A stretch of 55,442 nt of DNA from an uncultured Bacilli bacterium (GTDB lineage Bacteria; Bacillota_I; Bacilli_A; RF39; UBA660), in NCBI GenBank assembly GCA_944363715.1, contig CALVUX010000013.1, forward strand, positions 1-55,442, in the 5' to 3' direction. Positions 1 through 55,442 of this stretch are shown one piece after another. Numbering within the stretch: the first letter of the stretch is position 1; each line of letters opens with the position of its first letter. The translations under genes were made by a program, and so were the position numbers. The notes beneath the pieces were generated by a model. That model saw nothing but the letters and a program-made list of their open reading frames with translations, was not told the DNA's origin and did not search any database.

Positions 1-6
1 TATATG

Positions 7-82
7 AAAATTTGGTACAATCAATTTATACCAAATTTTTCTTCATAAAATTTAGTATAAATTGCTAAACATTATACTAAAT
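7..82. repeat. two successive inverted repeats, possible terminators
   Basis: Two AT-rich stem-loops lie side by side. The first pairs AAAATTTGGTA (7-17) with TACCAAATTTT (29-39) and runs into a short T run. The second pairs ATTTAGTATA (50-59) with TATACTAAAT (73-82). They precede the first promoter of the window, so they probably end a transcript arriving from the left, or a convergent one. The stems are poor in GC, so the terminator role is inferred. Confidence 0.4.
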
Positions 83-106
83 CTAAAAAATATTTGAACC
101 CTTTAA

Positions 107-135
107 TTGAAAAGTAATCAATATACTGATATAAT
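107..135 (+). promoter_or_regulatory. sigma-A promoter of the FemAB gene
   Basis: TTGAAA (107-112) and TATAAT (130-135) are separated by 17 bases, and a TG one base before the -10 makes it an extended -10. The predicted transcript start is about 20 bases ahead of the ribosome binding site AAAGGAAG of the gene at 163. Confidence 0.75.
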
Positions 136-162
136 TTAATAAAAGAAAAGGAAGTAGAGCCT

Positions 163-1407
163 ATGAAGATAATAACCTTAGATGAAATAAGTTTTGACAA
201 ATTTGCAAATACTCATAAATACCGTAACTATTATCAAACATCCTCTTACGGAAGAACAATCAAAAACCATGGCTATGATATTCACTACATTGGTATTATA
301 GATGATTCAGGTAATCTTTTAGGAGCATCTCTACTTTTATATAAAGAAGTAATGATGAACTACAAAATTGCCTATGCCCCACGTGGTTTTCTTTTCGACT
401 ACACTAATATTAACAACTTAAAAGAATTCACAACTAGACTAAAGAAATTACTAGGTAAACAGGGCTTTATTTCAATTACAATTGACCCTTATCTTCCTGT
501 AAATATTAGAAATAAAGATGGTAAAATAATAAATATTAATAATGAATCTAATATAGCTTTAGAAAACCTTAAAGCCTCAGGATATAACTATTTAGGACCA
601 AATCTATTCTTTGAAAGTAAAAAACCAAGATTTGAAGCGATTATTACTCTAAATGATGATATTAAAGATGTATATCAAAGCTTTGAAAAAAGAGTAAGAC
701 ACAAGATTAAGAAAGCTATTAGAAGTGGTGTTGAAATATATAAAGGTGGTAAAGAAGAATTAGATTTATTTTATGAACTTATAAAAAAGAAATATGATAA
801 GCCTTTAAATTATTATATAGACTTCTACAATAATTTCGAAAATAATATTGATTTATACTTTGCTAAACTAAATACAGAAACTTTTGTCATTACTAGTAGA
901 TTACAATATGAAAGAGAAATAGAGATAAACAACGAACTAGCTAATAAAATACAAAGTAGTAAAAATGAAAATGCTAAAAAGAAATTAATTAATGAAAAAA
1001 TGGAATCTGACAAATTAGTAAACACTTACAAAAAGAATCTTGTCTGGGCTACTAATTTACTAAAAGAAAATCCTAATGGTCTAATTATCGGAACCTCTCT
1101 AAACTTAACCTATGATAATGTCTGTTATTTAATTATAGAAGGATTTAATCAAAGTTTTAAGACTTTAAATCCAAACTATCTTATCAAATGGAAAATGATA
1201 AATGACTACAAAAATAAGAATATTAAATACATAAATTTAAATGCTGTAAGTGGTGATTTTACAAATATTAATAAATACAGTGGTCTTAATGAGATGAAAC
1301 TAGGCTTTAATTCATTAGTAACTGAATATATAGGAGAGTTTGAACTTATTATTAGTTCTCTACCTTATAATTTATATAAGAATTTAAACAAAGAAAAAAA
1401 GAAATAA
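163..1407 (+). CDS. FemAB-family peptidoglycan bridge aminoacyltransferase
   Basis: This 414-residue protein looks like a FemA/FemX/MurM-type enzyme, which moves amino acids from aminoacyl-tRNA onto the side chain of lipid II to build the peptidoglycan interpeptide bridge. Two acetyltransferase-like halves can be recognised: an N-terminal part with YYQTSSYGR near residue 23, and a region with VRHKIKKAIRSG near 176 that is typical of the family. A charged, Lys/Glu/Asn-rich helical stretch at about 240-295 matches the coiled-coil tRNA-binding arm of Fem proteins. Length fits the family. It is a lone plus-strand gene with its own promoter and a good ribosome binding site. Which residue is added cannot be told from the sequence. 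Confidence 0.85.
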   Translation: MKIITLDEISFDKFANTHKYRNYYQTSSYGRTIKNHGYDIHYIGIIDDSGNLLGASLLLYKEVMMNYKIAYAPRGFLFDYTNINNLKEFTTRLKKLLGKQGFISITIDPYLPVNIRNKDGKIININNESNIALENLKASGYNYLGPNLFFESKKPRFEAIITLNDDIKDVYQSFEKRVRHKIKKAIRSGVEIYKGGKEELDLFYELIKKKYDKPLNYYIDFYNNFENNIDLYFAKLNTETFVITSRLQYEREIEINNELANKIQSSKNENAKKKLINEKMESDKLVNTYKKNLVWATNLLKENPNGLIIGTSLNLTYDNVCYLIIEGFNQSFKTLNPNYLIKWKMINDYKNKNIKYINLNAVSGDFTNINKYSGLNEMKLGFNSLVTEYIGEFELIISSLPYNLYKNLNKEKKK

Positions 1408-1471
1408 AATCTAATAGTTTTACACAATATATGTAAAAATTATTATTAATAACATATGATTATTAAAAATG

Positions 1472-1480
1472 TGTTATAAT
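1472..1480 (+). promoter_or_regulatory. extended -10 promoter for the 1501 gene
   Basis: TGTTATAAT ends 20 bases before the start codon and is followed by the ribosome binding site AAAGGAGAG. No convincing -35 hexamer lies 17 bases upstream, so recognition would rest on the extended -10. Confidence 0.55.
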
Positions 1481-1500
1481 CAAAGAAAGGAGAGTTAATT

Positions 1501-2121
1501 ATGGAAAGTTTAAATGAATTACAAAAAGAGTTATGTGCTGCAGAAAGTGAATTATCATCTATTAGTATTGATAAGCATAATCCAGTTAAATATGATTATG
1601 AAAAAGGAGAAACTTATGGTGAAGAAGTTCATTACAATGAATATACAGATCCAGTAAGAGCTCGTTCTTTGATTAATCACATTAACTATTTAAAAGAACA
1701 AATAAAAAACTATGATAAAAATGTTAATATACAAAATGCTAGAAACGAATTTTATCAAGGAATAAGAGAAGAAGCAAAAGAAAGTGAAATAACTGCTACA
1801 GCACATGATATGTATGAACAAGCTCAAAGTGACTATAAAAAGAAAAGTGTGTTTGGAAAATTAGGTGCTATTTTTACAGGTAAAAAACCAAAATCATTAT
1901 ATGATAGTGATGATATCATGAAAGAATACCGTCAAGCCGCAGAACAAGCAATAAAAAATGAGTATTCTGATAATAGAATTGCTGAAATAGAACGCCAACG
2001 AGCATATATTACAGAAAAATTTAAAGATAAACCTGCGATAATTGCTACTTACAATGCACAATTTGATAAAGAAATAGCAGAGTTACAAGGAAAGGATATT
2101 ACAAGTGGAAAATCTAAATAA
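1501..2121 (+). CDS. hypothetical helical protein (206 aa)
   Basis: I do not recognise a family. The protein is hydrophilic, rich in Glu, Lys, Asn and Tyr, has no signal peptide or membrane segment, and appears mostly helical, with coiled-coil-like stretches at about 1-25, 65-85 and 155-205. A short, more hydrophobic patch near residue 118 (VFGKLGAIFTGKKPKS) breaks the pattern. The start is well defined by AAAGGAGAG nine bases upstream and an extended -10 promoter. The next gene begins inside its 3' end, so the two are co-translated. Phage and plasmid proteins often look like this, but nothing here proves transfer. Confidence 0.75.
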   Translation: MESLNELQKELCAAESELSSISIDKHNPVKYDYEKGETYGEEVHYNEYTDPVRARSLINHINYLKEQIKNYDKNVNIQNARNEFYQGIREEAKESEITATAHDMYEQAQSDYKKKSVFGKLGAIFTGKKPKSLYDSDDIMKEYRQAAEQAIKNEYSDNRIAEIERQRAYITEKFKDKPAIIATYNAQFDKEIAELQGKDITSGKSK

Positions 2122-2404
2122 CAAAGAATTTAATAATTTAGTAGAAGCATATAAAAATCTTTCCACTAAAGAAAAGCAAGATGAGATTATAAAATTATTT
2201 AAAGAAAATATCGCTATATGGGAAAAATTAAATAATGATATAAATAATAATCACACTCTTTTGTTAAATAGAGAAATTATTGATATAAATAAAAAAAATT
2301 TCACTTTAGATGATTTTCTAGAAGCAATATTTGTTTATTTACATATGTTATCTGATTCTACTGCTAGTTTTGCTGAAAAAATTGCCAATGATTTTTACAA
2401 ATAA
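2105..2404 (+). CDS. hypothetical small acidic protein (99 aa), GTG start
   Basis: This unrecognised cytosolic helical protein starts at a GTG codon that overlaps the last 17 bases of the preceding gene in another frame. The start is supported by AAGGAAAGG at about 2086-2094, a normal distance upstream. It has no membrane segment and no motif I can name. The overlap suggests translational coupling and a joint function with the 206-residue protein. A bidirectional terminator follows at once. Confidence 0.7.
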   Translation: MENLNNKEFNNLVEAYKNLSTKEKQDEIIKLFKENIAIWEKLNNDINNNHTLLLNREIIDINKKNFTLDDFLEAIFVYLHMLSDSTASFAEKIANDFYK

Positions 2405-2433
2405 AAATATTCTAATCGCTAGAATATTTTTTT
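2403..2433. terminator. bidirectional terminator between convergent genes
   Basis: AAATATTCTA (2405-2414) pairs with TAGAATATTT (2420-2429) around the loop ATCGC, with A and T runs on either side. It serves both the plus-strand pair ending at 2404 and the minus-strand gene whose stop codon (2412-2414) lies in the left arm. Confidence 0.8.
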
Positions 2434-3053
2434 ATATCATCTTCACTAAAACATATACTATTCATTACTTCATCAGCAACATCTTCCCACTCTTTATAAA
2501 CATTAACTGGAGTATTAAACTCAATAGTAACTAGTTTATTATCAAGAGTAAAGAATCTAATATTATAATAAGTATTCTGATCAGTTGTCACTAACTTTGC
2601 AAAAGTTTTATCATGTTTCTGATAAACTCCACTATCTAAAAGAGTCATATTGGTAAGTCCAGCTATCCTATTATTAAGATAAACTTCTAACCCATCATCA
2701 GTCATATCTTCATTAGTAGTACTTACAAAAATATGCTCTAAATCGTCATTACTCATAAATACAAGTTCAGGACGATTATTATAATTGTATTTAGACTTTA
2801 ATGTCGCTTCATCTAACATTGTAAAAGCATCAGGAACATTCAAAAAGAAACTACTATCAACTCTATAAGTCTTAAAGGTAATTTCCACTCCATCCACTTC
2901 AAGTTTTTCTTCTTTCTTCTCTTCTTGCTTATTATTCTCACCACTATTAATAGACTTCACATGATTATCATGAATAATATTAGCAAGAAAGTAAGCAACA
3001 ACTACTATTACAACAATACCAATAACCCCTAAAATAATCTCTTTTCTTTTCAT
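2412..3053 (-). CDS. membrane-anchored extracytoplasmic protein, unknown function
   Basis: The protein has about 213 residues. It starts with KRK and one strongly hydrophobic segment (about residues 5-25 from the chosen start), followed by a charged Lys/Glu linker and a soluble domain of roughly 160 residues with alternating beta-like stretches. This fits a protein tethered outside the membrane. I chose the ATG at 3053 because GGTG lies six bases before it; an ATG at 3065 is also possible. A promoter (TTTACG, 17 bases, TATACT; 3070-3098) overlaps the end of the upstream YgjV-like gene. Function is unknown. Confidence 0.7.
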   Translation of the reverse strand: MKRKEIILGVIGIVVIVVVAYFLANIIHDNHVKSINSGENNKQEEKKEEKLEVDGVEITFKTYRVDSSFFLNVPDAFTMLDEATLKSKYNYNNRPELVFMSNDDLEHIFVSTTNEDMTDDGLEVYLNNRIAGLTNMTLLDSGVYQKHDKTFAKLVTTDQNTYYNIRFFTLDNKLVTIEFNTPVNVYKEWEDVADEVMNSICFSEDDIKKYSSD

Positions 3054-3069
3054 ATTAAACACCATAAAT

Positions 3070-3098
3070 AGTATAACATTTATATAAGAAATCGTAAA
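3070..3098 (-). promoter_or_regulatory. promoter of the exported-protein gene
   Basis: On the minus strand TTTACG (3093-3098), 17 bases, then TATACT (3070-3075) with a TG one base upstream. It sits just beyond the stop codon of the 3099-3614 gene. Confidence 0.55.
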
Positions 3099-3614
3099 CT
3101 AATTATCTTTATTAGTTACTTTAAATATCCTAACAAAGCCTATCAAACTTGCAAAAAGTTCAAAGAAATTACTAATTACAGAAACATAAGCACCTACAAT
3201 AATATTATATATAACCCATAAAACAGAAGAAAAAAATCCTATAATATAAGTTATTTTTAATTCTTTTTGCCAAGTACCATAAGTATAAATACAAGCAATA
3301 ACAATAGGTATCAAAGAATATAAAGAAGTATAAGTAAAAACACCTATAATAATATAAATAATTTCTAAAGAAATTAAAGTTAAAACACTTGTATCTTTAT
3401 CATTCTTATTGGAATTATAAAATATAAGTGTTTTAAAAACAGAAACTATACAAGTAAGCATCGCAGTATAAGCATTTAAAACTAAATATTGCAATGAATA
3501 AAAAGTATTTGAAAATATTTGTAAAAATAGAAATCTTTTCCTAACTGTTTGTTGATAGCTAATAACCAAAATTAGCAATGCTAAAGCTCCCAAAATCTGC
3601 GCTAATATATTCAT
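3099..3614 (-). CDS. YgjV-like integral membrane protein, copy 1
   Basis: The 171-residue protein is almost entirely hydrophobic, with six or so membrane segments and the N-terminal pattern LAQILGALALLILVISYQQ typical of the YgjV family of bacterial inner-membrane proteins, whose function is not established. It is a tandem paralogue of the next gene, 13 bases away, and the pair is probably cotranscribed. Its start has GGAGGAAT in the right place. The C-terminal third shares a 67-bp block with the neighbour that is identical even at silent positions (see the repeat entries). Confidence 0.8.
   Translation of the reverse strand: MNILAQILGALALLILVISYQQTVRKRFLFLQIFSNTFYSLQYLVLNAYTAMLTCIVSVFKTLIFYNSNKNDKDTSVLTLISLEIIYIIIGVFTYTSLYSLIPIVIACIYTYGTWQKELKITYIIGFFSSVLWVIYNIIVGAYVSVISNFFELFASLIGFVRIFKVTNKDN
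3139..3205. repeat. 67-bp direct repeat, copy A
   Basis: The block is identical base for base to 3686-3752. It codes for the last conserved stretch (YNIIVGAYVSVISNFFELFA and following residues) of the YgjV-like protein. The sequences on both sides diverge at once. Confidence 0.95.
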
Positions 3615-3627
3615 AAAATTCCTCCAT

Positions 3628-4161
3628 TTATTTCTTCATATTACAGTGTTTATTAATATTATCATTATTAAAAACTTTAATAAAACCTATCAAACTTGCA
3701 AAAAGTTCAAAGAAATTACTAATTACAGAAACATAAGCACCTACAATAATATCATATACATTACTCATAATTGCCACCAAAATTGCTATGAAATATGATA
3801 GTTTTAAGTTTCTTTGCCAAGCACCATATGTAAAGAGACAAGCACCTAAAATAGGTATTAGTGAATATAAACCTTCATAAGTAAAAATTCCTAAAATGAC
3901 AAAACTAATTTCTAAAACTATAAAAACAAAGAAATTAGTAGATTTACCCTTTTTTTCATCACCCCGGAATATAGCCATCTTAATAGTCGAAATTAAAAAT
4001 GACACCATACCACTATAAGCATGCAAAACTAAATACTGTAAACTATAAAATATGTTTGCAATAAGTTGCAAATCTAAAAAATGAATTCGCTTTTTCTGCT
4101 GATAACTAATTACCAAAAATAATAAAGCAAAAGCTCCAAAAATCTGTGCTAATACATTCAT
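3628..4161 (-). CDS. YgjV-like integral membrane protein, copy 2
   Basis: A 177-residue polytopic membrane protein that begins NVLAQIFGAFALLFLVISYQQ, parallel to its neighbour. Over the whole length the two copies keep the same membrane topology but differ at many positions, except in the C-terminal 67-bp block. The start is supported by GGAAGGT upstream. It lies directly after the tuf terminator and I see no strong promoter of its own, so it may depend on read-through or on a weak site in 4162-4200. Confidence 0.8.
   Translation of the reverse strand: MNVLAQIFGAFALLFLVISYQQKKRIHFLDLQLIANIFYSLQYLVLHAYSGMVSFLISTIKMAIFRGDEKKGKSTNFFVFIVLEISFVILGIFTYEGLYSLIPILGACLFTYGAWQRNLKLSYFIAILVAIMSNVYDIIVGAYVSVISNFFELFASLIGFIKVFNNDNINKHCNMKK
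3686..3752. repeat. 67-bp direct repeat, copy B
   Basis: Identical to 3139-3205, spaced by 547 bases. It lies in the matching position of the paralogous gene. Confidence 0.95.
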
Positions 4162-4201
4162 AAAATCTTACCTTCCAAAAAAATTATAGCAAAAAAAGCA
4201 C

Positions 4202-4228
4202 AAAAAAAGAAGTCCTAAGACTTCTTTT
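4202..4228 (-). terminator. terminator of tuf
   Basis: AAAAGAAGTC (4205-4214) pairs with GACTTCTTTT (4219-4228) around CTAA, and the minus strand continues into a run of T. It follows the tuf stop codon (4238-4240) by ten bases. Confidence 0.85.
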
Positions 4229-4237
4229 AAGCTTCTA

Positions 4238-5428
4238 TTATCCTTCGATTTCAGAAACAACACCAGCACCAACAGTACGTCCACCCTCACGGATAGAGAA
4301 CTTAGTACCTTTTTCAATAGCAATTGGGTGAATTAATTCAACTTCCATTGTTACGTTATCACCAGGCATAACCATTTCTACACCTTCAGGTAAAGTAATT
4401 ACACCAGTAACATCAGTAGTTCTGAAATAGAATTGTGGACGATAGTTACTGAAGAATGGAGTATGACGTCCACCTTCTTCTTTACTTAGTACGTAAACTT
4501 CAGCTTTAAATTTACTATGAGGTTTAACACTACCAGGTTTAGCAAGAACTTGTCCACGTTCAACTTGTTCACGAGAGATACCACGAAGTAAAACTCCTGC
4601 ATTATCTCCAGCTTCTGCATAATCAAGTTGTTTTCTAAACATTTCGATACCAGTAACAACTGTCTTTTGAGTATCACGGATACCAACGATTTCAACTTCA
4701 TCGTTAAGTTTTAATTGTCCACGTTCAACACGTCCAGTAACAACTGTACCACGACCTGTGATAGTGAATACATCTTCAATACTCATTAAGAAAGGTTTAT
4801 CAGTATCGCGTTCAGGAGTTGGGATCCATTCATCAACAGCATCCATTAAATCATAGATAGCTTGAACATACTTAGGATCTCCTTCAAGAGCTTTAAGAGC
4901 AGAACCCTTAATAACTGGAGTATTATCTCCATCAAATCCATATTCGTTTAATAAATCACGAACTTCCATTTCAACTAAATCGATTAACTCATCATCATCA
5001 ACCATATCACATTTGTTTAAGAATACAACCATACGAGGTACTCCAACTTGACGTGATAATAGGATATGTTCACGAGTTTGAGCCATAGCTCCGTCAGTAG
5101 CAGCAATTACAAGAATTGCACCATCCATTTGAGCAGCACCAGTAATCATGTTTTTAACATAGTCAGCATGTCCTGGGCAGTCAACGTGAGCATAATGACG
5201 TTTTTCAGTTTGGTATTCTACGTGTGCAGTATTAATTGTAATACCACGTTCTCTTTCTTCTGGAGCTTTATCAATGTTTGCATAATCTGTAAAATCAGCC
5301 CATGCAGGGTTCTTATCATGTAAACATTTAGTAATAGCTGCAGTTAAAGTAGTTTTACCATGATCTACGTGTCCAATTGTACCAATGTTAACATGTGGTT
5401 TTGAACGATCAAATTTTTGTTTTGCCAT
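4238..5428 (-). CDS. tuf: elongation factor Tu
   Basis: EF-Tu carries aminoacyl-tRNA to the ribosomal A site as a GTP complex. The 396-residue protein has the P-loop GHVDHGKT (19-26), DCPGH (83-87), NKCD (near 138) and the usual beta-barrel domains 2 and 3 to the C-terminal VSEIEG. The start is the ATG at 5428, preceded by GAGGAGG; an in-frame extension to 5455 would run through that site and is not used. It is the last gene of the str operon (rpsL-rpsG-fusA-tuf), 92 bases after fusA, and ends at a strong terminator. All GTP-binding residues look normal, unlike those of fusA. Confidence 0.98.
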
Positions 5429-5520
5429 ATTTTTTCCTCCTCTTTTTTTATACAATTTATATTTTATCTAACAATTACTAAATTTGCAACTGTTTAGAAC
5501 TAATTTTATCGAGTTTCTTA

Positions 5521-7590
5521 TTAATTTCCACTCTTTTTAATGATTTCTTCAGCAATATTTTTAGGTACTTCTTCATAATGATCAAATGTCATAACAAAGT
5601 TACCTCTACCTTGAGTATTACTACGTAAGTTAGTAGCATATCCAAACATCTCAGAAAGTGGAACCATTGCTGATAATTTAACCACGTTTCCAAGTGACTC
5701 TTGTCCAAGTGGACGACCACGTCTACTAGTTAAGTCTCCCATAACGTTACCGAAGTATTCATCAGGGGTAGTAACATCAACTTTCATGATTGGTTCAAGA
5801 AGTGTTGCTTGACATTTATTCTTAGCTTCTTTTAAAGCCATAGATGCAGCGATCTTAAATGCCATTTCACTAGAGTCAACATCATGATATGAACCATCGA
5901 ATAATGTTGCTTTAACATCAATCATAGGATATCCTGCTAAAATACCAGTTTGCATTGCTTCTTGTAATCCCTTATCTACAACAGGAATATATTCACGAGG
6001 AACAACACCACCTACGATTTGATCAACAAATTCATAACCTTTATCAGGATTTGGTTCAAATTTAATCCAAACGTGTCCATATTGTCCACGACCACCAGAT
6101 TGCTTAATGTATTTACCTTCACATTCAGCTGTTTGCTTAATAGTTTCACGATAAGCAACTTGTGGTGCACCAACATTAGCTTCAACGTGGAATTCACGTT
6201 TCATACGATCAACTAATACATCAAGATGTAACTCACCCATACCAGCGATAACAGTTTGACCTGTTTCATGATCAGTATGAACTTTAAATGTTGGATCTTC
6301 TTCAGCAAGTTTTTGTAATGCAAGTGCCATCTTATCTTGATCTGCCTTACTCTTAGGTTCAACAGCAAGTTGAATAACTGGCTCAGGAACAATAAGTTTC
6401 TCTAAGATAATAGGTTTCTTCTCATCACATAATGTATCACCAGTAGTAGTATTCTTAAGTCCAACAGCAGCCGCTATATCACCAGTATATACATCACTAA
6501 TTTCTTTACGAGTATTAGCATGCATTTGTAATATACGACCAATTCTTTCTTTAACATCTTTAGTAGAGTTAAGTACATAACTACCACTAGCTAAATGTCC
6601 TGAATAAACTCTAAAGAATGTTAAACGTCCAACAAAAGGGTCAGTCATAACTTTAAATGCTAAAGCACTAAATGGTTCATTATCACTTGGATGACGTTTT
6701 TCTTCTTCTCCTTTTAAGTTATGTCCTTTAATTGATTCTACATCAAGTGGACTAGGTAAATAATCAATAACTGCATCCATTAAAGGTTTAATACCCTTAT
6801 TACCTAAAGCATCTCCACACATAACTGGGAAGAACTTAGTTGCAAGGCATCCCTTACGAATAGCACGTTTAATCATTTCAACAGTTACTTCTCCACCTTC
6901 TAAGTATGTTTCCATCATTTCATCATCAAATTCAGCGGTCGCTTCAATTAAGTCAGCATGTTTCTCTTCTACTAAGTCTTTTAAGTCAGCAGGAATATCT
7001 ATTTCCTTAGCATCCTCTTCAGGCTTACCATCAAACTCAATTGCTTTCATAGTAACTAAATCAATAACTCCACGGAAATCATCTTCAGCCCCAATTGGCC
7101 ATTCAATAGGTTTAGCATTAACTCCTAAACGATCTTTTATTGATTTAAGACTATAATTAAAGTCAGCACCCATTTTACCCATTTTATTAGCAAAAATAAT
7201 TCTAGGTACCATAAATTCATCAGCTTGTCTCCAAACTGTTTCCATTTGAGGTTCAACACCAGCTTGAGCATCAAGCAAAGCTACAGAACCATCTAAAACT
7301 CTTAAACTACGGCTAACTTCGATAGTAAAGTCTACGTGTCCTGGAGTATCGATTATATTAAAACGATGATTTTTCCAGTGTACTGTAGTAGCAGCACTTG
7401 TTATTGTAATACCACGCTCTTTTTCTTGTTCCATCCAATCCATTTGACTAGCACCATCATGAGTTTCTCCAATTTTATGGATATTACCACCATGGAACAA
7501 AATACGTTCAGTAGTTGTAGTCTTACCAGCATCGATGTGAGCCATAATTCCAAAGTTTCTTGTCTTCTCTAAAGACGTATCTCTTGCCAT
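5521..7590 (-). CDS. fusA: elongation factor G with unusual G4 motif
   Basis: EF-G drives translocation of tRNA and mRNA and helps recycle ribosomes. The 689-residue protein has the full domain layout: G1 AHIDAGKT (17-24), the effector RGITIT, DTPGH (near 81), then domains II-V ending in [10 protein letters not shown]. The start has AAGGAG upstream. It follows rpsG by 12 bases. The odd point is the G4 guanine-specificity motif: canonical EF-G has NKMD, here the codons read AAT AAA ATG GGT, so the Asp is Gly. The rest of the protein is well conserved and nothing suggests a pseudogene. Either nucleotide specificity is secured in another way in this lineage, or this base should be checked. Confidence 0.97.
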
Positions 7591-7602
7591 AATTTCTCCT
7601 TC

Positions 7603-8070
7603 CTACCAACGATAATGTGCATAAGCCTTATTAGCTTCTGCCATTCTGTGGGTATCTTCACGTTTTTTAACAGCAGCACCTGTTCCATTAGATGCATCTA
7701 TAATTTCATTAGCTAAATTATCAGCCATTCCACGTCCTCCACGTTTTCTAGAAAAACCAACTAACCAACGTAATGCTAAAGCTTCAGCTCTAGCTGGAGT
7801 AACTTCTTGAGGAACTTGATAATTAGCACCACCAACTCTTCTAGATTTAACTTCTAAAAGAGGTTTAATATTTTCCATCGCTTGATTAAAAGTCTCTAAT
7901 GAATCTTTACCAGTCTTTTCTTTAACGATATTAAAAGCATCATAAACTATAGTTTGAGCAACACCTTTTTTACCATCAAGCATAACTGTATTAATTAATT
8001 TAGCAACAGTCTTAGACTTATATATAGGATCTGGTAAAATATCTCTTTTAACAGCACGTCTTTTACGCAT
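7603..8070 (-). CDS. rpsG: 30S ribosomal protein S7
   Basis: S7 nucleates assembly of the 30S head and contacts the E-site tRNA. At 155 residues it has the standard length, begins [15 protein letters not shown] and ends with AHYRW, and carries the conserved beta-hairpin region [19 protein letters not shown] precedes the ATG. It lies between rpsL (31 bases upstream) and fusA in the str operon. In bacteria with the classical arrangement S7 can repress its own operon through the rpsL-rpsG spacer; the short spacer here does not show an obvious S7-binding fold. Confidence 0.98.
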
Positions 8071-8101
8071 AATTTATCCTCCTTCCGATTTCTTTTACAT
8101 A

Positions 8102-8515
8102 TTAATTCTTAGGTCTTTTAGCTCCATATTTACTACGGCCTTGTTTTCTATCTTTAACTCCTGCTGTATCTAGTGCGCCACGAATAATATGATAACGAAC
8201 TCCGATTAAGTCCTTAACACGTCCACCACGAACTAATACAACACTATGCTCTTGTAAGTTGTGTCCAATACCAGGAATGTATGTATCTACTTCCTTACCA
8301 TTACTTAAACGAACACGAGCATACTTACGTAAAGCTGAGTTTGGTTTCTTAGGTGTCTTAGTACCAACACGCGTACATACTCCACGTTTTTGAGGAGATG
8401 GATTATTTGTTTGTTTTCTTCTAATTGTATTAACTCCTACTAAAAGTACTGGAGCTTTACTCTTACGAGTTTTACTTCCTCTACCTTTACGAACTAATTG
8501 ATTTACTGTAGGCAT
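8102..8515 (-). CDS. rpsL: 30S ribosomal protein S12 with Ile in the KDLPG loop
   Basis: S12 lines the decoding centre and controls translational accuracy. The protein of 137 residues has the Bacilli form, with the internal insertion before [11 protein letters not shown], and keeps the streptomycin-contact motif [11 protein letters not shown]. The loop normally reading RVKDLPGVRYH reads [11 protein letters not shown]: the near-universal Pro (Pro90 in E. coli numbering) is Ile. I use the ATG at 8515 because [11 protein letters not shown] is the conserved family start; an ATG at 8524 is only three bases from the AAGGAG. It is the first gene of the str operon, behind a promoter at 8617-8646. Confidence 0.97.
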
Positions 8516-8577
8516 TGTAATCATTAACTCCTTTCTTTACACATATCCAGGTGTATCATATTTACTTTTAAATAAAA

Positions 8578-8594
8578 TTTTGCCCATGGCAAAA
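8578..8594 (-). promoter_or_regulatory. leader hairpin ahead of rpsL
   Basis: In the predicted str-operon leader TTTTGCC and GGCAAAA pair around a three-base loop, followed on the minus strand by TTTTATTT. The shape resembles a small attenuator. No ribosomal protein target site can be assigned. Confidence 0.4.
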
Positions 8595-8616
8595 CTAAAT
8601 TTAAATTAGCAAACAT

Positions 8617-8646
8617 ACTATAACATTATATGCAACTACTTGTCAA
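8617..8646 (-). promoter_or_regulatory. str operon promoter
   Basis: TTGACA (8641-8646), an 18-base spacer and TATAGT (8617-8622) on the minus strand. The leader to the rpsL start would be roughly 95 bases long. Confidence 0.7.
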
Positions 8647-8670
8647 TATATTTTCTAAAATTTTCCCATT

Positions 8671-8698
8671 ATAAAAATGCAACTATTATGTCGCATTT
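8671..8698 (-). terminator. terminator upstream of the str operon
   Basis: AAATGC (8675-8680) pairs with GCATTT (8693-8698), and after a one-base mismatch two further pairs form, around TATTAT. The minus strand then reads TTTTTAT. It would stop transcription coming from the glycosyltransferase side. Confidence 0.55.
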
Positions 8699-8705
8699 AT
8701 CCTTT

Positions 8706-8849
8706 TTATTTAGTATGAACTTTAACTTTATCAGAGTAGTTAAAAACTCTATCTTCACTACCAACAAGAGATAAAGCATAATTATAAACGTTATCTTCTA
8801 AAGCATTTTCTGTATTTAGTAATTTCACTTCATTCATATCTCTAAACAT
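8706..8849 (-). CDS. possible 47-residue protein or gene remnant
   Basis: A short open frame starting MFRDMNEVKLL and ending DKVKVHTK lies between the glycosyltransferase stop codon and the terminator at 8671. Its composition looks like that of a real protein, but there is no ribosome binding site before the ATG and a stop codon lies three codons upstream. It may be a small gene translated by coupling to the 8867 gene, or the 3' remnant of a lost gene. The position directly before a terminator favours a once-translated 3' end. No family recognised. Confidence 0.3.
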   Translation of the reverse strand: MFRDMNEVKLLNTENALEDNVYNYALSLVGSEDRVFNYSDKVKVHTK

Positions 8850-8866
8850 CACAGTTAATCAATAAT

Positions 8867-9874
8867 CTAAGTATTTCGTATATTAGACAACACTTTCTTC
8901 TTAACATCATCTATATTTACAACTTCCATAGAATTATCAAGTTCTTTAATAAAACTAAATTCCTCACTATCTTCACTTATAGTATAGGTACCATACTTAC
9001 TAATAATAAGTTTATTAAACTCATTTAAAATCTCCATTTTTTTATCATTACTAATATTCCAACTATATATTTCTCTAAGTCTATCTAAACAAGAAATAAT
9101 TTGTATTTTCCTAATCTCTTCTTTAGATGAATAATAAGTACCATCATTAATTGTTTGTATAGTAATATCATCACATACTTTAAAAATATCAAATATATCT
9201 TGATTAACACTTAAACAAGAAGCCATAATTCCTTTACTATTACTTCTATAGAAATAATAGTTAGATGGAATAAAACCAATTACAGAGGCTTTTAAAATAG
9301 TAGGATAAACAAAAGCTATATCTTCCCATTTAACAGCAGGAATAAAAGGTTCTTCATTTAATAAATCTCTTCGATATATTTTATTACAACAAGCTGGTGA
9401 CTCATAACATAAAAAGCCTGGATTTTTAGAAACGTCAATAATTACAGGTGAAATATTATCACAGTCACTCTCAATAAAACATTTACTACTATCTTTTTCC
9501 AAAACTCTTTGAACTCCAGTAGATACAACTTTTAAACCTTTACACTTACCTATTAAAGTCAACATATCTCCATACATATTTCTATGAACAAAATCATCAC
9601 TATCTACAAAACCAATATATTCACCACTAGCATATTTAAGGCCAATATTTCTAGCAACAGAAACACCTTTATTTTCATCTAAATGAATATATTTAAAAAT
9701 ATCAGGTAACAACTCACAATATTTTTTAATTATATCTAAACTATTATCACTAGAATTATCATCTACAATAATTACTTCAAAATCCAAAACATCTTGTAAC
9801 ACTAAACTATTTAAACAATCTTCTAGATAAGTTCCACTATTATAAACAGGAACTATTATACTCAAACACTTCAT
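8867..9874 (-). CDS. family 2 glycosyltransferase
   Basis: This 335-residue GT-A fold enzyme transfers a sugar from a nucleotide-sugar donor to an unknown acceptor, most likely in making a surface polysaccharide or glycoconjugate. The N-terminus reads LSIIVPVYNSGTYLEDCL, followed by VDDNSSDNS (near 37) and the metal-binding GFVDSDDF (near 91). It has no membrane segment. A sigma-A promoter with perfect consensus lies about 130 bases upstream (10011-10039). It stands alone between the str operon and a membrane-protein gene, so the acceptor cannot be inferred from neighbours. Confidence 0.9.
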   Translation of the reverse strand: MKCLSIIVPVYNSGTYLEDCLNSLVLQDVLDFEVIIVDDNSSDNSLDIIKKYCELLPDIFKYIHLDENKGVSVARNIGLKYASGEYIGFVDSDDFVHRNMYGDMLTLIGKCKGLKVVSTGVQRVLEKDSSKCFIESDCDNISPVIIDVSKNPGFLCYESPACCNKIYRRDLLNEEPFIPAVKWEDIAFVYPTILKASVIGFIPSNYYFYRSNSKGIMASCLSVNQDIFDIFKVCDDITIQTINDGTYYSSKEEIRKIQIISCLDRLREIYSWNISNDKKMEILNEFNKLIISKYGTYTISEDSEEFSFIKELDNSMEVVNIDDVKKKVLSNIRNT

Positions 9875-10010
9875 AAACCCACCCTATCAGAAAAATGGCA
9901 TTATAAATAAAATAAAAATACAATAATTATTATTAAATTTTTCTACATTTACTGAAAAGCACTACAATTATAGCCACAAAAACAACAATACCACTTCACA
10001 TTTGAAACAT

Positions 10011-10039
10011 ATTATATATTATTATTAATATTATGTCAA
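10011..10039 (-). promoter_or_regulatory. perfect-consensus sigma-A promoter
   Basis: TTGACA (10034-10039), 17 bases, TATAAT (10011-10016) on the minus strand. It points toward the glycosyltransferase gene, leaving a long AT-rich leader of about 130 bases that holds a short hydrophobic reading frame without an ATG (about 9934-9996). Confidence 0.8.
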
Positions 10040-10061
10040 TAAACCCCAATACGTTTTATAA

Positions 10062-10445
10062 CTATTTATCTAAACCTTTATTTGCCTTTTTCTTTACTAC
10101 TATTCCTTCTATTACAAAAACAGCTTCTAAAATAGCTAAAAAAATTAACATAGACCTAAGAAAAGCATAAACAAACGAATACAATTGAAGATCTCGAATA
10201 TTATCCATATTTGCAAAAAAATGTAATAATATAAGTACACCAGTAAAAACAAAAGCTATTTTTTTATATTTTTCAACATATGAAAAAATATTATCATTAA
10301 CAAGATATAAAGTACCTGCTAACAGAAGAGCATAAGAGCTAAATTCAACAATAAGCATAGCAGAAGGACCAAAAACAAATAATACATACCATATAACAAC
10401 TATATTTATAATTAAAATCCACCTAGATTTTTCATATATATTCAT
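10062..10445 (-). CDS. small integral membrane protein, unknown
   Basis: A protein of about 127 residues with four predicted membrane segments (about 10-28, 30-48, 62-80 and 92-115) and a Lys-rich cytoplasmic tail. I recognise no family. The ATG at 10445 is preferred because AAGG lies eight bases before it; an ATG at 10451 is too close to the same site. The gene is followed by the consensus promoter of the glycosyltransferase gene. Confidence 0.65.
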   Translation of the reverse strand: MNIYEKSRWILIINIVVIWYVLFVFGPSAMLIVEFSSYALLLAGTLYLVNDNIFSYVEKYKKIAFVFTGVLILLHFFANMDNIRDLQLYSFVYAFLRSMLIFLAILEAVFVIEGIVVKKKANKGLDK

Positions 10446-10463
10446 AATCATTACCTTCTTTCG

Positions 10464-10577
10464 TTAATGATAAAAAGCATTCTCCCATAAGCTTTTTTCT
10501 CCAAATCTAGAAAACACTTTCACAAGTAAACTCTGTTTCTTATTACTATGTATAATCCTCATATCTTGTTCTGCCAT
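10464..10577 (-). CDS. possible 37-residue protein
   Basis: An open frame beginning MAEQDMRIIHSNKKQ and ending FGEKSLWENAFYH fills most of the gap between the uridine-kinase terminator and the 10445 gene, in the same direction. The sequence looks protein-like (basic, with a Trp/Phe-rich tail), but there is no clear ribosome binding site before the ATG. It could be a small gene or chance; unassigned. Confidence 0.25.
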   Translation of the reverse strand: MAEQDMRIIHSNKKQSLLVKVFSRFGEKSLWENAFYH

Positions 10578-10631
10578 TCACTATTATCTATAATATCAAC
10601 CTATTCTACTTCAATAATAACACCTTTTAGC

Positions 10632-10657
10632 AAAAAGAAAAAGACTCTAAAAGTCTT
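10632..10657 (-). terminator. terminator of the TGS-uridine kinase gene
   Basis: AAGACT (10641-10646) and AGTCTT (10652-10657) form a stem that includes the stop codon. The minus strand continues TTTCTTTTT. Confidence 0.75.
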
Positions 10658-12311
10658 AATCATGGTAACAACTACCACCAATAAATTCTCTAAGTATAGA
10701 ATCATCTGGAATACTCTCACTTGGAATAGGAAGAATTAATCTTAAGATATTTAAAAGTCTCTTTGCCTCTTCATAATAAGCTGAATCTTCATCTACTGAA
10801 TAAAGTAAAGGTTCAACATAAGTTTTTAATACACCTAACTCATATATTAAAGCAGTATTAATAGTAACATCCGCTTCATCTTGATAAGGGAATATATACT
10901 TTTCTTCTCCACCCCTAACATTATTCCAAACTTTTAACGTATCTACTACATTATAACCTCTAGTCCTATTATCCCTAATTATTCTTCTTAAAAGTCTATT
11001 ATCTGTAGTAGGAAAACGATTATGGTAATCTATATTAAGTTCTGTTAAAGCAGATAAATATATTTTAAATTTATTCTTAGCAGGTATCTCTTTTAACACT
11101 TTAGAATTTAAGGCATGTATTCCTTCTATTAATAAAATATCATCTTTATCTAATTTTAACTCTTTAACAAACTCTTTAACTCCTTCTTTAAAGTTATAGA
11201 TAGGAGCCATTACCTCTTTACCCTCTAATAATTCATTAATTTGTTTAGTTAATAACTTATTATCAACAGCCTCAAAACACTCATAATCTTTCTCACCTTT
11301 TTCATTAACTGGTGTCTTATCTCTATCCACAAAGTAATCATCCATACTAATCATCTTAGGATTAAGTCCAAAGCTCTTTAAATACATACAAAGTTTAGTT
11401 GTAGTTGTCGTCTTACCACTAGAAGATGGACCTGCAAGTAATATTATTTTCTTATCTTTTTTATTATCAACTATCTTTCTAGCCACATTTAAGAGCCTAT
11501 TACTCTGTAAAGTTTCATCTATTCTAATTAAATCTGCAATCTTACCACGACTAACAACTTCATTTAAATCAGCAATAGTTTCTATTTTCATTAATTTAGT
11601 CCAATCTCTACATTCTTTAAAGACTTTAAACATATTAGGATGATGAGTATAAGCTTTAATTTGATTATGAGAATACTCTGTAGGAAACTGTAATACAAAG
11701 CCATTATCATCGACATAAGTTAGTTTAAACTCTTTTAAGCTAGCTGTAGAAGGAGGCATTTGTCCATAGAAGTAATTATAGTAATTAGAAAGTCTATAAA
11801 GAGTAATAGAAGTATTAGTATTATACTTCATAATTTTAGCTTTTGCTAAATCATTAATACTCTCAAAGTAATGTATAGCAGATATTCTATCAACACTAAC
11901 TTTAGTAATAGATAAATCCATCTCAACTAGTTTTAACATCTTTCTAGCAATTGATTTAAGTATTGTCTCAGTAAGAGGAAAAGTTGTTTTAATATAGATT
12001 CCCTTATCTAAAGAGTGCATTACTTTAATATTAGCATCTAGTCCAAATATCTCTTTAACAGCAACTACTAAAAGAAAGGTTAAACCAGCAATATGAGCTC
12101 TATTACCTATCTTAGAATTCAAATCGAAAAAAGTTATACCACTGCTTTCATTAACTACATAACTAAGTTCTTTATATATATTATTAACACTTGCAAGAAT
12201 AATAGGAAAACGATAATCTTTCTGATATTCTTTACTTAGTTGTAATAAGGTTGTACCACGAGGTACTATCTCTTCTTTACCATTAATTGTTACTTTAACT
12301 TCTTCAATCAT
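10656..12311 (-). CDS. TGS-domain uridine kinase-like nucleoside kinase
   Basis: The 551-residue protein joins three parts: a TGS domain at 1-65 (VTINGKEEIVPRGTTLLQLS), a region of about 70-250 resembling the second additional domain of threonyl-tRNA synthetase, and a C-terminal P-loop kinase of the uridine kinase/phosphoribulokinase type with Walker A GPSSSGKT (294-301), SMDDYFVDRD and HNRFPTTDNRLLRR. This fusion is known from Firmicutes and relatives and is usually called a uridine or nucleoside kinase; the substrate is inferred. The start has GAGGGTG upstream and an extended -10 at 12339. It is divergent from clpP. Confidence 0.88.
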   Translation of the reverse strand: MIEEVKVTINGKEEIVPRGTTLLQLSKEYQKDYRFPIILASVNNIYKELSYVVNESSGITFFDLNSKIGNRAHIAGLTFLLVVAVKEIFGLDANIKVMHSLDKGIYIKTTFPLTETILKSIARKMLKLVEMDLSITKVSVDRISAIHYFESINDLAKAKIMKYNTNTSITLYRLSNYYNYFYGQMPPSTASLKEFKLTYVDDNGFVLQFPTEYSHNQIKAYTHHPNMFKVFKECRDWTKLMKIETIADLNEVVSRGKIADLIRIDETLQSNRLLNVARKIVDNKKDKKIILLAGPSSSGKTTTTTKLCMYLKSFGLNPKMISMDDYFVDRDKTPVNEKGEKDYECFEAVDNKLLTKQINELLEGKEVMAPIYNFKEGVKEFVKELKLDKDDILLIEGIHALNSKVLKEIPAKNKFKIYLSALTELNIDYHNRFPTTDNRLLRRIIRDNRTRGYNVVDTLKVWNNVRGGEEKYIFPYQDEADVTINTALIYELGVLKTYVEPLLYSVDEDSAYYEEAKRLLNILRLILPIPSESIPDDSILREFIGGSCYHD

Positions 12312-12338
12312 CTTAACACCCTCTTAATTCTATATATG

Positions 12339-12347
12339 ATTATATCA
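12339..12347 (-). promoter_or_regulatory. extended -10 promoter of the uridine kinase gene
   Basis: TGATATAAT on the minus strand, with only a weak -35 (TAGACT) 17 bases upstream of the TATAAT. It lies about 28 bases before the ATG at 12311. The same TGATATAAT element occurs ahead of cysS and of the FemAB gene. Confidence 0.55.
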
Positions 12348-12435
12348 AACTTACCATGCAAAGTCTAATAATTTTGCCACATCTTGTAAGGTATAATTTA
12401 AAGTTTATTTGGATATAGTAGAATTAGGTGATAAT

Positions 12436-13005
12436 ATGAATCTAATACCAATGATTGTAGATAAAGAAATAAATGGTGAAAGAAGTTATGATATCTTTTC
12501 TAAGTTGTTAAAGAATAGAATAATTATATTAAGTGGTACTATTAATGATGAATCTGCTAATACAATAGTTGCAGAACTACTCTACCTAGATTCTCTAAAT
12601 CATGAAGACATATCTCTTTATATTAATTCCCCAGGTGGCTCTGTAACTGCAGGATTCGCTATCTATGATACGATGAATTTAATTAAGAGTGATGTCTCTA
12701 CTATTTGTATGGGACTATCTGCATCTATGGCAGCTTTTCTCCTATCTAGTGGTTCAAAAGGAAAAAGATATGCTCTACCTAATAGTGAAATAATGATACA
12801 TCAACCATTAGGAGGAGCAGAAGGTCAAGCGACAGAGATTAAGATAGCAGCAGAGCATATCATTAAAACTAAAAAAAAGCTAAATAAGATTCTAGCTTTA
12901 AACACTAAACAAAAATTAGAAAAAATAGAACAAGATACAGAAAGAGATTATTTCTTAGAAGCTAAGGAAGCTAAAGAGTATGGACTAATAGATAAGGTTC
13001 TTTAA
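12436..13005 (+). CDS. clpP: ATP-dependent Clp protease proteolytic subunit
   Basis: ClpP forms the barrel-shaped serine protease that works with ClpC or ClpX ATPases. The 189-residue protein has the oxyanion-region motif INSPGGSV, nucleophile Ser in [11 protein letters not shown], His in MIHQPLGG and the catalytic Asp region in DTERDYFL, so it should be active. The ATG at 12436 is preceded by AGGTGA; an upstream in-frame TTG at 12409 has no ribosome binding site. A TATAAT lies at 12392-12397. The partner ClpC is encoded in the same window (31930). The stop overlaps that of the convergent DUF3006 gene by four bases. Confidence 0.95.
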
Positions 13006-13220
13006 TCAGTAAAGACTTTATCCATTAGTTTTTTTATTTTCTTCTTACGTTCTTTCGTTTTCTTTTTATTAACAAAAACTTCTTTAGTATCACTATTAAT
13101 TTCTAGAACATCCCCTTCTTTAACAGTAGGAAGTTTATCTATTTTATATGTCATAACTTTTCCTTTATCTAGTTCAACCACTACTAAATTATTCTCTATT
13201 CTATCAACAATTACTTCCAT
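13002..13220 (-). CDS. DUF3006-family small protein
   Basis: This 72-residue protein begins [21 protein letters not shown], which fits the DUF3006 family, followed by a small beta-rich domain and a very Lys-rich tail. The family has no settled function; members often lie near secreted or metal-dependent hydrolases. The ATG at 13220 matches the family start but has no ribosome binding site. An excellent AGGAGGG lies 30 bases further up (about 13250-13256), in frame with an ATA codon, so initiation may be unusual. Convergent with clpP, with overlapping stops. Confidence 0.65.
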
Positions 13221-13302
13221 AGGTTTAACATATTCACTAAATATAAAAGTCCCTCCTTTCTCATAATATCTCTTTCTAAAGACACTATAACAGAAAAGAA
13301 AA

Positions 13303-13343
13303 ACTTTGAAAAATTACGATTTTTCAAAATTCAAAGTATTTTT
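13303..13343. terminator. two alternative overlapping hairpins
   Basis: An inner stem TTTGAAAAAT/ATTTTTCAAA around TACG (13305-13328) competes with an outer pairing ACTTTGAA/TTCAAAGT (13303-13310 with 13330-13337) followed by ATTTTT. On the minus strand the inner stem is followed by GTTTTTC. It is probably a bidirectional terminator between the whiA region and the DUF3006 gene. Confidence 0.5.
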
Positions 13344-13499
13344 ATAAGCAAATTTAAAAATTCCCTAGAGGAAAATAAAATATCTATATATAAAAATATT
13401 TAAATTTTCAAAATTACAACTTTTTTTACTTTTTAGCACATAAAGTCCGATTATGTTTAAGTATAACTATTCATACTTACAATAAAACTGGTGATTAGA

Positions 13500-13607
13500 T
13501 TGGAAAAATTAGAAAATAGAATGGCAATGCTTCTACACAACAACAATTTAAAACAAGAAGATGCCACAGAAATATATAAAAGAAACTCATCTAAAATGGT
13601 TAAATAA
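13500..13607 (+). CDS. possible 35-residue protein, TTG start
   Basis: A plus-strand frame reading LEKLENRMAMLLHNNNLKQE and ending SSKMVK starts at TTG, six bases after GGTGAT, which is a reasonable ribosome binding site. The composition is that of a small amphipathic helix. It lies alone between whiA and the DUF3006 gene, behind an inverted repeat TAAGTAT/ATACTTA (about 13457-13480) that could be an operator. No homologue recognised. Confidence 0.35.
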   Translation: MEKLENRMAMLLHNNNLKQEDATEIYKRNSSKMVK

Positions 13608-13624
13608 TTTTTTTTACATTAGAT

Positions 13625-14536
13625 TTAATTATTTAAAAATTTAAGTGCTAACTCTTTAATCTTTCTAAATCTATGATTAAGTCCTGACTTAGTAATCTTC
13701 TTACCAGTTTCTAAACTAATAATCTCACTAAGTTCCTTAAGCGAAGCTTCTTGATATTTCTTACGAAACTCTAAAGCCTCTTTAGTCTTATCATCAAGTA
13801 ACTCAACTCCCATATTATCTTCAAGTACTTTTATATAGTTTAATTGTTCCATCGCTGTCTCTAAAACTCTATCCATATTAGCTTGTTCACAGTTATTAAG
13901 ACGATTAGTTTTATTTTTAGCATCTCTATAAACCCTTATCTCTTCGTAATATAGCACTGCTTTACTACAACCAATTATCTTCAAAAAATCACTTATCTTA
14001 TCAGCTTCTTTAATATATAACATAAATCCTTTATCGCGACTTAATAGTTTAACATTTAGTGAATAATTATTAAGAAGTTTCTGAACAAAAACTGCTTCCA
14101 CACTTTTCTCTATTAAAAACTCTAAATGATATCTACTAGTCTTTGGATCATTAATACTCCCACTACTTAAAAAAACACCTCTTAAATATCCTCTAACCTC
14201 ATCATCTAACTCTACTAAATAACTAGGAACAACTTCATTATCAACACAAAAATTTTTTCTAATAAAAGTATCTCCTTTAGTAATAACTAAAGCTTTAAGC
14301 TTATTTTTACTAAAATTATTATTATCTAATAATTCCTCTTCATAAGATATCTCTTCATAACTATCAAGTAAATCTTTTAAGTAATTTATAACCCTTTCAT
14401 TTTCACTACTAATTGCAATAGAATCTTTTATTATTTGATAATTATTACGAAAAAAACCTGAAATTAAAGCTATTTTAGCAGTTTCAGTTAATTTTAATGT
14501 TGTTATTTCATTTTTAACAGTACCTGTAAAAGACAT
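13625..14536 (-). CDS. whiA: WhiA, DNA-binding regulator
   Basis: WhiA has a degenerate LAGLIDADG homing-endonuclease-like fold plus a C-terminal helix-turn-helix. In Gram-positive bacteria it affects cell division, chromosome segregation and, in actinomycetes, sporulation. The 303-residue protein starts MSFTGTVKNEI, as in the family, carries the insert region RGVFLSSGSINDP and ends in the helix-turn-helix segment with SGLNHRFRKIKELA. I place the start at 14536; AGGGG overlaps the yvcK stop codon at a normal distance, so the genes are translationally coupled. It closes the block uvrA-lgt-trxB-yvcK-whiA. Confidence 0.92.
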   Translation of the reverse strand: MSFTGTVKNEITTLKLTETAKIALISGFFRNNYQIIKDSIAISSENERVINYLKDLLDSYEEISYEEELLDNNNFSKNKLKALVITKGDTFIRKNFCVDNEVVPSYLVELDDEVRGYLRGVFLSSGSINDPKTSRYHLEFLIEKSVEAVFVQKLLNNYSLNVKLLSRDKGFMLYIKEADKISDFLKIIGCSKAVLYYEEIRVYRDAKNKTNRLNNCEQANMDRVLETAMEQLNYIKVLEDNMGVELLDDKTKEALEFRKKYQEASLKELSEIISLETGKKITKSGLNHRFRKIKELALKFLNN

Positions 14537-14547
14537 AAACATCACCC

Positions 14548-15501
14548 CTATTTCATCAAGTATGAGAATATTAAAGCACTAAGTTTCCTGCTATGATGTT
14601 TAAGCGTATTATTATCAATAGTTAAAAGGTCCGCTTCAATAAATTCTGTATCTAATTTAGATAATACAGGATAATCTATCTTAACAGGATCTTTCTGCTC
14701 TTCATTAGCATACTTCAAAGCCATCGCTTCACTAATTTTAGAGTTTGATGCTATAACTACATCAAGCTTATGTTTACCTAGATAATTATTTATAAGGTTA
14801 ACATGATCACTTACAGTAAAGTCATCTGTCTCTCCTGGTTGTGTTACTATATTACATAGATACATAATAGGAGTCTTAACTTCATCTAAAGCTTCTCTTA
14901 TATCATCGCTAATAATATGAGGAAATATACTAGTATAAAGACTTCCCATACTAAAAATGATTAAGTCTGCTTCTTTAATAGCAACCTTTACTTCATCTAA
15001 TACTTCAGGTTGTTCTTTATAAAAAAGTCTCTTTACTTTTTTATCACTCTTAGTAATAGAAGCTTCTCCTTCTATAACACTACCATCAGTCATCTCTGCC
15101 ATAAGTGTTACATTAGCATCTTCTGTTAGTGGTAACACTTTATTTTTAATATCTAAAAGAGTACAAAGTTCATTAATAGATTCTTTTAAACTACCTGTAA
15201 TATTTAAAAGAGATATAAGTATTAAATTACCTAAAGCATGTCCGTCTAAATCACTTGTAGTATTAAAACGATACTCTAACATATTCTTAATATTATCACT
15301 AGCAGATGATAAACTACTAAGTACTTTTCTGATATCCCCAACAGCAGGGGCATGAAACTCTTCTCTTAATTTACCAGTACTTCTCCCATCATCTGAAACA
15401 GTTATAACTGCTGTTATATCTAAAGGAAAGTCTTTAAGTCCTTTAAGTAAATAAGAAAGACCTGTTCCTCCTCCAAAAACTACGATCTTTTTATTATTCA
15501 T
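14548..15501 (-). CDS. yvcK: YvcK/MgfK, gluconeogenesis-related factor
   Basis: YvcK-family proteins resemble the CofD 2-phospho-L-lactate transferase, bind UDP-sugars in Bacillus and influence carbon metabolism and cell-wall growth. The 317-residue protein shows the N-terminal nucleotide-binding VVFGGGTGLSYLLKGLK, then VSDDGRSTGKLR and GDIRKVLSSLS, all typical. It has AAGGAG before the ATG, follows trxB by seven bases and is coupled to whiA. The usual yvcJ (rapZ) partner is not present here. Confidence 0.93.
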   Translation of the reverse strand: MNNKKIVVFGGGTGLSYLLKGLKDFPLDITAVITVSDDGRSTGKLREEFHAPAVGDIRKVLSSLSSASDNIKNMLEYRFNTTSDLDGHALGNLILISLLNITGSLKESINELCTLLDIKNKVLPLTEDANVTLMAEMTDGSVIEGEASITKSDKKVKRLFYKEQPEVLDEVKVAIKEADLIIFSMGSLYTSIFPHIISDDIREALDEVKTPIMYLCNIVTQPGETDDFTVSDHVNLINNYLGKHKLDVVIASNSKISEAMALKYANEEQKDPVKIDYPVLSKLDTEFIEADLLTIDNNTLKHHSRKLSALIFSYLMK

Positions 15502-15508
15502 TTACTAC

Positions 15509-16387
15509 TCATCTCCTTGAAATCTCTAAAGCAACCCTAGCCGCTTCACCCATTGCTATAACTATTTGGTAATCATACTTATTTAAGGCATCACCTACTG
15601 CATAAATTCCATCTATAGAAGTCATTAAATTATCATCTGTCTTAATATAGCCTCTATCATCTAAAATATTTAAAGGTTCTAAAAAGTTAGCATTAGGAAT
15701 CTGTCCAATATATATGAATACTCCATCAGTAATTATATCATTACCATTCTTTGTCTTAATAGTAATTCTATCATCTTTACTAAAGCTTTCTACTTCTCCT
15801 TTTACAAAAGAAATATTATCTATTTTCTTAATCATATCTTGTAAATAAGCTTTCGCTCTAAATTCATTACGATATAAAACAGTAACAGACAAAGCTAACT
15901 TACTTAAATATATTGCCCCTTCAAAAGCAGCGTCACTTGCCCCCACTACTACAACATCTTTATTCTTATATAAAGCCCCATCACAAACAGCACAATAACT
16001 TATTCCCTTAGTCCTAAGTTCATCTTCACCTTTAATACCTAACAACTTAGGTTTACGACCAGTAGCAATTATAACATAATCACATAAGTATTCATCTTTA
16101 CTAGTAATAACCTTTTTCTCTTTATCTACTTTTATCTCTTTAACTTCTTCATATTTAACAGGAACACCCAAATCAGTAATCTGTTTTAACATCTTTAAAG
16201 CTAAATCACTTCCACTAATAGACTCATATGACGGAAAATTCATAATATTACCATTATCTACAATCTGTCCTCCAGGCATAGATTTTTCTAAAATAATACA
16301 ATCAATACCTGCTCTATTCAAATATAATGCTGCAGTCATTCCTGCAACACCACAACCTATAATAACAACTTTATATTTATTATTCAT
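15509..16387 (-). CDS. trxB: thioredoxin reductase family flavoprotein
   Basis: The enzyme uses NADPH and FAD to reduce a disulphide partner, normally thioredoxin. It has 292 residues: an FAD-binding GCGVAGMTAAL near residue 11, the redox pair in CAVCDG (near 132) and the second dinucleotide fold VVVGASDAAFEGA, followed by the FAD motif GIYAVGDA. The usual CATC is CAVC, and the NADPH-loop GGGDSA is GASDAA; both are mild changes. The start at 16387 has GAGGAT upstream and overlaps the end of lgt by eight bases. A thioredoxin gene is not in the window, so the partner is inferred. Confidence 0.9.
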   Translation of the reverse strand: MNNKYKVVIIGCGVAGMTAALYLNRAGIDCIILEKSMPGGQIVDNGNIMNFPSYESISGSDLALKMLKQITDLGVPVKYEEVKEIKVDKEKKVITSKDEYLCDYVIIATGRKPKLLGIKGEDELRTKGISYCAVCDGALYKNKDVVVVGASDAAFEGAIYLSKLALSVTVLYRNEFRAKAYLQDMIKKIDNISFVKGEVESFSKDDRITIKTKNGNDIITDGVFIYIGQIPNANFLEPLNILDDRGYIKTDDNLMTSIDGIYAVGDALNKYDYQIVIAMGEAARVALEISRR

Positions 16388-17174
16388 AAAGCACATCCTC
16401 TCTATACAATCCATTTTTTCTTCGCACAAAAACAAAGTAAACTCCTACTATAAACAATACTACAGATACAAGTTGAGCCACCCTAATAGGACCTAACATT
16501 AAACTATCAAGTCTCATACCTTCTATTATAAATCTAATAAAAGAATACCACATCATATAAAATCCCATAAGTTGTCCTGTTTTAAGATTCTTATAAAACT
16601 TTCTAATTAATAAAAGAATTATAAAGCCAATTACATTCCAAACTGATTCAAGGAAAAATGTTGGCATATAGTAATCTCCATTAATATACATACCTCTAAT
16701 AATAAATTCCGGTATATATAAACTCTTTAAATAGCCATAAGATGTAACATATCCATAAGCTTCACTATTAAAGAAATTACCCCATCTACCTATCGCTTGT
16801 CCAATAATAAGACCTACTACTAGTATATCTAAAAGTTTTAAAAGATTTAATTTATGCTTCTTACTATAATACCAAAGATATAAAAGTCCTCCAAGTATTC
16901 CCCCATGAATAGCAAGTCCTCCATGCCATATATAAAGTATTTCTATAGGATTAGACAAGTAATATGATAAATTAAATAAAACATAATAAAGTCTCGCTCC
17001 TAAAAAAGCAAAGAGAATTGTATAGAAAAACATATCAAAGAGTTCATCTTTATTAATTTTTTCTTTTCTAAGCTCTAAAAAGACACAAACTCCACCTAGT
17101 ATTACCCCTAAAAGAATAAAGATAGAATAATAATATATTTTTATAAATCCTAAATCTAAAAACACTCTATCCAT
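16380..17174 (-). CDS. lgt: prolipoprotein diacylglyceryl transferase
   Basis: Lgt moves a diacylglyceryl group from phosphatidylglycerol to the lipobox cysteine of prelipoproteins at the cytoplasmic membrane. The 264-residue, seven-segment membrane protein has the catalytic-region HGGLAIHGGILGG (near 84) and the signature GRWGNFFNSEAYG (near 130). The start overlaps the YvlD-like gene by eight bases and trxB begins inside its end, so the block is one operon. No hprK is present next to it, unlike in Bacillus. Confidence 0.95.
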   Translation of the reverse strand: MDRVFLDLGFIKIYYYSIFILLGVILGGVCVFLELRKEKINKDELFDMFFYTILFAFLGARLYYVLFNLSYYLSNPIEILYIWHGGLAIHGGILGGLLYLWYYSKKHKLNLLKLLDILVVGLIIGQAIGRWGNFFNSEAYGYVTSYGYLKSLYIPEFIIRGMYINGDYYMPTFFLESVWNVIGFIILLLIRKFYKNLKTGQLMGFYMMWYSFIRFIIEGMRLDSLMLGPIRVAQLVSVVLFIVGVYFVFVRRKNGLYREDVLYE

Positions 17175-17595
17175 AATGTTTAACCTTTCTTATAATAGGT
17201 TTAATAACAAATTCTTCTATTAAAACATTCGCTAGAGAAATTAATATTGAAATAGCAAGAGCAACCCAAAAATCTAAAAGATTAAAGTATTTGCCTAAAA
17301 TCCAATCGGTTAGTTTTAAAATAAATAAATTTATAAATGGATAAAAAAGACCTAAGGTTAAACCTGTTACTGGTATTGTTAATCTAACAAGCAACGGTTT
17401 AACTGTTTGATTTAAAATATAAATTATAAATGATGCAAGTATAGAAAAAAGCACAGGATGAACAGGATTTATATAAAAAGATTTAAAAACTTTAGAAACT
17501 AAAAAGAAGACTACTGAATAACTAGCAAAATACAAAAGCCATTCTAAAAATCTATTTAATCTGATTTTTTCTTTTGTCTTTACAATTATTCTCAT
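17167..17595 (-). CDS. YvlD-like four-helix membrane protein (phage holin IV superfamily)
   Basis: The 142-residue protein has four hydrophobic helices, with the characteristic NQTVKPLLVRLTIPVTGLTL between helices two and three, followed by GLFYPFINLFILKL. This matches the YvlD/Phage_holin_4 family, which includes chromosomal membrane proteins of unknown role. AGGAGGGG precedes the ATG. Position between uvrA and lgt is common in Bacilli. The holin name is by similarity only; no lysis genes are near. Confidence 0.8.
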   Translation of the reverse strand: MRIIVKTKEKIRLNRFLEWLLYFASYSVVFFLVSKVFKSFYINPVHPVLFSILASFIIYILNQTVKPLLVRLTIPVTGLTLGLFYPFINLFILKLTDWILGKYFNLLDFWVALAISILISLANVLIEEFVIKPIIRKVKHYG

Positions 17596-17611
17596 AGTCC
17601 CCTCCTATAAC

Positions 17612-20419
17612 TTATAACATCTTCTTTAAGAATTGTCCCGTATAAGACTCTTTAACTTTACTTACTTCTTCAGGAGTACCAGTAGTAACTATACTACCAC
17701 CACCATCTCCTCCTTCAGGACCTAAATCTATGATGTAATCAGCACATTTAATAACATCTAAGTTATGTTCTATAACAAGTACTGTATCTTTATTATCGAC
17801 TATTTTTTGTAAAATTGCAAGTAACTTTTTAATGTCAGCAGAATGTAGTCCTGTCGTTGGTTCATCTAAAACAAACAAAGTCTTACCAGTCGCTTTCTTT
17901 TGTAACTCTTTAGCAAGTTTAACACGTTCAGCTTCTCCTCCAGAAAGTGTTGGAGCACTTTGACCTAATTTAATATAACCAAGTCCTACATCTTCTAATA
18001 CTTGAAGTTTATTCTTAATCTTAGGAACATTACTAAAGAACTCTAATGCTTCACTAACTCGCATATCTAAAACATCTGCAATATTCTTCTCTTTATAGTA
18101 AATGTTTAAAGTTTCTCTATTATACCTAGTGCCATGACAAACTTCACAAGGAACATAAACATCAGGTAAGAAATGCATCTCTATTTTCTTAACTCCATCA
18201 CCCCTACAAGCTTCACAACGTCCACCTTTTACATTGAAAGAAAATCTATTCTTCTCAAAGCCATACATCTTCGCTTCTTTAGTATTAGTAAATAACTCTC
18301 TAATATCATCAAATACTCCTGTATAAGTAGCAGGATTACTTCTAGGAGTTCTACCAATAGGTGATTGTGATATATCAACAAGCTTATCAATATTATCAAG
18401 GCCAAGTATCTTCTTATGTTTACCAGGCTTAGTTTTGGATTTATATAAAGTATTAGATGCAGCTTTTACAAGTATCTCATTAATCAAACTACTCTTACCA
18501 CTACCACTAACACCAGTAACACAAGTAAACGTTCCAAGAGGAATTTTGACATCTATATTTTTTAAATTATTTTCTTCTGCTCCTTTAATAGTTATGTATT
18601 TGCCAATACCTTTTCTTCTAGTTTTTGGAACCTCAATACACTCTTTTCCACTTAAATAACGTCCTGTAACACTATTATCATTTGCCATAACTTCACTAGG
18701 TGTACCTGCTGCAACTATTTTTCCACCTCTATCTCCTGCTTCAGGACCTACATCAACTAAATAGTCAGCAGCAAGCATAGTATCAGTATCATGTTCTACA
18801 ACTATCAAAGTATTACCTAAATCTCTCATCTCTAGTAATGAATTAATAAGTCTATCATTATCTCTTTGATGAAGTCCTATACTAGGTTCATCTAGTACAT
18901 ATAAAACACCAGTTAAACGAGAACCAATCTGAGTAGCAAGTCTAATACGTTGTGCCTCCCCTCCTGATAAAGTCCCCGCACTTCTTGCAAGAGTTAAATA
19001 TTCAAGACCAACATTTTTTAAGAAAGATAAACGTGATTTAATTTCTTTTAGTATAAGGTCTGCAATTTGCATCTTCTCTTCACTTAATTTAAGATTATCA
19101 AAGAAAGTAATAAGTTCTTTAATACTCATTAGGGTTACTTCATAAATATTTTTATCCCCTACCTTAACAGATAAAACTTCATCTGCAAGTCTTGCCCCAT
19201 TACACACTTCACAAGTCTGTTCTATCATAAACTTCTCTAACCATTCTCTAATCCAACTACTAGATGTTTCCATATAACGGCGCTCAAGATTATTGATTAT
19301 TCCTTCATAATAATCAGTTTGGTTAGTAACATTACCACTTTTAGAAGCAAAATGAAAATTAATTAATTCATCACTTCCATAAAGAATTAAGTCTTTCTCT
19401 CTTTCCGTTAATTTCTTAAAAGGTTTAGTAAGACTTATTTTATAATGCTTACACAAACATTCTAATTTCTTAAAATAGATATTATCAATATCATCCCCAA
19501 GAGTAACAATCGCTCCATCTTTTAAAGATTTATTCTTATCTGGAATAACTAAATCAGGATCTATTTTTAATTTAATACCAAGTCCCTTACACTCATGACA
19601 TGCTCCATAAGGTGCATTAAAACTAAATAGACGAGGTTCAAGTTCAGGTAAAGAAAAATCACAATAAGGACAAGCAAAGTCCTCTGAGTAAACAACTTCT
19701 CCACTACCTAAAAAATCAACAACTACTTTACCATTACTAAGTTTAGTAGCAACTTCTAAAGATTCAAAAAGCCTACTTCTGATACCATCTTTTAAGACAA
19801 TTCTATCTACAATTACTTCAATATTAGATTTCTTATTTTTCTCTAAAGTAATCTCTTCTGTTAAATCATGCATCTCTCCATTTACTCTAACTCTAACAAA
19901 ACCTTGTTTTCTTAAGTCATCAAGTAAATCTTTATGAGTACCTTTCTCTCCATGAACAACAGGAGCCATTATAACAAGTCTAGTACCCTCTTCATGTTCT
20001 AATATTTTATTAGTCATCTCTTCAATACTTTGACTAGTAATAGGAATATTATGATTAGGACAATATGGAACACCAACTCTTGCAAATAAAAGACGTAAGT
20101 AATCATATATTTCTGTTACAGTACCAACAGTACTACGAGGATTCTTACTAGTAGTCTTTTGATCTATACTAATCGCAGGACTAAGACCTTCTATAGAATC
20201 TACATCAGGCTTTTCAGTCCCTCCTAAAAACTGTCTAGCATAAGCAGAAAGACTCTCTACATATCTTCTTTGCCCTTCTGCATAAATCGTATCAAAAGCA
20301 AGAGAAGATTTACCACTACCACTAACACCAGTCATTACAATTAATTTATTCTTAGGTAATTCTATTGAAACATTCTTTAAATTGTTTTCTCTAGCACCTT
20401 TAACTATTATTTTATCCAT
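17612..20419 (-). CDS. uvrA: excinuclease ABC subunit A
   Basis: UvrA recognises DNA damage in nucleotide excision repair and loads UvrB. The protein of about 935 residues has two ABC ATPase modules: Walker [11 protein letters not shown] in each half, signatures LSGGEAQR and LSGGEAER, and two intact zinc modules (CPYC...CHEC and CEAC...CEVC). The start is the ATG at 20419, nine bases after AAGGAAG; a GTG at 20428 lies on top of that site. A good sigma-A promoter is at 20483-20511. uvrB and uvrC are not in the window. Confidence 0.97.
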
Positions 20420-20482
20420 ATCAACCACTTCCTTAAAACGCTATTTATTATAATACAAAACAACTAATTTTTCTACTACCAA

Positions 20483-20511
20483 AATATACCATAAGTATAG
20501 CAATTAGTCAA
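20483..20511 (-). promoter_or_regulatory. uvrA promoter
   Basis: TTGACT (20506-20511), 17 bases, TATATT (20483-20488) on the minus strand. I see no Bacillus-type SOS box in the leader. Confidence 0.7.
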
Positions 20512-20530
20512 ACAAATTTTCTATAAAAAG

Positions 20531-20568
20531 AAAATAATAAAAGTATAGACCATTTTCTAATCTATACT
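20531..20568 (-). terminator. terminator after the 20570 gene
   Basis: AGTATAGA (20542-20549) and TCTATACT (20561-20568) form a stem. On the minus strand it is followed by TTTTATTATTTT. Confidence 0.7.
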
Positions 20569-20569
20569 A

Positions 20570-21265
20570 TTATCTTTGTCCTAATAAGAATGCAATTAAA
20601 GGTATTAAAAGGCTACTAGCAATTACAACAAAAGCTAAAGCATAATTAGTAACAAAAGCTGCTATATCATTATCTTTCTTTCCAGGTAATGGCATTGGAA
20701 CAATATTATCATCATCATTACCATAATGTCCTGTACTCTTAACATAACTTCTTCCCTTACTAGAACCGCCTTCTTCTAGAAGAGCCTTATTAAGTTTAGT
20801 AATCTCTTGTTTATTTTTAATCTCTATATAATCACATAAATAAGTATATCCTCCATTAACTACTATCATTTGATAATAATTAACTAAGTTCTCAGGTATA
20901 AATATTTTAAATTGTGAATAGTTTTCTTTCAAAAACTCTGGCTTTAAATGTTCCAAAGTTTCTGACAAAATACCTATCTCTAAGAAAGCTAAGTTATATA
21001 TATTATTATTTATTTTATTAGTAATATCATCATCCATTACATCAATACTTTTAAAATTAACATAATCTTCATTATTATTAGTAACACCAACTACTATATT
21101 TTTAGGATTAAAATTAATAACATAATATCCTTTACCATGAATATATTTCATTGTAGAATCCATTACATAAAAAAGACGTGTATATTCATCATTATTATGA
21201 TAAGTTTTAGTATACTCATCTAATGTCTCTTCAAAAGGAAATCTAATTATCTCTCCCATAGGCAT
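20570..21265 (-). CDS. hypothetical protein with kinase-like region and C-terminal membrane anchor
   Basis: About 231 residues. The first 140 resemble part of a protein-kinase fold: a helix with MKYIHGKGYYVINFNPKNIVV looks like a degraded catalytic loop (kinases have HxDxxxxN; the Asp is missing), followed by a short ID motif. A low-complexity linker and one hydrophobic helix (about 208-228) at the C-terminus follow, as in tail-anchored proteins. If the kinase resemblance is right it is a pseudokinase. The exact start among three clustered codons (21259-21268) is unclear. It lies 37 bases after the RelA/SpoT homologue and ends at a terminator, so it is the second gene of that operon. Confidence 0.6.
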   Translation of the reverse strand: MPMGEIIRFPFEETLDEYTKTYHNNDEYTRLFYVMDSTMKYIHGKGYYVINFNPKNIVVGVTNNNEDYVNFKSIDVMDDDITNKINNNIYNLAFLEIGILSETLEHLKPEFLKENYSQFKIFIPENLVNYYQMIVVNGGYTYLCDYIEIKNKQEITKLNKALLEEGGSSKGRSYVKSTGHYGNDDDNIVPMPLPGKKDNDIAAFVTNYALAFVVIASSLLIPLIAFLLGQR

Positions 21266-21305
21266 CACTGCTTTCTATTCTTTATACTATATATTTTAAA
21301 GCATT

Positions 21306-22772
21306 TTAAGAGTAATTACAAGTACGTTTATATTCAAGAATCTTCTCTTTCGCTCTAGTTGTCTTAACAGAATCTAACCAATAATCTTCAGGCCCTCCTC
21401 CCATTACAAAAGAAACTCTATCATTATTTTTTAATTCATAATCAAGTGGTACTTCTATTCCATTAACAATCGCTCTACTAAGATTATAACCAGTACTGTC
21501 GCCTTCTAAAAATGCTAAATCTATAGGAGTAGAACCTGAAGGTAATTCAATAGTTCTATTATTTTTAGTCCTAACATAGACATGTTCATTAGCAAATAAC
21601 TCTTTTTTAACTTTCTCTACATATAAATCATTTCTTTCAAAATATTCACTAAGAAAGTTAAGATCTTTACAAAACTGTAAATTCTCTCTTATCTCATCTT
21701 GTACTTCACTAAATGGCTTATTCTTTGAATAAATATAATAAGGAAGTCCATAAGTATCTATCATATCCATAAAATTAGTCCTAATCTGCGCTTGTACTAA
21801 ACAATTATTAACAGAAAAAACAGTATGTAGAGACTGATATAAATTAGTTTTAGGTACTGCAATAAAATCTTTAATTATTGATTTAGCAGGAATATATTCT
21901 TTATTTATAACAGCCACAGCTTTATAACAATCTAAATAATCATCAGTAATTATTTTAACAGCAAATAAATCATGTACTGCATCAAGAGTTACAATACTTG
22001 TATCACTATTATTAAACTTTCTATTAAGTTTATTTAACTTTTTATAAGTACTATAAACTTCTTTAACTCGTAATGTTACTTTTCCTTTAATATCATTATC
22101 TCTTAAAACTTTATCTACTTTTTTAATAACTTCATCCAAAGTATTTTTATTAATATCTTTATATTCATCTATTTGTCTACTTACATCATCATATTCTAAA
22201 GGATTTAAAACCTTAAAAGATAAATCTTCTAATCTTTTCTTTATCTCATACATACCAATACGATATGCTAAAGGAACATATAAATCTATTGTCTCAAGTG
22301 CATTCTCCTTTTGCTTAAATTCACTCTTAAAACCAATTGTCATCATATTATGAAGTCTATCTGCACACTTAATATGAATATCTCTAATATCATCATTAAT
22401 CGCTCTTAATATCTTAGCAGTATTCGCTTCTACTTTTTCACTCTTACTAGAGAAATTCATTCCCTTTAATTTACTAACACCATCAACAAGTCCTGCTACA
22501 CTACTTCCAAATATAGACTCTATTTCTCCTAAAGTAATATCAGTATCTTCAACAGTATCATGTAAAAGACCTGATACAATTGTTTCTGTATCATTATAAG
22601 TAGAAGCAAGAATATAGGCAACATATAAAGGATGAGTTATATAAGGCTCCCCACTCTGTCTAAACTGTCCTTCATGAAGCTTAGAAGCTAACAGATAAGC
22701 TTTTCTAATAACTTCCTCTCCTCCTATATTATTTTCTCTTACTTTATCAAGTAAATCATTAATAGTTATCAA
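21306..22772 (-). CDS. short RelA/SpoT homologue, hydrolase-type with altered synthetase site
   Basis: RSH proteins make and break (p)ppGpp. This one has 488 residues: hydrolase domain, synthetase domain and a TGS domain (about 400-460), but no ACT/zinc-finger part. Hydrolase residues are all present (His47, His71-Asp72 in LLHDTVEDT, Asp138 and Asn142 in ADRLHNM). In the synthetase domain Arg235, Lys237, Ser241, Lys245, Asp268, Lys301, Lys308, Tyr312 and His316 match, but the catalytic Glu of the E(I/V)QIRT motif is Gln327 (QAQIRT), and the following AAHWxYK motif is lost. I infer a (p)ppGpp hydrolase with little or no synthetase activity. The start is the TTG at 22772, seven bases after AGGAG; an earlier TTG at 22790 precedes that site. 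Confidence 0.88.
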   Translation of the reverse strand: MITINDLLDKVRENNIGGEEVIRKAYLLASKLHEGQFRQSGEPYITHPLYVAYILASTYNDTETIVSGLLHDTVEDTDITLGEIESIFGSSVAGLVDGVSKLKGMNFSSKSEKVEANTAKILRAINDDIRDIHIKCADRLHNMMTIGFKSEFKQKENALETIDLYVPLAYRIGMYEIKKRLEDLSFKVLNPLEYDDVSRQIDEYKDINKNTLDEVIKKVDKVLRDNDIKGKVTLRVKEVYSTYKKLNKLNRKFNNSDTSIVTLDAVHDLFAVKIITDDYLDCYKAVAVINKEYIPAKSIIKDFIAVPKTNLYQSLHTVFSVNNCLVQAQIRTNFMDMIDTYGLPYYIYSKNKPFSEVQDEIRENLQFCKDLNFLSEYFERNDLYVEKVKKELFANEHVYVRTKNNRTIELPSGSTPIDLAFLEGDSTGYNLSRAIVNGIEVPLDYELKNNDRVSFVMGGGPEDYWLDSVKTTRAKEKILEYKRTCNYS

Positions 22773-22914
22773 AATATCACTCCTATCCAAATTTATTTAC
22801 AAAAAAATGACTTACCAAAAAAGCCATTCTTATATACAACAATTAAATATATCTAAAGAACCTCTCATAACATCACTCCCTCTACCAAAGATTAGAAAGA
22901 TAATATGAACAAAT

Positions 22915-22934
22915 AAAACAAACAAGTTTGTTTT
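22915..22934 (-). terminator. palindrome at the right end of the IS element
   Basis: AAAACAAAC and GTTTGTTTT (22915-22923 and 22926-22934) form a nine-pair palindrome with T-rich sequence beyond it on the minus strand. It may be the end of the tnpB/reRNA transcript or the right-end hairpin of the element. Confidence 0.45.
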
Positions 22935-22936
22935 TA

Positions 22937-23069
22937 CCTTGTCGTTACCTCCAAGGATTCCTACTTCTTAGATAAGGTACCCCTTATTCTCCATAGGCTT
23001 AAATTCCGATAGTCGCTACCGTATTAGTCTGATTTTGTTATTTAATTATTATTTCATCTAAAACATTAT
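22937..23069 (-). ncRNA. probable reRNA (omega RNA) of the tnpB element
   Basis: The stretch just downstream of tnpB, on the same strand, holds no gene but several small stems: CGGTAG/CTATCG (23006-23021), ATAAGG/CCTTAT (22972-22987) and CCTTG/CAAGG (about 22936-22955). Conserved structured RNA at the 3' end of tnpB that extends into the element's right end is the known guide RNA of TnpB. The guide part would lie beyond the element boundary at lower coordinates; I could not fix that boundary. Confidence 0.6.
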
Positions 23070-24218
23070 CTATACTAAACTAACTAAATTATAGTATAAC
23101 TTTAATCCTTCAAACAGTATGTTTAAACTCGCATTTATATCTCTATCATTATGTGATCCACATACTGGACAATCATATTCTCTTATACTTAAATCTTTTA
23201 ACTTACTATTCTTATATCCACAATGACTACATATTTGACTACTTGGATAATAGGTATTTATTTTATAATATATCTTTCCTTTTATCTTACATTTCCACTC
23301 CATTAAAGAAAGAAATGTACTAACACACGCATCTGATAGACTTTTATTAAATGCTTTTTTCTTATCTTTAAACATATCTTTTACTAATAGATCTTCTGTT
23401 ACTATAATATCATGGTCATTCACTATCTCATTAGCTATATTGTTTAAATAATGTTTTCTATAATTTTTAATTTTAGCATGTAATCTTGCTATCTTTTCTT
23501 TTGTTTTTAAATAGTTCTTACTACCTTTAACTTGTCTTGATAACTTTCTTTGTAATCTTTTTAATCTCTTTTCAAACTTCATTATTACTTTCGGATTACT
23601 ATATTTAATACCATCACTTGTTACTACTAAATCTTTTATACCTAAGTCTATTCCTACTATAGTAGTATGGGTTACTTTATCTACTAAAATATCTTCAACT
23701 ACAACAACACTAACATAATATTTATTAGTTATTTCTTTTGTTATAGTTGCATTTAATATCCTTCCTTCTATTTTATCTTTATTTCTATATCCTCTTATTT
23801 TGACTTTACCTAATTTTGGTAATTTTATATTTCTAGTTAGTAAATCTACTTCTATATTACTATATTCTTTTTCTTTATATGTACCTCTTACACAACTAGT
23901 TCTATAAGAATGTTTACTAAATTTACTTTTAAATTTAGGATAACCTTTTCTTTTATCATAATAATCATTAAAAGCTTTACTTAAATCATCTACAGCAGAA
24001 CGTAATACAGTTGAATCTACTTCTTTTAAAAATTCATTTTCTTCTTTTAATTTAGGTAAATCTTTATGTAAATCAAATCTATTTATACTATTATTATCTT
24101 TTAAATAATTAAGATAATAATTATATATAAATCTTTTACATCCTAAAGTTTTGTTTATTAATCTCTTTTGGTCATCTGTTGGATATAACCTAAATTTATA
24201 TGCTATATATATTTCCAT
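23070..24218 (-). CDS. tnpB: IS200/IS605-type TnpB RNA-guided nuclease
   Basis: TnpB is the RuvC-type, RNA-guided DNA nuclease of IS200/IS605 and IS607 elements and the ancestor of Cas12. The 382-residue protein has an N-terminal helix-turn-helix region starting YKFRLYPTDDQK and the RuvC triad Asp191 (GIDLGIKDL), Glu275 (TEDL) and Asp360 (DRDINAS), plus a zinc ribbon Cys330-Cys333-Cys350-Cys353. Everything needed for activity is there. No tnpA transposase accompanies it, so it depends on a TnpA in trans or is a domesticated remnant. A ribosome binding site GGGAGG precedes the ATG. The element sits between the sigma factor gene and the RelA/SpoT homologue, in the same direction. Confidence 0.95.
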   Translation of the reverse strand: MEIYIAYKFRLYPTDDQKRLINKTLGCKRFIYNYYLNYLKDNNSINRFDLHKDLPKLKEENEFLKEVDSTVLRSAVDDLSKAFNDYYDKRKGYPKFKSKFSKHSYRTSCVRGTYKEKEYSNIEVDLLTRNIKLPKLGKVKIRGYRNKDKIEGRILNATITKEITNKYYVSVVVVEDILVDKVTHTTIVGIDLGIKDLVVTSDGIKYSNPKVIMKFEKRLKRLQRKLSRQVKGSKNYLKTKEKIARLHAKIKNYRKHYLNNIANEIVNDHDIIVTEDLLVKDMFKDKKKAFNKSLSDACVSTFLSLMEWKCKIKGKIYYKINTYYPSSQICSHCGYKNSKLKDLSIREYDCPVCGSHNDRDINASLNILFEGLKLYYNLVSLV

Positions 24219-24220
24219 AT

Positions 24221-24272
24221 GACGAACCTCCCTTTAGTAACTTAAGTGTACTATACAAAATATACGTTCGTC
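24221..24272 (-). repeat. inverted repeat around the tnpB ribosome binding site (left end)
   Basis: GACGAAC (24221-24227) and GTTCGTC (24266-24272) are exact inverted copies 38 bases apart. The GGGAGG site of tnpB lies immediately beside one arm. In RNA the stem would hold the start region of tnpB. It may be the subterminal structure of the element's left end. Confidence 0.5.
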
Positions 24273-24307
24273 AATACATTTTTTCGCTTTTTCAATATAA
24301 ATTTCCT

Positions 24308-24336
24308 ATTAGACAAAGAAAAGTAATATTTGTCAA
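24308..24336 (-). promoter_or_regulatory. possible promoter of the tnpB element
   Basis: TTGACA (24331-24336), 17 bases, TCTAAT (24308-24313) on the minus strand. The -35 overlaps the stop codon of the sigma factor gene, so the match may be partly chance. Confidence 0.45.
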
Positions 24337-24902
24337 CAACTAATTTTAATTTTTTCCCTCATCGCTTTAATAACTCTGCTAATATGAGAAGAACTAACTT
24401 CTAAAAGTTCTTCTATTTCAAAATATTTAAAATTATTAAGTCTCAAAGTAATAATAGCAGAATCTAATTGACTTAAATTATCTAAATAGTCATCTAATTT
24501 ATTATATATATCTAAATTATCTATAGAATCATATGGATCTACTGCCCTAGAATCTCTAACTTCAAAATCTAACTCTTGATATTTTAAAAGAGGTCTATTC
24601 TTAAGAGTAAGAATACTTCTATACATAAAATTAAAACTAGACGTTAAACATACTAAAAGAAAAGAATAAAACAAAGTTCCCTTATTAGAATCAAATTTCT
24701 TAATAGCATGGTTAAAAGCAATGATACCTTCTTGTAAAAAGTCATCAAGAGTAAATCCTTCATAGTGATTAGCTTTTAAATAATTATAATACTCTAAAGC
24801 TTTACTATAAATAATAGGCTTATATTTCTTAAGCATAATATCATAAGCCACTTCATCATTATCGTAAATTAAGTCTAATAGTTCATAATCATTATACTGC
24901 AT
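24333..24902 (-). CDS. sigH: SigH-like sigma factor
   Basis: The 189-residue protein is a sigma-70 family member: region 2 around YEGFTLDDFLQEGIIAFNHAIKKFD (near 48-72) and a region 4 helix-turn-helix at about 150-185 (FEIEELLEVSSSHISRVIKAM). Its place after cysS, mrnC and rlmB is exactly that of sigH (spo0H) in Bacillus, which starts sporulation and transition-phase genes. Sequence and position together favour SigH, though region 4 is not diagnostic. It follows rlmB by five bases. The nusG-rplKAJL-rpoBC genes that usually follow are not here. Confidence 0.8.
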   Translation of the reverse strand: MQYNDYELLDLIYDNDEVAYDIMLKKYKPIIYSKALEYYNYLKANHYEGFTLDDFLQEGIIAFNHAIKKFDSNKGTLFYSFLLVCLTSSFNFMYRSILTLKNRPLLKYQELDFEVRDSRAVDPYDSIDNLDIYNKLDDYLDNLSQLDSAIITLRLNNFKYFEIEELLEVSSSHISRVIKAMREKIKISC

Positions 24903-24907
24903 AAATC

Positions 24908-25612
24908 CTACTTTCTACTTCGGACTACCTCATATATCAATATCCCTGCTGCAACAGAAGCATTTAAGCTATCTATTTTAGGACTAATTGGAATAGTAAT
25001 TAGAAAGTCACAAGATTCTTTAACAAGTTTACTCATACCTTTCTCTTCATTACCAATAATAAGACATATCTTACCATTATAATCTACATCTCTATAGTCT
25101 TCCCCATTCATAACTGTACCATATATCCAAAAACCATTATCTTTAAGTGTTTTAATAGTATTATTAAGATTAGTAACCAAGACTATATCAATATCAAATA
25201 CTGCACCTACACTAGTCTTAACAACAGTAGAGTTTACAAGTACTTGTCTATCATTAGGAATAATAATTGCATTAAACCCGGCAGCAACAGCTGTCCTAAT
25301 AATAGCACCAAAGTTATGAGGATCAAGAATATGATCTAAGATAAGGATTTTATCATCTCCTCTATCTAGTATTTTATTTAAAGGAGTATATTGGTAGTCC
25401 TCCATATCGATGATTATACCTTGGTGATTATCCTTAGTCAAATTATCAATTTCCGATTTTTGAACAAATTTTATCTTAGATTTTGGAAATTCCCCTAGCA
25501 AATTTTTAATTTTCAAGTAATATTTCTCCTCAATTTTCAATTTTCTAACTTTTTTTAAAAGTTTTTCATCACTAAATATTCTTTCGGCTACATTTCTTCC
25601 ATATACTAACAT
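24908..25612 (-). CDS. rlmB: 23S rRNA 2'-O-methyltransferase, TrmH/RlmB family
   Basis: A SPOUT-fold enzyme using S-adenosylmethionine; RlmB methylates the 2'-OH of a guanosine in 23S rRNA. The 234-residue protein has the N-terminal substrate domain starting LVYGRNVAERI and the knotted domain with ILDHILDPHNFGAIIRTA (near 112), GNEEKGMS and the final SLNASVAAGILIYEV, as in the family. The start is overlapped by mrnC (seven bases) and has GGAGGAAT. Family members differ in target base, so the exact site is inferred from synteny. Confidence 0.9.
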   Translation of the reverse strand: MLVYGRNVAERIFSDEKLLKKVRKLKIEEKYYLKIKNLLGEFPKSKIKFVQKSEIDNLTKDNHQGIIIDMEDYQYTPLNKILDRGDDKILILDHILDPHNFGAIIRTAVAAGFNAIIIPNDRQVLVNSTVVKTSVGAVFDIDIVLVTNLNNTIKTLKDNGFWIYGTVMNGEDYRDVDYNGKICLIIGNEEKGMSKLVKESCDFLITIPISPKIDSLNASVAAGILIYEVVRSRK

Positions 25613-25986
25613 AATTCCTCCACTATATAATTCATAACTTCATATATTCTATCCATTCTATTACTAAGTTTCAAATACCCAATTAGTGCTTCTATTGCAG
25701 TCGCTTTTTTATATTCTATCACACTACATCCTTTAGGATTAGCATGACTCTTAGCATTCCTAGCTCGTTTAATAACACTAATCTCATCTTCATTAAAGAA
25801 GTCACTATCTAACATTTTATCTAAAAAATAAGCTTGTCTTTTCGCACTAACATAATTAATAGATTCCTTCTGCAAATCATTAACTTTATTAATTTTTTTC
25901 TTAATTAAAAAATCTCTAATATACTCTTCATAAACTGCATCACCTAAATAAGCAAGTACTAAAGAATTAACACATCTAATATCCAT
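25606..25986 (-). CDS. mrnC: Mini-ribonuclease III
   Basis: Mini-III is a ribonuclease III catalytic domain without the double-stranded RNA-binding domain. In Bacillus it matures 23S rRNA ends. The 126-residue protein has the active-site signature LVLAYLGDAVYEEYIR (residues 7-22) and the second acidic region near the C-terminus (AIEALIGYL). The ATG at 25986 follows AGGAG by seven bases; a GTG at 25992 lies too close. Next to cysS and rlmB as in Bacillus. Confidence 0.93.
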   Translation of the reverse strand: MDIRCVNSLVLAYLGDAVYEEYIRDFLIKKKINKVNDLQKESINYVSAKRQAYFLDKMLDSDFFNEDEISVIKRARNAKSHANPKGCSVIEYKKATAIEALIGYLKLSNRMDRIYEVMNYIVEELC

Positions 25987-26019
25987 AAACACTCTCCTAA
26001 AGAAAAAAGACTATAAAGT

Positions 26020-26709
26020 CTAATCTCTATCATTACCCATAACAACTAAAACTAGTCTTAATAATTCTAATAATGTTGATATTAAAGAAGCGACATAAGT
26101 CATAGCAGCTGCCATTAACATAGAACTAGCCATAGACTTCTCGCTTGCTTCAACTACTTTTAATTTACTAAGAAAAATTTTTCCTCGCCTAGAAGCATTA
26201 AACTCAACAGGTAAAGTAATAAGTTGAAACAAAAGGATTGCCACTAACAAGAATATACCAATCCAAGCAAGATTCATCGCTCCAAAGATAAGACCAATTA
26301 AAACAGCTAAATAACCAAACATAGAACTAAAATTAACAATAGGTACTAAGAAAGATCTAAATTTCAAAAAGAAATAACCTTCCTTATCTTGAACAGCATG
26401 TCCACATTCATGAGCAGCCACACTAACACTAGCAATAGAGTCACCATTGTATATATCAGTAGAAAGTCTAACAACTTTAGCTCTTGGATCATAATGGTCA
26501 GTTAAATATCCTCTAGTCTCTACGACATAAACATTATCAAGTCCATTACTTTTTAATATTTCACGAGCAACTTCAGCTCCTGTCATACCACTTTTAACTT
26601 TAACTTTCTTATATTTACTATATCTTGTTCTTAAATAAATATCTGCAACAAGAGTTATAAGAAAAGCAATTATAACAAGTCCATATCCAAAATACATATA
26701 ATAAAACAT
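26020..26709 (-). CDS. YugP-family membrane zinc metallopeptidase
   Basis: This 229-residue protein has an N-terminal membrane segment, the zinc site HECGH at residues 100-104 (an HExxH motif with following VQDKEGY) and two or three more membrane segments, as in the YugP family. The substrate is unknown. AGGAGG stands six bases before the ATG. It is inserted between cysS and mrnC, which are neighbours in Bacillus, and spacing to both is short, so it probably shares their operon. Confidence 0.85.
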   Translation of the reverse strand: MFYYMYFGYGLVIIAFLITLVADIYLRTRYSKYKKVKVKSGMTGAEVAREILKSNGLDNVYVVETRGYLTDHYDPRAKVVRLSTDIYNGDSIASVSVAAHECGHAVQDKEGYFFLKFRSFLVPIVNFSSMFGYLAVLIGLIFGAMNLAWIGIFLLVAILLFQLITLPVEFNASRRGKIFLSKLKVVEASEKSMASSMLMAAAMTYVASLISTLLELLRLVLVVMGNDRD

Positions 26710-26719
26710 TTAAAACCTC

Positions 26720-28102
26720 CTATATTTTCTCAATAGTAGTACCTTCTCTACTATCTATTAATCTAAAACCAATACTTTCTAAATAATCACGAATCCTATC
26801 AGCTTCAGCATAATCTTTATTTTTCTTGGCTTCATTTCTCTTTTCTATTAAACTTTTTATCTCATCATCAATATCTATTATATCATCTTTTAACAAATCT
26901 AAACTTAAAACTTTATCAAATTCCATAACTAACTGTTTCTTAGTCTTATCACTAGTATCAAGTTTCAACACTTCATAAAGTACTGTTAAAGCCATCGCTG
27001 TATTCATATCGTCACTTAAAGCATCTTTAAATTTATCTAAATAAGTATTAATTATTCCCTCATCAAGTTCACCTTCATCTTTAAGTAAAGATACTCTATT
27101 CTTAAGCTTCTTATAAGCATTTTCTGCTTGTCCTAAAGCTTCATAAGTAAAAAGTAAAGGTTTACGATAATGAGACTCTAAACACATATAACGATAACTT
27201 AAAGGATTAAAGCCAGCATCTTCTAAAGTACTAACAGTAAGTATATCTCCTTTAGATTTACTCATCTTACCACTTTTGTCATTTAAATGTTCTCCATGTA
27301 CCCAATAATTACACCATTTATGACCAAGATATGCTTCACTCTGAGCGATTTCATTAGTATGATGTGGAAAGATATTATCAACACCACCACAGTGAATATC
27401 AAGATATTCTCCTAAATTTTTAATAGCAATTGAGGAACACTCTATATGCCAACCAGGATAACCAACACCAAAAGGACTATCCCATTTTAACTCTTGTGAA
27501 TCAAACTTAGACTTAGTAAACCATAAAACAAAGTCAGCTTGATTTTTCTTATTACTATCAAACTCAACACCTTCACGTGCACCCACTACCATATCATCAA
27601 TTTTATGATTAGTTAAAATATAGTAATCACTAAGTTTAGAAGTATCAAAATAAACATTACCCCCTGCTTTATAAGCATAACCTTCATCAAGTAATTTTTC
27701 TATCATCTTTATATAAGAATCTATATTTTCTGTAGCAGGACTAACAATACCAGGCCACTTAATATTAAGTTTCTCTGTATCTTTTTTAAACTCATCAGTA
27801 TAAAACTTAGCGATATCTAATACAGATTTATGTTCTTTTCTAGCACTTTTAAGCATTTTATCTTCACCACTATCAGAATCACTTGACAAATGTCCCACAT
27901 CAGTAATATTCATACAACGCTTAACTTTATAACCTAACATATTTAAAGTTTTCTCTAACACATCTTCCATTATATAAGTCCTTAAATTACCAATATGAGC
28001 ATAGTGATATACAGTAGGACCACAAGTATACATTTTAACTTCATTCTTATCTATAGGTACAAATTCTTCTATTTTTCTTGTAAGAGTATTATATAACTTC
28101 AT
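26720..28102 (-). CDS. cysS: cysteinyl-tRNA synthetase
   Basis: The class I enzyme charges tRNA-Cys. The 460-residue protein has the zinc-binding Cys in MYTCGPTVY, the HIGH-type HIGNLRTYI (near 36), the zinc ligands in HIECSSIAIK and HCGGVDNIFPHH, and KMSKSKGD (near 275), followed by the anticodon-binding helical domain. AGGTGAC precedes the ATG. The leader from the promoter at 28129 is only some 25 bases, which rules out a T-box. It heads the operon cysS-yugP-mrnC-rlmB-sigH. Confidence 0.97.
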   Translation of the reverse strand: MKLYNTLTRKIEEFVPIDKNEVKMYTCGPTVYHYAHIGNLRTYIMEDVLEKTLNMLGYKVKRCMNITDVGHLSSDSDSGEDKMLKSARKEHKSVLDIAKFYTDEFKKDTEKLNIKWPGIVSPATENIDSYIKMIEKLLDEGYAYKAGGNVYFDTSKLSDYYILTNHKIDDMVVGAREGVEFDSNKKNQADFVLWFTKSKFDSQELKWDSPFGVGYPGWHIECSSIAIKNLGEYLDIHCGGVDNIFPHHTNEIAQSEAYLGHKWCNYWVHGEHLNDKSGKMSKSKGDILTVSTLEDAGFNPLSYRYMCLESHYRKPLLFTYEALGQAENAYKKLKNRVSLLKDEGELDEGIINTYLDKFKDALSDDMNTAMALTVLYEVLKLDTSDKTKKQLVMEFDKVLSLDLLKDDIIDIDDEIKSLIEKRNEAKKNKDYAEADRIRDYLESIGFRLIDSREGTTIEKI

Positions 28103-28128
28103 AACGTCACCTCTTTCTAATTGTCTAT

Positions 28129-28164
28129 ATTATATCATTAAAATATCTAAAAGAAAATAAGAGA
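28129..28164 (-). promoter_or_regulatory. cysS promoter region; 36-bp direct repeat, copy A
   Basis: The block matches 30359-30394 at 35 of 36 positions. On the minus strand it ends in TGATATAAT, an extended -10 about 27 bases before the cysS start. There is no good -35. The 718-residue gene lies exactly between the two copies. Confidence 0.75.
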
Positions 28165-28165
28165 C

Positions 28166-30322
28166 TTATAACCTCTTATCATTATTATATGTATCTTCGT
28201 TCATACTTAACTCGTTCTTTTTAATAACTTCTTTACACTTATTATAATATTGTTGCATCTTTTGTTTTCTTTCCTCTACTTCTTGAGCATTTTCACCTGT
28301 ACACCATTGATAATTAGAAGAAAGATTATCAACTAATGTAACAAAATTTTGAGCTGTATTATAATTAAGTTCTTTATTAGCAAATAACCGGTCAGTAACT
28401 TCATAAACACTAAGAATATGTGCTATATTTTTATCTCGGAAATGATTAAAATAATATCTTTCTTCAAATATTTCATTAATCATAGAAAAAGAAACAACAT
28501 CTAAATTATCATATAATTTTAATAAATAATTAAATCTATCCAAATGTTTTTTCTTTAAAGCAGGACCATCTACCATTAATATAGGAACATTATAATAAGC
28601 CGCCCATTTTTTTGTTAATTCAAGTGGGATTTTGGGATCTTTAAAATCCCTATAATCACCATCAATAATATACATCATATAATCAATATTTATATTATTT
28701 CCATCTAAATATCTTTTTTCAAGCACTTCAGAATAAAAGGAATAATCATGATAAACACTAGATTTGCCTAAAACATCACAAGACTCAAAAGTTGGCCCTT
28801 CTAATTTTACTTTTTTAGTCATAGAAGTACCACCATCTGAACAAAAGGTCTTTAAAAGTCTCTTCGCATCAATATGAGAAAAACCACAAAGTATACTTGG
28901 TGTACCACCAAAGGTATTTACACAATTCTCACCATATGAAAGAGAAATATTAGGATTATAAATATCTTGCCTATTATTAAAAAATGATGGATTATTTATT
29001 AAATCTTTAGTAAAATTTGAAAAAGAAACAGCAGAATCATAATAATGTCCAGCTATTTGAGTAATAGTAGGATCTTTTTCTACTATATTATGATACAGCA
29101 CATGAAAGTTAGGAGTATCTAATACAAAAATAGGAATATCCTTTTTAGTCACTAAACCATTTTCATCAGTATAACTATATGGTATGTAATAACTTGGTTT
29201 ACTTTTAGACAAATCCAATAAATTTTTATTTAATTCATAAGCTTCAAATTCTTGAATCCATTCCAAAGCTTTTCTATAAGCCTCATCAAAATTAACATCT
29301 GAAAAAAGTGAATACTTCTTAACAATTTCAACAATATCTTCTTTAGTATTTTCTTTGTCTTTAATTCTTTTTATGAATTCTTCTATCAATCGAGCTTCAA
29401 CAGAAAACTCATAATGTTTTTCTCGTGCTTCTATCAAAATTTTTTCTAGTTTTTCCATATCCACTTCATTTTCAATAAATAAAGAAGGTAGAGCTGTCTC
29501 AATCTTTAAATTATCACCAAAATTAATTAAATTTGCTATATTTAACTTTTTAATTAATTTAACAGGAACACTTTCTTTATGAATACTACTATACTTTTTT
29601 TTAAAACTGCTAATAAAATGAAAGCTTTCAAAATTAATATTTGGATTATTAAGACAAAATTCAATTACTTCTTTATCATCTAAATTATCTAGTATAGCCG
29701 TTTTTTGTAAACGGCCAAATTTTTCAAAATTTTTAATTATATCTACAGCTTGTGGTACTGAAGCAAGTTTATCAAGATTCTCCATAAGTACATTTCTATT
29801 ATTTTCATAATTAAATTTAAAAATCTCTAAAATTAAAGGATAACGACTAGGATTTGATTTAATTACTTCTATATAAGGTAATAACTTTTCAAAATTACCA
29901 TCAATTATATTCAAATTATCAAGAATTACTTCTTTTCCATAAACATCATATATCTTAGGATTTAATAAATTTTTATGTTGAGCACAACTCAAAGTTATTA
30001 AAACATCCATTGCTTCTTTATTTTGATTACAAACATTCATAAAATCATCACTTATATCAAAAAAATTAATTGCATCTTTCAAAGACATAAGTTTTTCAAA
30101 ATTATCATAATCATTTTTATATAAGTTTAATAAAAAATCAAAATGTTTTTCATCAATTCCTTTTCTATGCAGTAAAGCTAATAAACTAACTTGTTCATAC
30201 AAATCTTTACCTTTAGTAGCTTCAAAAAAACTAGGCTTAAGCATAAAAGGATCACAATAAATTCCTATTTTATTTAAATATGATAAAACATTTTTTCTTT
30301 TTTTCTTATAAAATAATACCAT
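28166..30322 (-). CDS. large hypothetical protein (718 aa), two-part architecture
   Basis: I do not recognise this protein. The first 330 residues look like a helical repeat array with many short Leu/Asn/Lys-rich helices. From about 360 to 690 a mixed domain follows with conserved-looking features: FVLDTPNFHVLYHN, an FGGTPSILCGFSH stretch with Cys, GGTSM, and PILMVDGPA. No signal peptide or membrane helix is apparent, apart from a basic start (KKKRK). It could be a cytosolic enzyme or an effector-like protein. The gene is bounded by two copies of the same 36-bp promoter sequence, so it was probably inserted upstream of cysS with or by that repeat. The ribosome binding site is weak (AGG, 10-12 bases before the ATG). 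Confidence 0.75.
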   Translation of the reverse strand: MVLFYKKKRKNVLSYLNKIGIYCDPFMLKPSFFEATKGKDLYEQVSLLALLHRKGIDEKHFDFLLNLYKNDYDNFEKLMSLKDAINFFDISDDFMNVCNQNKEAMDVLITLSCAQHKNLLNPKIYDVYGKEVILDNLNIIDGNFEKLLPYIEVIKSNPSRYPLILEIFKFNYENNRNVLMENLDKLASVPQAVDIIKNFEKFGRLQKTAILDNLDDKEVIEFCLNNPNINFESFHFISSFKKKYSSIHKESVPVKLIKKLNIANLINFGDNLKIETALPSLFIENEVDMEKLEKILIEAREKHYEFSVEARLIEEFIKRIKDKENTKEDIVEIVKKYSLFSDVNFDEAYRKALEWIQEFEAYELNKNLLDLSKSKPSYYIPYSYTDENGLVTKKDIPIFVLDTPNFHVLYHNIVEKDPTITQIAGHYYDSAVSFSNFTKDLINNPSFFNNRQDIYNPNISLSYGENCVNTFGGTPSILCGFSHIDAKRLLKTFCSDGGTSMTKKVKLEGPTFESCDVLGKSSVYHDYSFYSEVLEKRYLDGNNINIDYMMYIIDGDYRDFKDPKIPLELTKKWAAYYNVPILMVDGPALKKKHLDRFNYLLKLYDNLDVVSFSMINEIFEERYYFNHFRDKNIAHILSVYEVTDRLFANKELNYNTAQNFVTLVDNLSSNYQWCTGENAQEVEERKQKMQQYYNKCKEVIKKNELSMNEDTYNNDKRL

Positions 30323-30358
30323 ACTATCAAACCTATCTTTCTTATTTGCTATAAATGA

Positions 30359-30394
30359 ATTATATCATTAAACTATCTAAAAGAAAATAAGAGA
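30359..30394 (-). promoter_or_regulatory. promoter of the 718-aa gene; 36-bp direct repeat, copy B
   Basis: One mismatch to 28129-28164. It contributes TGATATAAT to the 718-residue gene, with a leader of about 30 bases. Confidence 0.75.
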
Positions 30395-30625
30395 GTAAAT
30401 AATAATCTTATACTTAAACATCTATAAATAGAACTGTTATTCCCCCTTGCATTTTACTTTACCCATAACAATTATGTCACCAATGGTGTCGCAATCTCAT
30501 CATTTTTATATGTACTCCAATTTAATATATACTTTATTGTATACTTTACCAACGCTTTGATTAAATTTTAAAAAAAATAATTATTATTAACAAAGTCAAT
30601 ACTAAACCTAATGAGCCTCAATAAT
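30395..30625. other. intergenic stretch with a promoter-like site
   Basis: No gene of credible length is seen on either strand. On the minus strand TTGGTA, 17 bases, TATATT (about 30525-30555) resembles a promoter; only frames of eight or nine codons follow, and a CACC-ATT-GGTG hairpin lies near 30480-30491. A ten-pair stem TGAGCCTCAA/TTGAGGCTCA (30612-30641) overlaps the end of the ATPase gene but has no T run. Confidence 0.35.
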
Positions 30626-31867
30626 TTAATCTTGAGGCTCACTATAATTAATAACATTAGAAACAGGTATAATATAATTATTTTCATCTAACTTAGTCAA
30701 AGTATCATAAAAACAAATTATTCCCCCAGTTCCTATTTCTTTTTTAGTTTTCTCTAACTTACTAAAATTCTTAATCATTTCTTTTTTAGGAATAGCAGTC
30801 TTTTTTATCTCTAAAGGATATAACTTATTATTCTTATAAAATATTAAATCTATTTCATTTTTCTCTTTATCACGATAATAATAAAGGTTAGGAGTAATAC
30901 CTCTTGCATTATATGCTTTAATTATTTCACTAACAATAAATGTTTCTAAATAATGACCTGAACTAGAACCAAGTTGTAATTCTCTTGCACTAGTATATCC
31001 TGCTAAATAAGCAGCAAGACCTGTATCCATAAATACAATTTTAGGTAAATGAGTTATTCTTTTAAGTTCACTATTCATATAAGGTTCAAGCAAATAAACA
31101 AGTCCAGATGTCACTAAAATACTTAACCATCTAACTGCAGTAGGAACACTAATTAAAGCATCATTAGCAAGAGCCGTATAATTAAGTTGTTCTCCTGTCC
31201 TTGAAGCCACACTTACAATAAATTTTCTAAAACTAAGTTCATTTCCTATCTCTGTCAATTCTTTAACATCCCGAGAAATATAAGTATCAAGATAACTATT
31301 AAAATAAATATCTCGTGACATATCTTTTTCCATATAAAGTGTAGGCATACCACCCTTAAATATTATCTCATATAATTTATTAACACCTATCTTAGGCATA
31401 GTTTTATACTCATTTAATTTAGCAGGATCAAACAATTCTTTCTTTTCATTTTTAACTATCTCAGAATACATAAAGCTATTTAAATTAACAATACCAACAC
31501 GTCCTGCTAAAGACTCGCTAACATTTTTCATTAAATGAAATTGTTGTGAGCCTGATAACCAATACATACCATTTTTATTTTCTTTATCAACATTTATTTT
31601 TATATAAGAAAACAAATTAGGAGCATATTGCACTTCATCAATAAGTAAAGGAGCAGGATGTTCTTCTAAAAATAATTTAGGATCACTCTTCGCTTGTTCA
31701 CGTAAAACTTCATCATCCAAAGTTATATATTCCATATTATCGGACTTTAAACTAAGTAAAAGTGTTGTCTTTCCCACTCCTCTTGGTCCAAAAACAAACA
31801 GTACTTTAAATGTCTTACTTACATTTTCTACTATTTCTTTTACTTCTCTAGAGTACACATAAACCAC
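30626..31867 (-). CDS. AAA ATPase with DUF4143 C-terminal domain
   Basis: The 413-residue protein belongs to the widespread AAA_14/DUF4143 family. Walker A is GPRGVGKTTLL (residues 27-37), Walker B PLLIDEVQYAP (near 73), then the sensor region YWLSGSQQF. The C-terminal domain has NEIDLIFYKNNKLYPLEIKK, a PD-(D/E)xK nuclease-like core. The role is unknown; such genes are often accessory and strain-variable, and are sometimes viewed as toxin-antitoxin or defence related. It stands alone, in the same direction as its neighbours, and probably arrived horizontally. Confidence 0.9.
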   Translation of the reverse strand: MVYVYSREVKEIVENVSKTFKVLFVFGPRGVGKTTLLLSLKSDNMEYITLDDEVLREQAKSDPKLFLEEHPAPLLIDEVQYAPNLFSYIKINVDKENKNGMYWLSGSQQFHLMKNVSESLAGRVGIVNLNSFMYSEIVKNEKKELFDPAKLNEYKTMPKIGVNKLYEIIFKGGMPTLYMEKDMSRDIYFNSYLDTYISRDVKELTEIGNELSFRKFIVSVASRTGEQLNYTALANDALISVPTAVRWLSILVTSGLVYLLEPYMNSELKRITHLPKIVFMDTGLAAYLAGYTSARELQLGSSSGHYLETFIVSEIIKAYNARGITPNLYYYRDKEKNEIDLIFYKNNKLYPLEIKKTAIPKKEMIKNFSKLEKTKKEIGTGGIICFYDTLTKLDENNYIIPVSNVINYSEPQD

Positions 31868-31929
31868 TTCCTCTTACATTAATGATACAACAGAATGTAA
31901 AAAAAGCCAATATTTATATGTTAAAATAG

Positions 31930-34218
31930 TCAGACTGTTATCTCTTTCTTACCATTATACCAAGCATCAACAATAATAGGAGTAACCACTTCATCTATAA
32001 CTTTATCAACCCTTCTCGCTCCAAACTTAGGATAATTACTATCTTTAATAACTTTATCCACAATTTTTGGGGATATCTTTATCTTTAAATCTTTCTTTTT
32101 AAATCCCTCTATTAACACATTTAATCTTTTTTCCACAATTTTGTGAATAACATCACGACTTATATCATTGAAGTAATAAATCTTACCTATTCTATTAACA
32201 AATTCCACACCTAAAAACTCTTCTATATCTATATTGTTCTTACTTTCTGTAAATCCTATAGAATCACTAGAATACCCCAAATTAGTAGTCATAAAAAGAA
32301 ACACATTATCAAATCTTACCTTTCTACCCCTAGAATCAGTTAATACTCCTTCATCAAGCACTTGTAAAAACAGTTTCATCACTTCACCACTCGCTTTCTC
32401 TATCTCATCAAGTAATATAACTGAGTGAGGATGCATTCTAATCGTATCAAGAACAGTTAAATGATTATCAAAACCAACATAACCTGGAGGAGAACCAATA
32501 ATCTTACTAACAGTATGTGCCTCTTTATATTCACTCATATCAAGTCTAATAAAGTTAGTATCTCCATACAAAAGGTTAGCAAATTCTTTAACTAATAAAG
32601 TTTTACCAACACCAGTTCTTCCACAGAATAAAAAAGATTCTATATGAGGCTTATCTTGAAAACCAAGTCTAACCTTCTTAACTCTATTACACAAATCAGT
32701 AATAATTTCATCTTGTCCTAAAACTATCTTTTTTAAACTCTTATCTAAGTTATTTATAATTTTCCTACTACTTTTATTAATCTCATAAACAGGTATCTTC
32801 GTCTTTAAATATATAACATCTGCAACCATCTCTTTAGTTATTTTTTTAGGCTTTCTCTTAGTCATTAAATTAAGTTCCAAGTCATTCTTCTTAGTAAGTA
32901 ACTCTTTTTCTTTCTCTTTATAAGTAGAAGCTAAATCAAAGTCCTGTTTTATAATCGCTTTCTTCTTATTACTTATAACTTCCTGAAGTTCTATATTTAT
33001 CTTTAAAAGTTCAGTATCATTCTTACTTTCTAAAAGTGATGCTTTAGTACAAACTTCATCTAATATATCAATAGACTTATCAGGTTGATAGTATTCATAA
33101 ATATAAGTATCACTAAGTTCTACTATTAAATCAATAATATCATCACTAATACTAACGAAGTGATATGCTTCATACAAAAGTTTTAGTTTTTTTAATATCT
33201 CTTTAGTCTTATCTTTAGTAGGCTCTTCTATCATAATAATCTGAAATCTTCGGTTTAAGGCCTTATCTTTCTCTATAAAGTTATGATATTCATAAGTAGT
33301 AGTCGCTCCAATTAACTGTATCTTACCTCTTGCTAAAGCAGGCTTTATAATGTTAGATGCATCTATTGCCCCTTCCGCACCACCAGCACCTACTATTGTA
33401 TGTACTTCATCTATAAAGACAATAATATCATCATTTTCTTCAAGTTCTTTTAATATCTTAGAAACTCTCTCTTCAAACTCTCCTCTATATTTTGTCCCTG
33501 CTACTAAACTAGCCATAGGTAAGGAAAGAATAGTCTTTCCTTTAAGTGGTTTAGGAACGTTACCTTCTACTATTCTTCTAGCAAGTTCTTCAACAATAGC
33601 AGTCTTACCAACTCCTGCTTCCCCAATTAACAACGGATTATTTTTACCTCTTCTACATAATATTTCTATTAAACTTTTAATCTCATCATCACGCCCTATA
33701 ACCGGGTCTACCTCATTACCCACTACTTTTTTATTAAGATTAACAGCAAAGTCTTCTACAAGTAACTTCTTGTGTAATGCTTTATTATTAACTTTAGAGT
33801 CTTTTGAAATAGAATTATATATCTCATCTACATCTATATTAAGACCTATCAAAAGTCTAATCGCAACCCCTTCTCCTTCTTCAAGTATCGCTAGCAATAA
33901 CTCATTAACACTAACTTCTACTTCACCTTTCTCTTTACTATTTAATATAGCAGTCTCTATAACTCTTTTTAACAAAGGTGTATACAAAAACCACTCATTA
34001 GATTCTTTACCCACCCCTACTATTCTAATAAGTTCTTTCTTAAATACTTCATAAGTTATATTGTATGAAGCTAGTACTTTAGTTATCTCTAAATCCTTCA
34101 TTGAAAGTATAGAAAGAAATAAATGCTCACTTCCAACATAAGGATGTCTTAAATTATTCATCTCTTTTTTTGCAAGTATCAAAGCTTTCTGTGCTTCTTC
34201 ACTAAATCTTGAAAACAT
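31930..34218 (-). CDS. clpC: ClpC-type ATPase of the Clp protease
   Basis: ClpC unfolds substrates and feeds them to ClpP. The 762-residue protein has two N-terminal Clp repeats (FSEEAQKALILAKKEM, LRHPYVGSEHLFL), AAA module 1 with GEAGVGKTAIVEE (near 200), a middle domain with a UVR-like helix (near 415-445) and AAA module 2 with GRTGVGKTLLVKEF (near 510). It is some 50 residues shorter than Bacillus ClpC. GGAGG precedes the ATG, and a promoter is at 34241-34270. The usual ctsR-mcsA-mcsB genes are missing, so control and adaptor recruitment must differ from Bacillus. Confidence 0.93.
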   Translation of the reverse strand: MFSRFSEEAQKALILAKKEMNNLRHPYVGSEHLFLSILSMKDLEITKVLASYNITYEVFKKELIRIVGVGKESNEWFLYTPLLKRVIETAILNSKEKGEVEVSVNELLLAILEEGEGVAIRLLIGLNIDVDEIYNSISKDSKVNNKALHKKLLVEDFAVNLNKKVVGNEVDPVIGRDDEIKSLIEILCRRGKNNPLLIGEAGVGKTAIVEELARRIVEGNVPKPLKGKTILSLPMASLVAGTKYRGEFEERVSKILKELEENDDIIVFIDEVHTIVGAGGAEGAIDASNIIKPALARGKIQLIGATTTYEYHNFIEKDKALNRRFQIIMIEEPTKDKTKEILKKLKLLYEAYHFVSISDDIIDLIVELSDTYIYEYYQPDKSIDILDEVCTKASLLESKNDTELLKINIELQEVISNKKKAIIKQDFDLASTYKEKEKELLTKKNDLELNLMTKRKPKKITKEMVADVIYLKTKIPVYEINKSSRKIINNLDKSLKKIVLGQDEIITDLCNRVKKVRLGFQDKPHIESFLFCGRTGVGKTLLVKEFANLLYGDTNFIRLDMSEYKEAHTVSKIIGSPPGYVGFDNHLTVLDTIRMHPHSVILLDEIEKASGEVMKLFLQVLDEGVLTDSRGRKVRFDNVFLFMTTNLGYSSDSIGFTESKNNIDIEEFLGVEFVNRIGKIYYFNDISRDVIHKIVEKRLNVLIEGFKKKDLKIKISPKIVDKVIKDSNYPKFGARRVDKVIDEVVTPIIVDAWYNGKKEITV

Positions 34219-34240
34219 AAAATTCCTCCAATCTAATAAT

Positions 34241-34270
34241 ATTGTAAAGATTTTTACTTACTCTAATCAA
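34241..34270 (-). promoter_or_regulatory. clpC promoter
   Basis: TTGATT (34265-34270), 18 bases, TACAAT (34241-34246) on the minus strand. No CtsR heptamer pair or CIRCE element is visible around it. Confidence 0.55.
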
Positions 34271-34295
34271 GAAATAGAAGCCCCAAAAAACTGAC

Positions 34296-34319
34296 AAAAA
34301 AAAGACCCCTAAGGGTCCA
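34296..34319 (-). terminator. terminator of the transporter gene
   Basis: GACCC (34304-34308) pairs with GGGTC (34313-34317), and the minus strand continues with eight T. It lies just past the stop codon at 34326. Confidence 0.85.
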
Positions 34320-34325
34320 AGATTA

Positions 34326-35756
34326 CTATATTATTAGTAATAATACTGTAAATACTATAAATGCTAATACAAGTAATGCTACTAATAACTTCCAAATATA
34401 CTTAAACCAATCTTTAAATGAAGTATTAGTATAAGCAAGTGTTACCATTAATGGAATACTTGTAGGAGCTACTAAAGTAACAATACCATATAAGCACTGG
34501 AATATTACAGCAATAAGTTGATAATTATTAGTATCAGTAACCACACTTACAAAATATGGTAATACACTATAAAATGCATAAAGTGGATCTCCATTAAAGA
34601 TACTAGAAATAACTACAACTAAACCAGTAGTAAAGATGTTAAATCCTTTAGTTAATCCTAAAATAAATTTATAGATAACTAATTGATATGGATCATAAGT
34701 AGTAAGTACTAAACAAGTATAGATTAGTATTACAATTAAAGCAGGTACTAATGCTTTCTTAACACCTTTACCAAATCCATCAAATACATCATCCCATTTA
34801 ATTTTATAAACAAATTTAAGGATAATGATAGCAAGTAACATTAGAGTCACTAACTCTACTAAAGTCCAATATCCAAAAGCACTGATTGCCCCTAAAATCT
34901 TACCAAAGATAGGGAAACCAAATAATTCAAATTCTGTAATAGCAGTAGTTATATCATCAAATAAAGTTATACCGAAAGCACCATTCCAAGGAATAAAACC
35001 TAAAATTGTAACTATTAGCATTAAATCTAAGATTAAAACTAAAGGCCATACTTTAACTTTATGTTTCTTATCCTTGTCCTTATCTTTAACTTTCACACTC
35101 TTAACTTCTTCTGGAATAAACTCTTCTTTATCATCAACTTTCTTAGTACTAGCTTTCTTACCAAATTTTAAAACAAATAAAGCAAGTAAAACTACTCCTA
35201 AGACTAATAAAACAATTTTAGCCCAGATTAAATCTGTAAGTTCTACTGATAAGTATTGTTGTAATACTTGAGTTGTATTATAAGAGAATGTTGTTCCCAT
35301 TAAACCTACAGCAACACTACCTGCAGTAACAGCAACGGCTGTGCTTTTATTGTATCCCATCATAAGTACTAATGAAATAACAAATGGGAAGAACATTAAT
35401 AATGCTAATTGTAGTCCTGCAAATGATGTTAAAAATGCAAATAATGCCATAATAACAACTAAGCATATTACTTCTTTACCTTTAAACTTCTTTACTAAAC
35501 TATCTAGCATTCTTCTATAAGCTCCAGTTTTATATAAAACTCCATAGAATCCACCAACAACTAACACAAATAAAGCAACATAACCAAAGTAACCAAATAC
35601 AGTTGATTGATATGATAAAATATCAAATAAACCAACTTGATATCTACCAAGTTCTGTATACTCAGTTTGATAAGTCGCACAAGGTAAAATCCATGTTAAT
35701 AAAGCAAATAAAAGTAATGTTATAATAACAACTTTAAGTGTATTATGCTTTTTCAT
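34326..35756 (-). CDS. YfcC-like anion/amino-acid transporter
   Basis: The 476-residue protein has about twelve membrane segments, the N-terminal pattern ILPCATYQTEYTELGRYQVG after helix one and a central charged loop (about 210-235, Lys/Asp-rich), as in the YfcC/DcuC-like part of the ion-transporter superfamily, whose members carry dicarboxylates, amino acids or peptide-like substrates. The substrate cannot be told. The ATG at 35756 follows AAGGAGAG; the TTG at 35774 precedes that site. It stands between a C26-type amidotransferase and clpC, which might hint at an amide or amino-acid substrate, but this is speculation. Confidence 0.8.
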   Translation of the reverse strand: MKKHNTLKVVIITLLLFALLTWILPCATYQTEYTELGRYQVGLFDILSYQSTVFGYFGYVALFVLVVGGFYGVLYKTGAYRRMLDSLVKKFKGKEVICLVVIMALFAFLTSFAGLQLALLMFFPFVISLVLMMGYNKSTAVAVTAGSVAVGLMGTTFSYNTTQVLQQYLSVELTDLIWAKIVLLVLGVVLLALFVLKFGKKASTKKVDDKEEFIPEEVKSVKVKDKDKDKKHKVKVWPLVLILDLMLIVTILGFIPWNGAFGITLFDDITTAITEFELFGFPIFGKILGAISAFGYWTLVELVTLMLLAIIILKFVYKIKWDDVFDGFGKGVKKALVPALIVILIYTCLVLTTYDPYQLVIYKFILGLTKGFNIFTTGLVVVISSIFNGDPLYAFYSVLPYFVSVVTDTNNYQLIAVIFQCLYGIVTLVAPTSIPLMVTLAYTNTSFKDWFKYIWKLLVALLVLAFIVFTVLLLII

Positions 35757-35824
35757 ATTTTTCTCTCCTTCCAACTATAATTATACGAAGAATTCCCTTA
35801 GTTTACAAGCTTTTACAAAACTTT

Positions 35825-36526
35825 TTAATGAAATTTTTGTGAATATTTAAAATTATCAAAAAATGATTTAAATAATTTTTTAGAATGTTTATCTTCTAAG
35901 TTAGATTCAGGATGCCACTGTACTCCTATTATAAATTTCTTATCTTTAAGTTCAACCCCTTCTATTAGCCCATCACTACTTCTAGCACAGATTAAAGTAT
36001 TATCTAATTCTGGAACATGATAACTATGCCTAGAATTAACCCATATCTTTTCCTCGCCTATAATAGAATAAAGTTTACTATTCTTATCAATTATAACTGA
36101 ATGAACATAATCCTTATTAGGTTCTAAATGATTAATAAGAGTATCATTTTTAATAGTATTATCATAACCTATTCTCTTTTCTCTACTTAACATTTTACTT
36201 AAAGCCTGCATTCCTAAACATATTGCAAGTAAAGGTTTATCTCTCCTAATAGCATAACCTATAACTATCTCATCTAACTGATACCAAGTATCTCCTCCAG
36301 GTAAAATAAAGCCATCGCACAAACTAAGAATATTTTCTAAATCTTTAATCTCTTCTTCACTATAAAGATTTTTGCAAGACAACTCTTCCTTATCAATAGG
36401 TAATATCAATAAAGGAACCCCTCCCATTTTGGTAACAGCAAGTCTAATTTCTTCAACGCAAATAACATTAGATTCTCCACTATATAATCTACCTACAATA
36501 CCTATAATAGAGTTAATCTTAATCAC
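35825..36526 (-). CDS. class I glutamine amidotransferase-like hydrolase (peptidase C26)
   Basis: The 233-residue protein has the class I amidotransferase core: FILPGGDTWY (73-82), the nucleophile Cys103 in AICLGMQAL and the His-x-Glu pair in GVQWHPES near 205-212. This fits the PuuD-like gamma-glutamyl-GABA hydrolases. The true substrate is unknown. The start is odd: the first codon of the frame is GTG (36524-36526) directly abutting GAGG, while an ATT codon nine bases downstream would be at ideal distance from the ribosome binding site. It follows the kinase-like gene by 40 bases. Confidence 0.85.
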   Translation of the reverse strand: MIKINSIIGIVGRLYSGESNVICVEEIRLAVTKMGGVPLLILPIDKEELSCKNLYSEEEIKDLENILSLCDGFILPGGDTWYQLDEIVIGYAIRRDKPLLAICLGMQALSKMLSREKRIGYDNTIKNDTLINHLEPNKDYVHSVIIDKNSKLYSIIGEEKIWVNSRHSYHVPELDNTLICARSSDGLIEGVELKDKKFIIGVQWHPESNLEDKHSKKLFKSFFDNFKYSQKFH

Positions 36527-36566
36527 CTCAAGATAAGATATGAAAAAAGATAAGAATATTTAACTC

Positions 36567-37343
36567 TTATCTTAATACTTTTAATTTTTCTTTAATTTTC
36601 TTTAAATCATAATTATATCTTTCAACATCTAATATAAATGGTATAAAATCCTTTATATCGGGAAAATACTCAGTATCATCACTAAACATAATTCTTGTAG
36701 TATAATCAACTAATTGAGAAATAGAAGTACCCTCAAATAACAAAGAAACTTTAGAAATATCTATAATTGAACCAACTGCAATCTTTTCTTCAAAATTTAT
36801 ATCATAAAATAAATCGAAATAGCAGATTAAAGATTTATACAAATCTACTTCAACACTACTAAAAAAAGTATTTCCATCACTACCAGCTAATCTATATTTA
36901 TATGAATGGCTAGAACCTCCAAAATAGTCTATTTCATCAAAATCAATTAAATGTCCTCCATCTTTATCAATTAAAAAATTATCACTATGAATATCATTAA
37001 AACACATACCATAACTATGAAGAATACTCAACTGTCTAAAAATATCAATACATGCCTTTACCTTTTCTTCTATAGAAAAATCACTAGCTATTGAGAAAGG
37101 AACTGCATCTTTAAATTCATTAACAACAATTCCTTTATAATTATTATTAATAAAAAATTCATCTATTAATTCTCCACTACCTTCAATATGTGGAAAACGT
37201 AATAAATAATCAAATTTACCCTTTAACAAATAATCCAAATAAAAATATTCTTTTAACAAAAAATTACCTTTTCTTCTAAATTCTGCCGTTCGACTATCAA
37301 AAAGCTTCTCTAAACTTTCATACTCTTCTTTTGTAATTTTCAC
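36567..37343 (-). CDS. protein-kinase-fold phosphotransferase, unknown substrate
   Basis: A 258-residue protein with the small-kinase signature HSYGMCFNDIHSDNFLIDKDGG (near 112-133: catalytic Asp in NDIHSDN) and a metal-binding DFDE (near 137), as in Ser/Thr kinases, aminoglycoside phosphotransferases and related enzymes. The N-terminal lobe is short and its ATP-binding Lys is not clear. No membrane segment. It lies 22 bases after lysS in the same direction. The target could be protein, sugar or a small molecule. Confidence 0.75.
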   Translation of the reverse strand: MKITKEEYESLEKLFDSRTAEFRRKGNFLLKEYFYLDYLLKGKFDYLLRFPHIEGSGELIDEFFINNNYKGIVVNEFKDAVPFSIASDFSIEEKVKACIDIFRQLSILHSYGMCFNDIHSDNFLIDKDGGHLIDFDEIDYFGGSSHSYKYRLAGSDGNTFFSSVEVDLYKSLICYFDLFYDINFEEKIAVGSIIDISKVSLLFEGTSISQLVDYTTRIMFSDDTEYFPDIKDFIPFILDVERYNYDLKKIKEKLKVLR

Positions 37344-37365
37344 GAACCTTCCCCCTTAAATTAAA

Positions 37366-38859
37366 TTACTTCTCTATAGGTTTCATTGTAGGGAACAATA
37401 TAACATCACGAATACTCTCTTGTTCAGTAAAGAACATTACAAGTCTATCTATTCCATAACCAATACCGCCTGCAGGAGGCATACCATATTCTAAGGCTTC
37501 AATAAAGTCCATATCTATATCATTCGCTTCTACATTACCTAAATCTTTTTCTTTTAATTGTTCACGGAATCTATCTAACTGATCATCTGGATCATTTAAC
37601 TCAGTATAAGCATTAGCCATTTCTCTACCTGCAATAAATAATTCAAATCTATCAACAAATCTAGGATCATCTTTATTTTTCTTAGTAAGTGGAGAAATCT
37701 CTACTGGATGTCCATATAAGAAAGTTGGTTGAATTAATGTTTCTTCTACATACTTTTCAAAGAATAGATTAATAATATGACCTACTGATTTCTCATGTTC
37801 TTGAACTTCAATATTATGTTCTTTTGCAAGTTCTAAAGCTTCATCAACAGTCATTTCTTTTTTAAAGTCAATACCAGTTACTTCTTTAATTGCATCAACC
37901 ATACTAATTCTCTTCCATGGTCCTTTTACACTAATATCTTGATTATTCCAATGATAATCAGTCTTACCAATAACATTCTCGGCAATATTAACAAACATTT
38001 TTTCTGTTAAATCCATCATACCTTCTAAATCAGAATAAGCTTGATATACTTCCATCATAGTAAACTCAGGATTATGTCTAGTATCCATTCCTTCATTTCT
38101 AAAGACACGACCTATTTCATAAACTCTTTCCATACCACCAACTAAAAGTCTTTTTAAAGGTAATTCTAAGGCAATTCTAAGGTACATATCAAGGTCTTGA
38201 CTATTATGATGAGTAACAAAAGGACGAGCTGAAGCTCCTGTTAATAATGTTGATAAAACAGGTGTTTCTACTTCAACGAAGTCTCTATTATCTAAAAAGT
38301 TTTGAATAGAACGAATAATCTTTGGTCTTAAGAAAGCAACACGTCTAGACTCATCATTCATCATTAAATCAACATAACGCCTTCTATATCTTTCTTCAAC
38401 ATCAGTAAGTCCATGAAACTTCTCAGGAAGTGGTCTTAAAGCTTTAACTAAAGGAGTATACTCTAAACATTTAATAGTAACTTCTCCAGTTCTAGTCTTC
38501 ATAACCTTACCATATACACCAACTATATCTCCAATATCAGCAGACTTAAACAATGTATAGATATCTTCTCCTACATCATTAATAGATATATATACCTGAA
38601 TAGAACCAGTCTTATCTTTAATAGAGAAAAATGAAGCTTTACCCATCTTTCTAATAAACATAATTCTACCAGCTACTTTAACTGTATCAGTCATAGACTC
38701 AAAAGCATCATGGTCTACACTTTCATACTTTTCTTTAACATCATTAGCATAATCCTCTCTATCATAACGACTACCAAATGGATCATACCCTAACTCTCTT
38801 AATTTAAGAGCCTTTTCTCTTCTAACTAATTCTTGTTCTGTTAATTTTCGCTCGTACAT
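37366..38859 (-). CDS. lysS: lysyl-tRNA synthetase, class II
   Basis: The enzyme charges tRNA-Lys. The 497-residue protein begins with an OB-fold anticodon domain (VKVAGRIMFIRKMGKASFFS near 62) and continues with the class II core: motif 2 region FRNEGMDTRHNPEFTMMEVY (near 253) and motif 3 GGIGYGIDRLVM (near 470). Its start lies inside the end of the RDD gene (19-base overlap), with AGGAGG upstream. The cluster dus-(RDD)-lysS mirrors Bacillus yacF-lysS. No T-box is possible in this position. Confidence 0.97.
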   Translation of the reverse strand: MYERKLTEQELVRREKALKLRELGYDPFGSRYDREDYANDVKEKYESVDHDAFESMTDTVKVAGRIMFIRKMGKASFFSIKDKTGSIQVYISINDVGEDIYTLFKSADIGDIVGVYGKVMKTRTGEVTIKCLEYTPLVKALRPLPEKFHGLTDVEERYRRRYVDLMMNDESRRVAFLRPKIIRSIQNFLDNRDFVEVETPVLSTLLTGASARPFVTHHNSQDLDMYLRIALELPLKRLLVGGMERVYEIGRVFRNEGMDTRHNPEFTMMEVYQAYSDLEGMMDLTEKMFVNIAENVIGKTDYHWNNQDISVKGPWKRISMVDAIKEVTGIDFKKEMTVDEALELAKEHNIEVQEHEKSVGHIINLFFEKYVEETLIQPTFLYGHPVEISPLTKKNKDDPRFVDRFELFIAGREMANAYTELNDPDDQLDRFREQLKEKDLGNVEANDIDMDFIEALEYGMPPAGGIGYGIDRLVMFFTEQESIRDVILFPTMKPIEK

Positions 38860-39551
38860 AAAACATCCTCCTTCACTGTATCTGCAACTACAACTTCAGT
38901 CTTACAGACTTTATCATGTAATCCTTGAGCATTCTTAGTAAATGCTATCATTATTAAACTAATAATAAGTACTAAATATTGAATGAAACTAACAAGACTA
39001 CTAGTACTTAAATATAAATTTTTACTTAAGAAAAGTACTAATATAACATTAATAATATTAACCAATATACTATTATTAATCATACCTCTAATAAGTAAAT
39101 CATTCATAGAAAGTTCTTTATCATTAGTTTTCTTAATTTTTATTTTCATTAACTTCTTACCAAAAGTCTGCCCATTATTATAACATGGATAAACAACATA
39201 GTAAAGTAGACTTATAACAATGGTAACTATAGAAACAATAACTGTTTGTTTAGATATATCATATCCTAAGTCAATCATCTGATTAACATACTCTTCCATA
39301 GGAACATTTCCAGCAACATAATCTTCTAAAACTCTATTTTGCTCTTCATAAAGTTTAGTAGCAGTATCATTCATAGGAATAAACATTGTAATAAGTGAAG
39401 TAATCATACTAAGCAGCACTAAATCTATTAAAAAGGCAAGTACTCTTTGACTAAACATCGCTTTAATATCAGGACTCTTTTTAACCTTATTTTCTTCTTC
39501 TATTTTTTCTTCTTCATCTTTGATTTTATCATAAACATTTTTCTTCTTCAT
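38841..39551 (-). CDS. RDD-family membrane protein
   Basis: The 236-residue protein has a charged N-terminal tail of about 30 residues and three to four membrane segments, starting with FSQRVLAFLIDLVLLSMI, which carries the Arg-Asp pair typical of RDD proteins, and a later YYVVYPCYNNGQTFGKKLMKIK, also typical. The role of the family is not settled; some members affect ion or osmotic tolerance. It overlaps dus by 23 bases and lysS by 19, so the three are translationally linked. Confidence 0.85.
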   Translation of the reverse strand: MKKKNVYDKIKDEEEKIEEENKVKKSPDIKAMFSQRVLAFLIDLVLLSMITSLITMFIPMNDTATKLYEEQNRVLEDYVAGNVPMEEYVNQMIDLGYDISKQTVIVSIVTIVISLLYYVVYPCYNNGQTFGKKLMKIKIKKTNDKELSMNDLLIRGMINNSILVNIINVILVLFLSKNLYLSTSSLVSFIQYLVLIISLIMIAFTKNAQGLHDKVCKTEVVVADTVKEDVLCTSEN

Positions 39552-40518
39552 AAACTTCCTCCTTAAACTCTTCTAATACATGTAGTATATCATATAATTT
39601 AGTCATTTTATAAATTTTATTTTTAATTTCATTACTTCCTTTAACACCCTTTAAGTACCAACCCACATGACTTCTTATTTCTAATACCGCCTGTCTTTCA
39701 CTTTTTAAATCTGCTAACATTTTTAAATGCTTTATACACATATCTATTTTATCAATAGTACTAGGAAGACTATAAGTCTTATCTTCTAAGTAAAGAACTG
39801 TATTTCTAATAAGCCAGGGATTACCCAAAGCAGCTCTACCTATCATTACAGCATCACATCCTGTAAAGTCTAACATCTCCTTAGCTTTCTCTGGACTAGT
39901 AACATCACCATTACCAATTACTGGAATTTTAACACTATTTTTGACATCTCTGATTATATTCCAATCAGCTTTACCAGAATAACCTTGACTTCTAGTTCTA
40001 CCATGAACACAGATAGCACTAGCACCTGCTTCCTCACAAGTTTTAGCTATCTCCACTGCATTTATATGATTAACATCCCATCCACTACGAATTTTAACTG
40101 TAACAGGACATTTAACAGCATTTACAACAGCACTAACTATTTCTTTTACCTTACTAGGGTCTTTAAGTAAAGCACTTCCTGCTTGTGCTCTTAAAGCCAC
40201 TTTAGGAACAGGACATCCCATATTAATATCAATAATATCAGGTTTCATATTTTCTTCAATATATTTAGCAGCCTCTACAAAACTATCTACATCACTACCA
40301 AATATCTGTTGCGTAATAGGACGTTCAACATCTTCCATATAAAGCATATCAATAGTCTTTTTATTATCATAACATATCGCCTTATCACTAACCATTTCAG
40401 CATAGATAAGACCACATCCCATCTCTTTAATAATCTTACGATATGCACTATTACAAATACCAGCCATAGGAGCAAGTACAACTCTATTATCTATTTCTAC
40501 ATTACCTATTTTCCACAT
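39529..40518 (-). CDS. dusB: tRNA-dihydrouridine synthase
   Basis: Dus enzymes are flavoproteins that reduce uridines in the D-loop of tRNA. The 329-residue protein has the FMN-barrel start VVLAPMAGICNSAYR, the catalytic Cys in INMGCPVPKV (near 100), CVHGRTRSQGYSG and PVIGNGDV, all typical of DusB-like members. The ATG at 40518 has AGGTGAT upstream; an in-frame TTG at 40539 has none. Just beyond its start lies the promoter of the plus-strand RNA at 40534, pointing the other way. Confidence 0.93.
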   Translation of the reverse strand: MWKIGNVEIDNRVVLAPMAGICNSAYRKIIKEMGCGLIYAEMVSDKAICYDNKKTIDMLYMEDVERPITQQIFGSDVDSFVEAAKYIEENMKPDIIDINMGCPVPKVALRAQAGSALLKDPSKVKEIVSAVVNAVKCPVTVKIRSGWDVNHINAVEIAKTCEEAGASAICVHGRTRSQGYSGKADWNIIRDVKNSVKIPVIGNGDVTSPEKAKEMLDFTGCDAVMIGRAALGNPWLIRNTVLYLEDKTYSLPSTIDKIDMCIKHLKMLADLKSERQAVLEIRSHVGWYLKGVKGSNEIKNKIYKMTKLYDILHVLEEFKEEVYEEEKCL

Positions 40519-40533
40519 AAAATCACCTAACAC

Positions 40534-40562
40534 TTGCAAAATATAAACTTTTATGTTACTAT
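40534..40562 (+). promoter_or_regulatory. promoter of the putative antitoxin RNA
   Basis: TTGCAA (40534-40539), 17 bases, TACTAT (40557-40562) on the plus strand. The transcript would begin near 40569 and run to the terminator at 40654-40691. Confidence 0.6.
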
Positions 40563-40591
40563 GAATATGTAAAAGAAATTTACATAAACTA

Positions 40592-40630
40592 TTAAGGGAA
40601 CGTTCAACATTGCCTTGTTGAATGTCTACC
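40592..40630 (+). repeat. inverted repeat, left arm, of the toxin locus
   Basis: From TTAAGGGAAC to TGTCTACC. It is an inverted copy of 40805-40835, apart from a few inserted bases in its hairpin loop and single changes. It forms the leader of the plus-strand RNA. Confidence 0.85.
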
Positions 40631-40653
40631 CCATTATTTATTTTTTAGTGATA

Positions 40654-40691
40654 GACATTTGGTCTTTAAAAAGATCAAGTGTCATTTTTTT
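40654..40691 (+). terminator. terminator shared by the two convergent RNAs
   Basis: A stem of about 13 pairs with some G-U pairs runs from GACA (40654) to TGTC (40683), followed by seven T on the plus strand. The toxin stop codon (40682-40684) lies in its right arm. It is a clear terminator on the plus strand but lacks a T run on the minus strand. Confidence 0.8.
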
Positions 40692-40774
40692 ATTACTATT
40701 ATCAATATGATAACTAGAGATAAAATGATAGAAATATGCTTAAGTACTTTTAATACAAAGATACGTTTATTCAT
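40682..40774 (-). CDS. putative type I toxin, 30-residue hydrophobic peptide
   Basis: The peptide has a basic N-terminus (MNKRIFVLKVLKH) followed by one membrane helix (ISIILSLVIILIIVI) and a Lys-Lys end, the standard build of membrane-acting type I toxins. It has a perfect AGGAGG (40785-40790) ten bases ahead of the ATG and its own promoter (40840-40868), so this is not a chance frame. Its messenger would have a leader of about 60 bases containing the right arm of the inverted repeat; if transcription passes the weak minus-strand stop, the leader could pair with the complement of the left arm at the 3' end and mask translation. No known toxin family was identified by eye. Confidence 0.65.
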   Translation of the reverse strand: MNKRIFVLKVLKHISIILSLVIILIIVIKK

Positions 40775-40804
40775 ATCTATCAAACCTCCTCTCCAAAGAT
40801 TAGA

Positions 40805-40835
40805 GGTAGACACTCAACTGTTGAAGTTCCCTTAA
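40805..40835 (-). repeat. inverted repeat, right arm, of the toxin locus
   Basis: Read on the minus strand it runs TTAAGGGAAC ... TGTCTACC, matching 40592-40630. It forms the 5' leader of the toxin messenger. Confidence 0.85.
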
Positions 40836-40839
40836 GCAT

Positions 40840-40868
40840 ATTATATACTAAAGACAATTTTGATACAA
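40840..40868 (-). promoter_or_regulatory. toxin promoter
   Basis: TTGTAT (40863-40868), 17 bases, TATAAT (40840-40845) on the minus strand. The transcript would begin at about 40833, in the repeat. Confidence 0.7.
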
Positions 40869-40892
40869 GTATTTTTCACACAAATTAGATAC

Positions 40893-41324
40893 TTATTTTG
40901 TTACTATCTTATCTTCTTTTAACAAATCTCTAATCTCTTCAAGTAACACTACTTGTTCATCTTTTTTCTTTTCTTCCTTCTTATGTTCTATTCCTAACTT
41001 CTTATCTGCTCTATCTCTAATATTAGTAACAACCTTAACCATTACAAAGATACAAACAGCAATTATTAAAAAGTCTACAATACTCTGTATAAAAGAACCA
41101 TACATAATAGAAGCATCACCTATTTTTATAGATAAACCACTAAAGTCAAGTCCTCCTAAAAGAACACCAAGTAAAGGCATAAATATATCATCTACTAAAC
41201 TACTAACTATTTTAGAAAAAGCTCCGCCTATAATAACACCAATAGCCATATCTAAAACAGCTCCTCTACTTATAAACTTTCTAAACTCTCCTATTTCTTT
41301 TTCCACTGCTTTTTTTGCTTTCAC
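40893..41324 (-). CDS. mscL: large-conductance mechanosensitive channel
   Basis: MscL opens on membrane tension and lets solutes out on osmotic downshock. The 143-residue protein has the N-terminal amphipathic helix EFRKFISRGAVLDMAIGVIIGGAFSKIV with first membrane helix, the second helix SIVDFLIIAVCIFVMV and a charged C-terminal bundle ending EEIRDLLKE. I use the GTG at 41324, eight bases after GGAGG; an earlier TTG at 41351 lies upstream of that site. Monocistronic in appearance. Confidence 0.95.
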   Translation of the reverse strand: MKAKKAVEKEIGEFRKFISRGAVLDMAIGVIIGGAFSKIVSSLVDDIFMPLLGVLLGGLDFSGLSIKIGDASIMYGSFIQSIVDFLIIAVCIFVMVKVVTNIRDRADKKLGIEHKKEEKKKDEQVVLLEEIRDLLKEDKIVTK

Positions 41325-41363
41325 TTCTACTACCTCCAAATTATTAAACAAATATAACCGTAA

Positions 41364-41798
41364 TTATATTAATAAATCCCATCTATTTAAAAAAATATTA
41401 TCATCATCGTTAAAAATTCTCATCGAACTATCATTATGTATTTTTCCATTTTTACCAGGCACACTTAACCAATTCTGATGGTCCTCTTTTATTTTTTCTG
41501 CTACAACTTTACTAGGAACCACATGAAATTCAGGTGTTTCAAGCTCATTTAAAGAAACAAACACATAAAAAATATTATCTGCATATAATTTTTCATTTTT
41601 TTTACTTAACATCCAACTTTTTTTCTTATGCATTGTAGTTTTTACTTGTATAGCATATTGCTTATTATTATTTCTATTAATTATTAATATATCAAAATCT
41701 TTAGTATTTGACATAGGTACAGCACAAGTAAACCCTCTTCTTTCCAACTCCCCAGCTACAAAATATTCTCCAGCATTACCAGTACTAACATTATTCAT
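41364..41798 (-). CDS. PD-(D/E)xK-like nuclease-fold protein
   Basis: A 144-residue soluble protein with a restriction-endonuclease-like core: Glu17 in GEYFVAGELERRGF, Asp36 in KDFDILI and Gln51-Val-Lys53 in QYAIQVKTT. The order E...D...QxK is that of many single-domain PD-(D/E)xK proteins, including restriction enzymes and Holliday-junction or repair nucleases. No methylase or helicase lies next to it, so it is not an obvious restriction system. GGAGATG precedes the start. The function remains open, but DNA cleavage or binding is likely. Confidence 0.7.
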   Translation of the reverse strand: MNNVSTGNAGEYFVAGELERRGFTCAVPMSNTKDFDILIINRNNNKQYAIQVKTTMHKKKSWMLSKKNEKLYADNIFYVFVSLNELETPEFHVVPSKVVAEKIKEDHQNWLSVPGKNGKIHNDSSMRIFNDDDNIFLNRWDLLI

Positions 41799-41972
41799 TA
41801 TGAATTCATCTCCTTACTAATTCAACAATAATTAATTATATAATACAAGAGGAATATTTATTTTACAAGAAATAAAAATCTTAAATCGACATTGAGACAC
41901 TAAAATTTCTTTTAAAACGTCATTAACTTAAATACTAATCAAAATAGTTTATTAAAATTATGATACAAATAT

Positions 41973-42000
41973 AAAAAAAGAACTATTTTTCAAGTTCTTT
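41973..42000 (-). terminator. terminator of ftsH, overlapping its stop codon
   Basis: AAAGAACT (41977-41984) and AGTTCTTT (41993-42000) form a stem around a T-rich loop. The minus strand runs into seven T. The last codons of ftsH form the stem. Confidence 0.8.
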
Positions 42001-43950
42001 TATTAGTTCAGCCTTATTCATCTTAGAGTATCCTTTAACTCCTTTTTCTTTAGCAAGTTCTTTTAACTTAGTTAAACTCATATTTTCATAATTAGTCTCT
42101 TCTTCTTCTGAAGGCATCTCTCCATGTTCTACTAAGTAATCAATTTGTTCTTTAGTTAATGTCTCATACTCTAATAATGTCTTAGCAAGTAAATCAAGTA
42201 AATCTCTATTTTCTTTAATTATTTTAGTAGCTTCATCATAACATTTATCAATAATCTTTCTCATTTCTTGATCTATTTCATGAGCTACTTCATTAGAGAA
42301 GTTACGAGTCTTAGCATAATCTCTACCTAAGAAAGCACTACCTTCTCTTTCTTCTAATTGCATAGGTCCTAAATCACTCATACCATATTCAGTAACCATA
42401 GCTCTTGCTATCTTAGTAGCTTTCTCAAAGTCATTTTGAGCACCAGTTGTAACTTCACCAAATACAACTTCTTCACTAACACGTCCTGCAAGTAAACCTG
42501 TAATCTCTTCAAGTAAATCAGTTTTAGTCTTACAAATCTTCTCTTCACTAGGAATCATCATATTATATCCACCAGCAGAACCACGTGGAATAATAGTAAC
42601 TTTTTGAACATCATTAGCACCTTTTAATTTAATACCAACAACAGCATGGCCTGATTCATGATATGCAACTAACTTACGGTCATTTTCACTTCTTTTAGAA
42701 CTAGTCTTAGCAGGTCCCATTAATACTCTATCACTTGCTTCATCAATCTCACTCATAGTAATAGCATCTTTATTACGTCTAACGGCAAGAAGTGCAGCTT
42801 CATTAAGCAAGTTTTCAAGGTCTGCACCAGAATATCCTGGAGTTCTCTTAGCAAGAGCAGGAATATTAACAGTAGGAGCTAACACTTTATTACGAGCATG
42901 AACTTTAAGTATTTCTTCACGTCCCTTAACATCAGGTAAATTAACAGTAACTTGTCTATCAAAACGTCCTGGACGAAGTAATGCAGGGTCAAGTACATCA
43001 GGTCTATTTGTTGCAGCGATAATAATGATACCTTCATTTTCACCAAAACCATCCATTTCAGTAAGTAATTGGTTTAATGTTTGTTCTCTCTCATCATGTC
43101 CACCACCAATTCCAGTACCTCTTTGACGTCCTACAGCATCTATCTCATCTATAAAGATAAGACAAGGAGCAGTTCTCTTAGCTTGTTGGAACATATCACG
43201 AACACGACTAGCACCAACACCTACGAACAACTCAACAAAGTCAGATCCACTAATATAATAGAAAGGAACATTCGCTTCTCCTGCAACCGCACGAGCAAGT
43301 AATGTTTTACCTGTTCCTGGAGGACCATATAAAAGTACTCCCTTAGGAATTCTAGCACCTAACTTTTGGAACTTCTTAGGGTTCTTTAAGAAATCAATTA
43401 ATTCCTTAACTTCTTCTTTCTCTTCATTAAGTCCTGCTACATCTTTAAATGTAACTTTATTCTTCTCACTAGATAACTTAGCTTTACTCTTTCCAAAGTC
43501 AAGAGAATTCTTACCTCCACCCATTTGCTTAGTTAAAAACCAAAAACAAACAAAAGCAAGTATTGCAATAGGTAAAATATTAACTAAAACAAGCAATAAT
43601 GTACTTGACTCAGGATCAGCAGTACTATTAAATTCAAAATCATCAGCTTCACTAGCTTCCACTAACTTTTTCATTACTTGATCAGATAAAGGTACTCTAA
43701 CAAAGAAAGTTTCATTTTCTTTATAATTATCCATTGTACCAGTAATCTCATAAATTTTCGCTCTATCACGAGGAGTTACCGTAATCTCTTCTACTTCCTT
43801 ATCTTCCAAACTACTCATAAACTCATTATAAGTTAAAACATTAACTTTTTGATTAGCAACACTAACAAAGTAAATAACTCCAAGCATTACTAGAAGTAAA
43901 AAGACATATGGAAGTAAACCTTTTTTAACTACTTTTTTATTTACATTCAC
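41983..43950 (-). CDS. ftsH: FtsH membrane AAA protease with C-terminal Rho_N/SAP-like tail
   Basis: FtsH degrades membrane and regulatory proteins. The 655-residue protein has an N-terminal membrane helix, an extracytoplasmic domain, a second helix (about 115-137), the AAA module with GPPGTGKT (near 206) and the SRH region, and the zinc site HESGHAVVG (near 427). The core ends at about 615. The last 36 residues ([20 protein letters not shown] and following) form a helix-extended-loop-helix of the Rho N-terminal/SAP type, not found in Bacillus FtsH. It follows tilS by 17 bases, as in the tilS-hprT-ftsH order of Bacillus, with hprT missing. Confidence 0.95.
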
Positions 43951-43967
43951 AAAAAATCTCTCCTTTT

Positions 43968-45290
43968 CTACTCATATCTCAGTATTATATCATAAAATTC
44001 ACTATTAGTCTTATCAAATTTAGATTTTTTTAAACCAGGCACAAAAACTACATGTCCACGACTATCAACAACTATAGGCCATATATCTCTATCTGAAGCA
44101 GGAATCTTACTATCTATAAAGATATCTTTTATTTTTTTATGTCCCCCTCCCTTAATAGCCATAACATCTCCAAACTTTCTAGTTCTAACTATTAAAGGTA
44201 AAGTTACTTCCTTACTAGATAGTTTAATTATATTATTACTATTTCCTTTAACTGAATCTAATAGTTCTAATTTATGACCATTAGGAAGCATTACATCCTT
44301 ACTAATTTCTATTTCATAACTACTAAGTAAAGTAGGATTTCTTCTAATAGATAAAGTATTATAACACTTTATAACTTCAACGTCATTAGGTAAATTAACT
44401 TTAGCATTACTTTTTTTACTATTAATAAGACTTTCTATTAAATCTAAATGTTTATCATTTATTAACATTAAATCATCTTGATAAAAGCTAGATATAAACT
44501 TTTCTAATATAATTCTTTTTATAAAATTATTAATCTCTAAGTATTTATCTATATAAAGTTTATTATCTTTAACTACTTTATTAATCGCTTTACTAGCTTC
44601 CTCTTCTATAAAATCATCTGCATCACTTAACACATTACTAAACTTTAAATACTTCTTATGAATATCTTTATCTTCACTCTTTAAGAAAGGTAATACTTCT
44701 TTACGATATCTATTTCTCGTATAAACACTACTAAAGTTACTTTTATCAATAGCATAAGGTATTTTATTCTTATGACAATAATCTAAAAGTTCATCTTTAG
44801 TTAAACCAATAAAAGGTCTATAAATGTAATACCCATCCATTTTTACTAATTTTTTAAAGCCACTATATCCTCTTAAAGTAGAACCTCTAGCAATTCTCAT
44901 AAGTATTGTTTCCATCAAGTCATCGCCATGATGTGCCGTAAAAAGGTATTTTGCATTATACTTCTTAACTACATCATCAAAAAACTGATATCTAATATTT
45001 CTCGCTTCATTATGAAAGTTATCATCACCATAACCATTTATTTTCATATATTCAAAGATTACATTATTCTTTTTACAAAACCCTTCTAAATCTTCTTTCT
45101 CTTTAGCACTCTCACGTCTTTTATCATGATTAACATGAGCACAAACTAATACTACATCATGACTCTTCCTATATTCTAAAAGTGTCTTAAATAAAGCCAT
45201 AGAATCAGGCCCATAACTACACGCAAAGACTAAAAAATCCCCATCTTTAACTTTTATATCTTTATATAAATCCAAAACATTCATACACAT
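43968..45290 (-). CDS. tilS: tRNA(Ile)-lysidine synthase
   Basis: TilS modifies the wobble C of the CAU-anticodon tRNA-Ile to lysidine so that it reads AUA, which is frequent in this AT-rich genome. The 440-residue protein has the N-terminal ATP-pyrophosphatase domain with HVNHDKRRESAKEKEDLEGF and TAHHGDDLMETILMRIARGS and two C-terminal domains. The P-loop reads SYGPDS (25-30) where most TilS have SGGxDS. Start at 45290 or six bases later; the ribosome binding site is weak, and coupling to the divIC gene nine bases upstream is likely. Confidence 0.92.
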   Translation of the reverse strand: MCMNVLDLYKDIKVKDGDFLVFACSYGPDSMALFKTLLEYRKSHDVVLVCAHVNHDKRRESAKEKEDLEGFCKKNNVIFEYMKINGYGDDNFHNEARNIRYQFFDDVVKKYNAKYLFTAHHGDDLMETILMRIARGSTLRGYSGFKKLVKMDGYYIYRPFIGLTKDELLDYCHKNKIPYAIDKSNFSSVYTRNRYRKEVLPFLKSEDKDIHKKYLKFSNVLSDADDFIEEEASKAINKVVKDNKLYIDKYLEINNFIKRIILEKFISSFYQDDLMLINDKHLDLIESLINSKKSNAKVNLPNDVEVIKCYNTLSIRRNPTLLSSYEIEISKDVMLPNGHKLELLDSVKGNSNNIIKLSSKEVTLPLIVRTRKFGDVMAIKGGGHKKIKDIFIDSKIPASDRDIWPIVVDSRGHVVFVPGLKKSKFDKTNSEFYDIILRYE

Positions 45291-45299
45291 ACTTACTGA

Positions 45300-45614
45300 T
45301 TACTCACTTTCCTCTTCATCATCTTCAGGTATTTTTAAAATATATTCCCCATCTTTAGAATAAAAATACTTTTCTCTTGCATATCTTGCAACATAATCAG
45401 AATCTTGAAGTTTATTAACATCAGACTCTAACTCTTCTTCTTTATCTTTCAAAGAAGCAAGTTCTTTTTTCAACTCTCCTTTTTCTTGATATTTACTATA
45501 TATCATAGTCCAATATCTAAAAATTGTAAACGTAGTAAAAATAATAACAGCAAAAGAAACACCAAGTAATAGTACTGGACCTAATTTTTTCTTTTTTTTT
45601 CTACTTTTTGCCAT
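45300..45614 (-). CDS. divIC: DivIC/FtsB-type septum formation initiator
   Basis: The 104-residue protein has a short basic cytoplasmic start (MAKSRKKKKKLG), one membrane helix (about 14-34) and an extracytoplasmic coiled coil (about 40-75), followed by YVARYAREKYFYSKDGEYIL, typical of DivIC/FtsB. It takes part in the divisome with FtsL and DivIB. Its place between yabQ and tilS is that of divIC in Bacillus. It has its own promoter, whose -35 lies in the preceding terminator. Confidence 0.9.
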   Translation of the reverse strand: MAKSRKKKKKLGPVLLLGVSFAVIIFTTFTIFRYWTMIYSKYQEKGELKKELASLKDKEEELESDVNKLQDSDYVARYAREKYFYSKDGEYILKIPEDDEEESE

Positions 45615-45642
45615 TAAAATTTCACCTACTTTCCTAACATAT

Positions 45643-45671
45643 ATTATAGACCCATAAAAAAACTAGTTCAA
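45643..45671 (-). promoter_or_regulatory. divIC promoter nested in the yabQ terminator
   Basis: TTGAAC (45666-45671), 17 bases, TATAAT (45643-45648) on the minus strand. The -35 is part of the hairpin at 45655-45683, so the end of the spore genes and the start of the housekeeping block share bases. Confidence 0.65.
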
Positions 45672-45683
45672 TATTAACTAGTT
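45655..45683 (-). terminator. terminator after yabQ
   Basis: AACTAGTT (45661-45668) and AACTAGTT (45676-45683), a self-complementary octamer, pair around seven bases. The minus strand then has a T run. Confidence 0.8.
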
Positions 45684-46017
45684 ACTTTTTACACTTTTGG
45701 TCATCTTTTTTAATTTTTTTCTTGACTTCAGGCATCTTTAATAGTTTTCTAAAACACTTACTAAAATCAAAGAACAAGGAAAAGCCAAATATTATAAACA
45801 AATAGAAATATGGATGAATAATCGCATTATTTATTTTTCTCATAACAAGAAAATAAATAAGTACTAAATCTAAAATAAAGATAATATTAAAGAAAATCTT
45901 AATGCTTTTTTTCTTATAAAAAAGCAAGTTATAATTAAAATTATATAAGACTGATAAAATTGCCCCATATATAAAAGAGAAAATTAAAGCCACTACTTGT
46001 TCAGATAAATTCATCAT
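45682..46017 (-). CDS. yabQ: spore cortex protein YabQ
   Basis: YabQ is a mother-cell membrane protein needed for the spore cortex in Bacillus. The 111-residue protein starts NLSEQVVALIFSFIYGAILSVLYNF, with three hydrophobic segments and a Lys-rich tail, in line with the YabQ family. It overlaps yabP by four bases (ATGA), and its own stop is followed by a terminator. Position between yabP and divIC is the same as in Bacillus. Its likely sigma-E-type promoter lies ahead of yabP and could not be picked out. Confidence 0.85.
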   Translation of the reverse strand: MMNLSEQVVALIFSFIYGAILSVLYNFNYNLLFYKKKSIKIFFNIIFILDLVLIYFLVMRKINNAIIHPYFYLFIIFGFSLFFDFSKCFRKLLKMPEVKKKIKKDDQKCKK

Positions 46018-46313
46018 CTAAACAATCTATTAAAGACACTAGAACCGTCTTTTTCTTTTTTACCATTATTTTCATCCATATAAGAAAAACCTTTTATTAA
46101 GCCTTTAATAGAAACATTACCTGCTAAAGTATCTAATTTAACAAGTTCCAAATCTTCTCCTTTAACAACTAAAAATCCCATAACTGTTTCAAGTAAAAAC
46201 TCTTCACTATCAAAGTTTTCAATTTTCTTAACTCCAGTAATAAGTAAGTTCTTTCTTTCTGTAATAGTAATACTATGATTATAATTATTAATAATTGCTT
46301 CCTTTGTTTCCAT
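46014..46313 (-). CDS. yabP: spore protein YabP
   Basis: The 99-residue protein has the two-layer beta pattern of the YabP/YqfC family, with NYNHSITITERKNLLITGVK, TVMGFLVVKGEDLEL and VSIKGLIKGFSY. It is soluble, without a signal. In Bacillus it belongs to the sporulation gene pair yabPQ. The start is the ATG at 46313, preceded by TTAGGTGAT; longer frames into spoVG are not real. It lies 55 bases after spoVG. Confidence 0.9.
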   Translation of the reverse strand: METKEAIINNYNHSITITERKNLLITGVKKIENFDSEEFLLETVMGFLVVKGEDLELVKLDTLAGNVSIKGLIKGFSYMDENNGKKEKDGSSVFNRLFR

Positions 46314-46368
46314 ATCATCACCTAATAAATGATATGCAAAAAAAAAATAAATATGAAAAAAAGAAGAA

Positions 46369-46647
46369 TTAATCTTCTTTAGTATCTTCATCTTTAATGT
46401 TATTATATGCTTCAATAATTTTATCTTGAAACATTGCTCTAACTTCTGGATTAATTGGATGTACAATATCACGATATCCTCCAGCTTGAGTCTTTCTACT
46501 AGGCATAGCAATAAAAAGTCCATTATCACCTTCAATGATTCTAATATCGTGAACAGCAAAAGAATCATCAATTAAAACAGATGCAATACCTTTCATACGA
46601 CTTCCTTCTTTTTCAATTTTTCGTACATTTACAGATGTAATTTTCAT
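46369..46647 (-). CDS. spoVG: SpoVG, RNA/DNA-binding regulator
   Basis: SpoVG is a small nucleic-acid-binding protein that affects septum formation at sporulation in Bacillus and virulence genes elsewhere. The 92-residue protein starts [20 protein letters not shown] and has the conserved [30 protein letters not shown] precedes the ATG. In the 92-base leader I see a possible TATAGA -10 but no clear sigma-H site, although spoVG is the classical sigma-H gene in Bacillus and a SigH homologue is encoded at 24333. Confidence 0.96.
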
Positions 46648-46739
46648 ATGTAACCTCCTAATACTAAGTCTTATAAGTCAATTCTATACCAGTTAACTAA
46701 CTTTTGCAAGATATTTTTAAAACATTGTCAATTACTTTA

Positions 46740-47780
46740 CTAAATATTAAATGAGTTACCCTTATCTTTATACGTATTAACTATTTGTTCTGGTGTTAAT
46801 AAAAGACCCATTTCTTTTTCCTTTTCTAATTGCTCATTATATGAATCTACTAACTTTTTATAATTTTCTAAGCCATAATTTCTAATAGCAACAGTTAAAG
46901 ATTTTATAAATTCGATAGAATCCATATAATCAGGAACAAAAGACTTAAGAGCAGAACATCCCATATTAGAAAGCAAATAATTATAAAAATTTCCCAAATA
47001 ATAATTAGTAACAGTTAAAGAATTATCATATTCACTTGCAACAGAAGAAAGCCTACCCATATCATCATTATTCTTTGTTAGCAAATCATAATACAAAACT
47101 TGAGGAATATCATAAGAAATTGCTATTTCATTAATTACTCTTTTAGTATCTTCACTAGTTTCTGAAGGAAAAAAACCGCCAGCACTTCTTGTTAAAGATA
47201 ATTTTTCATAATGAAATCTATCACTATTAGTAAGAGTTTCTTTTACTGCATCCTCTAAACTTCCATTAACTATTTTCACAGTAAAGTTAAGATTACATAA
47301 CCTACTTTTATCAAAATCACTTAAAGAATTATAAAAATCTTTTTTAATAAGCAAAACACCACTTGAAGAAATAATAACTTTTCCTTTAATAGCAGTATCA
47401 GTAGGCATCAAAGAAACAACATCAGAAATATGCTCTTTTAAACCATCAACAATTACACAATTCTTATTACTAAACGTATTATTCATATCATCAGGAACTA
47501 AACCATTTAAAGAAAATAAAACCACTGAATTATATGAAGAAATATATGGTAAATAGCTATCTAAAATTTCTTTTCTTTTTGTTTGATACTCTTCATCATT
47601 AATTTTAGTAAAATCATATGATTCAAGTATACCTTGTTCAGTTAACAAATCACTAATCATAAAACTAATCTGCATTCCATTTGGTTTAACTAAATATGGA
47701 ACTTCACTAATAGGATTAATAACTCCATCAAATGGAATAATATTAGTCGCTCTAACTATAGCAATGTTATCAATATTCAT
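46740..47780 (-). CDS. hypothetical protein in the sporulation cluster (346 aa)
   Basis: I do not recognise this protein. It is soluble, without signal or membrane segments, with two mixed alpha/beta parts: residues 1-180 (starting NIDNIAIVRATNIIPFDGVI, with VIISSSGVLLI near 135) and 200-345, mainly helical. RSAGGFFPSETSEDTKRV near 210 and the C-terminal LTPEQIVNTYKDKG look conserved-like. The start is the ATG at 47780, with AGAGG upstream. It lies between veg and spoVG, where Bacillus has sspF, ispE, purR and yabJ, so a sporulation or DNA-related role is possible, but this is by position only. Confidence 0.7.
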   Translation of the reverse strand: MNIDNIAIVRATNIIPFDGVINPISEVPYLVKPNGMQISFMISDLLTEQGILESYDFTKINDEEYQTKRKEILDSYLPYISSYNSVVLFSLNGLVPDDMNNTFSNKNCVIVDGLKEHISDVVSLMPTDTAIKGKVIISSSGVLLIKKDFYNSLSDFDKSRLCNLNFTVKIVNGSLEDAVKETLTNSDRFHYEKLSLTRSAGGFFPSETSEDTKRVINEIAISYDIPQVLYYDLLTKNNDDMGRLSSVASEYDNSLTVTNYYLGNFYNYLLSNMGCSALKSFVPDYMDSIEFIKSLTVAIRNYGLENYKKLVDSYNEQLEKEKEMGLLLTPEQIVNTYKDKGNSFNI

Positions 47781-47821
47781 ATAAATCACAACCTCTTATA
47801 CTAAGTATACCATAAAATAAA

Positions 47822-48037
47822 CTACTTAAGTATCTCCAAACTAGAAGTAATCAAATCACTATAAGAAAAAGATTTAATATTATTATCATCAACTAATTTA
47901 ACTACAAATATAGAATGATATGTCTCTATTATTTCCCCATCAAATTCTACTATTTGATTTCTACTACCATTAAATTTAAAATGAAGTATCTTTCCTTCTT
48001 GAGACTTAACCTCATCTCTTACTTTATCAACATTCAT
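47822..48037 (-). CDS. veg: Veg protein
   Basis: Veg is a small conserved protein (DUF1021) of Bacilli, linked in Bacillus to biofilm control through SinR and to spore outgrowth. The 71-residue protein starts NVDKVRDEVKSQEGKILHFKFNGSRNQ in the family manner and has the second beta half IIETYHSIFVVKL. It overlaps yabG by four bases (ATGA), hence it is coupled to it. Order rsmA-yabG-veg is as in Bacillus. Its link to biofilm is interesting given the TasA-like cassette close by. Confidence 0.93.
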   Translation of the reverse strand: MNVDKVRDEVKSQEGKILHFKFNGSRNQIVEFDGEIIETYHSIFVVKLVDDNNIKSFSYSDLITSSLEILK

Positions 48038-48813
48038 CTAGGATACCCCACATACATAACACCATTAGTAATAATACCACCCATACCATCACTACCATAA
48101 TGTGTTTTATCTAAAAGACTTATTAAATCAATTTCTTTATTCTTAGGAGATAATGCTACAGCACTTGCTATTATAGCAGGGTCTAAAGCATGAATATTAA
48201 TCCTCTTAGGACTAGAAGCAAAGTTAGCACCAGCTTTAATTAAATCTTCATAAAAAGACTGACATGCTCCTGCTATTATAATGAGTTTATCTTGATTTCT
48301 CTCATACTCTCTAGCTTTAACAGTTGCCTTAACAAAATTATTAGAATTCTGATAACTAGACAAATTATTCTTATCTTTATTTTTCTTAAAAGAATCATGT
48401 CCTGTAATAACTAAAATATCTGGTTTATACTCTTTTAAACAAGAAGTAATATCTCTTTCAAATCTTTCTTCATCCAAATTAACACCATAAGCTTCTAAAT
48501 GCATATCTTTATAAAAATCTATACATCTTTTCAAGTAATCTTTATCCCCATCAATATGTAAAATCTTTCCAGGTAAATAAAAGTATTCACTTCTATCTAA
48601 ATTTAACATATCTTTAATCTTTAAAGCATCATTACGGTCTTTATTATTATCATAATTTACTAAAGCCTTTTCTAAATCATCTAAACTACTATCAGCATAA
48701 AGTCTAACATCTATTCCCTTTAAATAAGCTATATCATCTTTAATATCAATAATTGTAAATATTATATCGTTATTATAAGAATTCCTAGTTACAACATCAC
48801 CTATTTTAAACAT
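48034..48813 (-). CDS. yabG: sporulation-specific protease YabG
   Basis: YabG is a mother-cell cysteine-type protease that processes spore-coat proteins. The 259-residue protein begins MFKIGDVVTRNSYNND and carries the typical stretches FYLPGKILHIDGD, DILVITGHDS and IIAGACQSFYEDLI, with the likely active His in ITGHD and Cys in AGACQS, and ends MGGIITNGVMYVGYPR. The ATG at 48813 has GGGTGA upstream. This is strong evidence that the organism makes endospores. Confidence 0.95.
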   Translation of the reverse strand: MFKIGDVVTRNSYNNDIIFTIIDIKDDIAYLKGIDVRLYADSSLDDLEKALVNYDNNKDRNDALKIKDMLNLDRSEYFYLPGKILHIDGDKDYLKRCIDFYKDMHLEAYGVNLDEERFERDITSCLKEYKPDILVITGHDSFKKNKDKNNLSSYQNSNNFVKATVKAREYERNQDKLIIIAGACQSFYEDLIKAGANFASSPKRINIHALDPAIIASAVALSPKNKEIDLISLLDKTHYGSDGMGGIITNGVMYVGYPR

Positions 48814-48851
48814 AAAATTCACCCATTAAATTATATGTTTAAAAGAAATAA

Positions 48852-49655
48852 TTATGATTTATATAAAGTATTAGCCATCTCAACAAATATTTTATAATCT
48901 AAAGCCTCAGCTCTCACACTCAAATCATATCCATATTTATTTAAAACTCTCTCTAAAAGTTCTAAATCATATTTTTTTAAATTATTTCTTAAAGTCTTTC
49001 TCCTAAACTGAAAACTATCATGAACAAGTTTTATAAAAAAGTCTTTATCTACTAACTCTTCGAGCATCTCTTTTCTACTAAAAGACACAACAATACTATC
49101 TACATTAGGTCTAGGATAAAACTGATTTCTATCAACAATAAATTCTTTTCTCACATCAAAAAAATAATTAAGAATAACAGTAAGAGCCCCATAATCTTTT
49201 GTAGATACCTTACTACAAAATCTATCCCCAACCTCTTTTTGAACCATCATTACAATTTTTTCAAAAGCTAAATTACTATCAATCAATTTAAAAAGTATAG
49301 GAGTAGTTATATAGTATGGTACATTACTAACAAAATAAATATTATTATAAGAATATTTCTTCACATCTAAAGCAATATCTGCCTTAAGAAAATCAGAAAA
49401 TAAGACTTTTGCATTATTATAATCCTTAAGTCTAACAGAAAGAATATCTTCTAAATTATTATCTATTTCATAAGCCAAAATATTACTATCTTTATATAGT
49501 TCTGCTAAAGCAACAGTTAAATTACCACTACCAGGGCCTACTTCTATAATCAAAGACTCTGGTTTAACTAAAGCAACTCTAGCAATTTTATCAACAATAG
49601 CTTTATTCTGTAAAAAATTTTGCCCAAACTTTTTCTTAAATTTAAACTCTTCCAC
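48852..49655 (-). CDS. rsmA: 16S rRNA dimethyladenosine transferase RsmA/KsgA
   Basis: The enzyme dimethylates two adjacent adenosines near the 3' end of 16S rRNA and serves as an assembly checkpoint. The 267-residue protein has KKFGQNFL, the S-adenosylmethionine site EVGPGSGNLT, the catalytic NVPYYITTPILFK and a C-terminal helical domain with FRRKTLRNNL. The start is the GTG at 49655, eight bases after AAGGAAG; a GTG at 49664 abuts that site. A promoter (49691-49719) precedes it, so it heads the rsmA-yabG-veg operon. Confidence 0.96.
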   Translation of the reverse strand: MEEFKFKKKFGQNFLQNKAIVDKIARVALVKPESLIIEVGPGSGNLTVALAELYKDSNILAYEIDNNLEDILSVRLKDYNNAKVLFSDFLKADIALDVKKYSYNNIYFVSNVPYYITTPILFKLIDSNLAFEKIVMMVQKEVGDRFCSKVSTKDYGALTVILNYFFDVRKEFIVDRNQFYPRPNVDSIVVSFSRKEMLEELVDKDFFIKLVHDSFQFRRKTLRNNLKKYDLELLERVLNKYGYDLSVRAEALDYKIFVEMANTLYKS

Positions 49656-49690
49656 AAAACTCACTTCCTTTAATTTTACTTATTATTTAG

Positions 49691-49719
49691 ATTATATTAA
49701 GAGTTAAAATAATTGTAAA
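49691..49719 (-). promoter_or_regulatory. rsmA promoter
   Basis: TTTACA (49714-49719), 17 bases, TATAAT (49691-49696) on the minus strand, right after the terminator of the surface cassette. Confidence 0.7.
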
Positions 49720-49755
49720 GAAAAAAGTCTAAGCTTTCTTTAATTCCTTAGACTT
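49720..49755 (-). terminator. terminator of the surface cassette
   Basis: AAGTCTAAG (49725-49733) and CTTAGACTT (49747-49755) form a nine-pair stem that includes the stop codon of the 49729 gene. On the minus strand TTTTTTC follows. Confidence 0.85.
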
Positions 49756-50184
49756 ATCAACATTTTTATCTTTTTCTCTAAACATAAATAATATATTTGC
49801 AATTAGCAAGCCATATAACATAATCCTTATATATGCTATAAAATTATCAAAATAATTAAAGTCAATACCATACCCATATTTTTGGTTTAAAACCATATTT
49901 GTATCAAAAATAGCCCTATATCCAACAAAAATTATTATAGCAAAAACTAAACAGCAAGTGAGATTATAAAATAAATTCTTAGTAACTCCTATCTGTTTAA
50001 AAATCATATTAATAATAAATACAACAAATAAAAGAAGAAAAGGAATAAGCTGTGATAGAATACTAATCATATCCTTATCTAGTCTTACATTCATTCTAAT
50101 TAGTATAAATAAAGTAAGTCCAAAAGATCCAACTAAAAGAAGAAATTTAAGTATATAAAACAAACCATTAAATATTCTTTTCAT
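49729..50184 (-). CDS. four-helix membrane protein at the end of the SipW cassette
   Basis: A 151-residue protein with four membrane helices (about 8-27, 40-60, 72-90 and 112-132), a Lys-rich cytoplasmic tail and no recognised family. It is the last gene of the cassette, three bases after the 50188 gene and before a strong terminator, so it is very likely cotranscribed with the SipW and TasA-like genes. It may help in membrane assembly or anchoring of the surface polymer; this is by position only. Confidence 0.7.
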   Translation of the reverse strand: MKRIFNGLFYILKFLLLVGSFGLTLFILIRMNVRLDKDMISILSQLIPFLLLFVVFIINMIFKQIGVTKNLFYNLTCCLVFAIIIFVGYRAIFDTNMVLNQKYGYGIDFNYFDNFIAYIRIMLYGLLIANILFMFREKDKNVDKSKELKKA

Positions 50185-50187
50185 ATT

Positions 50188-50877
50188 CTATCCTCCCACC
50201 ACAATACTTCTATACCAATTTGATATTTCCACAAGCATATCTAATGTATTAATATAATTATTCATAGTGCTCGAATAACTATCATTAACTAAATTAAAGA
50301 AATTATTCTTATTAGCATCAGTACTAAAATTATAATGATCTGAATTCTCAATATTATTTTGAATATAATCAGTAGATGTTAATACACTACTAACATTTAA
50401 ATCAATATATGGACTTATTAAATTAAAATCAGGCAAAGATGTTATAGTATCTATGTTTTGCATAGATTTTATTTGCATAACTAAACAGTCATTAAGTATT
50501 TCATTTCTATAATCTAAAATAAAATTATAACTATCTTTAATATTAATCTCATTTAGCTCAAAATATTGCATCAAAGAATCACTTTCAATAATATCAAGGC
50601 AAGATTGAAGTTTTATTTTAACAGTATTAAGGCCATAAGTATTTAAAGTTCCTGTATAAGTAGATTGATCATATACACTTATATTATTTTTAATAGTCTC
50701 AATTTTATTTTGAACATTCATTTTATTATTAATATTGTACTCACTTATATCAATTTCTTGTGCTAATTCTTGCATATGATAAAAATTTATAAAAAGCAAG
50801 AAAAAAGCAAGTCCAAATATTAATCCAGTAAAGGTATAAGCAAATACATTAGCATACTCTAGTAATATTTTTTTCAT
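50188..50877 (-). CDS. single-pass membrane protein with extracytoplasmic helical domain
   Basis: The 229-residue protein has one membrane helix (about 12-34) and an outer domain of some 190 residues, rich in Asn, Ser and Ile and mainly helical, ending in SNWYRSIVVGG. No family recognised. It starts within the last four bases of the TasA-like gene at 50874, so the two are coupled. It could be a chaperone, tether or terminal piece for the secreted fibres, analogous in position to TapA but not similar in sequence. Confidence 0.7.
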   Translation of the reverse strand: MKKILLEYANVFAYTFTGLIFGLAFFLLFINFYHMQELAQEIDISEYNINNKMNVQNKIETIKNNISVYDQSTYTGTLNTYGLNTVKIKLQSCLDIIESDSLMQYFELNEINIKDSYNFILDYRNEILNDCLVMQIKSMQNIDTITSLPDFNLISPYIDLNVSSVLTSTDYIQNNIENSDHYNFSTDANKNNFFNLVNDSYSSTMNNYINTLDMLVEISNWYRSIVVGG

Positions 50878-51419
50878 AAATCATCCTCCATTTGTATATT
50901 GACATTAAAATGATAATATTTATTTTGCCAATTAGTATTTTGAGCAGATTCGGCAACATAAATACGTAATTGATATTTGTTAACCTGGCCCGCCGCAATA
51001 TTTCTTGTATCTATAATATTATTGTTAATATCGCTTAAGTTCCCGATTTTGATAACATTTCCATTTAAAGACAACTGATATCGTAATTGACTTCTAGAAA
51101 GTAACTCTCTGTTACTATAGGATTCATCATCACTAATAATACTATCCTCTAATAAAACATTGTAAGTAACAGAAGTATCTCCATTATTACTTACTGTAAC
51201 TTCATATGGAGTTAATATTGTCGCTGTATCATCATCCAGAGGAATAAGTCCTTCTTCATCAATCGTATTATTAAAGTCATCTGCTTGAACCGTAACAGAG
51301 CTCGTAGCATAATTATCATAAGATGAACCATAGAAAAATCTATACCACAACATAGAGGTAGCAAAAATAAATGAAAACAATGCTATACCTGCTAAAATTA
51401 ATAAAATAATTTTTTTCAC
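50874..51419 (-). CDS. TasA-like secreted protein, divergent member
   Basis: The 181-residue protein has an N-terminal hydrophobic helix followed by a beta-sandwich-like region with TPYEVTVSNNGDTSVTYNVLLED and YQLRIYVAES, which matches the 'YRLRMWV' end motif of the four other TasA-like proteins. It has two aromatic residues after the helix (MLWYRFFYG) rather than the A-A-F cleavage-like site of the others, so it may stay anchored. It is coupled to sipW (four-base overlap) and to the next gene, and might be the base or minor subunit of a fibre. Confidence 0.75.
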   Translation of the reverse strand: MKKIILLILAGIALFSFIFATSMLWYRFFYGSSYDNYATSSVTVQADDFNNTIDEEGLIPLDDDTATILTPYEVTVSNNGDTSVTYNVLLEDSIISDDESYSNRELLSRSQLRYQLSLNGNVIKIGNLSDINNNIIDTRNIAAGQVNKYQLRIYVAESAQNTNWQNKYYHFNVNIQMEDDL

Positions 51420-52093
51420 TTTTTAAACCTTCTTTCCTTCTTTGATATATTTTTCTTTTTTTCTATCCTTTTTTCCATTTTACGCATATCATTCTCATCA
51501 GAACTTCTTAAAGTCCTAATTAATTTATATATATCATAACCGATAATCATAATAGCAGGAGCAATAATAATAGAAACCCAACCTAAAATAGAACTTAAAT
51601 AATATTGAATATAACCTACTTTTGGAATTACAAATAATACTTTACCATATATTTCATTAAAACTGATTCTAGAAGAATCTTCAGTATTATTATTATCACC
51701 TTTAGTAGTATAAAGATATTCACCACTACTAGTTTTTTCAATATTTATAATTCTATGAGTAACACGAACACCAGAATATCTATAATCTGTAGAATTAAAA
51801 GTAATAACATCTCCTTCAGATAAGTCTTCTGGAGTATCAACTCTCATAGTAACAACAATATCCAAAACATTAATAGCAGGAACCATAGAGGGACTAACTA
51901 TTGTATAAGCAGAGAACAAATCCTTCTTATTGTTTCCAGATTTTAAATTGTGCTGTTTATCAATAAAATTAACTACAAACACTAAAAAAACAATAATCAT
52001 AATCAAGCATATTGAATACATCAATACAGTTGCAAGAAAATGAAAAATTTTTTTCAACTTTATAAACCATTTTTTCTTATTTAACCTTGTCAA
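51416..52093 (-). CDS. sipW: SipW-type signal peptidase I
   Basis: This 225-residue signal peptidase of the endoplasmic-reticulum (Ser-His) type has a membrane helix (about 20-45), nucleophile Ser in IVSPSMVPAI, the His in RVTHRIINIE in place of the Lys used by ordinary bacterial enzymes, and GDNNNTEDSSRI, then a C-terminal membrane helix and a basic tail. SipW cleaves TasA and TapA in Bacillus. Here it sits between TasA-like genes and should process them. I prefer the TTG at 52093, five bases after GGGTG, though a GTG at 52105 is possible. Confidence 0.9.
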   Translation of the reverse strand: MTRLNKKKWFIKLKKIFHFLATVLMYSICLIMIIVFLVFVVNFIDKQHNLKSGNNKKDLFSAYTIVSPSMVPAINVLDIVVTMRVDTPEDLSEGDVITFNSTDYRYSGVRVTHRIINIEKTSSGEYLYTTKGDNNNTEDSSRISFNEIYGKVLFVIPKVGYIQYYLSSILGWVSIIIAPAIMIIGYDIYKLIRTLRSSDENDMRKMEKRIEKKKNISKKERRFKK

Positions 52094-52173
52094 GTTATCA
52101 CCCACTTATTACTCTTTAAGTACAATACCATAAATGTTAGAAGTTTAAAACATCTTTTATTTAATTTCAATTT

Positions 52174-52809
52174 TTAATCATCTACATCTATTTTAGCTTT
52201 TATAGACACAGTAACACCAAATGTTTTTTCTAAATCACCTACAACAGTAGATTCATCTACCCACATTCTTAATCGATATCTAATAATATCGCTCTTATTT
52301 AGAGTACCACTATCAAGTAACATACTGCCAGCCATAGTTCCTAATTCTGTGCTTTCTGTAAGTGGAGTAAAATTTTTAGGAGACATCACCTCTTCATAAT
52401 TATTATTAACCATTTTTTCTAAATATAACCTTACTTCATCATTATTAAGAGTAGAATTATTCAATTTCTCTGCATAAATTTCATATTTAGTAATCACATC
52501 TCCAGTAATTGAAGCTTCAACAGTAAAATCAAAATATTGATTTTCGTCAGTCAATATTTTTCCAAGTTCATCATTCATAGGATAAGCATTAGTAATATTA
52601 ATACCATTTGTATCTTCTGTATAATTTAAGTAAATATTACCAGTACTTATAGTATTAATATCACTATTACTCTCTTTAGTATAAGTAAAAGTAGCAACAG
52701 ATATACCTATTACCATAATAATAAAAATAAACAAGCAAATAATTATAATAAATAGTTTGTTGTTAGATTCTTTTTTTATAGTTTCACTTTCATATTGCTT
52801 ATTATCCAC
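52174..52809 (-). CDS. TasA/camelysin-like secreted protein 4
   Basis: About 211 residues: a charged start, a hydrophobic helix (about 22-42) ending SVATFTYTKES, where cleavage before TF would parallel TasA, and a beta-rich domain with the family stations NTISTGNIYLNYTEDTNGI, AYPMNDELGKIL, FDFTVEASITGD and YRLRMWVDES. The start is the GTG at 52809, five bases after GAAGGTG. It is the last of four tandem paralogues, 75 bases after a partial terminator, and 80 bases before sipW. Confidence 0.85.
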   Translation of the reverse strand: MDNKQYESETIKKESNNKLFIIIICLFIFIIMVIGISVATFTYTKESNSDINTISTGNIYLNYTEDTNGINITNAYPMNDELGKILTDENQYFDFTVEASITGDVITKYEIYAEKLNNSTLNNDEVRLYLEKMVNNNYEEVMSPKNFTPLTESTELGTMAGSMLLDSGTLNKSDIIRYRLRMWVDESTVVGDLEKTFGVTVSIKAKIDVDD

Positions 52810-52860
52810 AATAACACCTTCTATCTTAAAATAATTGTACCACACTAATTTTTAGAGGTA

Positions 52861-52886
52861 AAGAAAAAGTGTAGATAAACTACACT
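52861..52886 (-). terminator. internal terminator between TasA-like genes 3 and 4
   Basis: AGTGTAG (52868-52874) and CTACACT (52880-52886) pair, and the minus strand runs into TTTTTC. It includes the stop codon of the 52885 gene. Confidence 0.7.
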
Positions 52887-53484
52887 AAGATGACATATTG
52901 CCATAAACATTAATTCTCATTAAATAAGTTAAACTTTCATCAGGAAGAACATAATCAGAATCAACCCACATTCTTAATCGATAATTATGAGCGCTTGTTT
53001 CTCTAAAATTATTTTGATAAATTAAATATTGATTATTAGGTGTATATGATAAAGTATCAGTTGATTTTAATTCAGAAACTTTAGTAGGCCTTACTACTTG
53101 ATTTTCACCATTACCATCAAGACTAGTTAAATATACTTTTACCCCTTCATCTGGTAATGTACTACTTCTATCTTTAACCCCAACTATTGCATAATCAATA
53201 GTAGTAGAACCACTTACTGTGGATGCTACTGTAAAATCAAAATATTCATTATTATTAGAAAGAGCCATTCCAACAGAATCGTTCATAGGAGAAGCATTAG
53301 TTAAATAAATTCCATTATTATTTTCACTATAACTCATGGTAATAGTACCTGTAGTAACTTTATTAACTTCATTACCAACTTTAGAATAGTAAAAAGCGGC
53401 ATAACTAGTAGCAACTGTAACAATAAATAAAATAATGATTGCAATAATAGTTAATATAAGAGATTTGTTTTTATTCTTATTCAT
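52885..53484 (-). CDS. TasA/camelysin-like secreted protein 3
   Basis: 199 residues: basic N-terminus (NKNKNKS), hydrophobic helix, cleavage-like ATSYAAFYYSK, then NKVTTGTITMSYSENNNGIY, ASPMNDSVGMAL, FDFTVASTVSG, DYAIVGVK and YRLRMWVDSD, in the same order as its neighbours. The ATG at 53484 has GGAGG five bases before it. It follows paralogue 2 by 27 bases and ends in an internal terminator. Confidence 0.87.
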   Translation of the reverse strand: MNKNKNKSLILTIIAIIILFIVTVATSYAAFYYSKVGNEVNKVTTGTITMSYSENNNGIYLTNASPMNDSVGMALSNNNEYFDFTVASTVSGSTTIDYAIVGVKDRSSTLPDEGVKVYLTSLDGNGENQVVRPTKVSELKSTDTLSYTPNNQYLIYQNNFRETSAHNYRLRMWVDSDYVLPDESLTYLMRINVYGNMSS

Positions 53485-53511
53485 ATTAGCCTCCAATTAC
53501 AAAATTTAATG

Positions 53512-54129
53512 CTATAGAGCAGGAGATGTACCATATACGTTGACTCTTAGTGTATAAGTACCACCATTAGATATTGTATAATCATCAGAAACCCACATTC
53601 TTAAACGATAATTATCAGTAATAGAATTTGTGATACTATCATTAAAAAGAATAAATTCCCCACTAGACGGTTGATAACTTTCAGAACCTGTGGTAACGCT
53701 TAAATTAGATATTTTTGTTGGTTCTAATACTACACTCTCAAGATTATTATTAACTTTAGTTAAATAAACTTTAATAGCAGAATCATCAACAGTAGACTCT
53801 CCTTTAACAGCGGTAATCGCATAATTAATTGTTGCATTACCCACAATCTCTGCTTCTATTGTAAAATCAAAAACATTTAAAGAACCTGATAATAATTTTC
53901 CTTGTTCATCAGATATAGGTAAAGCATTAACGAGATTAATTCCATTATCTGGTTCGCTATAGCTCATATTTATAATACCTGAATTAATCGTATTTGCTTT
54001 TTCTCCTGTTCCCAAATAATTAAAAGCGGCGAAAGAAATAGCAACAACTATAGTAATTAATACAATAATAGCAGATAAAGAAAATATAATTTCTTTAAAA
54101 TTATTTTTAACTTTCACATTCTTGTCCAC
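53512..54129 (-). CDS. TasA/camelysin-like secreted protein 2
   Basis: 205 residues starting at the GTG at 54129, ten bases after AAGGAG; the longer frame to 54183 would read through that site. After the hydrophobic helix comes AISFAAFNYLGTG, where A-AF matches the TasA cleavage site, then NTINSGIINMSYSEPDNGI, ALPISDEQGKLL, FDFTIEAEIVG and YRLRMWVSDD. It lies 110 bases after the first paralogue, past an internal terminator. Confidence 0.87.
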   Translation of the reverse strand: MDKNVKVKNNFKEIIFSLSAIIVLITIVVAISFAAFNYLGTGEKANTINSGIINMSYSEPDNGINLVNALPISDEQGKLLSGSLNVFDFTIEAEIVGNATINYAITAVKGESTVDDSAIKVYLTKVNNNLESVVLEPTKISNLSVTTGSESYQPSSGEFILFNDSITNSITDNYRLRMWVSDDYTISNGGTYTLRVNVYGTSPAL

Positions 54130-54191
54130 CTTAATTTCTCTCCTTCTACTATAAATATAACATATTACATAGATATAAAGCAATTAAAAAG

Positions 54192-54219
54192 AAAAAAAGT
54201 GTCAGAGATTAGACACTTT
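54192..54219 (-). terminator. internal terminator after the first TasA-like gene
   Basis: AAAGTGTC (54196-54203) and GACACTTT (54212-54219) pair, with seven T following on the minus strand. It would reduce transcription of the genes beyond the first paralogue. Confidence 0.8.
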
Positions 54220-54239
54220 AATTTCAATATTAATTAATA

Positions 54240-54890
54240 TTATTGTGCGTTAGCTTGACCATAAACATTAACTCTTAATTTATAAGTTTCTGAAGTTGTT
54301 GGTGCAGTAGCAGTATCAGCCATCCACATTCTTAAACGATAAGAATCAGTATTACTAGCACCAGAATAAGTACCAGTTGCTAACACATATCCACCAAGAC
54401 TACTAGGCACTCCTGCAGAACTTGCAGTATCAGATGAAGCTAAAGTATTTAGTATTGCTGGAGAAGTAGTATTTCCTACACCTGTGCTACTTGCATCATC
54501 AGTATCTGTAGTACTATCTGTTAAATATACCTTAACAGTAGCATCAGTTAAAGCAGTACCAGAATTTCCTTCATCAGGAATAGCAATAATTGCATAATCA
54601 ATTGTAGCACTACCAGTTACACTAGCAGTAACAGTAAAATCAAAAGTATTATTTAGACCTGTTAAAGCTTTACCTTGAGGATCAGTCATTGGTAATGCAT
54701 CTGTAAGCTTAATACCATTTTCAGGTTCATCATAATTCATTGTAATTGAACCAGTAGTAATGATATTTTCTACTTGACCTCTTCCAGTATAAGTAAATGC
54801 TGCAAATGAAACACCTACAACTGCTACAACTAAAATTGCTACACCTAGCACTGATAATAACACTTGTTTAGAGTTATTATTTTCTTTCAT
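54240..54890 (-). CDS. TasA/camelysin-like secreted protein 1 (probable major subunit)
   Basis: The 216-residue protein has a short basic N-terminus, a hydrophobic helix (about 10-30) and GVSFAAFTYTGRGQ, closely like the TasA cleavage region. The mature part carries ITTGSITMNYDEPENGIKL, ALPMTDPQGKAL, FDFTVTASVTGSATIDYAI, an Ala/Ser/Thr-rich insert (about 118-165) and SYRLRMWMADTA, ending YGQANAQ. It is richer in Ala, Thr and Gly codons than its neighbours, has AAGGAGG, its own promoter (54918-54947) and a terminator straight after, all fitting a highly expressed main subunit. Homology to TasA/camelysin is inferred from motifs and from the SipW partner. Confidence 0.88.
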   Translation of the reverse strand: MKENNNSKQVLLSVLGVAILVVAVVGVSFAAFTYTGRGQVENIITTGSITMNYDEPENGIKLTDALPMTDPQGKALTGLNNTFDFTVTASVTGSATIDYAIIAIPDEGNSGTALTDATVKVYLTDSTTDTDDASSTGVGNTTSPAILNTLASSDTASSAGVPSSLGGYVLATGTYSGASNTDSYRLRMWMADTATAPTTSETYKLRVNVYGQANAQ

Positions 54891-54917
54891 TTTTGTCTAA
54901 CCTCCTTCTACAATATA

Positions 54918-54947
54918 ACTATAGCATAGATTCAATCATAAAAGCAA
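54918..54947 (-). promoter_or_regulatory. promoter of the TasA-like cassette
   Basis: TTGCTT (54942-54947), 18 bases, TATAGT (54918-54923) with TG one base upstream, on the minus strand. The leader is about 20 bases. Confidence 0.6.
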
Positions 54948-54949
54948 TA

Positions 54950-54989
54950 TTTTTTTTAAAAAATTGAAGAATGTCCCAAATTAGACACT
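54950..54989 (-). terminator. weak terminator after the 3D-domain gene
   Basis: AATGTC (54970-54975) and GACACT (54984-54989) pair with one G-U pair. The minus strand then reads CTTCAATTTTTT. The stem is short but it follows the stop codon (54993) directly. Confidence 0.5.
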
Positions 54990-54992
54990 TTA

Positions 54993-55442
54993 TTACCATC
55001 CATATCTAATAATTTCAAATTTTATATTATTACTAGTTGCAAAGCCTTCTAAATTAGATTGACTTGTAAATAATAAATCCATATGATTACCTGTAACCGC
55101 ACCACCTCTATCCATAACAATAGCAAGAATAGGTTCGCTATATATATTAATTCCACTTATCCTAACAATACTACCACATGGAATAGATCTATCTGCAGCA
55201 ACTACTCTCACCTTTCCATAAACTTGATCTTCAAAATAGATATTACCATTCTTAAAATTTTGACGAGGCGGACAAGCACTATTACCAGAACATCCTGGAC
55301 AGTCAGGACCATAAGCAGTAAGAGTGCCCATAAAAGCTACTGGACTACTACTAGCAACACTAATTGCATCATAAAAACTATCATATAAAGTAGGTTCTTT
55401 AGCTTTCTCCATCTCTTTAATAGAATTATATTTATTAACAAT
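54993..55442 (-). CDS. 3D-domain protein (5' end outside the window)
   Basis: The visible C-terminal 149 residues form a 3D domain, a double-psi beta-barrel found in cell-wall hydrolases such as MltA-like lytic transglycosylases and the C-terminus of Rpf/YabE/YuiC proteins. Conserved stations are TAYGPDC, VAADRSIPCGSIVRI and AIVMDRGGAVTGNHMDLLF, with the Asp residues that name the domain. Several Cys (CPGCSGNSACPP, IPCGS) suggest disulphides outside the cell. The frame stays open through the right edge, so the start and any signal or LysM domains are not visible. It precedes the TasA-like cassette in the same direction but has its own terminator. Confidence 0.85.
   Translation of the reverse strand: MVNKYNSIKEMEKAKEPTLYDSFYDAISVASSSPVAFMGTLTAYGPDCPGCSGNSACPPRQNFKNGNIYFEDQVYGKVRVVAADRSIPCGSIVRISGINIYSEPILAIVMDRGGAVTGNHMDLLFTSQSNLEGFATSNNIKFEIIRYGW

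Follow-up and report, generated by a model that had tools for sequence, protein, structure and literature searches.

A conserved SipW cassette of TasA-like proteins in an uncultured gut Bacilli family, with a coupled membrane-protein pair and a possible role in donor-strand fibres

The window (the whole 55,442-nt stretch of DNA that we analysed) carries a cassette of eight genes, Ta1 to Ta4, SipW, T5, HP2 and HP1, between a yabE-like gene and ksgA on the minus strand. All eight reading frames are intact and run in one direction, as a sequence-only reading of this DNA had described. The yabE-like 3D-domain gene (54993..55442, minus strand) is cut by the contig end. On the other side lies ksgA (rsmA; 48852..49664, minus strand), followed by yabG and veg, which is the usual chromosomal site of the cassette in the family.

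Ta1 (54240..54890, minus strand) encodes a predicted secreted TasA-like subunit of 216 aa. It has its own ribosome-binding site and a SipW-type signal ending in SFA-AF (the hyphen marks the putative cut). Just 3' of it is a hairpin resembling an intrinsic terminator, AAAGTGTCTAATCTCTGACACTTT followed by a T-run (54196..54219, minus strand). Ta2 (53512..54129), Ta3 (52885..53484) and Ta4 (52174..52809) are TasA-like paralogues, also on the minus strand, with reading frames open from 54183, 53496 and 52845, respectively. We chose their likely starts (GTG at 54129, ATG at 53484 and GTG at 52809) by ribosome-binding site and frame. A second terminator-like hairpin is found 3' of Ta3 (52868..52886, minus strand). 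The remaining minus-strand genes are SipW (51416..52105), T5 (50874..51419), HP2 (50188..50877) and HP1 (49729..50184). The tight spacing claimed earlier is right for these four, which overlap or lie a few bases apart, but not for the Ta genes, which are separated by gaps of about 30-110 bases. Among relatives, 55 of the 104 gaps between successive Ta genes contain terminator-like hairpins, where shuffles gave an expectation of 0.25.

Ta2, Ta3 and Ta4 are 33-45% identical to Ta1. The four common motif stations noticed in the sequence-only reading are real, although there are small departures that it did not list. TGxIxMxY reads TGSITMNY, SGIINMSY, TGTITMSY and TGNIYLNY in Ta1 to Ta4, and PMxDxxGK reads PMTDPQGK, PISDEQGK, PMNDSVGM and PMNDELGK; FDFTV is FDFTI in Ta2, and YRLRMW is unchanged in every one of them. 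The A-AF-type site after the helix was correctly read, including the ATF of the fourth protein (FAAF, FAAF, YAAF and VATF). Across 60 Ta proteins the signal site has A at -1 in 56 and S at -3 in 59, with F two residues past the -1 A in 51. N42, T46 and G47, in the mature N-terminal segment, are near-invariant in the same set. Ta4, which adjoins sipW in every case, forms a single orthologous lineage across the genus, and Ta1-3 duplicate lineage by lineage. This pattern bears out the earlier suggestion of one main and several minor subunits, at least as a SipW-served set of TasA-like proteins of unequal rank.

The call of a Ser-His signal peptidase was also confirmed. SipW scores 89.9 bits against TIGR02228 (cut-off 51.85), and Ser73 (in SPSM) and His117 (in THR) are invariant in 24 relatives. 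Its score against the Bacillus SipW equivalog NF046067 is 90.5 bits, under the curated cut-off of 190 bits. Judged by these profiles, the cassette SipW is a signal peptidase I of the ER type (S26B) but not the Bacillus equivalog. It is the sole peptidase above the TIGR02228 cut-off in the genome.

The predicted structure of Ta1 (pLDDT 82.4) runs from a signal helix through a disordered N-terminal segment into a beta-sandwich; residues 30-42 have pLDDT < 50 and the strands begin at 49. When the model was compared with solved structures, the TasA fibre 8aur was in the top row (Z 6.1, 133 residues, 3.8 A), with other beta-sandwiches within one Z unit. The top Foldseek matches were to chlamydial Pgp3, and the other matches included 8aur, FimG, the PapG pilin domain and 7ueg, the bundling pilus of Pyrobaculum. 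PF12389 (Peptidase_M73) matched nothing in the genome nor in the 60 Ta proteins, and the TasA/camelysin profile NF046066 matched only 2 of the 60 at E < 0.01, which does not place the Ta proteins in that family by sequence. Alignment of Ta with Bacillus TasA/CalY by hhalign gave a probability of 1% and E of 0.05 and spanned only the signal and N-terminal segment. Iterated profiles built through 1,897 ORFs of loci from relatives never reached Bacillus CalY or TasA, and nothing useful came from searching PDB sequences with the profiles of Ta, T5 and HP2. The TasA-like label, as we use it, rests on the predicted fold, whose match to TasA is narrow, and on the layout (the SipW-type signal and the free N-terminal segment), not on sequence profiles; sequence comparison leaves TasA homology unproven.

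T5 was described earlier as a fifth, divergent member, and it is indeed homologous to Ta1-Ta4 (hhalign probability 98%, E 2e-13). A membrane helix lies at its N-terminus, and it lacks a conserved motif for SipW cleavage. We rejected it as a relative of Bacillus TapA, as the profile probability was 3%. HP2 is a protein of 229 aa with an N-terminal membrane helix and a helical domain, predicted to be all-helical, and its Cys93 and Cys131 are invariant. HP1, always directly 3' of HP2, has 151 aa and about four membrane helices by reading the sequence, so it is likely a four-TM protein. Profile searches for a known family of either protein gave only scattered matches at chance level, and the PDB fold lists for HP2 were uninformative (generic helical bundles, rhodopsins, designed bundles), so these searches yielded no informative relative of HP2 or HP1. 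HP2 as a TapA homologue was rejected for lack of profile similarity (probability 0.7%), and HP2 as a Ta relative was rejected too.

The order Ta(2-7)-SipW-T5-HP2-HP1, between the 3D-domain gene/tatD and ksgA, is kept in dozens of genomes, which excludes a chance arrangement. Within one uncultured gut Bacilli family, which probably belongs to the order RF39, the cassette is a conserved locus. HP2 and HP1, which had been counted as part of the cassette, are present in the cassettes of relatives, as the sequence-only reading required, and are adjacent in each of the 43 loci examined, 39 of them distinct. In two cassettes that have moved (L197 and L202) they are still attached to SipW-(T5) in their own order. 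Every one of the 15 HP2-positive genomes of the family is also Ta-positive (P = 2.6e-4) and T5-positive (P = 3e-6, both under random draw). Four genomes of the same genus do not have HP2, but they are no counter-examples because SipW is missing too. Loci L186-L189 and L191-L193, from the same family, have Ta and SipW genes without T5, HP2 or HP1, so these three are not needed for every Ta system. HP2-HP1 is a coupled accessory module, since the pair is always adjacent, stays with SipW-(T5) in the moved cassettes and is missing from the simpler Ta-SipW loci.

These results do not support, as it was worded, the proposal of HP2 and HP1 as the anchor in place of TapA: HP2 is predicted all-helical and shows no profile similarity to TapA, HP1 is likely a four-TM protein, and simpler loci of the same family do without both. 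T5 is a better anchor candidate: it is related to the Ta proteins and has a membrane helix but no conserved SipW site.

Profile searches of the genome found at least 12 large proteins elsewhere that share the SipW-type signal and carry a Ta/T5-type domain, complete or in part; most of these proteins have a DUF6273-like domain at the C-terminus. Several Ta/T5-domain proteins of this genome and of related species are targeted by diversity-generating retroelements (DGRs), whose variable repeats are adenine-specific. As in surface-target DGRs (PMC8144416), the loci that target Ta/T5 proteins have an RT, an avd-like ORF, a template repeat and a C-terminal variable repeat. Mismatches are almost only at template adenines (10/11 and 13/13 in L211, 22/22 in L238, 25/26 in L258 and 29/32 in L253), and the RT with such repeats is what lets us class these loci, from their sequences, as DGRs. 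The usual surface target has an N-terminal signal or membrane helix and a C-type-lectin-like C-terminus (PMC8144416), whereas the targets here carry a SipW-type signal and a Ta- or T5-type domain in their N-terminal part. We set aside L208 and L252 (with MoxR/VWA-like neighbours) and L248, which are DGR loci with non-Ta targets in the genome and its relatives. In a literature search no paper was found that links DGRs to TasA or SipW. What is new here, and was beyond the reach of the sequence-only reading, is a single SipW-type peptidase in the genome together with a wider set of large Ta/T5-domain proteins, several of which, here and in related species, are DGR targets.

The cassette resembles tapA-sipW-tasA of Bacillus subtilis (PMC9674648, PMC10151520) in that a Ser-His peptidase adjoins small secreted beta-sandwich proteins with an A-AF-type site and a free N-terminal segment, and Ta1 resembles TasA itself through the narrow fold match to 8aur. 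TasA polymerises through its N-terminal strand (PMC9674648; PMC10151520). The cassette differs from that operon in having four paralogues, T5 and the HP2-HP1 pair, in the large proteins encoded elsewhere in the genome that contain fused Ta/T5 domains, some of them diversified by DGRs, and in the Ta proteins having no sequence-level match to TasA/CalY. It also has no tapA or sinR; reading the ORFs of the window, we saw none like either, in agreement with the sequence-only reading. The sipW-calY-capP-tasA locus of Bacillus cereus (PMC13082335) is similar in having several camelysin-type subunits, one SipW and, instead of TapA, a separate protein that controls assembly. That protein, CapP, is secreted, SipW-processed and beta-rich (PMC13082335), unlike the predicted helical HP2 and the small membrane protein HP1, a distinction we draw from its description. 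The Pyrobaculum bundling pilus, a TasA-like donor-strand pilin (7ueg, E 0.010 with Ta1 in Foldseek), is comparable but archaeal.

We lean, with some reserve, towards the cassette making a SipW-processed donor-strand fibre of a Gram-positive type, working in the manner of SipW-TasA. Ta1-Ta4 would be exported by Sec and cut by the cassette SipW at the A-AF-type site, and the freed disordered N-terminal segment of one subunit would complete the beta-sandwich of the next. Ta1-3 would be individually terminated, rapidly duplicating subunits and Ta4 a conserved special one. T5, if it stays uncleaved and retains its membrane helix, would provide a tethered first (or last) strand and root the fibre. 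HP2 and HP1 may form a two-protein membrane platform that gathers or licenses subunits at the fibre base. The large Ta/T5-domain proteins, most with the DUF6273-like C-terminus, could join or cap fibres as adhesins, some of them re-edited by DGRs.

Two other readings are less probable but deserve weight. SipW, T5, HP2 and HP1 are an overlapping gene block, HP2 lies directly after SipW in the three HP2 loci seen without T5 (L048, L052 and L203), and the one SipW-type peptidase of the genome has many clients elsewhere. These would fit a complex mainly for processing and quality control of the whole SipW secretome, with HP2-HP1 as peptidase partners and the Ta genes only the nearest clients. We give this about one chance in four, as loci L186-L189 and L191-L193 have SipW serving Ta genes with no HP2-HP1 present, and T5 is itself a Ta-type domain. 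Slightly less probable still, the Ta proteins would be SipW-secreted coat proteins, monomeric or array-forming (camelysin-like or S-layer-like), that use no donor-strand exchange and are held or sorted at the membrane by HP2-HP1. Tandem duplication with lineage-specific divergence would suit a variable coat, and many beta-sandwich proteins match Ta1 nearly as well as TasA does. However, donor-strand pilins (FimG, the PapG pilin domain, TasA, 7ueg) recur among the fold matches, and a conserved mature N-terminal segment with an N-T-G pattern, disordered in the monomer model, is how a donor strand is expected to look.

We consider it very improbable that this is a spore- or envelope-morphogenesis locus with no fibre machine. 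The cassette adjoins ksgA-yabG-veg, and among its neighbours yabG, veg and the spoVG-like genes have links to sporulation in Bacillus; however, ksgA, yabG and veg are old neighbours of the Bacillus type, and the relocated cassettes L197 and L202 keep their own order. Both sporulating and non-sporulating species are predicted in the order RF39 (PMC10868615), which would be compatible with such a role.

The fullest form of the donor-strand reading is a pilus with T5 as tethered pilin base, HP2-HP1 as a new platform and Ta-DUF6273 adhesin subunits hypermutated by DGRs, and in this complete form we hold it only tentatively, as doubtful. Most of what is known about SipW-TasA fibres comes from Bacillus biofilms. 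The fibre-like system here would be the dedicated export locus in a gut family that is uncultured and genome-reduced, and it would have membrane partners of its own and retroelement-diversified Ta/T5 proteins. If this is true, HP2-HP1 is candidate assembly machinery for TasA-type fibres, and a purpose is suggested for many of the large DUF6273 proteins that have no annotation in these genomes. Gut Bacilli would then have a counterpart of pili with switchable tips, and their fibres may carry rapidly changing grips.

The cassette locus is real and conserved, and it probably builds a fibre. Its genes are on the minus strand, flanked by a yabE-like 3D-domain gene on one side and ksgA-yabG-veg on the other, in the order Ta1, Ta2, Ta3, Ta4 (the four tandem TasA-like secreted paralogues), SipW (an ER-type Ser-His signal peptidase), T5 (a divergent relative of Ta), and the membrane proteins HP2 (229 aa) and HP1 (151 aa). 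The genome assembly is 1.40 Mb in 39 contigs with an estimated completeness of 95.3%, and the close loci include one from Candidatus Onthousia faecigallinarum (L044), which NCBI places in class Bacilli. The genes from SipW to HP1 overlap or almost touch and the Ta genes are spaced apart, with hairpins resembling terminators 3' of Ta1 and Ta3. In relatives, a terminator-like hairpin occurs in 55 of 104 Ta-to-Ta gaps (0.25 expected from shuffled sequence); for the gap that follows the last Ta gene the figure is 5 of 44. This spacing and hairpin distribution suggest that the Ta genes are units tuned one by one and that SipW-T5-HP2-HP1 forms a single operon. Downstream of ksgA in this 1.4-Mb genome are spoVG-, veg- and yabG-like genes (46369-48822, minus strand). 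The window also has a TnpB-like (IS200/IS605 OrfB) gene of 382 aa at 23070-24218 (minus strand), with no obvious tnpA adjoining it. In one same-genus genome, the cassette contains a Ta-type protein of 1120 aa with Big_2/Big_3-like domains, directly before Ta4 (L151 2133-5492).

The sequence-only reading listed four shared motifs in the Ta paralogues (TGxIxMxY, PMxDxxGK, FDFTV, YRLRMW), and we find them in Ta1-Ta4 with minor departures. An alignment of 60 Ta proteins shows two near-invariant patterns: S-x-A|x-F where the helix ends, and N-x-I-x-T-G about 10-15 residues past it. The Ta1 model has a membrane helix at 6-29, confidence below 50 at 30-42, and strands from 49 to the C-terminus. A second-look structural alignment of Ta1 ranked the TasA fibre (8aur) first (Z 6.1, 133 residues, 3.8 A), with other beta-sandwiches behind it by less than 1 unit; Foldseek placed Pgp3 first, then the donor-strand pilin FimG, 8aur, the PapG pilin domain and the Pyrobaculum bundling pilus 7ueg. 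TasA subunits assemble when the N-terminal strand of one is inserted into the next, and TapA, with a near-identical N-terminus, starts the fibre (PMC9674648, PMC10151520). The Ta proteins resemble TasA in layout and may work like it, and their membership of its family is putative: by sequence, profile searches and profile comparisons could not assign them to TasA or the camelysins. In the tree, the genus's SipW-adjacent Ta4 copies form one group (13 rows, SH-aLRT 94), and its remaining Ta copies form a separate group (42 rows, SH-aLRT 99) that duplicated species by species.

SipW carries the Ser-His signature, and its TIGR02228 score is well above the cut-off. It is the sole protein in the genome above that cut-off, the other match falling far under it; therefore, if the assembly is complete, all SipW-type signals in the genome depend on the cassette. 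In genome G036, a SipW-like reading frame (C16:16057-16686, L259) has four stop codons, and other SipW-like fragments lie on the same contig; these are either decaying copies or an assembly fault. Read from sequence, a sortase-like gene adjoins a Ta-SipW cassette in G446 (L196 3557-4165), and in the window's genome another adjoins the gene of a DUF6273-type protein (L122 4009-4818).

HP2 combines a single membrane helix at its N-terminus with a helical domain (model pLDDT 85) in which Cys93 and Cys131 are invariant; the charge distribution suggests that this domain lies outside. HP1 resembles a membrane protein with four helices. Sequence, profile and fold searches found no informative relatives of either. 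In all 43 HP2 loci (39 distinct), HP1 lies directly downstream of HP2. HP2 is present in 31 of 35 same-genus genomes, the window's included, and SipW is missing from the other four as well. Across 395 genomes drawn from the whole class, strong HP2 matches were confined to the window's family.

The membrane helix of T5 continues into LWYRFFY, and no cleavage motif is conserved there; one distant member (L049) has SYAWY. We infer that T5 is retained in the membrane as the root of the fibre. T5 is absent from three HP2-bearing loci (L048, L052, L203), so either another protein roots the fibre there or this role for T5 is wrong. Among 116 family genomes (115 genera), HP2 was found in 15, the Ta profile matched in 70 and the T5 profile in 54, which is not the number of true T5 genes since that profile also matches other Ta-type domains. 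All 15 HP2-positive genomes were positive for Ta (P 2.6e-4) and T5 (P 3e-6). The cassette site holds SipW alone in L051, only Ta-SipW in L186-L189 and L191-L193, and Ta-SipW plus T5 in L185; L197 and L202 have the same cassette order as the window, away from ksgA. The most economical interpretation is a base form of Ta-SipW that gained T5 and then HP2-HP1; loss is a possible alternative. In another genus, G284 has a large expansion of at least 18 Ta-domain proteins (~640-710 aa) over many contigs, and a search of that genome found no reverse transcriptase (RT).

The Ta profile matches 22 places in the window's genome at E<=10, 11 of them at E 1e-6 or better. Outside the cassette, the genome encodes at least 12 proteins of ~470-730 aa with a SipW-type signal (e.g. 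SYAMF, SYAAF) at the N-terminus and a Ta/T5-type match, full or partial; most of these clients carry one or two DUF6273-like domains at the C-terminal end. In two of the clients the Ta domain is full-length (E ~1e-64); where the match is partial, a diverged domain may be present. Pfam DUF6273 matches 15 places genome-wide. From the common domain and signal, the clients would be displayed on the fibre. Many large proteins in L121 and L123-L128 of the same genome share a near-identical N-terminus (MKKLLLETSFSKIYMIVMIIITLLILGSYFSYAMF...) and diverge in the rest, as though a single head had been copied onto different bodies.

An RT search of the genome gave five matches, several adjoining DUF6273-type client genes or at contig ends. 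At L211 1599-3970, one T5-DUF6273 gene has two variable repeats; compared with the template repeat, 10 of 11 mismatches in one and 13 of 13 in the other fall on template adenines, as expected of a diversity-generating retroelement (DGR). A Ta-DUF6273 gene (L212 2758-4167, with L209 5852-5951), whose two repeats are on separate contigs, has adenine-specific mismatches with one exception in the core. Ta/T5-domain DGR targets also occur in G003 (22/22 mismatches at template adenines), G010 (17/18), G015 (9/11) and G018 (two targets, 11/12 and 25/26), and in other genera in G250 (22/29) and G236 (29/32); in L242 and L256 such a gene is near a retroelement and we saw no clear template repeat. DGR targets commonly are membrane- or signal-bearing with a C-type-lectin variable region at the C-terminus (PMC8144416, DGR survey), and our literature search found no paper linking DGRs to TasA or SipW. 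A second DGR type, with its target beside MoxR- and VWA-like genes and its template repeat upstream of the RT, is present at L208 2859-6155 in the window's genome (adenine mismatches 10/10) and at L252 1709-5145 in G477 (12/13).

The fibre, the roles of T5, HP2 and HP1, and the display of adhesins on the fibre are putative. We regard the window's cassette as a SipW-TasA variant that has a new membrane module and a client set diversified by retroelements.
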